Source: Daphnia pulex (Eukaryota > Arthropoda > Branchiopoda > Diplostraca > Daphniidae). From it: DNA of 64,000 nt. Shown piece by piece: positions 1 through 64,000 of the stretch (position 1 is the first letter of the stretch; every line of letters begins with the position of its first letter). The notes under the pieces were generated by a model. The model did not search any database, was not told the origin of the DNA, and saw nothing but the letters and a program-made list of their open reading frames with translations. Where the stretch lies: contig NC_060020.1 of NCBI RefSeq assembly GCF_021134715.1, positions 6,014,001 to 6,078,000 on the forward strand. Reading direction: 5' to 3'. Position numbers and translations under genes: made by a program.

Positions 1-665
1 GTTCGGCTTAGCTGCCAGATCTGGTATTATTATCGCAAAAGCTATAAAACATCATTAATAAATTTTAAAAATTATTTTTTTGTGCAACAAGCCGATAACA
101 CAGTGACCTGACCTTATCTTAAGATTGTCATTAAACTGAAACAAATTTAAACAACCTGAAATTCAAGTACGAACGTAATTTATTGAATTTCAATGGTTTT
201 CAATTTATTAATATTCTTGCGTAGATAATTATTTTTCTCCAAAGACAGCTAGCTTCTAGCTAGTTTCCTTTAAGAAAATAAGACATTTTTAAAAATTTTA
301 TGATCGCTATTCTATTTCACTTTCGAATTCACTTCGGAAAAAAATAATCATAAACCTACAGTTCATGGACAACGAAAACTCAAGAAAGTTTATATAACGA
401 TAACATATGCGATAGTGAAAGCCTATGTTGTTTGCGTTGTTTGTTCCGCTTAAACCAAAATAAGAGAGTTTCGTGTTTAATACTTGGCCGCTAGTAGCGC
501 TGTTTATACTAGACAACAGTTTTTACTCTTATGTCAGGTTGGTATGCTTATCACGACGAACGGGATTCTTAGTCGACGACTAGATTATATTTACAACCAC
601 CACCAAGACTATCTCTACCACCACCAAATCTTTCTCAGCTAGTCGGCTTTAGTTTACATAGCATT
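1..665. other. Upstream non-coding region of SELENBP1
   Basis: I see no coding exon here. The stretch is AT-rich, with several short A/T runs and a CAC/ACC-rich patch near 595-625. It presumably holds the promoter and 5' leader of the selenium-binding protein gene whose ATG lies at 666. No TATA box or initiator can be placed with confidence. Confidence 0.4.
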
Positions 666-3045
666 ATGGAAGGTAAATTCTTATCCATGTTTAAAGTACT
701 ACGTAAACCCCACGCCCATGAGCCTCAAATCCACATGTCATTAATCGGCCGCTTACTGTCTCACGTCACTTATTGTCAATTTACAGTGGAACAGACCGAC
801 ATAAGTTAGATTCCATGTTCAACTGAATGACTACGTGATAACAAATGCTGCTTTGTTTAATTAAGAAATAACGAAATATAGGCCACATGTACAACACTAG
901 CATTGAAGCCTGACATTAAATGATAATTGAATTGAAAATGTCTAGACGGAGGAAGTAAGTGCTGCGCTTGCGGTCCCGGCTATGCTTCGCCTCTCGAAGC
1001 TACAAAAGCCTCCCCGGAAAAACTTTTGTACATAACATGCATCCAAGGGGAAAAGGGGAAACATGATTACGTGGCCACGATTGATGTTGATCCAAGCAGC
1101 CCAACGTATAGTCAAGTGAATAAATGTCTAAACGTTAATTGAAAACTTTAGGCACACTGATTTTTTGGGGAATTTTCTAATGTTAGGTAATTCACCGAAC
1201 GATTATGCCTTATGCGAACGACGAATTGCATCACAGTGGTTGGAATTCCTGCAGTAGTTGCTACGACGATCCTTCGCAGAAACGCGATAACCTCGTTGTC
1301 GCAGGACTAATTAGCGACCGAATTTATGTGATCGATGTTGCCAAAAACCCCAGAGCTCCTGAAATTCTAAAGGTATTATTAACGATCGTGGTTTTCTTTC
1401 AAATCTTTAATGTACGATTGATTTTGGCTGAGTAGGTTATTGAGCCTAAAGAAATGCATGACCTGGATCTCAGTGCGCCACATACTCTTCATTGCTTAGC
1501 CGACGGTAATGTAATGGTGTCGTCAATGGGTAACGCAAAGAGGGAAGCAAAAGGATCATTCTTCTTGATTGATACAAAGGAATGGAAGATTAAAGGTACA
1601 TCAATAGATTCTCGTTTTTTTCATTATACGCATACCTATAAACATTATTGGATGCGAAGGTTTGTGGAGTGAAGATTCCACGAATTTTGGTTACGACTTT
1701 TGGTATCAGCCGCGTCATAATGTCATGGTTCGTAAAGCTTTATTTTTTTAGCTTTCTAAATGTACGATGTACAATAATTTTTTTAATGTTGTGTGTTAGA
1801 TCTCTTCCGAGTGGGGTTCTCCGTCGGCTTTTTGCACTGGATTTTCCTTGGATCACGTGTCTGCAGGTATATAATAAACCACAATTACGTCATACATTTA
1901 AATAACCGTGCAAATTGTCTAACTCACCTTCTGAAATTTAGGCATGTATGGCCAATCTCTGCATGTGTGGGACTGGAAAGAACATAAGAAAATTCAGACC
2001 TTGGACTTGGGTAGTGAGGGATTGATGCCTCTTGAAATTCGTTTCCTTCACGAACCGACTGCCACAACTGGATTCGTGGGCTGCGCTTTGACCGCCAACG
2101 TCTTCCGGTATGAATACAAAATGTCCCTGATATCAGCCATAAAGTTCTTACCATATTTCTTACTAAACTTACTACTTGTAGTTTTCATCAGTTGGAAGAC
2201 GGTAAATGGGCGGCGGATAAAGTTATCGATGTGCCGTCGTGGAAAGTCTCCAACTGGGCTCTGCCGTCCATGCCTGGAATAATCACCGACATACTTATTT
2301 CTATGGACGATCGTTTTCTCTATCTCTCCAACTGGGTGCAAGGTATCAGGGTTGTTGTTCTTATATCTTGTAATGAATCATTAATTGTAGGGTGATTTCT
2401 TCAGGTGACATACGGCAGTATGACATCAGCGACCCAGCCCACCCCAAGCTAGTAGGGCAGATCTACGTTGGCGGAAGCGCCGTGAGTGGAGGGGGCGTAA
2501 CCATCTTAGAAGACAATGTCAAAGCGGTTGGCAGCATATTCTTCTTTCTTATTAAATTTGGCTCTGTCCCAGTGGACATTGAATAATTGAATTTAATTAA
2601 CAGCCAGAACCGTTGGTAGTGAATGGGAAGCGATTCCACGGTGGGCCTCAGATGCTCCAGCTCTCCCTCGATGGCCGGAGATTATACGTTACCACGTCAC
2701 TTTTCAGTCCATGGGACCGTCAATTTTATCCGGATATGGTCGAGTGCGTTTTTTTCTATAAGAAAATCAACTCGTCCCCCAATCGTATTTAATTAGTTCT
2801 TAATCGCATTTAGAAAAGGATCCGTTCTGCTACAGATTGACGTGGACGTCAATGTTGGCGGCCTCAAGATTAATCCAAAACTAATGGTCGATTTTGGAGC
2901 GGAGCCAGACGGCCCAGTTCTTGCTCACGAAATTCGGTATGTAAGCTGTGTCGCTCCAATGCCAATCTAGCTGCATTTTGATTGAAATTGCTTGGCTAAT
3001 AACAGATATCCCGGTGGCGACTGCAGTTCGGACATTTGGCTCTGA
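666..3045 (+). CDS. SELENBP1: Selenium-binding protein 1 / methanethiol oxidase
   Basis: Methanethiol oxidase of the SELENBP1 family, a cytosolic enzyme that oxidises methanethiol to formaldehyde, H2O2 and sulfide. Twelve exons can be joined in frame to 469 aa (human about 472): 666-672, 946-1115, 1187-1372, 1436-1595, 1660-1727, 1800-1866, 1942-2107, 2182-2342, 2405-2526, 2604-2743, 2814-2936, 3006-3045. Family hallmarks seen in order: CxxCGPGY near the N-terminus, [60 protein letters not shown], and the C-terminal [16 protein letters not shown]. The Cys and His residues of the metal and selenium-binding motifs are present. The first coding exon is only ATGGAAG; the GT donor after it and the TAG acceptor at 943-945 give the start M-E-D-G-G-S-K-C-C. 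The exon 2 frame has an upstream stop and no ATG, which forces this start. A 392-bp gap separates it from the next gene on the same strand. Confidence 0.95.
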
Positions 3046-3437
3046 AATGGTCATCGTCTAAACGTTACTTGTGCTGCCCAAGTTCGGACGACGTCATATT
3101 ATACACTGTACAATAGCGTAGCATCAAATCTGGAATAGCAATCAAATTGGAGAGCCGGCTCATAAATACACATGGTTTCAGTTGGACCGTTTTGCGATAG
3201 TTTATTCTCAGTGATGAAGCATTGACGTCCTCCAGGATGGAAGAGGGGTTCAATTTGAGAGCCCGCTGATTGGTCTCTATATAGAAGTCGGCTTCGTCTC
3301 TTTTGCCCAATGGAGCGTGTAGTCGACGCGCTGACCCGATGGAGGAGAACATGCTCATCCACAGCCGTATCGATCGAGCGCGCTCACAATCCGTGCGTTG
3401 CGACATTCAAGTTCTAGCTCGTGCGGCGAACAGGACC

Positions 3438-6400
3438 ATGATCCACAGCCTCCACCGCACGCTCAGCTTTTTCTGTAAGTCAATTTATTGTATCCCATTT
3501 CGCTTAAGCTGTGATTTGCTTTTAATTCCACAAATGATTTCACGCCTTACCAGTGGGCTTGCTGTCGCTGCCAGTTTTATGTCAAGGTAATCTCAAATTT
3601 ATAGTACGTGCAAACATTCGCGCACTATAGCTACATTTATTCTTCTTCGAAATGTTGAAAGGATGGGAAACTGGAAGCGAGTACCTGTACGATTACAGTG
3701 GCCTGTTGGTGACTGGGATCGAGGGCGCACATCATCAATCTGCTGCCGTTCAAATCATCGCAAAACTGACGGTGCAAAGCGTTGACGACGAAACGCTTAT
3801 GCTAAAGGTACCACCTAGCTTATTATTGTGCAGATGGAAAAGTTGTCCTTTGATGTGTAACTCAAAGTTGACGAGCGAGCTCACAAAGCGTATAGTAATG
3901 CCGGCTATTTCTTATGATCTTCGACTGATGGCAGATGTCCGAGATACGGGTCACGCGCGATGGCAATTACAGCAGCAGCAATGGCAGGGCTCCTGATCCG
4001 ATTTTGCTTCCGGTTGGGCTAGCTGACGGAGAGAAAGAGGCCATCGGCGATTCACTTCACCTCCTCAGTACTTTTGCTGTCATTCACAACAAAGGATCGG
4101 TCAGTTCTTTTATATTATGTGTGTGTGTGTGTGTCGGCGCGTTGCGATAAAAAAAAGAGAGCTTTCTTTATTGCGCAAGACAACAGCTCACGATCGAATG
4201 CATCGTTTCTTTAAGAGCAACTTTTATGACGATAGACGATATATTTTAGGTATTTGCCACGCTCAATTTCCTGCCTTATTGTTATCCTCTCATGCGATAC
4301 CCTAGCGCGCCTATAGTTACAGACTAACACAATTCTATACTCGCACCCAGAGCCATAAGCTCCTTTTTTTTCTTCCGGCACAGTCCAGCAACACATTATG
4401 GACAGAGCCCAATCAATCAAATGCTTGCTGTAAAGCTCTAAAATAATATTTCATGTCAAAGATAACTAACCTGGTAGTGGAGAGTGAAGAGCCGACATGG
4501 TCCGTCAATATGAAAAAAGCCGTCGCCTCGAATCTCCAACTGGACGTCTCCGGCGTTCGTTCCGGTTTAGACGGAGGTGTTTTTGGAGAGCGCAATGCTC
4601 CAGCGCTGAGCTCGTTGGAGGTAATTAATCCACGTTAATCAAGTTTGTCACGACGCCATAACTCAATCTCATGCTAATAAAGGACGGAGTGACGGGGGAT
4701 TGCTTCACGACGCTGCGAATCACTCGGCTCCCATTCTATCAAGTCATTCAAAATCATGATTTAGAGGCACATCAAATTATAGGGGAAATATGTCGCTCAA
4801 CTAAAGTTTTTGAAATAATAAAAACTAAAGATTTCGATCAATGCCGGAAAGATCCGCTCAAAATATCATCAAATCCGCATTCATCGGCATCTTTTTTACC
4901 GCAAGATGATAACATGTTACAAGTAAAAGTTTGAAATTTTACAAATAGTCATTGTCATTCTTAATTTTAGAATATTACTTTGCAGAGATTTACCGCGTAC
5001 AAGTATATGGCCTGTGGTGAATCTTCGGAGAAAATGACGGTTGTCCGCATGGAAGGAATCGGCGAATTGATTTTCTCCGGGCCTATAAAGTTGAAAACTG
5101 AGCAAATCGTTAGTTTGGTGATTCAAAGTCGAGGACAAATTCGTAATTTGTTACCATCTTTATCGCAGCCGCAAGTCATAGACGACTTAACTTTTTCTTT
5201 TGAAGAAGACCCAACTGCGGCTAGGTTCGTTTCATGTCAGTTAACGGCGAAAACACAAACATTCAAATGTCGAACATTAACTCTGTAGTGCCAAAGACGT
5301 GGAAGCCGTGTTTGAAGCCCTTCAAGAGGTTGGGCAAACTCTTGCGGAATCAACAATATCGGAGGACGACATTTCCAAGAAACTCAGCATCATCAGTCAA
5401 ATTATATCACGTCTCGATGAAAGTCAACTGCGTGAAATCTGGCAGAAAACCTTTCAGCCGGAAAATGCAACCGTCAGGTTATTATTCATCATGATGCCAT
5501 CGACTTATTTACTTTTACGGTTGACTTACATATGTAGTATGTGTTTACGATTTTTGGCCAACAGGGACTTATTCGTCGATTGCACCGCCGCTAGTGGAAG
5601 TCATACGGCGGCAGTTTTCCTTGTTGATCTCATTGAGCGCCGAGAGCTTGAGGGATTTCAAGCTGTCTGGACGCTGATGAGCTCGGGGCATTCGATGCAA
5701 TATCCAAAGATTCCTACACTACGACGGTTTGTGGTAATATTTAAAAAATGTGAACCTATTCGAGGCGAGATCGGTATTTTAAAATATGTTTTTGTTACCC
5801 GTTGTTAAAAGGGCATTATACGGTCCGAAGCGGCCCAGGCTTCCAAACTTTTGAAGCATACCGCGCTAATGGCGTCAGCTGATTTGCTCTACAGATCTTG
5901 CGTGCTATCGACAGCAAACTGTAATGCAGATGCCCAAATAATCACAGAGGAATTTCTGCCGCTGCTTGTCCACGAATTGGAGACTGCACAGACTGCAATC
6001 GATCGCTTGGCGGCTATACTAGCTGTAGGAGCTCTCGGCCTCGACGATGTCCTTCTCCTCCTAGTTCCATACATTCGGGGCGAAGATGTGACAGCGCGAA
6101 TAGCAGCAATCATGTCCCTGGAACGTCTTATGGATTTTTCTTCCGACAAAGTAAAACGACAGACGTCAGCCAACAGACGACGATAAAGAAAGGAAAAATA
6201 TTTACTCATTTGTTTTTGATAGGTGACTCCATTATTAGCTTCGCTAGCGGATAACGTGGCGGAACGTCCGGAAATACGGATGGCAGCCATCTCAATGCTT
6301 CTGCTTCACAAGAGAACTCCGCTGAAAATTTGGAAGAAGATTGCTTCGCGAACCTGGTTTGACCCCAGTCACCAAGTTGCCGTATTTACTTGCGACATAA

Positions 6401-8852
6401 TCCAGTCCGTGTCTGGCGGAACCCGTTCTTCTGAAGATGAAAGCACGTCAGTAGTCAAAACATTTCAGATGATCAAACAATAGACTCCATGGTATTTACC
6501 TTTCTCTCCAAATCCCTGCTTTAGTTCCATCAAAGCGCGCTCAGTCATTGGCCTAGTGCGCCCTGCTTGTTCCGGTCGATCAGAGTTTGAGCATTTTGCA
6601 TCCGTCAAAGACAACACAGCTGGATTTTCATCACTACTGGCATTCTGGAGATTGAGAGACTCCTCGCTGCCTGTTTATCTACAGCATCAGCTCTTCCGTC
6701 AACTCGGGTCGTTCCGCTTGGATCTTGCAAAGGTTAAATAACTTTCGGAGGCTCTCCTGGAACACCAGTCTTTATTTGTTGAACTTTGCATAGGTATCGA
6801 TCTGGAATTTTAACATGGAAAGTGTTTGGAGTCAGCTTCTGAAGCATGATGATGATATTCAGCAATCCAGCCAACCGAAATCGAATGTTTTCTGGGACCA
6901 GCTTTCTTTGAGATTTCGGACCAACGATCAACCGACGGTGGGTCTATTCCATGCCAGGCTGCTCGGGTCAACCATGCAGACGCTTTTTAATCTCCAAGAT
7001 ATCGATCGTGAGTACATGATCCGGGAGTTCTTCACTAGACACATCAATATCCGGTTCGTCAAGTTTCAACAGCTGATAGACATCCGGACGCAGGTCCCAA
7101 CCGAAGTAGGATTGCCAGCGCAATTCACGTTTTCACTTACCGCTTTAGCGTCAGCTTTGGGTCACATCCATCAGCCGGAAATCAATGTGACTGCCAGTCT
7201 TTACTTGAAATGGGCAACCGAGTCAAGGATTCAATGTCCGTTCAGTGGCCATCATGTGGCAACTGGAGTGGAGAATACAGCTGACATTCGCGCTCCCGTT
7301 TTCTTCATTTCAAACGGCTCATTGCTGTGGATTCCACCGGATCGCATCTATGATCTAGCGTACTTTAATATCATGCCATACACGCTCACTAGTCGCACAA
7401 CAGATCATTCTTCGGAAACTTTGGAGCTTGCAAAAGCCAATCACATCTCTAGAAAACCGCCATCCGTATCTGTCGCTCAACTGAGTCTGAATCTACGACT
7501 AGAGTCGACCAGCCAACTGCCACAAGAAGATCCCGCATCCGCTTGGTTGAACAGCTTGATGAAGGAATACAGCTGCGATTTTGGTCATTTCCGCTTAGAT
7601 GACTTTCAGCAATGCGTGTACCGCCTTCGTTATCTCCCGGAGGGGCCCCCGCTCAGCTCCGTCTCTTTGTCAGCTTCGTTCAATACGGAGACTATTCAAG
7701 GAAACCCGGACGTCCAGTATGTTCTTGGGGTCAACGGTTCTATGGAATGGGAAGAAGACGGAACTAATGACACCACTTCACTATTGGATATGAAGAACGA
7801 CAGCATTCATGTTTATAAAGGAGGAATCACGGTTCACTACGGCAATGGCTCCATGTTAAACTGGGCTGCTGTTGAGGTAGTGGCTCAAAGCCTTTCTGAA
7901 AAAAACGAATGGAACATTACTGCATCGGGATCAACGATAGGCTTGGTTCGAAACTGGCTGAATTCAAAGAATATCAAATATTCACAAGAACTTGGCGGAG
8001 ACGAAAGGAGCATAACATCTCGGGAAGGATATAATAACGCAAGTGAGCCACATTTTCATAGAATCCACTTCAAGCTAGGAGAGTCTGAAGCGCCCTTGCT
8101 TCGATACGCTTCGATCACTTCGAAAGCATTCCAAAAAAGTGAGAAAACAAAAATAAAAAGGTGCTTCATCCATTCTGATCGAGTCGTAACTTACGATGGC
8201 ATAACTTATAGCTATCCCATCAATGAATGTCATCACTTGTTGACGGCGGATTGCGGACAGAAAAAAGCCAAGTACGCGATAATGGGCACAAACGAATCTC
8301 ATGGTATGGTAGTCCGAATCACATTAGAGAAGGACGTGATAGATGTTTCATCAGCTGGAAATATATCAATTAATGGAATAGAGGCCAACTTCACCGCAAG
8401 TCGAATGCGGATTCACATGGGAGAAAAAGTAATTGCGATGGCGTCACTGGGCAAAGACAATGCGATCCACCTACGGTTATCAGAGGAGAATCTGGACGTT
8501 TTGGTGGAAAAGTCTACCATTACGCTTAGTGCTGGAGAAAAACTCCTTGGCCGTGCTTGCGGCATGTGTGGCGATGGTGATTCAGAGGTGACTGGGGAAT
8601 TCAAGACAAGCAACCGATGCGCACTTTCATCTGGTACTCTAATGGCAGCCAGTTTTCAAGTAAGTTAGTATAAGAAAAAATTATGTTTAATTTAATAAGT
8701 AATAATATTTAAAATTGAAGATTAACGTGGGACCGGAGAATTGTCCTTCAATGTCAGACGAGGTATTACAAGCGTTACTGATGGAGTCATATCCTTGCTA
8801 TTCTGTTGACGAGCAGGTGGCCTCCGTTCTTCCACTACCGCTCGAGTTCTAG
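3438..8852 (+). CDS. Vitellogenin-like large lipid transfer protein (LPD_N, DUF1943-type region, vWFD)
   Basis: Secreted member of the large lipid transfer protein superfamily (vitellogenin, apolipophorin, clotting-protein group), which carries lipid in haemolymph or yolk. About 15 exons, roughly 1,370 aa. Exon 1 (3438-3474) plus exon 2 (3554-3586) encode a signal peptide (MIHSLHRTLSFFLGLLSLPV). Mature sequence starts W-E-T-G-S-E-Y-L-Y-D-Y-S-G at 3662, the classic start of the lipovitellin N domain. Exon 4 is a 21-nt microexon (3834-3854). The hallmark ESEEPTWSVNMKKAVASNLQ is at about 4470-4530. The alpha-helical superhelix spans 5290-6480, and a single 1.87-kb exon (about 6794-8659) holds the beta-sheet region and a C-terminal von Willebrand D domain (CFIHSDRVVTYDG to CGMCGDGD, about 8160-8580). 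The last exon, 8721-8852, ends ...PLPLEF-stop. No polyserine phosphorylation tract and no N-terminal superoxide dismutase domain are visible. The exon junction between about 6450 and 6590 is not resolved. Possible poly(A) signal ATTAAA at 8912. Whether it is a yolk protein or a haemolymph lipoprotein cannot be told from sequence. Confidence 0.85.
4119..4134 (+). repeat. (GT)n microsatellite in an intron
   Basis: Pure GT dinucleotide run inside the intron 4100-4461 of the vitellogenin-like gene. It has no coding meaning. Confidence 0.9.
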
Positions 8853-9383
8853 TTTAAAATTTTAGAAAAATAGGTGTTGTAATTTTAATTCAAACAATGG
8901 TTGTTTCGCCAATTAAACCATTTTGTCGTGTCAATGTCATCCATGTACCAATAGATATTTTCTGTACCCAACATCTACTATCTCACAAAGCAGCACATTG
9001 AATTCTCGTTGGATTTTCCTATGCTTTATCTACGTAAGTAGCTAATTAAAACAAAAATATTAAGTTGAACAATACCTTTAATTTTTCTACTGCGGCTACA
9101 AAAGGATCATTAACGACATTCAATTTTTCAATTCTCCAAATCACTCGCAGTACGTGATTCTTCTGTTTTTAACATAACACACGTTAACATTTAATAATTG
9201 TAGTTCTTATTGTACTATTTCCTTTTTAACCATTCCATTCTTTCATTCACAGCATTGCTAATATCATGATTATAAATAGGAATAAAATTATTTTCCATGA
9301 CGAATCAGCATTTCTATTACCATCACGTAGCATAAAGATGTAAACCATTTCAGCGAGTATAAAAAAAAGTTTATACATCTCCA
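8853..9383. other. Convergent 3' intergenic region
   Basis: AT-rich spacer between the 3' end of the plus-strand vitellogenin-like gene and the 3' end of the minus-strand KAT14 gene. It should contain both 3' UTRs; an ATTAAA at 8912-8917 suits the plus-strand gene. No ORF with recognisable coding character on either strand. Confidence 0.5.
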
Positions 9384-11416
9384 TTATCGTGTGAGTCGCA
9401 TGAAAAAAGCGTGTTTACACTGAGTTGAATCAGCAGGGAAATATTTGTCGTAAAAGTCCACAACAAACTCTTGCACTTTAAAACCAAACTTGTGGTATAA
9501 AGTCATGGCTGGATTGGTAGCCGAAACATGTAACGTAACATCTTTGCCCATGCAACTCTATGGAGAAAAAACTTTTTTATAATTTGCGCATGACAGCGAG
9601 ACTTTCTGCACTTACTTGAATTAAATGATACAGCATGAATTTCGCGATTCCCGCTCCTCTCCATTCGGGGTGTGTGAACAAATAAGAAATGTAAGCTTCA
9701 TTGTACGAGACATCAGGTACCATAAACGCAAATCCAATAATGACATGGCCGTATAGTACCACGCAACTAAAATCCGGATATTCCAAGCATTCCGTAACTG
9801 AAACGTTGTTAAAAAATCAATAATTATTTTTTACCGAATCATCGGATGACCGTAAACAGAAAATAATATTTACCATCAATTCCAGACCAGAAAAACTCTT
9901 TACAAATGGCATTGATTGCCGGAATGTGTTGAGGTTGTACATAAGAGTAGTCGATCGGTTTTACAACAGAGTTCCTTATCTCTGTGCTCGAACATTTACT
10001 ACGGATTTCTTCTAGAAGTTTTAACTTCATTGGGCGAGATTCATAGTCCCTTCGTATAAAAGGCTTAAGTGTTCTATTTCCCAGGTCAGGGAAGAAAATA
10101 TAAATTATTTTTTGAAACTTGCCAACTCATGAAATAAGATTTTTACCTCCCAGTATAGGGGCTGACAAAAGATTGCGGAATCTGATCTTCACTTGCGCCA
10201 AGTAACCTCATTCGGAAAGATATGTTGAGACGTTTTTGAGATGAACAAGACGGTAAACTACTTTTCTGAAAACGATCGAGGACATTAGAAACGCTGACTA
10301 TCTGACTTGCAGGTTCATTGCTGCTAGCTGGGAATGACCAATCTTTTCCCAACAGCTTAGCTAATAGTCTGTCGAAGTTGAAGGGTTCCAAGCCAATTGA
10401 ACGTTTAGTATTTCTCAACGATAGCTTTCTGTACAGTCGTCTAAGTTCGGGACTTAGAGCATTTTTTTCTGCCAATGGTCGAAGCTGACGAAAAAGAGAC
10501 ATCTCTTCGTATAACGACATCTGCTTTAACCTATTATTCAAAATAATGTAAAATATAAGGGTAAAATCAATGCAAATAATTTAAAAAATATATATACTTT
10601 GGAGCTGTTTCAGTAGGCTCTTGTTTGATTTTTCTTCTTGAAGCCTTTTTGACTTGCTCTACACCATTTTCACTGGATTTGGGTTGTTCAATGTCAAGTG
10701 GCTCTTCTTTAATAGGGAAGAGACTATTGAGGGAGAATCCAGTTTCATCATTTAAATTGACTGTGGTGTCAACATTATTCATGTCGAGAGCAAAGGATTT
10801 CATCTCATCCTCATTTTCAGTAAACAGATTTTCAGGGGGGGCATCAGATGGAGTTAGGTCTTCTCTGGTCCAATACTTATTCTGAATATCTGAAGCTGAG
10901 AATGAACTGACTGAATTTTCATTGGAATTGCTGTCATTTGTAACTGAAATGGGAGAGTTTGATCGGCTGTTTTCAACATTGATATCTTGGACCTCTTCTT
11001 CTACAATAACTTCTTGGAATACATCAAAATTTGATCCATAAATGATGTCTTCAGAGCCAAATATGGAAGATGTGTTTTGTGGTTCTAGCTTAATTTTTTT
11101 AACAGATGGACCATCTATTCTTGTTGCAGCGGCTGTTGTGGAACCCTGTACAATACCAACATCCAATTTTTATCTAACAACATGGACTTGATTTAAAATG
11201 ATATGAGAAAGTTTAAAACATGGCGAGAAATGATTTAACAGAACAAGTCTTGTTCCTGCTGGGCTGTGAGTCAGAGCTTGCAGATCAACATTTTAGCATT
11301 CCAGAAGTCTACTCTCAACTGTTAATTAGAAAGAATAGTAAGAAAGATTGGCTTACCGGTGGTCTACCTCTGCCTCTTCCTCCTCCTCGACTTCCTCGCT
11401 TTCTTCCTCGTGGCAT
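9384..11416 (-). CDS. KAT14: KAT14 (CSRP2BP/ATAC2)-like histone acetyltransferase
   Basis: GNAT-family acetyltransferase subunit of the metazoan ATAC chromatin complex. Six exons join in frame to 515 aa: 11416-11357, 11145-10598, 10530-10147, 10073-9874, 9797-9616, 9557-9384. Exon 1 encodes an Arg/Gly-rich start ending GRGRGRPP, an AT-hook-like motif. The long exon 2 is acidic, Ser-rich and predicted disordered. Exon 3 begins the conserved region (SLYEEMSLFRQLRPLAEKNA) and ends with FVSPYTGR. The C-terminal acetyltransferase fold carries IDYSYVQPQHIPAINAICKE, EFFWSGID, VVLYGHVIIGFAFMVPDVSY, NEAYISYLFTHPEWRGAG (the acetyl-CoA loop) and the end HAFFMRLTR. Vertebrate KAT14 has an extra Cys-rich N-terminal region; no such sequence is seen upstream here, so the arthropod protein is shorter or has further unseen 5' exons. 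Convergent with the vitellogenin-like gene; its start faces the NOP58 3' end. Confidence 0.88.
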
Positions 11417-12025
11417 TACGTTTCACTTGATGTACTTGTTGCAATATTTGAAAAGATTTCGTCTAAATATCGGAATATGGGGTCACACTAAAGTCGTATT
11501 TCGACATTTATTCAAGGAATCATTGTATAATATTCATCTAGTCTGCAGTTTGTACTTTGTAGTAGCTGTTTACCATTACAAGTTGCCAAGACTTAAGACT
11601 TTCGTGTTGTTACTCGTGGGTTCGAAGCAGACGACAATTTCAAAATATTATCAATCGATTGAAGATAACAATCGTTCATCGGATTTTTTTTTTCTTCAAA
11701 AAACCTAAGTTCCCATCACAAAATAGAGTAGTGATTTTTTTAATTTGAAATTGTTTTAGAAATAACGTTAAATTGTCAGTTTGTCTGAGAAGAGTCCTCT
11801 AAATATTTAATGGAATCACTAAAATAGTACAACCAAACGAAATTTTCTACCAATGCTTTAAAAATATACAAAACAGTAAATATATCTGCGCTATGCTGAA
11901 CTGTCTTAGGAAAGATAATGAGGCTGCACAAACAATTTGATAAATGTCGCGGATGTATTAAATCCAACAAAAACGTGCTTCTCACGATACAGAGAATAAA
12001 AAAAAATATTGTTGCTGTAACTTTT
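11417..12025. other. Spacer between KAT14 start and NOP58 end
   Basis: AT-rich sequence holding the KAT14 promoter and the NOP58 3' UTR, both genes being on the minus strand. A plus-strand ORF at 11220-11708 overlaps the KAT14 first exon and intron in antisense and has no recognisable product; I treat it as chance. Confidence 0.45.
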
Positions 12026-13869
12026 TCATTCGGCAGACTTTTTCTTCTTCTTCTTCTTTTTTTCAACAGTTCCAGCAGCCTCTTCAGCTTCAGCAGCCAC
12101 GGGTGGCTCCTCGACATCCTCTGCCTTTGATTTCTTTTTCTTCTTCTTGTCTTTCTTCTCAACAACTTCTTCAGCAGCTTCAGCCGGTTCTTCCTTCGTC
12201 TCGACCTTAATGCGTTTTGGGGTTGCTGGAGTTCCGGATTCGTCTCCCTTGCGTTTAGTGGCAAGTGTAGAGTCTGCAGCCGCGTCGTATTGCCTTACCT
12301 CACTCTTGTTCTGATAAACGTCAAATTTACCACTCTGTCTGCCTGTGCCTGAAATGCGCGTGATGCCCCCTTGTTCAAGAACTCGGAGACGGGATTCGAG
12401 TTTGGCACGATGTTCGGTACCGAGGTCTGAATTAACATCATCTCCCAATGCGTCGACACGGCAAGCAAGAGCAGCTTTAGCAGCAAGCATACGCGAAACT
12501 TTTCCTTTCAGCTTGGTTGACGACTGGCCAACAAGTTGAGCATGATAAATAAGACCGTATTTAGGCGTATCGTGTTTAGTTTTAAGGGCGCGGAAAAGAG
12601 CTTTCTCTGCACCAAGAATTTGAACAGTTGAAGCAGGATGTTTGGCCAAATTCATTAAAGACCCAGCGTGAGAGATGAGTCGGGCACCAACAAGTTCGCC
12701 AACTAAAACTGTTAAATTCGGAGCGATGGCAAGCATTCTGCTCTTCAAATATTCGTACAGTTGACTGCGGTATTCAGTGATTTCGGTAACCTTTGCACAC
12801 AGAAAACGATAAGTTAACAACCTGTTTACAACTGTTAAAATTATAACAATACCTGTTCACACAAATGTGAAATATTCAAAATATCTTCCTCTGCAATTTC
12901 TGTTCCCATCGATATTTCCGCAGCTTCCTTGACCTTTTCCTCGACGTCTTCCGGAAGAATTTCTGAAAGATCTGTAGTTGCAGCGTTAGTTCGAATTCCC
13001 ATTTTTTGGACTGTTCGGACGAAGGCCAAGTTATCCGTAACGATTTTTCCCATTTCAGGGAAGTGCCAGCCGTACCACTCACGGCAGCGCATCACGTAAT
13101 TGTTCAATTCTTTGTCCAAGTCATCCAACAGAGAAACAGCCTGTAAGAAAAAGTAGTTAGTAATTTTTGTTACAAAGTCATAACAATGAAATCATACTTG
13201 AACAATCATTGTATCAATTTTGTCTGGGCTGAACTTCAGCTTGTATCTCGACAGGCTGTGGGCTAAGCCCAGAGCCATGGCCATCATTTCTTGCTTGGGG
13301 AGTCCTCCCATGAGACTGTCTGCTTGGCTTCGGATACATCTCATAAGCTCTTGAATTGCAGAGTTTGACAGACAGTTTATCTGTAATTTTTCTATTAGAA
13401 AAATAAAGTTATTAATTGTCCTATAAGCAATTATTTAATGTCAGTTACCTTTAATAGCTGAACCAAGTTTAGCATCAGCAACAGCTAAGGCTTCATGAGC
13501 CTCCTCTGCAAAGAGAGATTTTAACGTCTTACGAAGGGTCTTGGATAGTTTGCCTTCAATAGCGGCAGTTGTGGCAGACAAAGCTTCTGTGGTGTCAGTA
13601 AATTTTTTAAAATGCTTCAATTTTACCCTAAAGAACCAATAGTTATTAACCCAGCACTAAAAAAAATTACAGTTGTGTAGTGGTTACTTACACTTTGCTT
13701 GCACCTTCAGGTGTCTGAAAATCTTGGAAAAGATTGTCAGTCTGCTGAAGTTTCTTTTCATCTAACAGCTATAAACAAAAATATTTGAATTAATCGTACA
13801 CACGAAAATATAAAATAAATTTACCTTAAACACAGCATAGCCTGCTGGAGTTTCAAATAAGACAAGCAT
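12026..13869 (-). CDS. NOP58: Nucleolar protein 58, box C/D snoRNP core
   Basis: NOP58 binds box C/D guide RNAs with NOP56, fibrillarin and 15.5K in the nucleolus, supporting rRNA 2'-O-methylation. Six exons keep frame for 515 aa: 13869-13825, 13768-13692, 13627-13449, 13391-13198, 13140-12853, 12790-12026. The start [15 protein letters not shown] is the family N-terminus (NOP5NT). Then come [16 protein letters not shown], the coiled coil, [17 protein letters not shown], and the Nop domain with [20 protein letters not shown] and [20 protein letters not shown]. The C-terminus has the typical Lys/Glu repeats ending [11 protein letters not shown]. In vertebrates NOP58 introns host snoRNAs; here every coding intron is about 50-65 bp and none shows paired C (RTGATGA) and D (CTGA) boxes, so no intronic snoRNA is called. 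It is divergent from the gene starting at 14811. Confidence 0.97.
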
Positions 13870-13902
13870 TTTTCTTAAAACGTGGACCTCTTAATAGCTT
13901 CT

Positions 13903-14004
13903 TTAAGATAACCGGGCACACGTGGTCTGAATAGTCAGAAATGCAGTGAGAAAATGAGTTTCATGCAGACTTACACGAGTCTTGAAACGTTGCCGGTTTG
14001 CCAT
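13903..14004 (-). promoter_or_regulatory. Possible upstream ORF in the NOP58 leader
   Basis: On the minus strand, 33 nt upstream of the NOP58 ATG, a 33-codon ORF runs from ATG at 14004 (MANRQRFKTR...) to TAA at 13903. It contains a GTAAGT donor after CGT (13974) and an AG acceptor near 13928, so it may instead be split by a small 5'-UTR intron. It is not a known peptide. It could act as a translational brake on NOP58 if the transcript starts above 14004. Confidence 0.25.
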
Positions 14005-14810
14005 GACAAATTTTTACTACTAATCAGCAACCATGAAAATGACCATACTCGCAATTGAAATCAAAGCTGCTTTATTTAAAGAAATTTATTCAAAAATTAA
14101 GATATTATTTTAAAAATATTTGTTTGTCCCTCAATATATAAAACGTTATGATCTAAAGTCTAGAGAGAGGCAATGCAGGGCAATGTTCCATATGTAGGAC
14201 ATCGCCTCAAGCATTGAGGCAATTCAACATTTTCATCTTCGGCACTACTCTTTTTTAAGTTAGTTTTCTAAATGTGTATTGTGTAGATTGTCAACTTTTA
14301 TATAATTTCTTAAAGATGTGTAAATTCCGGCTCATTGTGTTTGAAGTATTAACGAAGTATTAACGACATTGCACTTTGCACAAACGACTAGCGAGTAGCG
14401 ACACAAATATAAAAACTTCACAAAAATTTAACCCATAAAAATAAAACACAAGCGATATTAACCATTTCTTAAAGCTTTCGTACATTATTTTGTATTTTAA
14501 TATTTGTAGAATAAACTGGTAGCTAGCAGTTGATTAGGAATTTAGAGAAAACAAAGAAAGGAGAAAAGTAAAATAAATAATGACAGTGGCAACACTGTAG
14601 CTTCTCTCCTTTCCAATCCTCCTATTTTTTCTAGTAAACACAAGAAACACAATTGTGTCAGTGAGGAACTTTCACATAAGAAAAGTCTATTTTGTTTTCC
14701 AAGCAATAGTTTTTCCTCTCGGCCTCTGATTAGAACGAGGTTTTTGTTCAAATTCATGATTGAGAGTTCACGCTCTTAGGCTCAACTTATTTAAAAAAAC
14801 AACTTGTGAA
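14005..14810. other. Divergent intergenic region NOP58 / coiled-coil gene
   Basis: AT-rich, no convincing coding exon on either strand. It probably contains the NOP58 promoter on the left and that of the 14811 gene on the right. A small perfect hairpin (GCCTCAA, 3-nt loop, TTGAGGC) lies near 14204-14220; its meaning is unknown. Confidence 0.4.
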
Positions 14811-15545
14811 ATGGACAACAATCGCTTCATATCGCGGTTGCATCCTTTTGTGGCAGCTCGTAATTCTATGCACAATAGTGTTTCGCCCGAAATTCACCGA
14901 TCTCCTTCTGTAGCTAGTAATATTCGACGATGTGCAACTAAAATAACATCAGATGAACAACGTGCTAAAGCTCGTGAACACCAAAAAAGATGGAGAGAAA
15001 AACTCAAAACTGATGTGGCTAAAAGTGCAGAATATAGAGAAATGCAGCGTGAAAGGACCAGGTACTTTCTCACAAATTTGCATGCCTTATGATTAACAAT
15101 TATCAATGTTGGCTTTCTATTTTAATTTTTCAGGATGTGGAAGGAAAAAATGAGAATCAATGAAGCTGAGAGATTTGGGGAGATTAGCAGGAAACACCAA
15201 GAACAATGTAAAAAATGGTGGGACAAGCTGACACCAGAGCAAAGAAGAGAGAAGCGGAAACAGTACAACCTCAAGTGGCGACAGAATCAAAAGAAGGGTG
15301 ATAGTGACTCTTCAGACAGTAAAGAGACTGATAACTGGCAATCATACAAGTCATACAATCAAACGATGTCAGAAAACAACTCAGGACCAAAAGCTGCCAC
15401 ATCTCTGACAGCTCCTGATTATTATTCTGTGAAAAGTAATGCACCAGTGTTCAATGTTGTGTCTGGCAGTGTAGTATACCCATTTTCCTATTTTCCTTTC
15501 AGATGCCAGATTCAAGATTCCGTTCAAAGAGGAACCGCTTCATAG
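14811..15545 (+). CDS. Unrecognised basic, coiled-coil protein
   Basis: Two exons, 14811-15061 and 15134-15545, joined by a clean GTACTT...TTTTTCAG intron of 72 bp, give 220 aa. The protein is highly charged. From about residue 45 to 155 it is rich in Lys, Arg, Glu and Gln, with evenly spaced Trp (HQKRWREKLK, KWWDKLTPEQRREKRKQYN, LKWRQNQKK), as in a long helix or an HMG-like or nucleic-acid-binding coil. This is followed by a Ser/Asp/Asn-rich low-complexity tail (GDSDSSDSKETDNW). No signal peptide or membrane segment. The end is uncertain: the segment 15471-15502 has GT...AG ends, but 32 bp is too short to be a likely intron. AATAAA-type signals follow near 15590 and 15731. I do not recognise a family; the even exon structure supports a real gene. 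The nuclear role is inference. Confidence 0.65.
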
Positions 15546-16672
15546 AAATACTTGGATATTGCAAGCTTTTCCTTTCGGGCCTCGTTAAAATAAAATAAAA
15601 AAAAATAATAATTCTTCCTCCCCTCGTGACTGTTCGAATTTGATAAAGAAAAGAAAATCCCAAAAAATCGCTGTTCATGTTTGTATAGTTTGGCTTGTGC
15701 TCATGATTCTTGTACCATTTGCTTGGGGAAATAAATGATTAGTTTCGTCTTGCATATTATATTTTAAAACATCAAAGAATGAACGTTTAAGTTTAAGAAA
15801 AGATAATCACTTCCTTACGAATCCTCATTTATGCAGTTCTGCGTGCACCTGCCAACTGGTTCAGCAATCAATTTTATTTCAATCAATTGTATCTAATGAA
15901 AAGATTTTGTATCGTAGCGATCGTAAAATAGTGAGAGGATTCACTTTGTTTGCAAAGACATTTTTTAACCACTCTATTTGGTATTTTGGGCAAAGCCTCA
16001 TTCATACCCGGAAGGGAAAGGAGTCTGCCAACACCCTGTGTCTTTATCTCTGCCAACAATATTGGAACTTTTCTTTTCTATGTATTATCATTAATATGAA
16101 CATGATATGAAGAAAGTTCATGAAAAAATTTTTTCTTACAATTATTTTGAGCTTGAAATTGTACATTTTCTCGACTCGGAGTCTCGGAAACAAAATGTAT
16201 TCAAACGAAAGCGAATTTTTGTTCCAATTCGATTTGGCAACGCAGCCTCATAGAGTTTGTTATTAATTTGAGATTTGACAGTGAAATTCTGCCAAATTTT
16301 AACAGAACTCTTTAGTCGTTACTCGTTAGAGCTCTATTGCAATTTTGGAAGAACGAGAACTCCCCTCTTTCAAATTTCATCTATACCTTAGTAATTATTA
16401 ATCTATTTCCTAAGGTAAAGATTGTCATAATTTTGCTTTTATTGTTTGTTCTTTCACAATAATAATCCCAGTGGTTTAAAATTTACACGGTTATTATCTA
16501 AATGATTCGTCGTAACACGACGTATGCTAATTTTAATTTGGTAAAACCACCAAGTATGTCAAAGCGGGTCATGGACGTTCAGGCCCCCTGTCAAAGCATA
16601 TACATCAATGTATAATATGCTACACCACTGTTGACCTTTTAGTTTTCATGTTCATTGTATATTTGAAAGGTA
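15546..16672. other. Intergenic region before the RING gene
   Basis: AT-rich non-coding sequence. The left part likely holds the 3' UTR of the 14811 gene; the right part holds the promoter of the RING-finger gene. A 67-codon plus-strand ORF at 15907-16110 has no recognisable features. Confidence 0.4.
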
Positions 16673-18122
16673 ATGGCGAGTCTACAACATTTGGAGTTTG
16701 AAGAGGCCATTAGTTGCCCAGTATGCTTATCACGTTTTGATGAAGCTGAAAAAAAACCAAAATATCTTGTGTCATGTTGTCATACAATCTGTCGATTTTG
16801 CCTGGAGGTATAATCTAATTGAGATCTCATTGAACTTTATTATCATAAAATGTTTCATCTAAAAACAGAAGATTTCTCGTTCTGGATTTCTGAGGCGTGT
16901 CAATTGTCCGATTTGCCGCTGTCCAACCGACTGTTCAGGTGGTGTCGATAGCCTTCCAACCAATAGTGATAAGTTGTACCTCTTAAAATTAGAGAAACCT
17001 TTAAATAAGAGTGACGACGAAACGTAAGTTAAATTATGACTTTCCACTTTTGTTTTCAAATTCTTTCAATGTTTTTATTTGGCAGCTTTAACTGGTGTTT
17101 CACATGCCGAAAACGAACATCTTCTCATTGTTCGACTGAAAAGCATTCGGTGATTGAAATGAACCCTCAACTTCTCAACAGCGACATTCAGCTGAACATG
17201 TCTACCATATCCTCCAGGCTTCGAGGTTGTGGCCAATCAATTCTACAGAATCGCATACAAATTGGATCAAAACTCGATCACATCAGTCAGTGGTTGTCGT
17301 CTCACCAGGAAATGATTGAACACTTAAAAACAACTAACTCGTCGCGGATCTCCCAACTTAGTGACATGATTGAAGGGACTGACATCACCATAAGCATCCA
17401 GAAGCTAATGCAACTTTCAATTAGCAAAGAACACGACCTTGGATTGTTGACTGATAACCTTCAAGAGGAAGCTTTTACTAAGAAATTACTTGACGAGTTT
17501 GAAGTCGTGGAGAACACAGCCGAGATCTCTACGATGGGCCGTTTCTGTTCGCTTCTCGACTTGCCTTCTGTGCCGCATCTTCGCAAAGGCCTTAGCTATT
17601 CAAATTTCTTTAAAAACCAATCAATGCGCTCGCATTGGCCAATTGTTTTGATCGAATCTTTGGCAGCCGGCAATAAAATTCCCCTCTCTAAACGCGACGA
17701 AGTAATTTCCTTTATTGGATGGCAACTTTAAATCGTTAATCTATTATTGTTTTTTGTTTAGTTTCGTCCCAGGGCAGCACAGAGTTCAACGATGCTCCCT
17801 TGCGTGGAATCGCCTCATCAAAGAGCAAGCCGTTATTTTACGCCTTTATCAGAATTATCACCATCGCCTTCATCAACTGCCTTTTCAAGCAACACTGGTA
17901 AGTTTACTTAGAAGTTAGAAGTATTACAAAATAAATGAGATTCAATAATTTCGCTTGTTAGGCGCATCTGGTGCTACACCTCTCGTGTCAGTTTTTCACT
18001 TTGGAACAACTACTGGGTCTTCGACAACTTCTTCATTAGGAACAGGCGGCACAAGAGAAAGGGAAATCCTTTTCGCTCGCAGAAGACGGCACCGTGCTAG
18101 CAATTCGCACGAAGCCCATTGA
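16673..18122 (+). CDS. RING-finger protein (putative E3 ubiquitin ligase, TRIM-like)
   Basis: Five exons keep frame for 400 aa: 16673-16807, 16869-17023, 17086-17701, 17762-17897, 17962-18122. An N-terminal C3HC4 RING is complete: C15-P-V-C18, C35-x-H37-x2-C40-x2-C43, C58-P-I-C61. A short second Cys/His cluster (WCFTCRKRTSSHCSTEKH) follows where TRIM proteins carry a B-box, but it is not a full B-box. Residues about 110-200 look helical (QNRIQIGSKLDHISQWLSSH). The C-terminal third is Ser/Pro/Thr-rich and ends with an Arg-rich stretch and SNSHEAH. RING domains recruit E2 enzymes, so ubiquitin ligase activity is the likely role; substrate unknown. The intron at 17702-17761 could be read through, giving a short isoform ending at 17731. 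Poly(A) signal AATAAA at 18151. Confidence 0.8.
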
Positions 18123-18234
18123 TTTAAAAAAAAGTATTGGTGATAAAATCAATAAATGTAAAAATTTGTAATGTAAATACGATTTTAGGAAACAATGCAA
18201 ATACACTTCAGTTAATATTAACATAACGTACTAT

Positions 18235-18595
18235 AGACCTTATTCGAATCCAAAGGTATGGGTCAAGCCGACCCCTTTGCGTCCCGTTGCAGTATGAAGG
18301 GGTGCCGTGAACAGAAGATTTTTATTTGGCTCGCCCCGCAGTACATGAATTTAGGCTTTACGGGTAAATCGTGCCCGAGGGAAGAATAGGGAGGAAAGGA
18401 GAGAATGAAAAAAAGAGGGGACCAGACTTTCCTTTTCTCCCTATTCTTCCCTCGGGCACGATTTACCCGTAAAGCCTAAATTCATGTACTGCGGGGCGAG
18501 CCAAATAAAAATCTTCTGTTCACGGCACCACTTCACACTGCAACGCGACGCAAAGGGGTCGACTTGACCCATACCTTTGGATTCGAATAAGGTCT
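18235..18595. repeat. Foldback (inverted-repeat) element
   Basis: Left arm 18235-18400 and right arm 18431-18595 are inverted copies of about 165 bp with only a few mismatches, separated by a 30-bp purine-rich spacer. The outer ends read AGACCTTATTCGAATCC and its complement. I see no transposase ORF and no convincing target-site duplication. It sits 112 bp after the RING gene stop and abuts the tandem array to its right. Best read as a non-autonomous foldback or MITE-like insertion. Confidence 0.85.
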
Positions 18596-18596
18596 C

Positions 18597-21190
18597 CTGT
18601 TTGGATGATGGTTACATGGTTAATAAAAAGTGGGATCGTCCCACACAAAATTAACTTTTACCTGTAATCAACGGCACCGTTGATTTTGTTTCGCTGATTC
18701 CATTCGTGAACTTTAATTGGCGTAATTCTGCGCTTCGTTTGATGGCTAACTGAAAAGTAATTCTAATTTATATTTACTCTATGCACACTATTGTTTATCG
18801 GCATGAACATCAATCAACAGCAGTATCATTCCTTGTTCATATTATGGCATTTTTCTATAATTGTTTATAATGACTCTATCAGAAGACGTGAATATGCCCC
18901 GATACAGATGAAGAAGTACTCAATACAACTTCATCTGTAGGGTGTGAAATTGACGATGAGATTAAGATAATTACGTGGGCGTAATAATCAATTATTCTTA
19001 TTAGTCTCTTCACAGAAGAATCATCATAGTAGAATCATACTTCATCATGTCAATGATGAACATATATATATACTGGTACACGGGAAGATCTGACTACATT
19101 CTTGTCAAGTCAAAACTCTTTCTGATAAAGCTAATTATTCAGATGAATTGAAGAAAAAATACAATGTGATGTGAACGGAATATTTGAGACCGATGTTCAT
19201 TGATTCAAATGCTCAGCTTTCAATTGGAAAGCAATGAAATCAGTGAAAATCGTTGAGTAACAGTAAATGCGTATCCGAACGGTGTTTCTCCCTTCCCCAA
19301 TAGAGTTAACTGTTTGGATGATGGTTACATGGTTACATGGTTAATAAAAAGTGGGATCGTCCCACACAAAATTAACTTTTACCTGTAATCTACGGTACCG
19401 TTGATTTTTGTTTCGCTGATTCCATTCGTGAACTTTAATCGGCGTAATTCTGCGGTCCGATTGAAGTTTGGTTGTCTATTAATTCTAAGTTCTATATATT
19501 ATTTACAACCGAATTTTATTTGGCGTTAACATCAGCCAAAACAGCGTCATTTGCTCTTTATATTCTAGAATTTCTTCTAGCATTAAACAGTTATTCGGTC
19601 AACCTAAGAAACTAGTTGAAATCGCAATTGATTTGTCTTTATCATCAAATCAATGTGATTAAGGTTAAGCACATCAGATATTGACTAATTGTTCCTATCT
19701 TCGTGTCAAGGAAATGATATAGTGAATTATTATGACAGAGTGTTGAAACCGGGGGAGCTTAATTACTCAACACCCTACCGAGTAAATTACTAGGTGAACA
19801 TTAGTTACACGGTTAATATAAAGTTAAACACACAATGAATTATTAATGTATTCAACGACCCCATTTAGTTTACTTCGCTGATTCCATTCATGAACTATAG
19901 TCGACGAAATTCTGCCCTTCAATTAAGGTCTATTTGAAAGGGAATTCTACCTTTTACTAATTACAACCGAATTTTAATTGGTAGTAACGTTAATCAACAA
20001 CAAACAGTGTCATGCGCTCTTGAATTTTTTTAGAACTTAGTCTACAAGTTTAGTGAATATTGATGAAACAATCCTACTAGGGCCACGGGAGACAAAACTC
20101 GTCCATTCATTCGGTATAGTAAGTTTCTTAAATCGTCTACTGGTATACTTCTTCTTGAATGAAGCAAATATGCAGTTGACGATTGTGTACCATGAAAAAG
20201 GCGAGCCAGGGTCCATAGCAATTGGATTAGAGATCACTGTATAAAATTGTAAACCTAACATAATCTCCAGTGATCTGGAAAATCTGAAGATTCTGTTGGC
20301 CAGTCTGAACAGTGTCTCTTGACTCTCTTCAACTTAATATTACAATTAGATTGGAAAAAAAAACATTAAGATATGAACGGAACTATCGAAACTAATGTTC
20401 ATTGATTTGAAATATCAAATGTTCAATTAAAGTAATTTAATCGGCGAATATAGTTGTGTAACAGTAAATGTGTAACCGAAAAACCGGTGCACACGCTATA
20501 TTGCCCTCCGGCTAGGGCCACATGACCTCCAGGTTGCAGCTCACTGGTGTTTCTCCCTTTTTTTTAACTAGAAAAAAGGGGAAAAGAGTTAACTGATTGG
20601 ATGATGAAATCGTTACATGGTTAATAAATATTGGGATAGTCCCACACATGATGGACTTTTACCTTGAATCAACTTGTGTTGATTTTGTTTCGCTATTTCC
20701 ATTCATGAACTTTAATCTAAGCAGTTCTGCACTTCGATTGAGGTATAAACGATGTATTATTTTATTTATAATCCAATTTTTTAACCTAATATTGTTTGGT
20801 AGTATCATCAGTCGATAACAATGTAGTTAGCTCTTTAAATTCTAGATATGACTCTAGTAAATTAGACTTGAATTACCATGTAAGGCAGCACCCGGATATA
20901 TATTATTTAAGGAACTTAATAATATCATTGTGGTGTTACTTATAATACAAGATAATGTCATAAATTAAATAAAATGGAAGGAATATGTTCTCTAGTACCC
21001 GGCTATGTCCGACAGCTAATTTAGGAAGTCTGATCGGCGTTAAAATTCGTTATTATTACCATCATCTAGAAACAAATTACATCATGTAATAAACGGAACT
21101 ATCGAACAAAGTGTTCATTGATAAGAAATTTCAAATCTTCATTAGGAAAGCAATTTAATCGGTGAAAATTGTTGCGTAACAGGGAATGTG
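18597..21190. repeat. Degenerate tandem array, about 0.5-0.8-kb units
   Basis: Four diverged units start at about 18597, 19311, 19790 and 20590. Each opens with a TTTGGATGATGGTTACATGG-like block, then GTCCCACACAAAATTAACTT and TTTCGCTGATTCCATTC plus GAACTTTAAT. Three units close with a GAACGGAAC...TGTTCATTGAT block before GTAACAG (19174, 20376, 21093). Units differ by substitutions and indels, so the array is old. No tRNA or rRNA. A short coding relic lies in the third unit. Nothing else of note until the UBA5 start. Confidence 0.75.
20053..20244 (+). pseudogene. RAD9-like checkpoint-clamp fragment (relic)
   Basis: An ATG-less open frame of 64 codons reads ...ANMQLTIVYHEKGEPGSIAI... This resembles, from memory, the segment of the RAD9 clamp domain that reads (F)AESANLNLSIHFDAPG. 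It stops after GLEITV without the rest of the domain and is embedded in the repeat array, so it looks like one captured exon of a RAD9-family gene and not a working gene. The assignment rests on a short stretch and would need a homology search. Confidence 0.3.
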
Positions 21191-21417
21191 CGGGGAATGT
21201 TTAATCCAAATCCAATACGCTTAAATTAAAGTCTTCCGTTGCCTATGGCAAATTATTCCGACTTCTATCGCTAGGTGGTGCACACTTCTCTGGACTAGTA
21301 GATGACGGCTGATGACGGTGTCGTGTTTACTTTCACCGTTTCATCAGAATCTTCTTTCACTGAAAGTAGTTCAGTGTTCTGTAGATAATATAATATCCAA
21401 CTTAGTATTCCGTAAAA

Positions 21418-22974
21418 ATGGAAGATTTGAAGAAAAGAATTGCCCAGTTGGAAGAAGAACTGAGACTGGAGAAGTCTAAGAATGAATTATCTTCGGTTGC
21501 TCGTCCGAAAATCGGTCAAATGTCATCCGAAGTTGTCGACTCTAATCCCTACAGGTAGAAGTTTAATATTTGCAATTATTACCCCATTAACATTAAACAT
21601 GTCTTGTTTTTAGTCGACTGATGGCTCTCAAGCGTATGGGGATTGTTGAAAACTATGAGAAAATCAGAGACTATACTGTTGCTGTGGTTGGTGTTGGTGG
21701 TGTTGGCAGTGTCACTGCTGAAATGTTGACACGCTGTGGAATTGGCAAGGTAAAGTTGTCAGTTTTTCAGATTTGTATTTGTTTTTAGATTTATAGTTAC
21801 ACTTCTTTTGTACAGCTGATTTTGTTTGATTATGACAAAGTTGAACTGGCAAACATGAATAGACTCTTCTTCCAACCTCATCAATCTGGCTTGTCCAAAG
21901 TAGAGGCTGCAGCAAATACTCTTTCCTTCATCAATCCTGATGTCCAGTTTGAAACCCACAATTACAATATTACAACCATGGATAATTTTCAACACTTCAT
22001 GGGAAGAATTAAGTATGTTTGATTTGCTAAAGTACATCAACATTTAACCTAAAAATGTTGGTTTTGATTTTAGAGAAGGAAGTCTAACTGGAGGTCCTGT
22101 GGATCTAGTGCTTAGTTGTGTGGACAACTTTGAAGCTCGAATGGCTATCAATGCAGCATGCAATGAAATCAATCAAATATGGTTTGAATCGGGTGTTTCT
22201 GAAAATGCTGTCTCTGGCCACATCCAGTTTTTAATTCCCGGAAAAACCGCCTGTTTTGCTGTGATAATATTTAAACTGCATTCTATTATGAGTGATATAA
22301 AGATCTCATATTTTCATTTATTTTGCAGTGTGCTCCTCCTCTTGTTGTGGCATCTAACATTGACGAGAAAACTCTGAAAAAGGATGGAGTATGTGCGGCA
22401 AGTCTTCCCACTACGATGGCTATTGTTGCTGGATTTCTAGTTCAAAATACGTTAAAGTAAATCAATAGCCTATTTGCATAGTCCTCTATAAATGTTCTAC
22501 ATTAATCTCTTTATATTAGGTATTTGTTGAAGTTTGGCCAGGTTAGTTATTATTTGGGTTATAATGCAATGCAAGACTTTTTCCCGACTATGATGATGAA
22601 ACCAAACGATGGTTGTGATGATTACTATTGCCGCCTGAGGCAAAAGGAACAACAAGAATTTTTAGCTTTAAATCCAGTGAAGGAAGTTGCGGCCGAAGAA
22701 GTTGCCGTTGTTGTACATGAAGAGAATGAATGGGGTAAAATGTTGTTATACTTAAGGAATAGCTGTTTCTATAATGCGCGCTTGATTATATCTAGGAATA
22801 TCGTTGGTGGATGAATCGGTGCCGGTTGTCGGTGGGGACCGAACCGAAGTAGCTCCAGGAATTCATGCTGCATACGATCTGCCTGCCGGGGAAGATGTGG
22901 AATTGGGAGCAAGTGAATCTGTTGATGCTAACATCAGTCTTGAAGAACTCATGGCACAGATGAAATCCATGTAA
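21418..22974 (+). CDS. UBA5: UBA5, UFM1-activating E1 enzyme
   Basis: UBA5 adenylates UFM1 and passes it to UFC1 in the UFMylation pathway, which acts at the ER and on ribosomes. Seven exons keep frame for 392 aa: 21418-21554, 21614-21749, 21816-22012, 22074-22260, 22329-22456, 22520-22734, 22796-22974. Motifs: N-terminal coiled start [15 protein letters not shown]; the nucleotide-binding [78 protein letters not shown]; and the active-site region [13 protein letters not shown], with the catalytic Cys in GVCAA. The C-terminal tail has the acidic UFM1/GABARAP-interacting segment ([10 protein letters not shown]) and ends [10 protein letters not shown], the UFC1-binding helix. Complete. Convergent with TMEM41A, 115 bp apart. 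Confidence 0.97.
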
Positions 22975-23089
22975 AGTTAAATGTTTTTTGTTGAAAATCC
23001 ATGGAAAATGTTGATTGAACGTGAAGATACAGAGTATCAGACATTCCTATATTCAACAGTGCTGTTATATTTTACATACATTTTACACA

Positions 23090-24007
<918 letters not shown>

Positions 24008-25067
24008 TACACTAATAAAAGTTACTAAATACTAACACAAAAATCTTGTTTTTTCCTTCAGTAGGCTACTGTCTTCAACGAGCTGTCCCGCACTGTCCCG
24101 AGGCCGAAGCTTTCGATCAATTACTTCCTTGTTCCTTCTGCTTGAATGAAAACAATGCGATGTCAGTGACATCTATGATAGTATGATCTAAGCGAGAACA
24201 CTTCCGCATATTTTCAATAGTTTTTTTTTTTTTTTTTTTTTTTTTTTAACGGCGATAGATCCGGATCGGTCACGATAGGAATAAGGAAAGAAATTTAGAG
24301 CGGGCAAGATGGACTCCTACCTCCATCAGATGGAGGTAGGATAGTACTCGGGTGCAGTGCGATTTCTAAAACAAACACGAACAAAAACGAAATTAAGATG
24401 ATGATGATGACTCTCATACTAATAACTTTGAATTGCTAGTATAGAGAAATTCTGAGCGAGATAGGATTTCGTTCCGTCTGTTGGTCACGAATTTTTTAGT
24501 AATTCAAATCTGATCTTTTGCTGTGCGTGTGAGTTTATTTCCTGAATTCCCTCCTCAAGTACCGACGACTACCTAATACTTACCCATTTTAAATGTTTTG
24601 ACATCTAAATTTATGGTGGAGGGGTCACTTAGAAGAAAAAAGAACGCAGACATACGGATGAAGTTCATTTTACGCTTTGGCCATTTGAACCGCACTCGAA
24701 TTTTTGCACAGATCTTTTTACAATCTTTTTACTCTGAGAGGACAGCGCCATGTTAGTTTCGTCTGCGATCTAGAATCCTAATGAGAAAATTTTGTTGGAA
24801 AAAGAGTTTTGTCTATAACGTCTTGAACAAATTTCACGAATGCAAGGAATACGTGCTGTTGTATATTGTTAGTGCATAGGATAATAGTGACGTTCATGCG
24901 TTTATGTCCTACACTCCTACTGTTGTTTTTCACTACGTGGCGTATTATTGCAGTTAAAATAGGCGGGGCTTTTTATGTTTTATGGTTGCTGTTTAATCAT
25001 TTGATTTTGTTGTCTGCTATTTATTAGTACAAAAAGTAAAACATCACGAAAACCGTTAAGTGCCAAG
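24008..25067. promoter_or_regulatory. Bidirectional intergenic region TMEM41A / golgin-97
   Basis: A 1.06-kb gap between two divergent starts. It contains a run of 27 T at 24221-24247 and, 67 bp further on, a 27-bp perfect palindrome at 24315-24341 (TCCTACCTCCATC, one base, GATGGAGGTAGGA). No ORF with coding character. It must hold both promoters; the precise elements cannot be placed. Confidence 0.5.
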
Positions 25068-26869
25068 ATGTTTGCGAAATTAAAGAAAAAAGTTGAAGAT
25101 CTTGAAGGATCTGATTTACATAAATTAGCAAATTCTATAAGTTTCTCAAATATCAGTGGAGCTCCTGAAAAATCTCCTTCGTCTAATTCAATTAAGTCTC
25201 ACGATAACTTTGCTTCAACATCCCAGTCTCAAAAGGGATCAACTACGAGCTTATCCTCAATGGCAGGAACTTCGAAAAATGATGAAGCTGATGCCAATAT
25301 GGCAGCAGAAAAGAAATGGAGGCAAAGATTAGTTGAAATAGAGAATGAGTGGAGAGTGAAGGTTATGGTGCAAGAACATGAGAAGGAGCAGGTTGCTAAA
25401 GATCGTGACATGCTTGGACAGCAGAAAAGAAAAATGGAAGAAGAAATTAAGGAACTAAAAAGTATGTAGATGGTCTGTCACATTTAAAAAAACTTTTACA
25501 TTCATACTTTTTTTCATCTTCAGGTTATCAAGATAAATATCTGAAAGCAGAGGAAAACCTTAAATCGTTGCAGGAATCAAATAAACGAGAGTCAGCTTCC
25601 CTTCAGCTTTTGGTACATGGTCCTTCATACATATTATTAACAGTTAACGGTTTCAAGTTAACATTTTAATTTTAACATTTCAGTTGTCAAATGCAAGTGT
25701 TGAAGTTGAAGACATGAAAACCAAAGATGATTTACTTCAAAAAGAACTGAATAAAAAAGATGAAATGGTGAAAATGCTTCAGGTTCAACTACGACTCAAT
25801 GAGGAAATGCACCACAACACCCAAAGCTCAGATTCAGAGGTAAACAGTCAAGAACCCAATATCGATCGAATAGAACGAGAAAATCTCCTTCAGAAACAAA
25901 CAGAAACGGAAGAAAGGTTGAAGGCACTTGAAGAAACTTTGGTAAGATTGAATTGAGTTTTCCCTAGACTTTGCAAGTGCATTTGTCAATTTGAATTTCA
26001 TGTCCAGGTTGCAAAAGATGGCGAGCTTCAGCGGTTACAAAGGCATTTCGATCAAGGGAAATCAACTCTTGAAACCATGACGCAAAATTGGCAGGATGAA
26101 AAAACGCATAATTTAAGTTTGAAAGATAAAATAGCTCAGCTCTCGGAAGAAAAAGATCATTTCGTTGTGCGGAATGCAGAACTATCTCAGCAAGTGTCAC
26201 TGAGTCAACAGCAATTGCAGCGGACTGAGAAGGAATTGCGAGAGCTTCAGGATAAATTTAGCGACACGGAAAGGGAGAACCAACAAATTAAACTCCTTTT
26301 GTCAGACGCCGAAGCCCGGGACGAGAACTCTGAGAGAACGTGCAAATTGCGATCCCAAATTGTCGAATTGGAAGCCGCATTTTCAGAGAAGAACAAAACG
26401 ATTAAATTACAGCAACAGCGATTGAGCGACATGAAAAAGACTCTGCAGAAAGAACTGAAGAATCAAAATAATGATCCCGACAGTCTTTCGGTGCCGACAT
26501 CCGCGTCTTCCTCTACCGCTCCTAAAAGTCCCGTTCTACCCAAAGCCCCTCAACCTGCCAAGAATGAAATGGATGAAGTAAACTTTAAATATTTAAAGCA
26601 CGTCATATTCAAATTTTTAACGAGTCGGGAATACGAGGTAACAATTGCTTTATCGTCTTTAATTAAATTGATTTTTTAATTAATTTTATTTATTGTGCGG
26701 CTGGGTGTAGGCTCAGCATTTAACGCGGGCCGTTTCAACGTTGCTCAAGTTGACGCCAGATGAAGAGAAACTGCTGAAAGAAACGCTGGAGTGGAAAATG
26801 TCTTGGTTTCGATCACGGCCGGACTTGGGAACCGGCCAAGGCGCTATGTACATTCCACCAACGCACTGA
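25068..26869 (+). CDS. GOLGA1: Golgin-97-like GRIP-domain golgin
   Basis: Peripheral trans-Golgi coiled-coil tether recruited by ARL1 through its C-terminal GRIP domain. Five exons keep frame for 509 aa: 25068-25461, 25524-25612, 25684-25941, 26008-26637, 26711-26869. The N-terminal [13 protein letters not shown] matches golgin-97. A Ser/Asn-rich linker follows, then almost continuous heptad coiled coil ([20 protein letters not shown] and similar). The [20 protein letters not shown] segment before the GRIP domain is also golgin-97-like. The GRIP domain runs from [20 protein letters not shown] to [11 protein letters not shown], including the Tyr in the EYEAQHL turn region. It is about a third shorter than vertebrate golgin-97, by loss of coiled coil. 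Complete. Confidence 0.93.
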
Positions 26870-27489
26870 AGCAGAAGCACACCATCTCAGATTGCTTCTT
26901 GTTGTTTGATTTTCTTTTTCCTCCAACTATTTTAAGTTCGAGCCGCAGTTTAACAGCTGATTTGCTCCAAAGAATCTTAACATTGTACAGAATTCCTTTT
27001 CGACTTGATGTCGTTCGAACGCTCTACACGTTGCCTCCTTTGGGCCTGTCTGGATACTGCAGCTATAGTGAAATCATGTAATAATGGCTTTTTTTTTTAT
27101 TTAAAAAAAAATAATAATAATATTCCATTTCAATGTTTAATCATAGCCACGTGTTGTTTTCCCATAAATCTCCTCTATGCCTTAATTAATGGAACCTTTC
27201 AAACTGAAGTAATCAGTCCTCGCTTTTGATATTATTAGTAGGGGCGACGTAATTAGCTTTGGAATCGATTGTCAGGAGGAAAATGTAAATCCCGACGGGT
27301 TCATAAATCTTCTCGGTTTCTGTTTGGGTGGACGGGAGCTGCAATGTTTGCGACTTTAGGCGTTGATTGGTGTGTACTTAGAGAGCGAGCGAGCGATCCA
27401 AGATGGGTAATGGACTAGAAATAAAAAAAGGGAAAAACTAATATCGAAAAAAAAGGTATCCCGGCAATAGAAGGGAAATGTCTCGCGGG
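26870..27489. other. Golgin-97 3' flank
   Basis: Non-coding. The first few hundred bases are probably the golgin-97 3' UTR; no clear AATAAA was found close to the stop. An A/T-rich stretch lies around 27087-27125. Nothing else recognised. Confidence 0.4.
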
Positions 27490-28186
27490 AAATATTTGGA
27501 AGGAAGAAGATGATTATATTATATGATGCGCATATTTATCCATCAAGTAATACAGTCGCAATATTACGCAATACCGTCGGTGAAAAATTTGCGCCTTTAA
27601 CCGAAATCATTCAGAAACGTCATAGTGTTTTGCGCACAATGCGTATCGCAAAATTTTAACTCGTGAGCTGTGATGACATTGACATGTTTTTAACTTGTTC
27701 CTCAACTGTTATTCCGATCAGTACAGTTTTACAGACGTATATCATGGTACCATCAATTAATTTTTGAAATCTAAATTGAACAAGGGATATATTTAAAATT
27801 CTGAGCTGTGGCTCAGTCTGTCAAGAGCGTTATTGAATATCATGCCATGGCCTACCGATGAAAAATGGGCTGAAGCAATGTTACATATGTCACGGCACGG
27901 AACGTAAATTTAATACATTAACCCATTCTAGGGTCATTAATAAATGAACTATTATTGTCCTAATAAGAATCAATACCAAACATAATAACAATAAAACCAG
28001 TAAAACATCACACAATAAAGAGAAAGTTACTCAATAGATATTGTTAGCAAATGTGTCTTTAAGTAACTATGCCGCATAAGATTTGTAAAACAGGTGGTGG
28101 TATTAAAGTAATCCAAGTGAATAAATCTTTTTATAAACAACAAAGCTCATTTTCTAAATCGCATGCAGATTAACTGCAAAATCTAG
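27490..28186. repeat. Direct duplication, copy A
   Basis: About 700 bp aligned by eye with 28325-29023. Both copies start GGAAGGAAGAAGATGATTAT and end GCAGATTAACTGCAA(A/C)ATCTAG. Copy A has stops in the frame that is open in copy B. Shared landmarks include CTCGTGAGCTGT(G/C)ATGACATTG and TTAAAGT(A/T)AT...AATAAATCTTT. Confidence 0.8.
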
Positions 28187-28324
28187 TTATCAACGGAAAA
28201 CATTAAACTAGCTCCGTCAAAAGCAAATAATTATCGTGAATTCGTTGATTTCTAGACACGCCCCCCTCTTCCACTTCGTTTGACGCGCGTACCTTTTCTT
28301 TTTCTTTTATAAATTCTTCCTAGG

Positions 28325-29023
28325 AAAATGTGTGGAAGGAAGAAGATGATTATTGTATGATGCGCATTTATCCATCAGATATACTAGTAGAATCAATGGC
28401 TTCCGCAATATTACACAATACCGTCAGTGAAAAGGTTGCGCACTTGAGCCCTTCACCGAAACAATTAAGGAAAAAGTTACTAGCTGGCAAACGAAGTGTT
28501 TGGCGCACGAGGTTTACCGCAGAATATTATCTCGTGAGCTGTCATGACATTGGCGTGGTTTATCATTATCTGTAACTGTTTTTCCAATCAGCACAGTTTC
28601 ACGCATGTAAATCACGGTAAAATCACTTGAGTTTTTACAATCGAAATGGAACAAGGGGATACATTTATTATTCTGATCTCGGTATCAGTAAGAGTTAAGT
28701 GATGGCATATCATGGTTTATTAAAGAATCTTGAAGAAGATGATGTCACAGAGAAGCTTTTTCAGTTAACTGATCCCTTCCATCTATCAAGTTCATTTTAT
28801 AATAATTGATACGTCGATTTTCATCAAACAAATTAGTGTCACTGTAAATTAATATGAGCGAAAACTACTAGTTTGTATCGTTAGCAAATCTGTCTATCCT
28901 CAACGATACCGCACACGATTTTTAAAACACGAGGCAGTGTTAAAGTTATCTAAGCCAATAAATCTTTACTTGACAAAAAAAGCTCATTTGCCAAATTATA
29001 TGCAGATTAACTGCAACATCTAG
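28325..29023. repeat. Direct duplication, copy B, with an 81-codon ORF
   Basis: Second, diverged copy offset by about 837 bp. It carries a plus-strand ORF at 28330-28575 (MWKEEDDYCMMRIYPSDILV...) that is interrupted in copy A. The peptide is not recognised; it may be a relic of one exon of a duplicated gene. Confidence 0.8.
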
Positions 29024-32000
29024 ATCGCCCATCTAGAAGCAACAAGCGTCTCGCCAGTATCACCCAGTGGAATGGAGTGCCACCCGAGGGTGATAGAACG
29101 ACGGAAGTATCGGAAGAGTGCGCAAACGCAGTGGCAACATTTTCTGGCGGAGGGGGGTTCACGGTTCGAGCAAATCTTTTCCCTCCTCCTACTCTCCTAT
29201 CCGTCTGATCCCCGAGCACGGCAAGCCCTCGCCTCAAAAACCCGGCAGAGTTTGGGTGGTAATCTCACAGGTCATTCGAGCACGCCCGGATGCACACGGG
29301 GCATTTCCAGAGGTCCTCCTGCGTGTGTTGTGTGTGTATGTGTGTGTGGCTTTTTTGTTTTAACTTCTTCTTCTCTTAGTGGACGTTATTGCATCAACAG
29401 TGCGGTGAGCCGAAACAATTTGGATTTCTCTTCTTCGTCGACCGAACAGAAAAAATCAGTGCGGGTTGCGGTTTGTCCGGCTGCCATTCAATTTCGTCGG
29501 GTTATCTCCAGTCTGGAATCTTCAATAGTCTTTGCCGCCTCTCTCAGTGCCATGACACTCAGGTACACCCAACCGAATCTCTCTATTCCGTTTCACCTTT
29601 CAACTTTCCTTCCTCTCTTTCTCTCTCTCTCTCACGCAAATGGAAATTTGCATCCATACAATGCCAGCAGCAGTCGATCCCTGCAGCAAAACTGGAAAGT
29701 AATCCATCTGTTTGCTATTGCGATTCTGATATATATAGTATGTAATATGCATGCGCTGTTTATTCTGCTCGCCCTAAACCTTTTTGGCCTAGCAATCATT
29801 CAAAGTAATTTTTTTCACTTTTTTTTCTGATCGTAATGCTTTGAATCCGCCGGTCGCTGCGGGCTGTCTACTCCCGGTGGCAGTGTAGAACATGCATAAT
29901 ATCACGAGTTATTTCTTATTTTTTTTGGAACAAGAAAGAGTTTAGCCGCAGTGGCCTGATATTTTATTCCTTTTTTTTTAGTCCTATTGAAAACTGAGTC
30001 GATATTATGTCGTATAGTAGCTGATCAATTTTTGATGGGCTCCACCAGCAACGTCGAAATGGGGGGATAGAGAGGAATGAAAAAGAATTCTGGAGGAGAA
30101 GGAAGCAGCTCTTGTGAAAGAGATAGGAATAAAAAAAAATAGGATTGGATAGGATAGGATAGGATAGGGGGGACTGCTGTTACAAAAGCAATCGATTACG
30201 TTCGTGGGATATATCGTGATCTTGTCAGGATGGCGGAGAATCAGACATCAAAATCGGGTCAATACTGTTTTTCCCTCCTCTCTATCTCGATTTCAATTGA
30301 AACCTTTTCTCGGTCGACCCTTCTTTGTGCATTTGCCCGAGTCCTTTTTCAAAGGGGGCGCAGAGAGTTGGCCCTGATTTGACTCTCTTGCAGACTGGTC
30401 CAGTTTGAACTAATTAAATGGAATTGCCTCGGCATATTTTCCGAATGCAGCTCGCCGAATTGGGAATGGATGAGGGCAGAGCGGGTAGCGATCGGAAGAC
30501 GGATGGGCCAAATGAAGAAGAAATAAAAAAAGGTTCTGATTTTCTACGTCATCGCGAGAATAAATAAATAAAAAAAGAAGTTGCTAGGAACTGTGCCGAA
30601 GGCGATATACACGGCCAGAGGAGAACGCCGAATGTGATTGGGGACCTGAAATTGAATAAAAGGATTATTTCATCCGGAAGGAGGGAATAAGGGGGGGAAA
30701 AAAAAAGAAGAAAACGAAGGAACTAAATTGTCAAGCGCGCGCGTCAGGAGGGGCCCGGCCCTGCTCCGCCTTGTGCTGTTCATCCAGGAGAGAGAAATGT
30801 GTAACTACAACTACGCCAAACACACGATCGATTGGCTCAAAATCTCTATTGTTTCACGAAACGAGTGGGGACGATCAAAGTGTGACGACTTTCAGTCGGG
30901 AAAAGATAAACGGAGATCCCCCCTTCTCTCTCCGACACTCACGGATCAATTGTTTTCCGTCCGTCTCCCTCAGATTTGATGCGATCTTTTACTACTTTTT
31001 GAAAGAGCTCCAACATTTTATTATTGGGCCAGTATCACGGAGAGATTTTGTGTGTAACGTCCAGGGGTCGTAATAGCTCAACACGGACGTTCTTTTCTGA
31101 TCTGCTGGAACAACCCGGAGACTTTGGCTTGCATGGCCGCCATGTGATGTATAATGGTCCGAGCTCCTACAGCATAGATCCTCTTTTCTATTTCTCTCTC
31201 TCTCTTTTTTTTCCAGCTTGTCATGTTAGTAGTTTTACTTGTTTTAGCTCCTTATCCTTAATACTTTTCTTCGTATTTTTGGACAAATCGCGGGGGAGAA
31301 AAGAGTGGCGCAGTTATTCCGGGTGCCCTAATATAATACGCCACGCCGAGTTTTCGGGTTGTCGGATCATTTTCACATGCGGAATCTATTAGTTCAACGC
31401 TGCGTGTAAGTTGGCCATTTCGTACACTCGCCTTTTCGTCTGAATATATTGATCTTTAGATATTCTTTCGGTTCAATCGAGTCTGAAAAAAAGAAGAGGA
31501 GACATTTCTTTTTCTCGTCCATATTCATCTGGTCGTGTTAGCATTTTCTGTCGCCCGAGTTGTGACCCCAGCGCAGCAGCAGCGGTTTTAGACCATCGGC
31601 AGTCGCGTCACGATCCCGTTTAGTCGCCCAAAGTGTAAGGCATTAGCATACAAGGCATGGCAGGCAGCAGAATGTGAGATATTATATAAAAAAAGAAGAA
31701 GAAGACAGTGGTTTGGGAGACAAATTCCCAGGAAAAAAAGAAAATCCCAGGAAGAAAAATTATCGAGACTCAAAATGTTCCATTCGTGAAGTTGAGACTA
31801 AAGTCTATATGGAATGTTTGGTATCCTGCCGAAAGTTTTGATTTTAAAAGTGAAACGACGGTCTCCTGGAAACGTCACAGGATCGTTCCTTATTCGGGAC
31901 ACATCGATGTGTGTCAAGTCAAAGAATTGAGAAACATGTTCAGCCCTGGGAACTTAACATTTTTTAATATTTTCCCGGGGGCGCTAGAGCTTCCAGCTGC

Positions 32001-35000
32001 TGCTGTTGCTAGTACCAAGATATAAAACGAAATGTCTTACAACGAGCGCGTGACTGTACTCTTTGGCGGGCTGTGGTGATGTTGCCGGGATCATCTCTCT
32101 GCTCGGAGCCTGCCGTCGCCATAGTGTTTTTAGACGACTCCCTCCACGCTCCACTGCCTTTCTTACCTTTTATTTTATTTTTTTATTTTTTATTTCCTGC
32201 CGTGAAATAAAATTTGATGTTTCTTTCGGCGAAATGGATTGGCACAGGCAGCACAAGTCACGCCAGCCATTTTTCTTGTTTTCTCCATTTCGATATGTAT
32301 CGTGACACGAAGCTCTATATGCGGATGGATATAGAGAGATGATTGCAAAAATGCGCTCTGTAGAATTTTTGATTCCTCCTACCAGATCCGCCCGGATGGG
32401 AATTGGAGCGGATTTCGACTGACGCCCATCAGCTGCTAGGCTGTGGTTTTCCCGGGGTAGACAGATCGCTTATTATACAAGATGGCAATGACATTTTCGT
32501 TGATCGTATGTATCTGCTCTTGCAGAAGATGTTGTAGTATGTGGTGGGGTCGAGCGACAGGGACAGAGAAGGATGTCCAACCGGAATATCTCGACCTCCC
32601 CCTCAGTTTCTCGGAATAACAAAAGCGGAACCGAAGAAGACACACACACACACAAAGATAATGGAGTGGTGGTAGTGGGAGGGTTAAAAGAGAAAAAAAG
32701 GCTTTAATGTTTTTACATGACTTTTATATGTGTATACGTCCGCTATGTACTGTAGCTTGGCTCTTTTTGGGCGTGTTCCATTATTCTTCTTTGTTGTTGC
32801 GCTCGTTTTTATTTTTTTTCTTTTTGATTTTTTTGATTTTTCGATTTTTCCCCGGCCGGAATTTTTCGGCGGCTACCACACCATTTTTGTGTGGTCTTTC
32901 TCTCCTTTGAGATTTATTTCCGCTCAGACGATGAGAGAGAAGGGACGTCGTCGTCGTCGTTCCGCCCTTCAGGATTCCCTTTTCTCGGCTGCTGGGCGAA
33001 AAAATAAGAAAAGAAAAGAAAAGTTGTCCTCACAGCAGCATCTTGGTGCTGCCTTTTTTACTGCCGCTCCGCTGGCGTCCAACTTGTCGAAGTGAAAGAG
33101 TGAGTGACAGGACTATTAAGCTGAAGGAAGACAAAAAATAAAAAATGGGCCCGGCACATTTTTATGTGTGTGCGAATCTCTTTGTGTTGTCGGCCGCCCC
33201 TTTTTTATGTGTTGGATGTCGACCCCCCTCGACACACTCTGTCTCCAAGTTACATGCGCATTTCTCCATGGACACACACACGCACAACGATCCCTATTTT
33301 CTTTTAGGAGGCCGAGTCTTATATAACAAACGCAACATCAACAACGATCTTTCCTTTTCTTTCTTTCTGGGCGTTGCTTTTTTTATTTGATTTTATTTAT
33401 CGGCAGACGAGAGAGAGAGAGAGATAATGGGCGTGGTGGGAACGGTGACACGCACACGTCTGGATACAACTCCCATTTGATCCGCCGCGGTCGTTAAGAC
33501 TATTTCTGCTTGCGTCGTCCCCATCATTTCACGTCAATCGCATCTCATCAATTATAGAACCGTCCGACTCCCAATCACTCATCTGCGACCAGTCCCAGCT
33601 CTTATAGTCGACCAATTTTAGACATATCTTTTGCGGCAATAAAAGAATCGAATAAAGGTCGGTCCATTTTCTGCGTGAGACGTGTATACTACCTCAACTA
33701 TGCACGGACGGACCGGACTGGACCTGGACCTGGGGTCTCTTGGCTAAATTCGATTTAGTTCGTTGCTGCTCAAGCGTCTGAAAGAGAAAAAAAAGAAAGG
33801 AGAGCTAACCGGAGATAATGACATTGTTTGCCTAACTTGCCCATGTTGTACCGTCGCCTAACTTTTTATTTTATTTTTTTCGGTTCAGTTTAAGTGCAAT
33901 AGAATTCCGTTCTTTCTGGGCAATTTACTTAAAGGGCGATATAATAATATAAGACACTAGGAGGAAAATAGGACATTATACTTTTGATATTATTCCTGCG
34001 TGTATTTACACATTCCAGTCGTGCCGTCGTGTTTTCCCATCAAGAGTCTCTCTCTCTCCCGTTTTTCTCTTTTTCTTTCTTGTCGACACACGGAAGAAGA
34101 AAAAAGGAAATGGATCGGTAGGTCCGCTGTACATGTGTGTGTGGACATAAGCGGATGATGATGAATCGTCGCCTTGCTGAATCCCCAACGATAAGAGAAA
34201 AACGACGCGTTCTCTCTCCCCCTTTTCTTATTCTATTCCCTGCGACCTGCGTTTATATTATAAAAGAAGAAGATGGCGACGACGACAGGATCATCACATC
34301 ACCAAATGCCGTTTTCTCTGTCCTCCATTAAATGTACCGTCAATAGAATAACCATCCGGAATAAAGTTGAATCGAATTTCTTTTATCCCAAGCGCATCAA
34401 AAAAGAATTGATTGTATTTAGAATTAAAATTAATACGACACTTGAATCAAACGTCGTTTTCCATCTCGTTTCACTCCGCCTAATCTCCCACGACTGGTGG
34501 TGATGTCGACCTATAATTTCGAATTAGATTTTTGTTTTGAAAAAAGACAACGACATTTCTAGGCGATTCAAAAGGGCGCGTGAAATATTCAAAGCAATGA
34601 ACGAGCTTGTCTATGCGTGATAGTTTGATTAGAGAGTGTTGTGTGTCAAGCGTCGTGTGTGTGCTGAGTTGATGACGGAATAAAAACGAGTGAGAGCTGC
34701 GAGAAAAGCCGCTCTGACGGCGCCGGCTTCATGTTCCATTTTCAATTTGATTGATAAATAGGATCTAATCTGTGTATATATGATGAGCTTGCCAGGATGT
34801 AGAAAAGGGCGGGGATTTTCATTTGCATTTCGATTTGAATCGATTCCGGTACTATACCTAGACATGGGCTGATGCTGGCAAATGTGTTTCTATGAAAAGC
34901 GGATCTATTGGGCCAGGCAAAGTGGGAAATAGGAAGAAAAAGATCCCTGAAACTTGTTCTATCAATGGATACGTATATTGACGTTCATATCTAAATAACT

Positions 35001-38000
35001 GGAAGGGATGTCTGTGTATCCCATATAGACGGAGCGTGATCTTCCTGTATTTTATCCACCGTTCCAGCGCCTTCAGATAGATCTGCGCTGTTTCATCTCT
35101 ATTACACAAGCCTTTTTTGTTTTGTTCGCTGGCCGTTTATGTACAATACAAAAGCACCAGGCCCCAGTTGCTTCGACGGGCGCGCTAATATCCGCTGTAC
35201 ACGGCACTCCTCCTCCCTCCCCCCTGCTCAAAACTAATTGGGAACGACGACGTGCCAGCGACGCGCTTGTTATTTATCGGAGAAAAAAGCGGCGCGCAGG
35301 ATGGACGCGGCCGTTATTCTCCATCTTATTACATCATCAACTCTCTCTCTCTCTCCCCCCTTCCGAACATACCCTTGATTGGATGGCAAGAGAAGAGATC
35401 TCTCCTTCTGTAATTATTCCACCCATCAGCATATACTTTATATATCAGACTGATTCCATAGATATTCCTTCCTTCATCCACCCACCCATCGTGTGATCAA
35501 CATCCGTTAAGACTATCACCGTTTGAATTTGGCGCCTCAGAGTATTTCTTTTATTCATTTTGGTTACGGAGAAAGAGATGGATGGCACCTCCCCGTAAAG
35601 TCTTCTGGGAATCCATCAAATCGAGACTAAGACAGCCGGCTCTCGTCTAGATGTATATATATAGTCGTATAGAACCGCAAGGCCAGCCAAGATGTAGTCC
35701 GGCAACCGGCAAAGCTAGCTAACAAGTGAGATTAAGCCGCGGGAGCTTTAGCCCGATATACTCTGATACCATCACTTTCTGGTTGTGAAAGCGGGAGCCA
35801 TAAATCAATCGCTTGGATTACGTCAAAAGCATATACAGCCTGCACACACACTATAGTACACGTCAGAGAACTTGCGGGTGCTAACTAAAAAGAGAATCAA
35901 TATAAAAAGAAGAAAAGAACTAGAGAGGTATATAGATTCCCATTTATACTGCCGTTGTGTGTACGTATATTTATAGTCTCCTATATTCTGATCCAAGGCA
36001 CTGAACTGAGTTTTCCATTAATACCTATATGCACATGTAATATACTGGCGAGTTGTTTCTTTCTAGTCAATCCTGTGCTGCTGCCACAATAGGAGGGCGA
36101 GGGCAAAAATACACTGGGGATTTTCTGACGATCCTACTCTGTGTGTATATAACATCAAGTGCTCCTGTGTACGAATAAAGTTGCTGCTACGGTTGCCGGG
36201 CCGCGCCATCAAATGCTTTTCAATGGAAATAGATCGTCTCTTTTTTTCCTTCTTCTTTTTTTTATTTCTGGGCCCCTGCATCACAAACAAGTGTAGATTC
36301 TCTCATCTACTCCGTTGAGGATTGCTGGATACACACTGCACACACACACTGAGTGACCTTATCCTCTGTTGTGCTGCTCTGCTCCGGCTATATAAGGCAA
36401 AGCTCGGAAGAAACTCGGGCTAGTTCTTTTCACCCTTCGCACTCTTCTATATACCGTGGTGTAGTTTGGATATACCAAAAACAGCATCGAACTTTTATAG
36501 ATAAGACGTGTTTTCACCAGTTCTATTATATAGAAAGGTATTATGTATTTATACTCTGTAACAATGTCTATGTATAGTGGAGACTATGTCTTTATTGTTG
36601 ATTCTGTTGTGACGCTATTTGGATATTCTACATCCGTTGGATCTTTTTATTTCGAATTTAATTACGTCCAGCAGCAGGGAATTTAGTGTCTCATTTGATC
36701 CACTGCTGGTGGTTAGATCCCGTTTCAACTAGACAGCGCGCAGAGTCTGGGGTCGACGCTGTCGTGTTAACTGCTTGTCTGTGTTTATTTATACATCCGG
36801 TTTCTTGGATGTTTTCCGGCTGATATTTTTCTTTCTTCCCCTCTCTCTCTCGGATGTCCGACTCACGGTCTGGCGGACCCGGCCATTCTCCCTTACATAA
36901 AGCTGTCACTCAAAAAGACAACCGAAAGATATCAAATAAATAAATAAGAAAATAAGAAGAAGAAACAAAGCGGCTGTAATTCTATACACAGTGAAGGATG
37001 GTCGAGAGTATAATAAACTATCAGGAACACAGAAACTGGAAAGAGATATATAATATAGGACGCCGGGTTTTTATGGATGCTGTATAAGGCTTTATGTTAT
37101 TAGCACACAAGGACGGACCGAGAAGGTGCTGGTGGTCGGTGGGAACACGACCGCAAGAGCCTAGCCCGTCGTACATACATACTACAAGCATCAGGAGTAT
37201 AGAGAGACGAGCGAGAGATGAGGCCTCTGTACTCTATACATGTAATCCTCTTGTGTGTTCGATTGTGTGTTTTTGTCTAGCGCACACATCACATAGCCTC
37301 GAGTGGGACTCGGATATTGATTTCACATCGAACGCGGGACCCAACACAAAAAAAAGTGGGTGGGGAGGAAATAGATTGTCAATTTCCATCGGATATGATA
37401 AACATTTGCGCATAGATTAGACGCCCGGGTGATGTTGAAATGAATGCGAGAGCTGTACAACATAGATCGTCCGAAGGAAGAAAAGCGTTTGTGAGATATT
37501 TATTTAGAGAGTGTATATCAAGTTTGTGTCCGCCGAGTATATAATAGCCTATAGTGCGTCTATATAATAGAGACAACGATGTGTGTGGGAGTGAAAACTC
37601 TGTGGTGGTGCTGCAGGATCGCTATAGCTGCACTGCGTTGCTGCTGCTACTACTGCTGTGTCGGAAGAGAGAAATGTCAAGAGCCCGGCGAATAACTTAT
37701 GAGAACTAAAAGCGCAGTGCATTGGCCTTTTTCTTTTTCCCTTTTTCTTTCGAGGGTTGGCTGCTATTTCTTTAATGTCCTCCTCTTTTCTCGCTTGTGC
37801 AGTGCCATAAAACTTTTCTACCCTTATATAGACTATAGCGGACGTATACATCTACTAACTATACAGTTTGCGAATGCAATAGATAAAATGAGAGATCCGC
37901 AGTGGAGATACAGCGATCCTATTAAAAAAGAAACGTTCGGGAAATTTCCCACAGTTAACTGCTGCTGCACGAGTGCTGGATGTGTCTGGATGAAAACTTT

Positions 38001-40017
38001 TGGAGAAAATAAAAGAGACGGAAATTCGTTTTCTTTTTCTCAACATTTGACGTTGACCGTCGGGGTCATTTTGCGCCCCGTCAAAAGTTGTTCGGATAGC
38101 CATTGAATTCCGTTGGGAGGATCGGTCCGGAAAAGCCCATCCTATCATCCATTGTGTCGAACATTTAGACGTTATAGTAATATCTAATACTGTGTACTAT
38201 ATATATACATCGCCGTGGTATGCGCATCATATCTTTCAGAGCGCGCAGTGAAACTATTGTGTTTGCTGGCTGCTTTGTTATAAATGTGTGTATATATATG
38301 TGTGTACACCAAACACAGATATATATATATCGTAACTGGGTTTCATGTTCGTGATATTCCCGCCGGCTACCCACACACACATATCAAAACGGGAATGCCG
38401 GGGTCCATCGTCCTCTAGGGCAACCGGATTTTCCGCTCTCCCTCGCCTGTTGTAGTAGTTATGTAGCCGCCACGGATGCTGCTGCTGCTGCTGCCCATTA
38501 CACAGATTAGTATATAGCTCAGACAAGGTGTTGGCGATAATGAAGTAATTCAAGAACCTTGTTAACGATAGCAAGTGCGATGAGATGTGGACGATGGATT
38601 TGACACCTGGTTATACTGGCGACACCAGGTGTTATGATGGGAAATGAATAATAATAAAAGAGATGGACGATAAAAAGTCGAACATCAAATTTCATTTGGG
38701 AAATTCTTTTAGACGGTTCATTAAATATTCTAAAAGTCGTGGTGAATTCGTTATAGTTTTTTTCCAACTTTCTCTCTCCCTGTGTAATTTTATCTTGTAG
38801 ATATAAGCTCATGATGTTGCCTGACTGTCTGATTTGATTTGTCTTCGTCTTCCTTTTTTTTTTTTCTTTTTTTGGCTTATAACTATCTCTCCCCCTCTTC
38901 CCGTCTCTTCTGGAAAAGTCAGCCTGGGCGTTCCGGTCCCGTAAACATTAAGCGGATGAAATATTCAGTAGACGAGTCTCTATATCAATGGATACACGCA
39001 CACACACAGACACACACCGACAAGGCAAAAGGGCAAAAGAATCAAGCCTATATTTTTCCTTCTTCTTCTTCTACATGTATATATATAGCAGCCCGGCTTT
39101 TTGTCATCTAAACTATACATATTATATACATTATATACCCTAAATATTTCTTGGAACATGTCTCAACTTTTCTTTCCCCCCACCCGAAAAACTTTGCTTC
39201 TCTTCCTGATATCTGTTAGACTCTTTTGCTCTCTGTACAGAAAACGGAGTGGGTGGGTTTATGTATATATGGTATGTATAGAAATACTTTTCTTCTTTAA
39301 TAGTTTTGCCTTTTATTTTTGAAAAGCTACACTATACATTATGAAGTACCTCTAGAGAGAGTAAATAATAAACCGCCGGATAATATCAGATGCGCTTATA
39401 TAACTGTGGGGTTTCTTTTCTTTTTTCTCTATCGCGCATTCATCCATTTATTTATATTATGCAATCATTTTTTTATTTCGAGTTGGCTGGGAGTGAGAGT
39501 TTTCGCCAGAAATGTCTAGGGTGACGAGCTATACGGATGTGGAAAAACACATCCGCGCCGCACCGTAAATTTCCTCGTTTTCCTTATCTAATATCTTCAT
39601 GTTGATCCGATTATCGGATGAAAAGGTAGTATATATAGCGAGTGCCGCTGTTAAAAATGGAAATCTCGAGGATCAACCAGGAAATCTGGGTCACTATCAA
39701 AGGATATCCAACTCTCTTGTGGAAGGATCGTTTCCCCTGCTCTCCCTTGTTTTTCCTCATAATTACGTAATGCGGTTCAGCCCCCATCGATCCATTCGGG
39801 AAACAGAGCCAAGCAAATGTAGAAATTTTATTTCTCCGCAAGATAGGATATCCAGCAACATAATTCTGCCTTGGGCGGGAGGTTATTTATAAAATTTGAA
39901 ATACAATTCTTATGTGCTAATACCCTCGCTTTGTGTGGTTGCATTATAAATGGCAGGGTGCTGACGCTGCTGATGAAGATAAGAAGATAATCATCAACCC
40001 GCAATAACGCGCGCGCC
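29024..40017. other. 11-kb gene-poor region upstream of Shaw
   Basis: I find no exon with family-level similarity on either strand. The sequence is rich in simple motifs: GT runs near 29331-29348, TC and GA runs (29615-29632, 33408-33424), TATATA tracts (35651-35662, 38197-38208, 38289-38328), and poly-T/poly-A. Base composition shifts toward GC in 29040-29560. It probably contains the promoter and any 5'-UTR exons of the potassium channel gene, whose coding start is at 40018, but none can be placed. Open frames here are low in complexity and are taken as chance. Confidence 0.5.
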
Positions 40018-41343
40018 ATGGATGGTGAGAATCGAATCATTCTCAACGTGGGCGGCTTCCGCTTCGAGACTTACCGGACGACGCTGAAGAAGATCCCGGC
40101 CACTCGACTCTCACGGCTGACGGAAGCCCTGGCCAACTACGATCCGGTGCTCAACGAGTTCTTCTTCGACCGCCATCCGGGTGTCTTTGCCCAGATCCTC
40201 AACTACTACAGGACGGGCAAACTTCATTACCCGACCAACGTTTGCGGGCCCTTGTTCGAGGAAGAACTCGAATTCTGGGGCCTCGATGCCAATCAGGTTC
40301 TCATTATACACACAAGAAAATATTCTCTTTAGAGCCTAATTATATAATAGTATATATAATATCGATCGGTATTAGTAGAGACTGTGTCCAGCAGCCTAAT
40401 TATATAGAGCGGGAAAATGTTTGGAGTTTGAACGAGGGTTTGATATTCTGAAATAACATTGTGTTGTCTGTGTTTGTGTTTGCCTGTCGAAATGTTGGAA
40501 CCAAAATCAACAAACAGGTGGAGCCATGCTGCTGGATGACCTACACTGTCCATCGAGACACCCAGGTGCGTTGTTTATTGATTGGATACGTCATATTTCT
40601 GGCTATTCTGGCAGACGACGTTAAGCAGAGCTAAGAATGCGATCGTGTTGTGTGTAAACATTTAGATATTCTTTTGCGTGTGTGTTGTGTATATTAGACT
40701 ACGTTGGCCATTCTGGACAAGTTGGACATCGAGACGGACAAGCCGAGCCAAGAGGAAGTGGCCCGCAGGTTCGGCTACGAGGAGGCCTACCACAAGGGCC
40801 GTCTCAACTGGTGGCAACGTACCAAACCAAAGATCTGGTCGCTTTTCGACGAGCCTTACTCTTCCAACTCAGCCAAGGTTTGCCTTTTATTCTGATTCTA
40901 TATACGCAGCGTACATTCCCTAATCTCGTTTAGTATATCAAACGGGTTTCACTTCAATCTAACGCAAGTTATATTTAGACCGAACGACCCAGCAGCACCG
41001 AAGAGTATAAAGATATTAATAATCTAAAGAATAGTCCGTCAAAGTTCCCTGGTCGATTGTATCGTCCAATCAACTGATTGTTGACTTGTCGACCTCCCCT
41101 TCCTTCCTTTTTTCTCCCGCGTGAATACAAGCAGTTCTCGTTGGGGGAAAACGGCTATATAACCCACGTCACAGCCCTGGACTATATAATACGCAACGGC
41201 GCTGGGCGCTATATAGGATGAATTAGATTTCTTCTTCGAGGGGCTACACAGGTTAACGGCATAGGAATCTAATTCCCTTTTTTTCCTCATTTCTCTCTAT
41301 CCCTTTACAATAATAAATCATGTTTTCATCAAATGTACTATAC

Positions 41344-41378
<35 letters not shown>

Positions 41379-44300
41379 GTATATGGGTGTGTGTCAGACG
41401 TCGCCCAGCAGGATCCGCCTTTTGTACATCTGTTATAAATTGTTTGCCGGGCGACCGATAGATTAAAAGCCGCCGCAGCACGGGGCTATAGACGAACGGA
41501 GGTGCTGCGCTGTGCTGACTGCCATTCACGCGGCCCCTCCCCCGTGTAATGAGTTTGTGCCAAACTCGTCACCGTCGACCTGATATTCTCAGGCTGATAC
41601 ACTCCGGCGTGATTAAAACGTCTTCCGTTTGGCACAATACTGGCAGCAGCCAAGTCGTTTAATTTAAGACGGCTGCGCTGCTGGGGCGTCACCGACGGAG
41701 ATGTGATGGCTGCCTAAGATTGCACAGAGCCTATATACTATACTATACGCCGGTTCCTTATAATACACAGCACCAGCACATCGGATGGAAAGTGAGAAAA
41801 GCGGTTGTTGAATGTCAAGTCTCTCTGCTGATCGTCTATGGAGTTTCCACTCTGCTCGGCGCCTGTGTGTGGCGCCCTGCATTTGATGTTTAGTCGCTAT
41901 ATAGTGGAGATGAATAGATACGTTCAGCGGGTGATGTGATGCTGGAAATGCAGCAGTCGATTGAACAATGGGACCGACAGTCCCGCCTGCGCTGGCGTCA
42001 CTCGGCGTCGCCGACAATCTACATGAAATAAGGGGAGTGATGATGCTGTGTGTACTCTAAAAGTTGCATAAAAGACATGACAGGAGGAGTACACCCATAA
42101 TGTATAGTGGCGTGTATACAAGTGTCTAATAATAAGTCTTGATCGTAATCAAAAGAGAAGTTGACGATGAAGAGAATAATAAAAAGAACAAAAGCGGCTA
42201 GACCGGGCTAGACACATATTTTCGGACAATGGCGTGGACACAAGAACCGCATTAAAGCCGGGCACAATATATTATAATAGAAAAATTAAATTCTCACTTG
42301 TTTTATTGTTATACTTATGTAGTTATTTTTATGATACTCAAAGTTTAGAAGCGTGAGAGTTTTTAGACAATAAAAATGAAGTCGCCGCTGTTTTGCAATT
42401 TATATAGAAAGATGCGCATCTTTCTTCATCTTCTCCGCCACGGTCGCATAATAAAGTTCGTCTATATAGAGGTTTTTCCATTTGGTTCGTGTAAGTAGAG
42501 GGAAAAGTCGTGCGGCTAGTCGACTAGTGCGCACCATGGCGGGGGATAGCCGAAACTTGCTGCAGACTTTGCTTGATCCAAACGATAGTCACCGTAAGGC
42601 CATGTACTGTAACCTGTCAGGCTGTCAGCAGCAAAAGTGAAACCTGTTTTTTTTCTTAAGTGTTTAAAATGACAAAAGGTTTTTGTTTCATATGTTCAAC
42701 TTATGAAACAAAAATAGATCGCCGAAGTTTTTTCAAAGTGAAATGAGTTCTTTCTCAATTGAATTACTGTTAATGTTGCATTCTGGCACTTTGAAAAAAC
42801 TTCGGCGATCTATTTTTGTTTCATAAGTTGAACATATGAAACAAAAACCTTTTGTCATTTTAAACACTTAAGAAAAAAAACAGGTTTCACTTTTGCTGCT
42901 GACAGCCTGACAGGTTACAGTACATGGCCTTACGGTGACTATCGTTTGGATCAAGCAAAGTCTGCAGCAAGTTTCGGCTATCCCCCGCCATGGTGCGCAC
43001 TAGTCGACTAGCCGCACGACTTTTCCCTCTACTTACACGAACCAAATGGAAAAACCTCTATATCTCTAGACATCATAATCAGCTTTACGGAGTCTTAAGC
43101 AATTTGCCCGATCAAAAGGGACGACGATACGACCACTTTAGGTTTTGGTATCTTTTTTCCTATCGAGAAAAATGTCATTTCTCGATGATGTAGACTGCGC
43201 ATAAAAGCTAGAAAGCTCTGCATATTCAATTAGATGTCGTCGGATGATTTTCCTTTATAATACTAGATGATACATTATCGGACAACTTCTTTGACTCTCG
43301 CGCGACGCTGCTGGCGCTGTGTGTGAAGATGGCCAACAAAGACAGTATTATATAGATAGACGGGGTCGTCATTACTCGTCCAACTATCGCCACTAAGTGC
43401 TGCTGGGAAACGTCAAGCGATCAGTAGAAATATATATATAAAGGCGCGGTCCCAAAGGATATAGCCTACTATAGCTCTCTCTCTCTCTTTGCTATTCATT
43501 TCAGCTGGAATTCCTAAAAATGATTTAAGAGAGTAAATGATTTAAACTGGAGACGATTTATTTTTATTGAGTAGAGGAACGGTGGAACGCGTAGTCTACC
43601 CATCATAAAGGATAATTATATCGGATAATTATTTCCTATTCACAATGCATTTTTAGTAGGACTGGAATATTTGTTGTCTATCACATGTTAATCGTTGTCA
43701 ATAAACCAGTTTTTTTTTTATCTTGATAGTGAGCTGCGTTTATATCAATTGTATGGACATTTAAACAAAAGTATTACTAATCATTCAATTGACATGAATC
43801 ATACGCAGATGAAATATGTTTATCAATTTCATCATTGTCAGCCTCCAACCATTGTCCCTTAAGTTTTGAGATTATATTTTCATTTATTAAGTATGAGTCG
43901 GTGAATCTTATATATTTAAATGACCTTCCAGTACAAGTGGAAGGTCAAAAAAATCTCCGAGCACAAGACTCTCTACTTACTCTCTAACAAACACCCAACA
44001 AAAGGTGAAAATTAAACGCAAGAGGTTATTGAACTTGAATGGTGAAATTGATTTCATGTATGTTACTGTGCTGAGTGGCGTATGCAACTGTAGACGTTCA
44101 AATGGGTCTCTTTCGTCGGTTCAATGCTAGATGGACCCAGTTCGCAATTCGATATTATTGATCATTTGTGATCATAAACCGTCAAACGAGGATAATATTG
44201 CATAGGTAAGAGACGTTATCTTTATTACGCAGCCTCGTTTCACAAGAAACCCCTCCCCCCCCAAGCCTTCGGTATAAAATTACAACATGGGCGACTACAC

Positions 44301-47300
44301 GGAAATCGTTTTTTAAAGTGACATGTCTATAACGGTCTATAAAAATGATACTGATGAACTTGCATTCACCGAATGCTCGCATTTTAGATCAGAATCCGTA
44401 GCAAACGAGGACAACGGTTTATTACGAAGTCCCGTTTCACTAAAACCCCCCCGTTTCACTAAAACCCCCCAAGCCTATTGCTTAAAATTACATTATCAGC
44501 GACTAGGGCTACGACGGAAAGCGTTTATTATTTCAATATTTCATTTTGGGTTTACAATAATGAACTATCTGTAAATGAGTTGTGTTTATTATGTCATTTA
44601 CTTTTTGCACACAATAAGCTACAGAAACAATACTGGTACCACTGAAAGAATGAGTATGAAACCATTTTTTGATTTCATAGTCGTAATGATATATCTCTTA
44701 ATACTTTATAATTTGGCAATTTAACCAATATCATCTAGTGTGTTTCGACTCTAAATTGATTCTGTTCAAAAAAATATTCATCCGAATATTTTTTTTTAAA
44801 CGTCATCGTCAGTCGTCAGAGTCGTCATTAACAAACAACGTGAACAAAATAAAAAAAACCTATTGCTAAGAAGGGAAAGCGATGATAAAATAGTGATTAT
44901 ACCATCAATGTTCAAGGAACAGTTACTGTATGTATGGTTCGAGTGATAACGGCAATTCCACAACCTCTATTTGTAGTCTGCATCGAGTTTCAAAAAGTTC
45001 ACTGTTTCAAAATTAAAAAGAATTGTTCCCAAATACAGCAGCAATCGGAAATAATTAAATTGGCTTTATCAGCCCCAACATTTTTTCCGCTCGTTGCTTA
45101 TTATCGTAGCCTATTGCTTAAAATTACATTATCAGCGACTTGGGCTACGACGGAAAGCGTTTATTATTTCAATATTTCATTTTGGGTTTACAATAATGAA
45201 CTTTCTGTAAATGAGTTGTGTTTATTATGTCATTTACTTTTTGCACATAATAAGCTACAGACACAATACTGGTACCACTGAAAGAATGAATATGAAACCA
45301 TTTTTTGATTTCATAATCGTAATGATAATTCTCTTATACTTTATATTTTGGAAATCTATCCAATTTTAACACATGAGTTTCTAGACATTAATTGGAAAAT
45401 GAAAAGCTGAAATTCTGATGATAGTTCCGTCATAATTTTACATCTTTCAGTTATTATTTAATTGTCCAGATCTTAAAAATATCAATAAAAACGTATCTAT
45501 ATTAAGGGAAAGCGGAATTCAAATAGGGATTATACCATCGACGTTCAAGTTGCAGTTACTGTATGCTTGACTCGAGTAATATTGACAATTCCACAACCTC
45601 CAATATGAAATCTGCATTGAGTTTCATAAAGTTCACTGTTTCAAAATTAAAAGAATCGTCCCCAAATACAGCAGTAATCGGAAAAATTTAAATTGGCTTT
45701 ATCGGCCCCGAAATTTCTTCCGCTTGTTGATTCAAGTAATCGGCCCGCACTTTAGGCTATGGCCGCCCGCTAGAGGGCGGATGCGAGAGAGCACTAAATT
45801 TTGAGCACTTATTTTTGGAGAACACTAAATTAATGCTAACTTTGGAGCAGTTAATTTTTTGTTCCTATGGCGTTCCATAAATTCCAAAGTCAAGATTTCA
45901 ATAAAGAAACAATAAATTTATATAGAGTGCTGCCGCTGTTATATATCTCTCTCTCTTTTCTATCGTGTTATTATACGACCTTCTTTTGTTCTCCTGGTGA
46001 ACAGAGAAAAGGAGCAATTCACAGCAGCTCTTTTTGTTATAGGAAAAGAATTGAAATCCAGTTGAAAGGTTTTTTTGTTTTGATAGTCGTTTTCTTCCAT
46101 CTTCTTCTTTTTTCTCCTCCGTCGATCGGATCGCATCAATGTCATTTGGGCCGATCTGTTTGCTGGGCTGGGGTGTCTATACGCCGCCACACTTGATGCG
46201 TACAGCCGCTAGGAAATCTCCCAGCCTAGATGTAGATAGATACAAGAGTAAAGAGAAGAGGTTGGTCCTTTGATACCCGTGTTCTCCCTCATGACCCATC
46301 AGTGTATGCCTCCTGGCTCCTAGATCGTTCCTCCTCTCTCCTAGCTCTACGTTGGGTATTTCCCGAGTGTTATTGATCCGAGTGATGCGCTGCTCCCGGT
46401 TTCGTGTTTATATCCATCTTTATGGGACTGTATACATACATAGAGAAACAGTACTACTAGTCTACTACTATATAGCTATATTTCTATCGATATGCTGGTG
46501 CGTGTGTATATATAAGGTCGGATGAAACAAAAGACGGCAGCAGCTTATATCCGGCCTATATCTTATCTCGACGAGTCGAAGAGGAGAGATATCAAGGATT
46601 TTATCGCCGGAATAATAATACGGAGGTATACAGCACACACATACAGAGCATTTGAGCGATGTAAGGATCTGCTGTATGGGCGACGACGACCGCCAAACAT
46701 TTTCCTCGTGTAGATGAGCATCAGATTCGATGCGGATGAAAATGAATTTGCAAACACAAAAACGGGGAATATGTAGTATAAGAAGATGGAAGGGGGGAGA
46801 GAATGGAAATGTCCCACCATATCGCCACGTGTACCAATATAATACTACGCGGCCTATTTTATATTCCGCTCGCTTATTATTATTAGAAAGCCGTGCGCTG
46901 TGGAACGTTCGTCGTGAACCAGCTTATATATAAGGACATTTATAGAGAGAAATAGTGGGCAACTGTCCTATACAATCTAACCGTCCGTCGGCTTAAACCT
47001 CCTACCCTTATTCTTCGGTTCCTTCCGCTATATAGTCCATCATCATCATCAGAAGCTAGAGATTTGTTAATAATAAGGGCGTCTTTTATAGAATGTTAGA
47101 CACTGTTGGATGTAGAGCCGTTTGAGTATCTCGTACTTAATCGGATTGAATTGAACGTTGGATTAAGTCAATAAATATATCAGGGGGAAAAAATTATTGA
47201 TGGATAGACCTTTTATATCTAATAGCGCATAGTAAAAAGGGGGAAATGGTTTACTAGGCACTGTCGGGAAACAAGGCAGCAAATTTATTCGAGGAATTTG

Positions 47301-50300
47301 AAGTATTTGCCGTGTAAACCAATTCAGTCCGATGCGATCAAAGACATTTTCAAAGGCCTGATGTCAACTCCATGTACAACTACAACATGATAGTCAACCT
47401 GTTGGCACATCTACGTATAGCTCGATAATAATAATAAAAAAAGAGCATCGAAATGGTTTCATCTCTCGTACGTGTGCAATGGAACGGAGTAATTGAATTA
47501 AATCCGAGCCCGCGCGCGACGCCTGCAGGCCTGCTGTGAATAGAACGGAAATAATTACATAAGAGTCTGCCCTCCCCAAAGAAAAACGTGAAAATATAGT
47601 CAAATGGGGAAGAAGAAAAACCAATCCCATTGTGTAGTATTATATATCGCCGGTGCTTTTTGGGGTGGCAGGATCGTTTGGTGATGGGATTGGATGGCAC
47701 CCAAAGCGAACGTCTAATATTGTATACTACATCTAAAAATAAAATATTATATACGATACTCACAATAGACGACATTATTGGACAAGAGAAAACGGAGCCG
47801 ACGGTCCATTAGGGGCTTCCGTTATTTTTTGTATTTGCAGAGCAGTTGCTGCTGGTGTTTATTAGATTTCTGGCAGCCAATCTATAGAGTATAAGTCACC
47901 ATACAGGGCCAATAACCGCCAGCAACAACAAGAAAAAAAAACCCCAACAAAATGATATAAAAAGAAAACGGGGAATGTAATAGTATATCTACGTAAAAAA
48001 GCGCCAGAGGAGCGAGAGCGCGTGATGTTCGATCATATAGACAAACAAAAGACAATTCAATCGATATAATATATAAAGCGGCCGCCGCCGTCGCCGCCGC
48101 CGCCAGTCGGTTGATTCCATCTTTCATGCAGCCCAATCGGCGCTCGGGCCTTTTATTTTGATTCTTTTATTTGTTTCTCATTTCCTTTTGTCTCCCCCTC
48201 CCTGATGCTGTTATTGGCCGGCTGTATATAGCGGAGCAAACGGGGTTCTAATCAAGCAGGAATCCATCCATCTATCCATCGCGGCATCGAAAAACGCGGA
48301 AAAACGCCTCCACCAAAAAATAAATAAATAAATAAAAAGGAACAATACAATGCGCAGGAAACAATGCGGAAGCTATCGAAGACAATCCCGAAAAAGATCT
48401 ATCTGTGTTTTTTTTTTTGTGTGTGCCAGTTTGGCGGTCGTCTATATAACTGCCGTCTGCCGACGGCGACGTGATCGTTAAACGCGTGCTGACAAGTGAC
48501 AACAGCCTATAGATAAAGAAAGAATATAAAGAGCAAACGATTCTTCTGTGTATTTCTTCATCCGGAAATACTATAGCTGTTGTCTTGATGTTCTTTCTAT
48601 GACGCCCTTATCTATATAATTTTTTATCCCATTTGAGTTATCTCTTTCGGGTCTTCTACATTTCTGGAAATGATCGCAGGCTCGAGATATCATTTTGCCA
48701 TCGGCAGACGTGTTTGACTTTAATGGCCATTTATTTGTTGACGAATGGCTTGGCGACCACCAAGAAATGTTATCCCATACCATTCAATATAAAAAAGGGG
48801 CCGACATTTTATTATATTGTCTGGCGTTTGGGAGATTTATCTTTCTTATTTCTCTCTTTATAGAATTAATTGATGGAATTGTATTTACTATTATTATACG
48901 CAGATCGTCGGCTTGGTTTCGGTGTTTTTCATCTGCGTCTCGATCCTGTCGTTCTGCCTGAAGACGCATCCCAACTTGCGAGTGCCCGTCATACGTAACG
49001 TCACGATCGACTGGTCGAGATCGGTCGTGGCTTCGCCCGGCGGAGTCCTGGACATTTACCAGCGATTCCGACATCAATATCCGACTCGGCACAGCAACTG
49101 GACAACCAGTTGGACATTGGACAAGACCCGCACCGAGCCCCATCAAGCCTTCTTCTTTGTCGAACTGGTCCGTATTGTCCATAGTCCAGCTATGTCCAGC
49201 TAGCTAGCTCTATCCTGAATGTAATATCGATTGGAATTGATTGAATTTCCATTTTCTCCCCCTGCTGTTATTCCGTTGTATATAGATGTGCAATGTCTGG
49301 TTCACGCTGGAATTTACGGTCCGTTTCGTCGTGTGCCCAAACAAGTGCATCTTCGCCCGGTCGCTAGTCAACATCATCGACTTGGTAGCCACTCTCTCAT
49401 TTTACACCGACATTCTCCTACAGGTATAACAGGTTTAATTGAATATAAAGTTTGAGTATTATTATACTTAAATGTCGATTGGAACAGGAGCTGGCCCATC
49501 ATGTGGACAACGCCGACATCCTGGAATTCTTTTCCATCATTCGAATTCTGCGTTTGTTCAAATTAACGCGCCATTCACCCGGCCTGAAAATCCTGGTGCA
49601 CACGTTCAAAGCCTCGGCCAAAGAGCTGACGCTCCTCGTCTTCTTTCTCGTCCTGGGCATTGTCGTCTTCGCCAGTCTCGTCTACTACGCCGAACGGCTC
49701 CAGGCCAATCCCGACAACAATTTCAAGGTATCGTCTAGTCACAAATTCCCTTCGATTGGGGCAGCATCAACAACAGCAATTCTCAGAATTCTCAGTCGTC
49801 CATTCCGCATCACTAAAGTGAAAAATAGTTTCACAGAGCTACTGCTATATATACTGCTGACGCGCGGGTCATATCAAAATGTTCTTCATATCCTTTTTGT
49901 AGCAATCATTGATGATGTTGTTGGGCGGCATCCGCCTGCGAATGAGGCGGACGCACAGGAGGTCCGCGAATGATTCGAAAAAACTGCCATGGTCGTTCCT
50001 TCTTCTTCTCTGGCTGTCTCCATTTCTCATCATCCGCGCTCATAACAGCACAGCACACACGGCACACTCGATGAGTGCAATCATGAGTAATGACGAAGCG
50101 CGAGCGCGCGGGAGACGGCCCGGATGCCAGATGTGATGACGCTCTATTAATACGCACGCAGCGATGACCATTCCCCAATTGAAGAACGAGAATGATGAGA
50201 GAGGGGGTGAGAGCGCATCATCATCATCTCCTCCGGCGGAAATTTAGTTGAAGGATATTCATCATCGTATAGATACAGGAGAGCAGAACGAAGAGTCGTG

Positions 50301-53300
50301 CTGATGCTTCTTATAGCTGTTCAACAGCACAGAATCGGATCATTATCTGTTGAATGAAATAGTCTTTCGACTATTACTACAGATTTGGGAGTAACAGACG
50401 AATAAGTCATTTCCAATTCAACGGCAATTGAACTCCCAACTGTGCGTTTGGCGCTTTCATTTTGTGATTATGTCGCACAATTTTCTTATGTATTGCTGAT
50501 GGAAACCGAATGCTGCCGATGACTTTGAATGCGGATGGAATTGGATACACACAAAATGGATGGAGCGGCGGCCGGCTGAATCTGACAAACATTTTCTCTC
50601 GTCTTATTCTTTTTCCCGGAAATTTCGTTTTGTGCGCATTTATTGCTTGGGCGGGAGGGACTTTCCCTTGTTGCTGTCGAGTCGGACGATAAATCCCGAA
50701 AGAGTTGGCACGAAAAACAAAACAACAAATTAAGGAAATGTATTACATGATGATTATATCTCTCTCTCTCTTCAGCTGCGGCCGACGTTCAGCAGATTCT
50801 AGGGGGGAGAGCATCTAATGAAAATATATGAAACTCGTGTCTTATCGCAATCCCGGATCCATCAGATCCTCATGTCACCAATCTAACTGAAATGATGTCG
50901 AAACGTTATTTGTTTTCGTCGACTATACTACTATATAATCGATTTATCTTTGTGTGTGTATCTTTTTCATTTCTAAATGTTCGGCTGAGAGCAGAGCATC
51001 CCGGAAGGTCTTTGGTGGGCCATCGTCACCATGACAACGGTACGATATATATATTGCTCCGCTTTTTTTTTTCTTTTATAATATCATCATTTTTCCAATA
51101 TAGCGGTGAATTCCATCGCCCATTCCTTTCAGATATAATAATAACGTCTAATCTTTTCCCGGAATATTTCTTTTTTATTTTCTTTATTCAATTTCCTATT
51201 CATCACGACGTGCTGATCCACTTTTTCGACATGCAAATCAAAACTCATCAATACGAAACGACAGGTGGGCTACGGAGATATGGCACCCAAAACGTACGTG
51301 GGAATGTTTGTCGGTGCCCTTTGCGCTTTGGCTGGCGTGTTGACCATCGCCCTGCCGGTCCCTGTCATCGTCTCCAATTTCTCAATGTTCTACAGCCACA
51401 CGCAGGTAATTACGCCATCCACCTTTTTGTCCTTTTATAATAAAAACAAACAAAAAAGAGCCCGTAGTATAGACAATTATTAACGACGGTGAAACTGCCT
51501 CGCCTATACCACGCTCTTCATCCCCTTTCGACAGATGTTATATAAGCTCCTCCCAAAAAAGTTGCAGGCTATATAATAGAGTCACTTTGCATTAGTCAAG
51601 TTGTTGCCGCGCCGCTACCGTGATGGGCTGTGCTCGATCATACAAGTTTGCTCGTTATAATAGAAGAGGAGGTGACGCAAATGTCAAACTCGACGGGTAA
51701 AATTTTCGAAAGCTGGCGGCTTGGCGCGGCGGCTGGATGCGATCCCGTCCGTCCGTTCTTTTGATCAATTTCATCAAACCCGAATCGCAAAGTCTCCCAA
51801 CTTTTGACTATATATACCAGCATCCTATTATAAAGGGTTGATTGAGTGAAACTTTGCAATCACTATACAGCAGCAGCGCATATTATATGATGCGCGGAAT
51901 AAGAAAGTGAATTGATCCGCCAGTTGAACACGACGATCTGCACACTGAAATCCGTCTATATCCCGTTGATGGAAACTGTCATGCCAACTACTACTCTAAT
52001 AAGATATCGACCAATCAAATTTGACTTTTCGTCGTGTCGTTTCTCTGATGCATGACTGGAATAAGAGACTGGGAAAAGGGCGGACGGAATATAGTTTGGC
52101 GAAATAACTTCTATATAAGACAACTGATATATCTTGAAAGAATAAAAGGTCTCTTCATTCAAATTCCTGGAAAGATGACAAACATTTTTATTTTTTTCCC
52201 GATAGTTTCTGATCCGGAATGTTCCGTAAAGAGGGGGGGGGGAATTCACATGATAGATGTTTTGACTCTATATGTGCACGTATATAGTACCGTGAATGAA
52301 TGGGAGGCGCCACAATAGTCGGAAGAAAAGCAGCTTGAGAGCCATTGTATTTATACTTGTCCGTGCAATGCGTAATGCAATGGAACTCTGTCATCCGGCC
52401 GGAGTAAAAAAAAAAAGGGTAGGGAAATCGCTAAGGGAGATGTATATACTGCCGGTTGGAAATGATGGACGATGGTAAGGGGGGAAAAAATAGGAGTCGT
52501 GCAACGGGGCAAAACAAAATAAACTTTGAACAAATTCCCTTTTTTTCCGTACTCGAAACTTTGTTGTTTTGTTGACGGATCCGGCAACTTGTGTGGGATG
52601 TGGAAGGGGGGAGATTCATGCAACAACAAACACGCAAATTCCTGAACGCTGTTTTCGTGTAGCCAGCATGGGTTGAATGCAAAACAAAAACGTTTGATAA
52701 ATGTTCATCATCTTCTCTATTATATACAACAGGCGCGCTCTAAATTGCCTAAAAAAAGACGCAGCGTCTTGCCTGTGGAGCAGATCCGGCGGAAGCAACA
52801 ACAGCAAAATCGAAACGATGGCGGCGGCGGTGGTGGTGGCGGCCTCCAGCGGCGGATGAACGCTTTCAAGCACAATCCTCCAGCCATGTTGCTCAAGGAT
52901 GCCATGGCCGTTACTTTCGGTGCCGGTAAATAATGCACATCAATTTTCGTTACATGTCGCCCCATCCGCTTTATATTTTTAAACGAATAATGCGCTGACT
53001 TTCTTTTTTTCTAAATTATGTTTTCTATTACATATAGCGGGTGCTTGTAATAATGTCAACGTCACAGCGGCGGCAGCGGCGGCCAATAAGCTGCCCGGCT
53101 GCACCAGTTCCGTGGCATCCATTCAAGTACAACCGATGCTTCCGATGCTTCCGGGCCGCCCATCAGCCGCCTTCGATTTCACCGCCCTGGGACTCATGGC
53201 CAAGATTATTGGTAATTATCTGATTTTTTTTAATATTTGGAACTTGAATTAATGAAACTTTTCTACGAATTTGTACAGAATCACCGCCTTTAGTGACACT

Positions 53301-53583
53301 CCAAGTGGCTGGTAAGAGTCCGTCGTCGTCGCTGGCCTGCCTCCAGCCGTTGCAGGACGGACTGCAGGCCATGGCTCGTCATTCATCTCCACCGGTGGTG
53401 GTGGCCCCGGCCCAGGTGCCGACGTTGGACGTTGACGTTGAAGCTTCAAGCAACGCCAACGACGTCAAAATCAACGGAAATCATCTGGCGGCCGATGCGG
53501 AGATGACGTCGATAAGTGAAGCCGGCAAAGATTTGCTGATCGATCAGCTGCTGGCTGCTCCTCCCGCTCCCTCGTTCAGCTGA
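40018..53583 (+). CDS. Shaw: Shaw/Kv3-type voltage-gated potassium channel alpha subunit
   Basis: Plasma-membrane delayed rectifier of the Shaw (KCNC) family. Eleven exons keep frame for 668 aa: 40018-40296, 40518-40565, 40698-40877, 48904-49167, 49286-49423, 49488-49727, 50995-51039, 51265-51405, 52733-52925, 53038-53211, 53279-53583. An in-frame TAA at 39988 fixes the start. The T1 tetramerisation domain opens [20 protein letters not shown] and includes the Zn-site Cys of [16 protein letters not shown]1 is [21 protein letters not shown]2 includes [17 protein letters not shown]3 includes [18 protein letters not shown]4 is [13 protein letters not shown], with its regular Arg/Lys every third residue. 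S5 is [20 protein letters not shown]. The pore [20 protein letters not shown] and S6 with PVPVIVSNF follow. After S6 is the Shaw-specific [15 protein letters not shown], then a Gly-rich and Ala/Pro-rich tail. Exon 7 (45 nt) encodes only the pore helix, and the next intron falls between T and V of the TVGYGD filter. The 8-kb intron 40878-48903 carries repeats. Confidence 0.95.
41346..41376 (+). repeat. (GA)n microsatellite
   Basis: About 15 GA units inside the large Shaw intron. Likely polymorphic in length. Confidence 0.95.
42464..43063. repeat. Apparently perfect 277-bp inverted repeat (long hairpin) in Shaw intron 3
   Basis: Left arm 42464-42740 and right arm 42787-43063 have equal length. 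I found no mismatch reading them against each other, including an eight-base homopolymer in both. The spacer is 46 bp (42741-42786). Each arm contains, from its outer end, a leader-like stretch, then GCGCACCATGGCGGGGGATA, an open frame of 33 codons, and inside it a CCGTAAGG that looks like a splice donor. No transposase and no clear target-site duplication. Identity between arms implies recent origin or ongoing conversion. The Shaw pre-mRNA would carry a long double-stranded hairpin here. Confidence 0.92.
44170..45732. repeat. 636-bp tandem duplication plus a diverged partial copy
   Basis: Units 44472-45107 and 45108-45732 are close direct copies; both begin AGCCTATTGCTTAAAATTA and contain GACGGAAAGCGTTTATTATT and TACTGGTACCACTGAAAGAA. 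A third, more diverged partial copy precedes them: the C-rich stretch and following block at about 44230-44330 match 44410-44545. The array is inside the Shaw intron and has no recognisable coding content. Confidence 0.85.
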
Positions 53584-54766
53584 GAGCACTTCAGAGACTG
53601 ATGTGCTGGGGATGGCGCATGCTGTGCTGTGTGCATCATATGGTCCATTTCGTCCCCTTTCTTTCTTTCTCTTCTTCTTCTTCTTCTTCTTCTTCTTCAA
53701 CCCTCATGTTCCTATAACCGCCACACCAATCGATTAGATTCAATCTACTCTTTGCTGCCAATGCTGATGCGATGCCCTAGATATATATAACTAGACTCTG
53801 GTCCTCTTTTAGCTATTTCTTTTTCTCTCTCTTGATTCTTGTTTCTAGTTTTATTTTCTTCTCTTTCCTCGTTGACGGACGCCAAATCATCAATCAAATA
53901 TGGGGAGAAACATTCAAATTGATCCAATTTGTGAACGTGTCGATATATTTATATATAATTATATATACATATTTAGATTTGGCTTTCTTGTATATTTGTT
54001 TTAACACCCTTATACACCATGTGTGATTGAATATTTTTGTTTCGTTGATTTCAGAAATTTTGCTATGAAAATATTATTTCGTTCTGTGACTTTTTGGACG
54101 CTGGAAAATTACTTATTTAGCCCAAAAAATACGCACATTCAGATCTTGGCCATTTTGAAATGCCCTCTCATACCGAAATGCCATTTCAGCTCTCCCGTGT
54201 ACATAGATGATTCTCCGTGAAGCACGTCTATATCCAATGCAGAATCAACAGAGCAAGGGCAATTTTCTCGGAAAAAGACCCACAAAAAGGATATCGAATG
54301 TGCGTATGGGATGAATGGCTTCGGTATATACAGAGTCGCAGCAGTCAAATGTCAAGCTGATGAAGCATGTCTCAATAAATGCTGAATATAAATTCATTCT
54401 TTGGCTTTTCAAGTGATGACACACAAAACTCTCTGGGGAGGCTGCTGTTCAATAACATTTGCTTTTTCCTGTATATATGCACAGCATCAATACAGAACTG
54501 TATGGTTTGTTTGAATTTTTTATTTTTATTTTGAAAATAGACGGGGAACTCATTTCCGCTCTAAAATAAAACTTCGAACAATAAAACAGTCGTTTTTGTT
54601 TTGTTTTTGTTAACCCATATTATTCGAATAATCGAATTCAATATGAATTCAATATTATTTTACATAATAGTATTTTTTTTAGTTAATTAAATAACACATC
54701 GTCGATTCAGTTACAATAAATCAAATATTGGCGCGCCTACGCCATCTAGCCGTCGATATTCCAACC
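53584..54766. other. Shaw 3' UTR and spacer to MEGF8
   Basis: Non-coding. A (CTT)n run at 53671-53698 lies just after the Shaw stop. AATAAA signals occur at about 54374 and near 54563 and 54577; any could end the Shaw transcript. The last few hundred bases before 54767 are AT-rich and should hold the MEGF8 promoter. Confidence 0.5.
53671..53698 (+). repeat. (CTT)n microsatellite
   Basis: Nine CTT units in the probable Shaw 3' UTR. Confidence 0.95.
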
Positions 54767-57700
54767 ATGCATCGCGTCTTGTTGCAATGTTGCATGGCCG
54801 ACGTTAAAGTTTACTTTTCGTCGAAGTCAAACAAGCTTCATTCATGTTTACGTTTTGATATTGAATTAATGGTGAGCGATGAATCTCTGTTGTTGATGAG
54901 TAAAACTCGGAATCTAAACACCAGCAGAATCTCGTCATGGAATGTGAATCCAAGTACTTCTAAAATGCCAGAAAATTCTCGGGGAAAAAGATGGAGAGCG
55001 ACTAGGCTCTGCCGTTTACTGTCAGCGGCCAAAGTGGGCCTGAATTTCAGTATCTTTGCAGCCCTTCTCATGGTAATCTCTGCGTCGACAACTATCAGTG
55101 CAATTCACAGTTGTAACAGAGGAAGATTTGTGGTGAATTCTACTTGGGGTGCAATCACCAATGGTCCTGAAAACTATCGGGAAGACAGTTATTGTGTTTG
55201 GCTTATTGAAGGTATTTGCTGTTGTTCTTCAAAACATCTTATGTTCTGATTTTAAGAGTAATTTTCTTCCACAGCCCAGCAGCCAGGACAATACATTACA
55301 CTCACATTCCATAGCCTGCAGACTGAGTGTGCATATGATCATGTTTTCGTCTATGACGGGGACTCTGTCCTCTCTCCAATGAAAGGCAGCTTTAGTGGAC
55401 GTGGGCTGCCTCCACCTGTCATTGCCAAATCTGGCTCAGTAAGCATCTTGATAAAACCCATGTCTTAAAGAACACTTTTAGTAACAAAAATGTTTCCTTT
55501 GCAGATGGTAGTTTTATTGTACAGCGATACAAACTATGTTTTGGAAGGTTTCTCTGCTGAATACTCAGTGACAGATTGCCCTCTCAACTGTTCCAATCAT
55601 GGGCATTGTGTCAATTACTCTTGTGTGTGTGAAGCTGCTTTTGTTGGGGAATCATGTGAATTTGAAGCATGCCCAGATCAATGTGGTTTTACGGAAAGCA
55701 GGGGCTGGTGCGAGAAGATAGACGGTGTTTACCAGTGTGTGTGCAATCAAGGCTACATTGGACTCGATTGTGGCCTGGATACAAAATCATCCCTCGGAAA
55801 TTCTTGGCATCTTCTTGGTCGCGGAAGCCAAGCGATGCAAAGAACAGCTCACGGGGGTGTCTACCTCAGAAATTTGAACAAGTTTATTGTGTTTGGCGGT
55901 TTCGATTTAAATGTTCCGCTAGGGGATCTACTATCATTCGATATGAGTTCATCAAAGTGGAGCAACTTAAGCTCTCTAGCCCAAAATAATGAGAGTCGAG
56001 TTAATGTATCGGAATCCATTCAAAATGATGAGCCACTACTGGAGGTGACTGCACCCAAGGCTCGATACGGTCACGCCATGGGGGCCTTGGAAGATGGATT
56101 CGTTCTGTATGGAGGGCAATTTGCCGATGGAAGTCTGTCAGACGATTTTTTCTATTTCGATGCTTCCAAAAACGAATGGACACTTTTAGCTGGCCAAAGT
56201 CAAGTACGGCCACCTCCTCTAACTCGACATACTCTTTGTGTGGTGAACGATTCGTTGATTTATATCTTCGGTGGGAGCATGGCCAATGGGGAATTCTCTT
56301 CCAAACTGTTCCGTGTTCAGGTGAACATTTCTGGTAAGTCATTCTTTTAATTTTATTTAATCAATTAGCTGCTAATTTGTTTTTCAAAAACAGAACTAGG
56401 CAACGAGGAATGGGAGGAAGTAGAACCAAGAGGAGGCAAACAACATGATATTCGTCTAGTCGGCCACAGTATGGTGTACCACCTCGAAAGCCACTCGCTT
56501 ATTGTTTACGGTGGAATCTTGGCGGATGCTGCTCGCTTCTCAAAACTGAGCGATCGTCTTTTCATCTTCAACTTGGAAGAGTTACATTGGACCGAGTTGT
56601 TATACCCACGCGGAACTTTGCCCGACCTCCACATCCCACTTGAGCGAGCCTTTCATGGCGCCGTTCTAATGGGTTCTTACATGATCGTCTTCGGCGGATA
56701 TACTCACAAACACAATCGCGAAGAAATCTGCTATGATTCAGGTACACTGTCTTTCTTATTGATGTACATGTGAAGATTGATTTCATCGCTCCTTTTTTTT
56801 AAAATTAGGTTTGTATTTTTACCATTTGGGCTGTCACACCTGGGTTAGCCACCATGTGCTGGACCACGGAAACGACGGAATGGGAAAGGATCTATTGACT
56901 CCCAAAGGGGTTTTCAGTTTCGCCGCTGCCGTGAAAGACGAAAATGTTTTCCTCATCTTTGGCGGCTACCGTGGCTCGGTCTCTGGTGACATGTTAGCAT
57001 ATGTCGTGCCTTTGGAAATGGTTGGAAGTCGAAGCGGTCAGTCCAGCAGCTCAAACTGTCAGCGTCACCCATCACAGTTGAGCTGCACTGCCAATCCCGA
57101 GTGCGGATGGTGCCCAGCCGATGGAGTCTGCTACCAACGGACATCAGGTGCTAATTGTACAAGCAACTTGCAGACGACTCAGTGCCCAGGAATTTGCCCC
57201 GCACTGGGTGACTGTTATTCTTGTACCGTGCATGGTAATGCATTGACGGCCAGCAACGGTGACTTTGTGAAACTGGGACAGTGCGCCTGGTGCGTACAGA
57301 CGGCACGCTGCCACCGACGGGACGACAATATGGGTGTCTGCGGGGCTGGAATGGAAACGCCATCCGGCGTCGTTGGCTGGTGGGGAAGCGAGGGGACAGA
57401 CATAACAGCGGTGGATGAATGTCGAACACGGGATTTCCGACCTGGCCTCACTTATCTACTCTACGAACATCCGGCTAACTTCTCCCAACCGGACGAGGTC
57501 GGCATTGTTAATTCAACGCTGGCAAATTTCCAGCCGCAGTCCAGACTTTATTCGCAGCAACGTGATCATGCAACTTCTGCCGGAGGAAGTGGGGGAGGCA
57601 CTATGGTGGCTCGTATGCTCGGTTTCATTCACCCGCTGGCTAACAAGGCTCGGCCATTGAACGATTATCAACAAGAATTCAAAAGTAATCGGCTCTTAGT

Positions 57701-60700
57701 TTTGCCGAGATAAATATTTTCTAACATTTTCTTCTTTTCACAGTCATGATGGATTCTTCATACGCATCGTCAATTTTGCGCATTTCTTTGGATGAGTCGA
57801 CCGAGCGGCTAGAAGTTGTAGCTTCCATGACCGTTAACGATACAAATACCAGTCGGGTGGAAGCTGTTCGACCCGACAAGACTCCCATTTTCCCCGATCC
57901 CAGTCGAGGTCGCAAATACATGATGGAATTCACGGCAAATCGTTCCCTGGTCGGTATGACAGGTTCTGATGATCATCACATCGACACCCAACGCGAGATC
58001 TCTCGAATGCAGCTCGTCTGGAATGGAAAATCGAATTATAGAAAGGTAAACCAGGATTTTCAAAGGATTCGACTCAGGGCTCATCATAAACTCACGAGGG
58101 TACGATAACATTGTTTTGTTTGTTTAGATGTTTACGTTCGAGTACGTGGAACCCTACAGCAATGGTTCTTGCCATCTATACACAAATTGTATGCAATGCC
58201 TCTCGGATTCATTGTGCGGTTGGTGTGAGCCCAGCCGGAACTGTCTGTCGAGAATTGGATCCAACAGTACAAAATCTGGTGAGCTGTCGGAATGTTATTT
58301 GGATGCTGGAAACACGACAACGGCATTCCTCACCCTCAATCCGCCGCAATGCATCAATTGTTCGAACCACATTTCCTGCCATCAATGCGTCACCGACGAC
58401 TCGTGCGAGTGGCTCGTTGACGAAGCCTATTGCACCCGACGCGGAAGGTAATTCAATGTTTCATGATGCGGTTTATTTTGTTGCCGTTGCTCATTGTTTG
58501 CCACATAGGTTTGCTGGTGCTGTTCAAACGACTGGGGAGTGTCCGATGCCTTGCAATGAACGACGCGGATGCTCTTCATGTCTAGGCGAACCGGGTCGAT
58601 GCACTTGGTGTGAAGAGACGCAAACATGCTTTGTTTTCTCCAGTTATATTGGTAAAATTGACAGATTTGCTTTTCAATTATTCACTTCTTTTGATCAAAA
58701 ACCAATTTTCCTTGCAGTGGTTTATCAATTTGGGATGTGTCGAGAATGGGTCGATGTCGAGCCGCAATCACACGTGGAGGGAGGAATCCTATCAGGACGG
58801 CCGTCTTTGCGAGGCGATCTTGGTGGCCTTCCAGATACATTGGTCATGATGGGAACGGGGAAGTCTTTATCGTCCGTCAACGGCAGCCGTAATGGCATTA
58901 GCGCAGGGCGTTGCAAATCGTGCGAAAGAAAACAAAGCTGCTCCAATTGTTTGATTGACCTAGGATGCGGTTGGTGCTATTATAGTAATAATCCAATGAT
59001 CGGCGTGTGCAAACCGGGAGATTTCCATTCGCCCGCTGCCGGTAAAATCGAATTGTAAAAATTTGAAATCATCAAATAATAATCATATCTTGAACTCAGG
59101 TAATTGCTCGGTTTTGTTGGGCGACACACCATCGCCGCCATCTTCATCTATGACTTCACATGATCCTGGTCATTCTGTTTGGAGTTGGGCATATGCTCAG
59201 TGTCCCGACGTGGACGAATGCTCCTTGGGTCAACACGATTGCCATCCTGATGCAGCCTGTCTCAACACTCCTGGATCCTACCTTTGTGCATGCAAGAAAG
59301 GCTACATCGGTGACGGAAAGACGTTTTGTGAACGCACCTGCTTCGAAGATTGCGTCCACGGCCGTTGCTCTGGTCCACCTGATTTCCAGTGCGAATGCGA
59401 GCTAGGCTGGACTGGTCCCGATTGTCAGGAAGACTGTGGGTGCTTTGGGCATTCGACTTGCTATCAAGGAGTTGGAACATGTGATCATTGTCAGGATTTG
59501 ACCGATGGTAAGATGGTGAATTCGTAAGAAAATTTAGTCATCCGTGACCTAACCAATTATGTGTCCATTGCAGGACTGAGCTGCGAGTTGTGTCGGGCTG
59601 GTAGCTACGGAAACGCTACTACTTCAGAGGGCTGTCAGCTCTGCCAGTGGTAAATAAATGAATAGATTATTTTAAAAAATGACAAATGAAAATTAAATCA
59701 ATTCCGTGCATTACAGTAACGGTCATGCTAATGTGACTGCTGGAATCTGTAATCCAGCAACGGGTCAATGTTACTGTCAAGACGAGACAGAAGGAAACAA
59801 ATGCGAATCTTGCAAACCTGGTTACTACGGTGATCCGCGGCATGGCGGAACATGCTACCGACAGTGTTCTTCTCGTGGAATCCTATCCGCAATCACCAAT
59901 GGAAGCCTGGGCAGTTACTCGGCACCGGATAGAATCTATCGCCATTCGAAGAACGAACTGGATGTCCAAGATTGCGTTTGGGTGCTGAATACCCACAACT
60001 CCGTTAGAGGAATATCGGGTGGATTAGGAGGAGAAGGACCCAAACCAAAGGAAGCCATCATTCAACTAACAATCCATCAAGGAGCCCGTATTTTATGCCC
60101 TACCAACTACGTCTACGTTTACGACGGTCTGCCCGATTTCATGTCATTGGAAAATGGCTGGACGCGGCAAAATCATTTGCTTGGTGCATACTGTTCCCCA
60201 CAAACCGTTTTCCCGCTTAATGTCCACGCCCATTCAGGCATTATGACCATTTTCTATCGGCGGAACGACATCAAACAGGGGTACGTGATTTTCATTCCCA
60301 TTTGGGTTGGTTTCATCTCTATCAACTGTTTGCTTTTATTTTAGGTTCAATGCCACTTTCACCGTACTTTCCTGCCCCGATAACTGTCCGTCACCCCGAA
60401 AATGTATTGCCGGGAAATGCAGTTGTCCATCTGGCTGGGTCGGAACAGATTGCGAGGGTCAAGTTTGCCCCAACGATTGCTTCTCACAACTGGGCCATGG
60501 AAAGTGTGACATGAGCGCCGGCCGTTGTTTGTGTCAAAAAGGCTACGCCAGCGCCGATTGCAGCCAAGCCCGTCGTCGATCCTCCATCGTCAGCACGGAA
60601 CTTATTGATCCTCAAAAGCTTACGGAAGGCATGGAACATTTGAAAACAGTCCTCCCACGATTAGGCCACAGTTTAGCCGTCGACCACCGTGGTTCACTCT

Positions 60701-63700
60701 GGCTCTTTGGCGGATATTCCATGTCACGCGGACCACTGAACGATATTCGCGAGTTTGAAACTAAGAATCTCACTTGGCTTCAGGTGACTGTTCACATCCA
60801 GCCGGGTGTAGGAGGCGGAGAGTCATCATTGCCACCCGAACGCTATTTCCACGCAGCCGAATATGTCAATTCGCAGCGAAGCCTTTATGTTTATGGCGGC
60901 ATGGGTCATCGTGACCGTGCATCCAGCGCTTTCCTTTCTGATTTCTGGAAATTTGACATCAATTCGAGACGCTGGATGGAGATCGGAACTCGAGGTCTTG
61001 TCCCACCGCTAGCAGGACACACTTTGTCATTGAGGCACGATGGTGAACATCAGACGTTGCTATTGGTCGGCGGATTCAGTCCGGAATATGGTTTCATGGA
61101 AAAAGTGATGGAATTCAGCCCTGAAAATGGAACCTGGACCGTGCTTAATACAACGGGAACACCACCCATTGGTAAATTAAATTCATCATAAATATGTTCA
61201 AGGATTTTATCAATTGTTTGTGTTATTATCTGTTTGAAGGAATTTATGGCCATAGCGCAGTGTTCCACGTTTCGACTCGGAGTCTCTACGTTTACGGTGG
61301 AATGTTGTACAAGGTGGATAAAGTTGTGCCATCCAATGAATTGTACGCGCTCCATTTCCCCAGTCGCCGCTGGTCGTTGCTGACGGTCGATCGTGACTCG
61401 AATCCACCCGAGTTATCGATGCCCCGTTCCCGTTATCTTCACGCAGCCGTCTCCACCGAAGACTACATGCTCATCATTGGCGGGCAGACCGAGCCGACCA
61501 ACAGCTCTGACACGCTGATGGCCTACTCTTATGCCTGCAATACGTGGATCAATCTCGCCCAGCAGAGGAACAACGCTGCAGAGTTGATTGGCAGCCCTTT
61601 GGCGCCTGCCGTTGGTTTGGCCGCAACTAGACATCCGGCCAGCGGGTCAGTTTACATAATGGGTGGAATGTGGGCGGGTTCAGCTCAAGGAACGTTGATT
61701 AAACTCGAGGTACCCGACGATCTCTGCGCACTTTGGAGTAACAGTAAACTGAAATGTAAAGCCACGGCCGGCTGCTCCTACTGCGCCGTTTACGAGCCGT
61801 CCGGATTGAATGCCACGTTCTGTTATTCGACGTCAAAGATATCACCCGAGCGTTGCACTCAACCTCAGGGTGTTCTCGAGTTTTCCAAAGGAGCAGTGTG
61901 CGGTCCGGAGCGTGTAGCCAGCCGTGATTGCTATCAGCACGCTTCCTGTAGCGAATGTCTCGGTGAATGGCCAATCTATCGCGGACTGCCGCAATCTTGC
62001 CAATGGTGCACCAACTGCAAATCGGGCCGTTGTGTTCCATATGGCGCCGACTGTCAGGAAGAGAATCGCTGTGAAGTCAAACAACGTGACACGGTTGACG
62101 CTGCCCAATGTCATGAACGATCCTGTCCAGCTTCCGATTGTGATAAATGTCGCGATTTGGGACGATGCATGTGGACACGCCAGGTAAGGAAGGAAATGAC
62201 CAATGTTTTTAAAGAAATCGTATTTAATTGAGGACTTGATTTTCGTAGGTGCTTCGGACTAGTGAATTAAGTCGCAAGTTGCACACTCTTCCCATCTACG
62301 AATGGAATTGTGTTGGTCGGAACATCAAAGACAGCTCTTCCTTTTTGGTTGTTGTTATACCACCCCATCCGTGCCCATCTCGTTGCTATCAAAACAACGG
62401 CTGCAGTGAATGTCTGGAATCACCTGGTGGCGAAGGAGGATGGCATGAATGTCGATGGTCCACTGCACTTGGCCAGTGCGTGGCCCCCAGTTACCAATCG
62501 TTGCAGTGCGTCGGGGGCATGTGTGGTGCAATTTTACAGGGATCCGCCAAAACGGCTTGTCCCAGACCTTGTTCCCAGTTCACGCAATGCTCCACTTGTC
62601 ACACTCAACCTCATTGTGGCTGGTGTTCTCTGGATTCGGCGCCAGTGGGAGGCATCGGGATATGTAGCCGTGGTACCCTAGAAGGTCCGCTGGACGGTTC
62701 GTGTTCATCGCTGGATTACACACGCCTTCTAGATCGATTAAACTTGACGGCCATTCAACAACACCGTAAACCATCACAAGGCAAATTAGCGTCAGCCTCT
62801 TCGCTTCTAGAAAAAGCGACCACTTGGAATTACCAAAGTTGTCCTGCCGAAAACGAATGTCTCAATGGCCATCATTCCTGCGATCCCCGTTCAGAACGAT
62901 GCCTCGATCGACCCGACGGATTCGAGTGTCTGTGCTCTGATGGTTACGTCTCCGAGGGTCACATTTGCCGACCAGTGTGTTCTCAGGTAAAATCAGAATT
63001 CTACAAGAAATAATTGGAATTTTATTAATTCTTTGTGTGTTGGCTTGTTCAACAGGGATGCGTTCATGGAGATTGCTTGGAGCCGAACGTCTGTCGATGC
63101 CATTTTGGTTTCGTTGGAGCCAACTGCAGTATCCAATGCAAGTGCAATGGGCACTCAGAATGCGCTGGACCCGAGCCCGATCAGTTAGATGTTTGTCTTG
63201 ATTGCCTCAATAACACAATGGGCCCACAGTGCACGCGATGTCGACCGCTCTTTGTCGGTGATCCTCGCAACAACGGCCAATGCATTTCTTGCCTGGAGTA
63301 CTGCAATGGACACACGCCCGTTTGCCACGGGCATAACTTGTCACTGTCTAATCTTCCCCTTCAGACCACCAACGAATTGCTGCTCTTACAAACAGTTGGT
63401 TGGAGCAAAACCGCTGAAGCTGCTTGGGTGCGTTTGATCGGCGAGGGCCCGAAGACGCAGGCCGTTTGCTATAGCTGTTCCAATTCGACCATGGGAGAGA
63501 AATGCGAAGAGTGTATCCCCGGCAATTTCCGAGGTGTCGAAGACCGCCGGAAGCCGTGCCGCTCGTGTGAGTGTCACGGTCACGGTGACATGTGTCATCC
63601 AGTGACGGGGGAGTCGTGTAACTGCCAAAACAATACCGAATCGGATCCTCAATGTCGGACTGGCACGTCCTTCGCTAGTTTAGGTCTTCCCGGAAGAGCT

Positions 63701-64000
63701 TTATCCGGTGGTTCATCGGGCTTACTTCCGGCTCCCATTCCCTGCTGGTCCTTGCAGTGCGACAAATGCAAAGAGTATTACCTGGGCACCCCAACGCAAG
63801 GGCATCAATGCTACCGGCAAATGTCAGTGGACACGGAATATTGTTTGGATCCTGAAACGCAGGAGGAATGCAATCGGAAACCGACTCCGCTTTACCCCCG
63901 ACGCCCCGTATTTTTCGCCATTCAACCCAAGTTCCTAAACGTTGATATCCGGTTGCTGGTGGATGTCGCCCAGGGTGGCGTTGACTTGTTCTTCGCACCA
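54767..64000 (+). CDS. MEGF8: MEGF8, multiple EGF-like domains 8 (3' end beyond the window)
   Basis: Large single-pass membrane protein. In vertebrates MEGF8 works with the E3 ligase MGRN1 to lower Smoothened and so dampen Hedgehog signalling; the fly homologue acts at synapses. Domains by nucleotide position: hydrophobic segment 55035-55110 (signal peptide or anchor); CUB 55113-55575; two EGF 55585-55780; first kelch propeller 55795-57015; PSI modules 57055-57190 and 58165-59060; calcium-binding EGF 59210-59325 ([20 protein letters not shown]); EGF and laminin-EGF 59330-59860; second CUB 59865-60370; EGF 60375-60565; second kelch propeller 60650-61710; PSI modules 61725-62690; EGF 62840-62975; laminin-EGF modules 63055-63655. 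The window cuts off within the membrane-proximal region ([20 protein letters not shown]). About 16 exons with short introns join in frame. The start is uncertain: in-frame ATGs at 54767 and 54965, the latter giving a shorter leader before the hydrophobic segment. The transmembrane and cytoplasmic parts are not in the window. Confidence 0.93.

Follow-up and report, generated by a model that had tools for sequence, protein, structure and literature searches.

A long palindrome in a Shaw-like potassium-channel intron of Daphnia pulex is very probably a non-autonomous derivative of an ISL2EU transposon

A long and perfectly matched hairpin lying inside a potassium-channel gene raises the question of whether it is a locus that silences the gene from which its arms were copied, or a transposable element that happens to have landed there. 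The hairpin considered here lies in a 64-kb stretch of Daphnia pulex DNA (hereafter, the window), in which a scan with 14-nt seeds identified two inverted repeats 60 nt or longer, the hairpin being one of them. Its arms (42464-42740 and 42787-43063) measure 277 nt each, are 100% complementary and enclose a spacer of 46 nt; the two identical 277-bp arms and 46-nt loop given in a preliminary description of this DNA, made from sequence only, are exact, and the hairpin is confirmed as real. The RNA fold of positions 42468-43059 has an energy of -525.9 kcal/mol, whereas 100 shuffled sequences average -145.2 (sd 5.6).

The preliminary description had also placed the hairpin in a potassium-channel intron, and this position holds. 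An exon upstream, on the + strand, encodes a BTB_2 domain for which the best PDB match is the Shaw T1 structure 3kvt; + strand motifs that we take to be Shaw-like are found upstream, at approximately 40.52 kb and 40.84 kb, and downstream, at approximately 48.92 kb, and a match to Ion_trans spans 49449-49973. The assignment of the 48.9-kb piece as a Shaw exon is based on motif and order, and a search of this piece alone against PDB returned no match. Because Shaw-like + strand pieces are present on both sides, the hairpin is placed within the intron running between approximately 40.9 and 48.9 kb. Across the window, the sole match to Rfam at gathering level was the potassium channel RNA editing signal K_chan_RES (51265-51378, 98.8 bits), which overlaps the Shaw-like coding motif VLTIALPVP at 51337; none was obtained on the hairpin.

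The sequence of one arm was then compared with the genome (133.19 Mb, 13 contigs), yielding at least 89 matching stretches among the best 40 of 45 candidates. These include at least 16 near-full-length, two-armed hairpins distributed over 11 of the 13 contigs, besides shorter and broken copies, and the two-ended copies among them span 588-599 bp. In a full comparison of five copies, the window copy and those on contigs C12, C5 and C3 proved to have the same 592 bp, and the copy on C1 departed from the window copy at a single base. This near-identity indicates that the family has spread recently. Of 20 copies examined, the 15 two-ended ones all run from AGAG[GC] to [GC]CTCT and present AT on both sides, and the five single-ended ones retain AT beside the end. 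The flanks of 14 of the 15 two-ended copies were joined with one AT retained, and for six of these joined sites a paralogous empty site was identified, which runs across the junction, lacks the element and has one AT. Five are clear (C11, with 140 of 142 columns identical, C9c, C5, C7a and C9a) and one is weaker (C12, 121 of 152), while for the remaining eight, the window site included, the best 40 of 446 candidates contained no paralogous empty site. Since flanks and empty sites agree, the AT is a genuine duplication of the target site, and the element proper corresponds to 42468-43059, with a length of 592 bp and arms of 273 nt that cover 273 of the 296 nt in each half. The 4 bp at the outer edge of either 277-nt arm lie outside the element and consist of the AT duplication and of flanking AT that is symmetrical by chance. 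Duplications of TA or TATA, or the absence of any duplication, were considered and dropped, as AT boundaries fit all 15 two-ended copies and agree with the empty sites. The coordinates of the element and its parts are collected in Table 1.

Table 1. Coordinates, in the window, of the palindromic element, its parts and a second palindromic MITE.
Feature	Coordinates	Strand	Basis or remark
Palindromic non-autonomous ISL2EU element, 592 bp, termini AGAGG...CCTCT	42468..43059	.	Corresponding boundaries in 15/15 two-ended copies
Target-site duplication AT, left	42466..42467	.	Flank comparison; single-AT empty sites at paralogous sites of other copies
Target-site duplication AT, right	43060..43061	.	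Flank comparison of copies
Left arm, inverted copy of the parent's transposase-side end	42468..42740	+	Inverted-repeat scan, alignment to parent
46-nt spacer, colinear with parent beside right arm	42741..42786	.	Left-arm junction common to 16/16 full copies
Right arm, colinear with right (transposase) end of parent L034	42787..43059	-	Alignment
Truncated start of THAP-transposase gene, 41-aa frame	42733..42858	-	Alignment to parent; ATG at 42858
Mirrored transposase start in left arm	42669..42746	+	ATG at 42669
MAGDSRNLL frame, inside terminal repeat	42536..42640	+	Mirrored at 42887-42991 on - strand; no Pfam match
Second palindromic MITE, 169-nt arms, 96%, 23-nt spacer	18235..18595	.	Inverted-repeat scan

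Dispersed copies with target-site duplications had been named in advance as the finding that would speak against a silencing locus; they are what the genome contains, and they bear out the alternative offered in the preliminary description, a recent foldback transposon. We consider the hairpin to be, almost certainly, a palindromic derivative of an ISL2EU DNA transposon of D. pulex, of foldback or MITE-like form, that is non-autonomous and was inserted recently. It resembles MITEs and foldback (FB-like) elements in being short and non-autonomous, with long inverted arms and many near-identical dispersed copies, and differs from them in that its arms make up nearly the whole element and include the start of a transposase gene; its membership of ISL2EU presumably also separates it from the Mutator-like foldbacks.

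Copies of the element were also observed in contact with one another. At G000:C4:6606828-6608013 (L001, L026), two hairpin copies of different subfamilies lie end to end, with the outer bases on the junction side trimmed (GGAAAAACC abutting GGTTTTTCC). At G000:C1:85662-87417 (L039), a hairpin copy has landed immediately beside the terminus of an older one, the AT adjoining an element's end serving here as target.

The ISL2EU assignment derives from a longer element, L034 (C2:7550500-7559500), which carries the two ends of the hairpin's family in inverted orientation, measures 5,002 bp end to end and has AT beside both ends. Its terminal inverted repeats are 209 nt long and 98% identical. Pfam searches identified a YqaJ domain (PF09588, 34.9 bits) on its + strand and, on the - strand, HTH_Tnp_4 (PF13613, 57.7 bits), DDE_Tnp_4 (PF13359) in two frames (64.1 and 71.6 bits) and THAP (PF05485, 24.2 bits for a cut-off of 23.9), so that the genes run inward from both ends and YqaJ opposes the transposase. 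L034 is a DNA transposon of the ISL2EU type, which falls in the PHIS/PIF-Harbinger-related superfamily, and the parent of the hairpin. Its frames are broken, with the DDE domain split over two of them and the THAP frame interrupted near its start. Apart from L034, the one long internal match of the hairpin family is 1.74 kb on C8, and no complete, intact autonomous copy was encountered. Another ISL2EU element, L068, is 66% identical to L034 in the compared part of the DDE protein and presents long inverted ends, a 387-aa frame combining HTH and DDE domains (PF13613 and PF13359) and an opposing YqaJ frame (PF09588); Pfam gave no THAP match in the 387-aa frame.

Published ISL2EU elements, according to excerpts of PMC4482050, generate an AT duplication, encode THAP-HTH-DDE plus, in most cases, YqaJ, are about 4.84 kb long with terminal repeats of 6-259 bp, and have ends that usually, not absolutely, begin with GG at an A-AT-T target. 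The family described here shares with them the AT duplication, the long terminal inverted repeats and a related 5.0-kb element with THAP, HTH and DDE pieces and an opposing YqaJ, and both the 209-nt repeats and the 5,002-bp length of L034 fit the published values, whereas the palindrome's own arms reach 273 nt. It differs in its termini, which are AGAGG, AGAGC or AGACC across copies instead of GG, and in its flanking bases, mostly T-AT-A (left T in 11 of 15 copies, right A in 10 of 15) instead of A-AT-T. The window element, moreover, is nearly all palindrome and encodes nothing complete. ISL2EU has already been reported in D. pulex, with 50 full-length and 172 fragmented elements (PMC5427498, excerpt), and a table on D. 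magna mutation lines (PMC8594854, excerpt) lists one ISL2EU event in each of two columns, which we read as gain and loss. Among the ISL2EU papers listed, no title or abstract opening describes palindromic derivatives, which is not a claim of absence from print.

Alignment to the parent reveals how the palindrome is built. The right arm and the spacer are colinear with the right end of L034 as far as CTCATT, at which point the sequence switches to the inverted arm. The hairpin is, in other words, the transposase end of the parent element joined to an inverted copy of that same end; two loci (C7:1974537 and C3:3618309) retain the parental sequence at the junction point. A single palindrome junction is common to 19 of 21 sequences, including all 16 full copies, and on the basis of this common junction we infer a single formation event; a separate origin of each palindrome subfamily is, for the same reason, less likely. 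In its simplest reading, a one-off inverted duplication of the transposase end would have formed the palindrome, which would then have been amplified, its two identical ends allowing ISL2EU transposase to mobilise it. Searched alone against Pfam, neither the 41-aa transposase frame nor a 39-aa piece of the arm frame returned a match. The equivalent longer frame of another hairpin-family copy, L036, aligns to THAP from profile position 6 with 23.4 bits, just below the cut-off of 23.9.

Palindromes other than the hairpin were also found. The second palindromic MITE of the window (Table 1) is 83% identical in its outer ~100 bp to the terminal repeat of L068, and has AT at its left end and none at its right. 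Elsewhere in the genome, the palindromes considered were pairs among the best matches, at most 40 candidates per search, and the repeated formation of palindromes among these transposons has been observed in a handful of cases. One palindrome with related ends, at G000:C8:6064669-6065032 (L041), has 136-nt arms that are 100% identical and, among the best 40 of 106 candidates, one full-length genome match. This palindrome shares the outer end of the hairpin family but has another interior, one that matches the interior of the 361-bp MITE family, and it is a hybrid of two MITE families. Other related repeats (L050/L051, L052, L058 and L059) keep the inner part of the terminal repeat (~75 nt, 85-93% identical), and the central segment of some copies is reversed, as though it had turned over between inverted arms.

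The two arms of the hairpin family appear to evolve together. Leaving out the outermost and innermost columns, 29 columns are variable among 16 copies, with the minor state always present in both arms in 15 of them, in one arm only in 11 and mixed in 3. Left-right differences total 20 among the 11 distinct copies, versus 73.6 on average after the right arms have been re-dealt among copies, and 1 of 5,000 deals gave 20 differences or fewer, in a statistic that still includes relatedness between subfamilies. Because of this kinship, and because some paired arm states also occur in parental-type copies, the test leaves some room for fresh palindromes generated from different parents. The variant at column 228 is found in one arm only, the same arm relative to the spacer, in five copies, and variants 273 and 274 in one arm of two copies each; differences between arms can therefore survive transposition. 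In the copy at C7:7773198, the mixed columns look like a partial conversion tract. The combined pattern points to an occasional homogenisation of the arms through inter-arm exchange or repair (gene conversion or cruciform repair), which would not take place at every transposition.

An unlikely, yet not negligible, reading assigns the hairpin a regulatory effect similar to that of Mu killer, the MuDR-derived maize locus in which two transposase-side terminal repeats accompany an inverted transposase gene start (PMC3440606, excerpt). Read-through from Shaw or another host gene would produce, from this or another copy, a long hairpin RNA, and Dicer would process it into siRNAs whose matches in related ISL2EU elements are the first codons of the transposase and the 5' leaders of the two genes, so that the family would be restrained. 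Either transcribed strand would yield a perfect 273-bp duplex, and the arms have matches at both ends of the parent, to the right (transposase) end and, for their outer ~199 nt, to the left (YqaJ) end as well. A total of 88 21-nt windows of the parent's right end are perfect in the arm, which comprises 253 such windows. The design is the same as that of Mu killer (PMC3440606, excerpt), with two transposase-side terminal repeats and an inverted duplication of the transposase gene start, although Mu killer is one locus in maize whereas many mobile copies exist here. Against this reading, the intronic hairpin would normally be spliced out, expansion to many near-identical copies is unlike effective silencing, and perfect stretches of at least 21 nt in the arm's transposase coding part are confined to its inner ~25 nt. 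The same source, furthermore, argues that Mu silencing is accompanied by antisense transcripts and not by the long hairpin (PMC3440606, excerpt). The hairpin RNA could in principle silence the parent transposon, but the element in the Shaw intron would, in all likelihood, be a passenger that is spliced out, and the hairpin most likely has no host function. Less probable still is a scheme in which ISL2EU elements might convert their ends to palindromes, with a YqaJ-type exonuclease encoded by the element exposing single-stranded 3' ends that snap back and are copied, the transposase spreading the resulting hairpins, arm exchange keeping them perfect and hairpin RNA repressing the parent family; within this long shot, the role of YqaJ in palindrome formation is speculation.

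That the arms are instead copies of the start of a host gene, constituting a hairpin-siRNA locus that silences it, is very improbable. The arms do contain open frames and a gene-like leader, and the gene-like 5' end noted in the preliminary description is correct insofar as they hold, at the inner ATG, the start of the THAP transposase. The MAGDSRNLL frame, by contrast, belongs to the terminal repeat: it is located within the repeat at both ends of L034, and its ATG is replaced by GTG in 10 of the 13 related repeats that were read, on which grounds the idea that this frame is the copied start of a gene was rejected. A parent gene, entertained as a possibility in the preliminary description, is present; it is not a host gene, though, but the THAP-DDE transposase gene of the transposon itself. 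The proposed comparison of one arm with the rest of the genome likewise pointed away from a host gene: among the best 40 of 45 candidates, the matches that were fetched, or that a search with the related repeat L050 recovered a second time, belong to ends of the transposon family or to related repeats (at loci unannotated for genes), and a host-gene parent is rejected as far as tested. Finally, although long perfect palindromes are difficult to sequence and assemble, the artefact that had been contemplated, in which a false inverted join or a collapsed haplotype gave rise to the palindrome, can be given next to no weight, since the same junction and 46-nt spacer recur at numerous unlinked loci whose flanks differ and which carry AT duplications and mutations specific to individual copies.

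A striking sequence feature is in this way settled as a young transposon insertion with exact boundaries, a parent and a target-site duplication. The family offers a clean natural case of long perfect palindromes multiplying in an animal genome with their arms staying matched, and it is relevant to the origin and persistence of palindromes. Should any of its copies make small RNAs, it would represent an animal counterpart of Mu killer, in which a transposon has itself made the means of its own repression.
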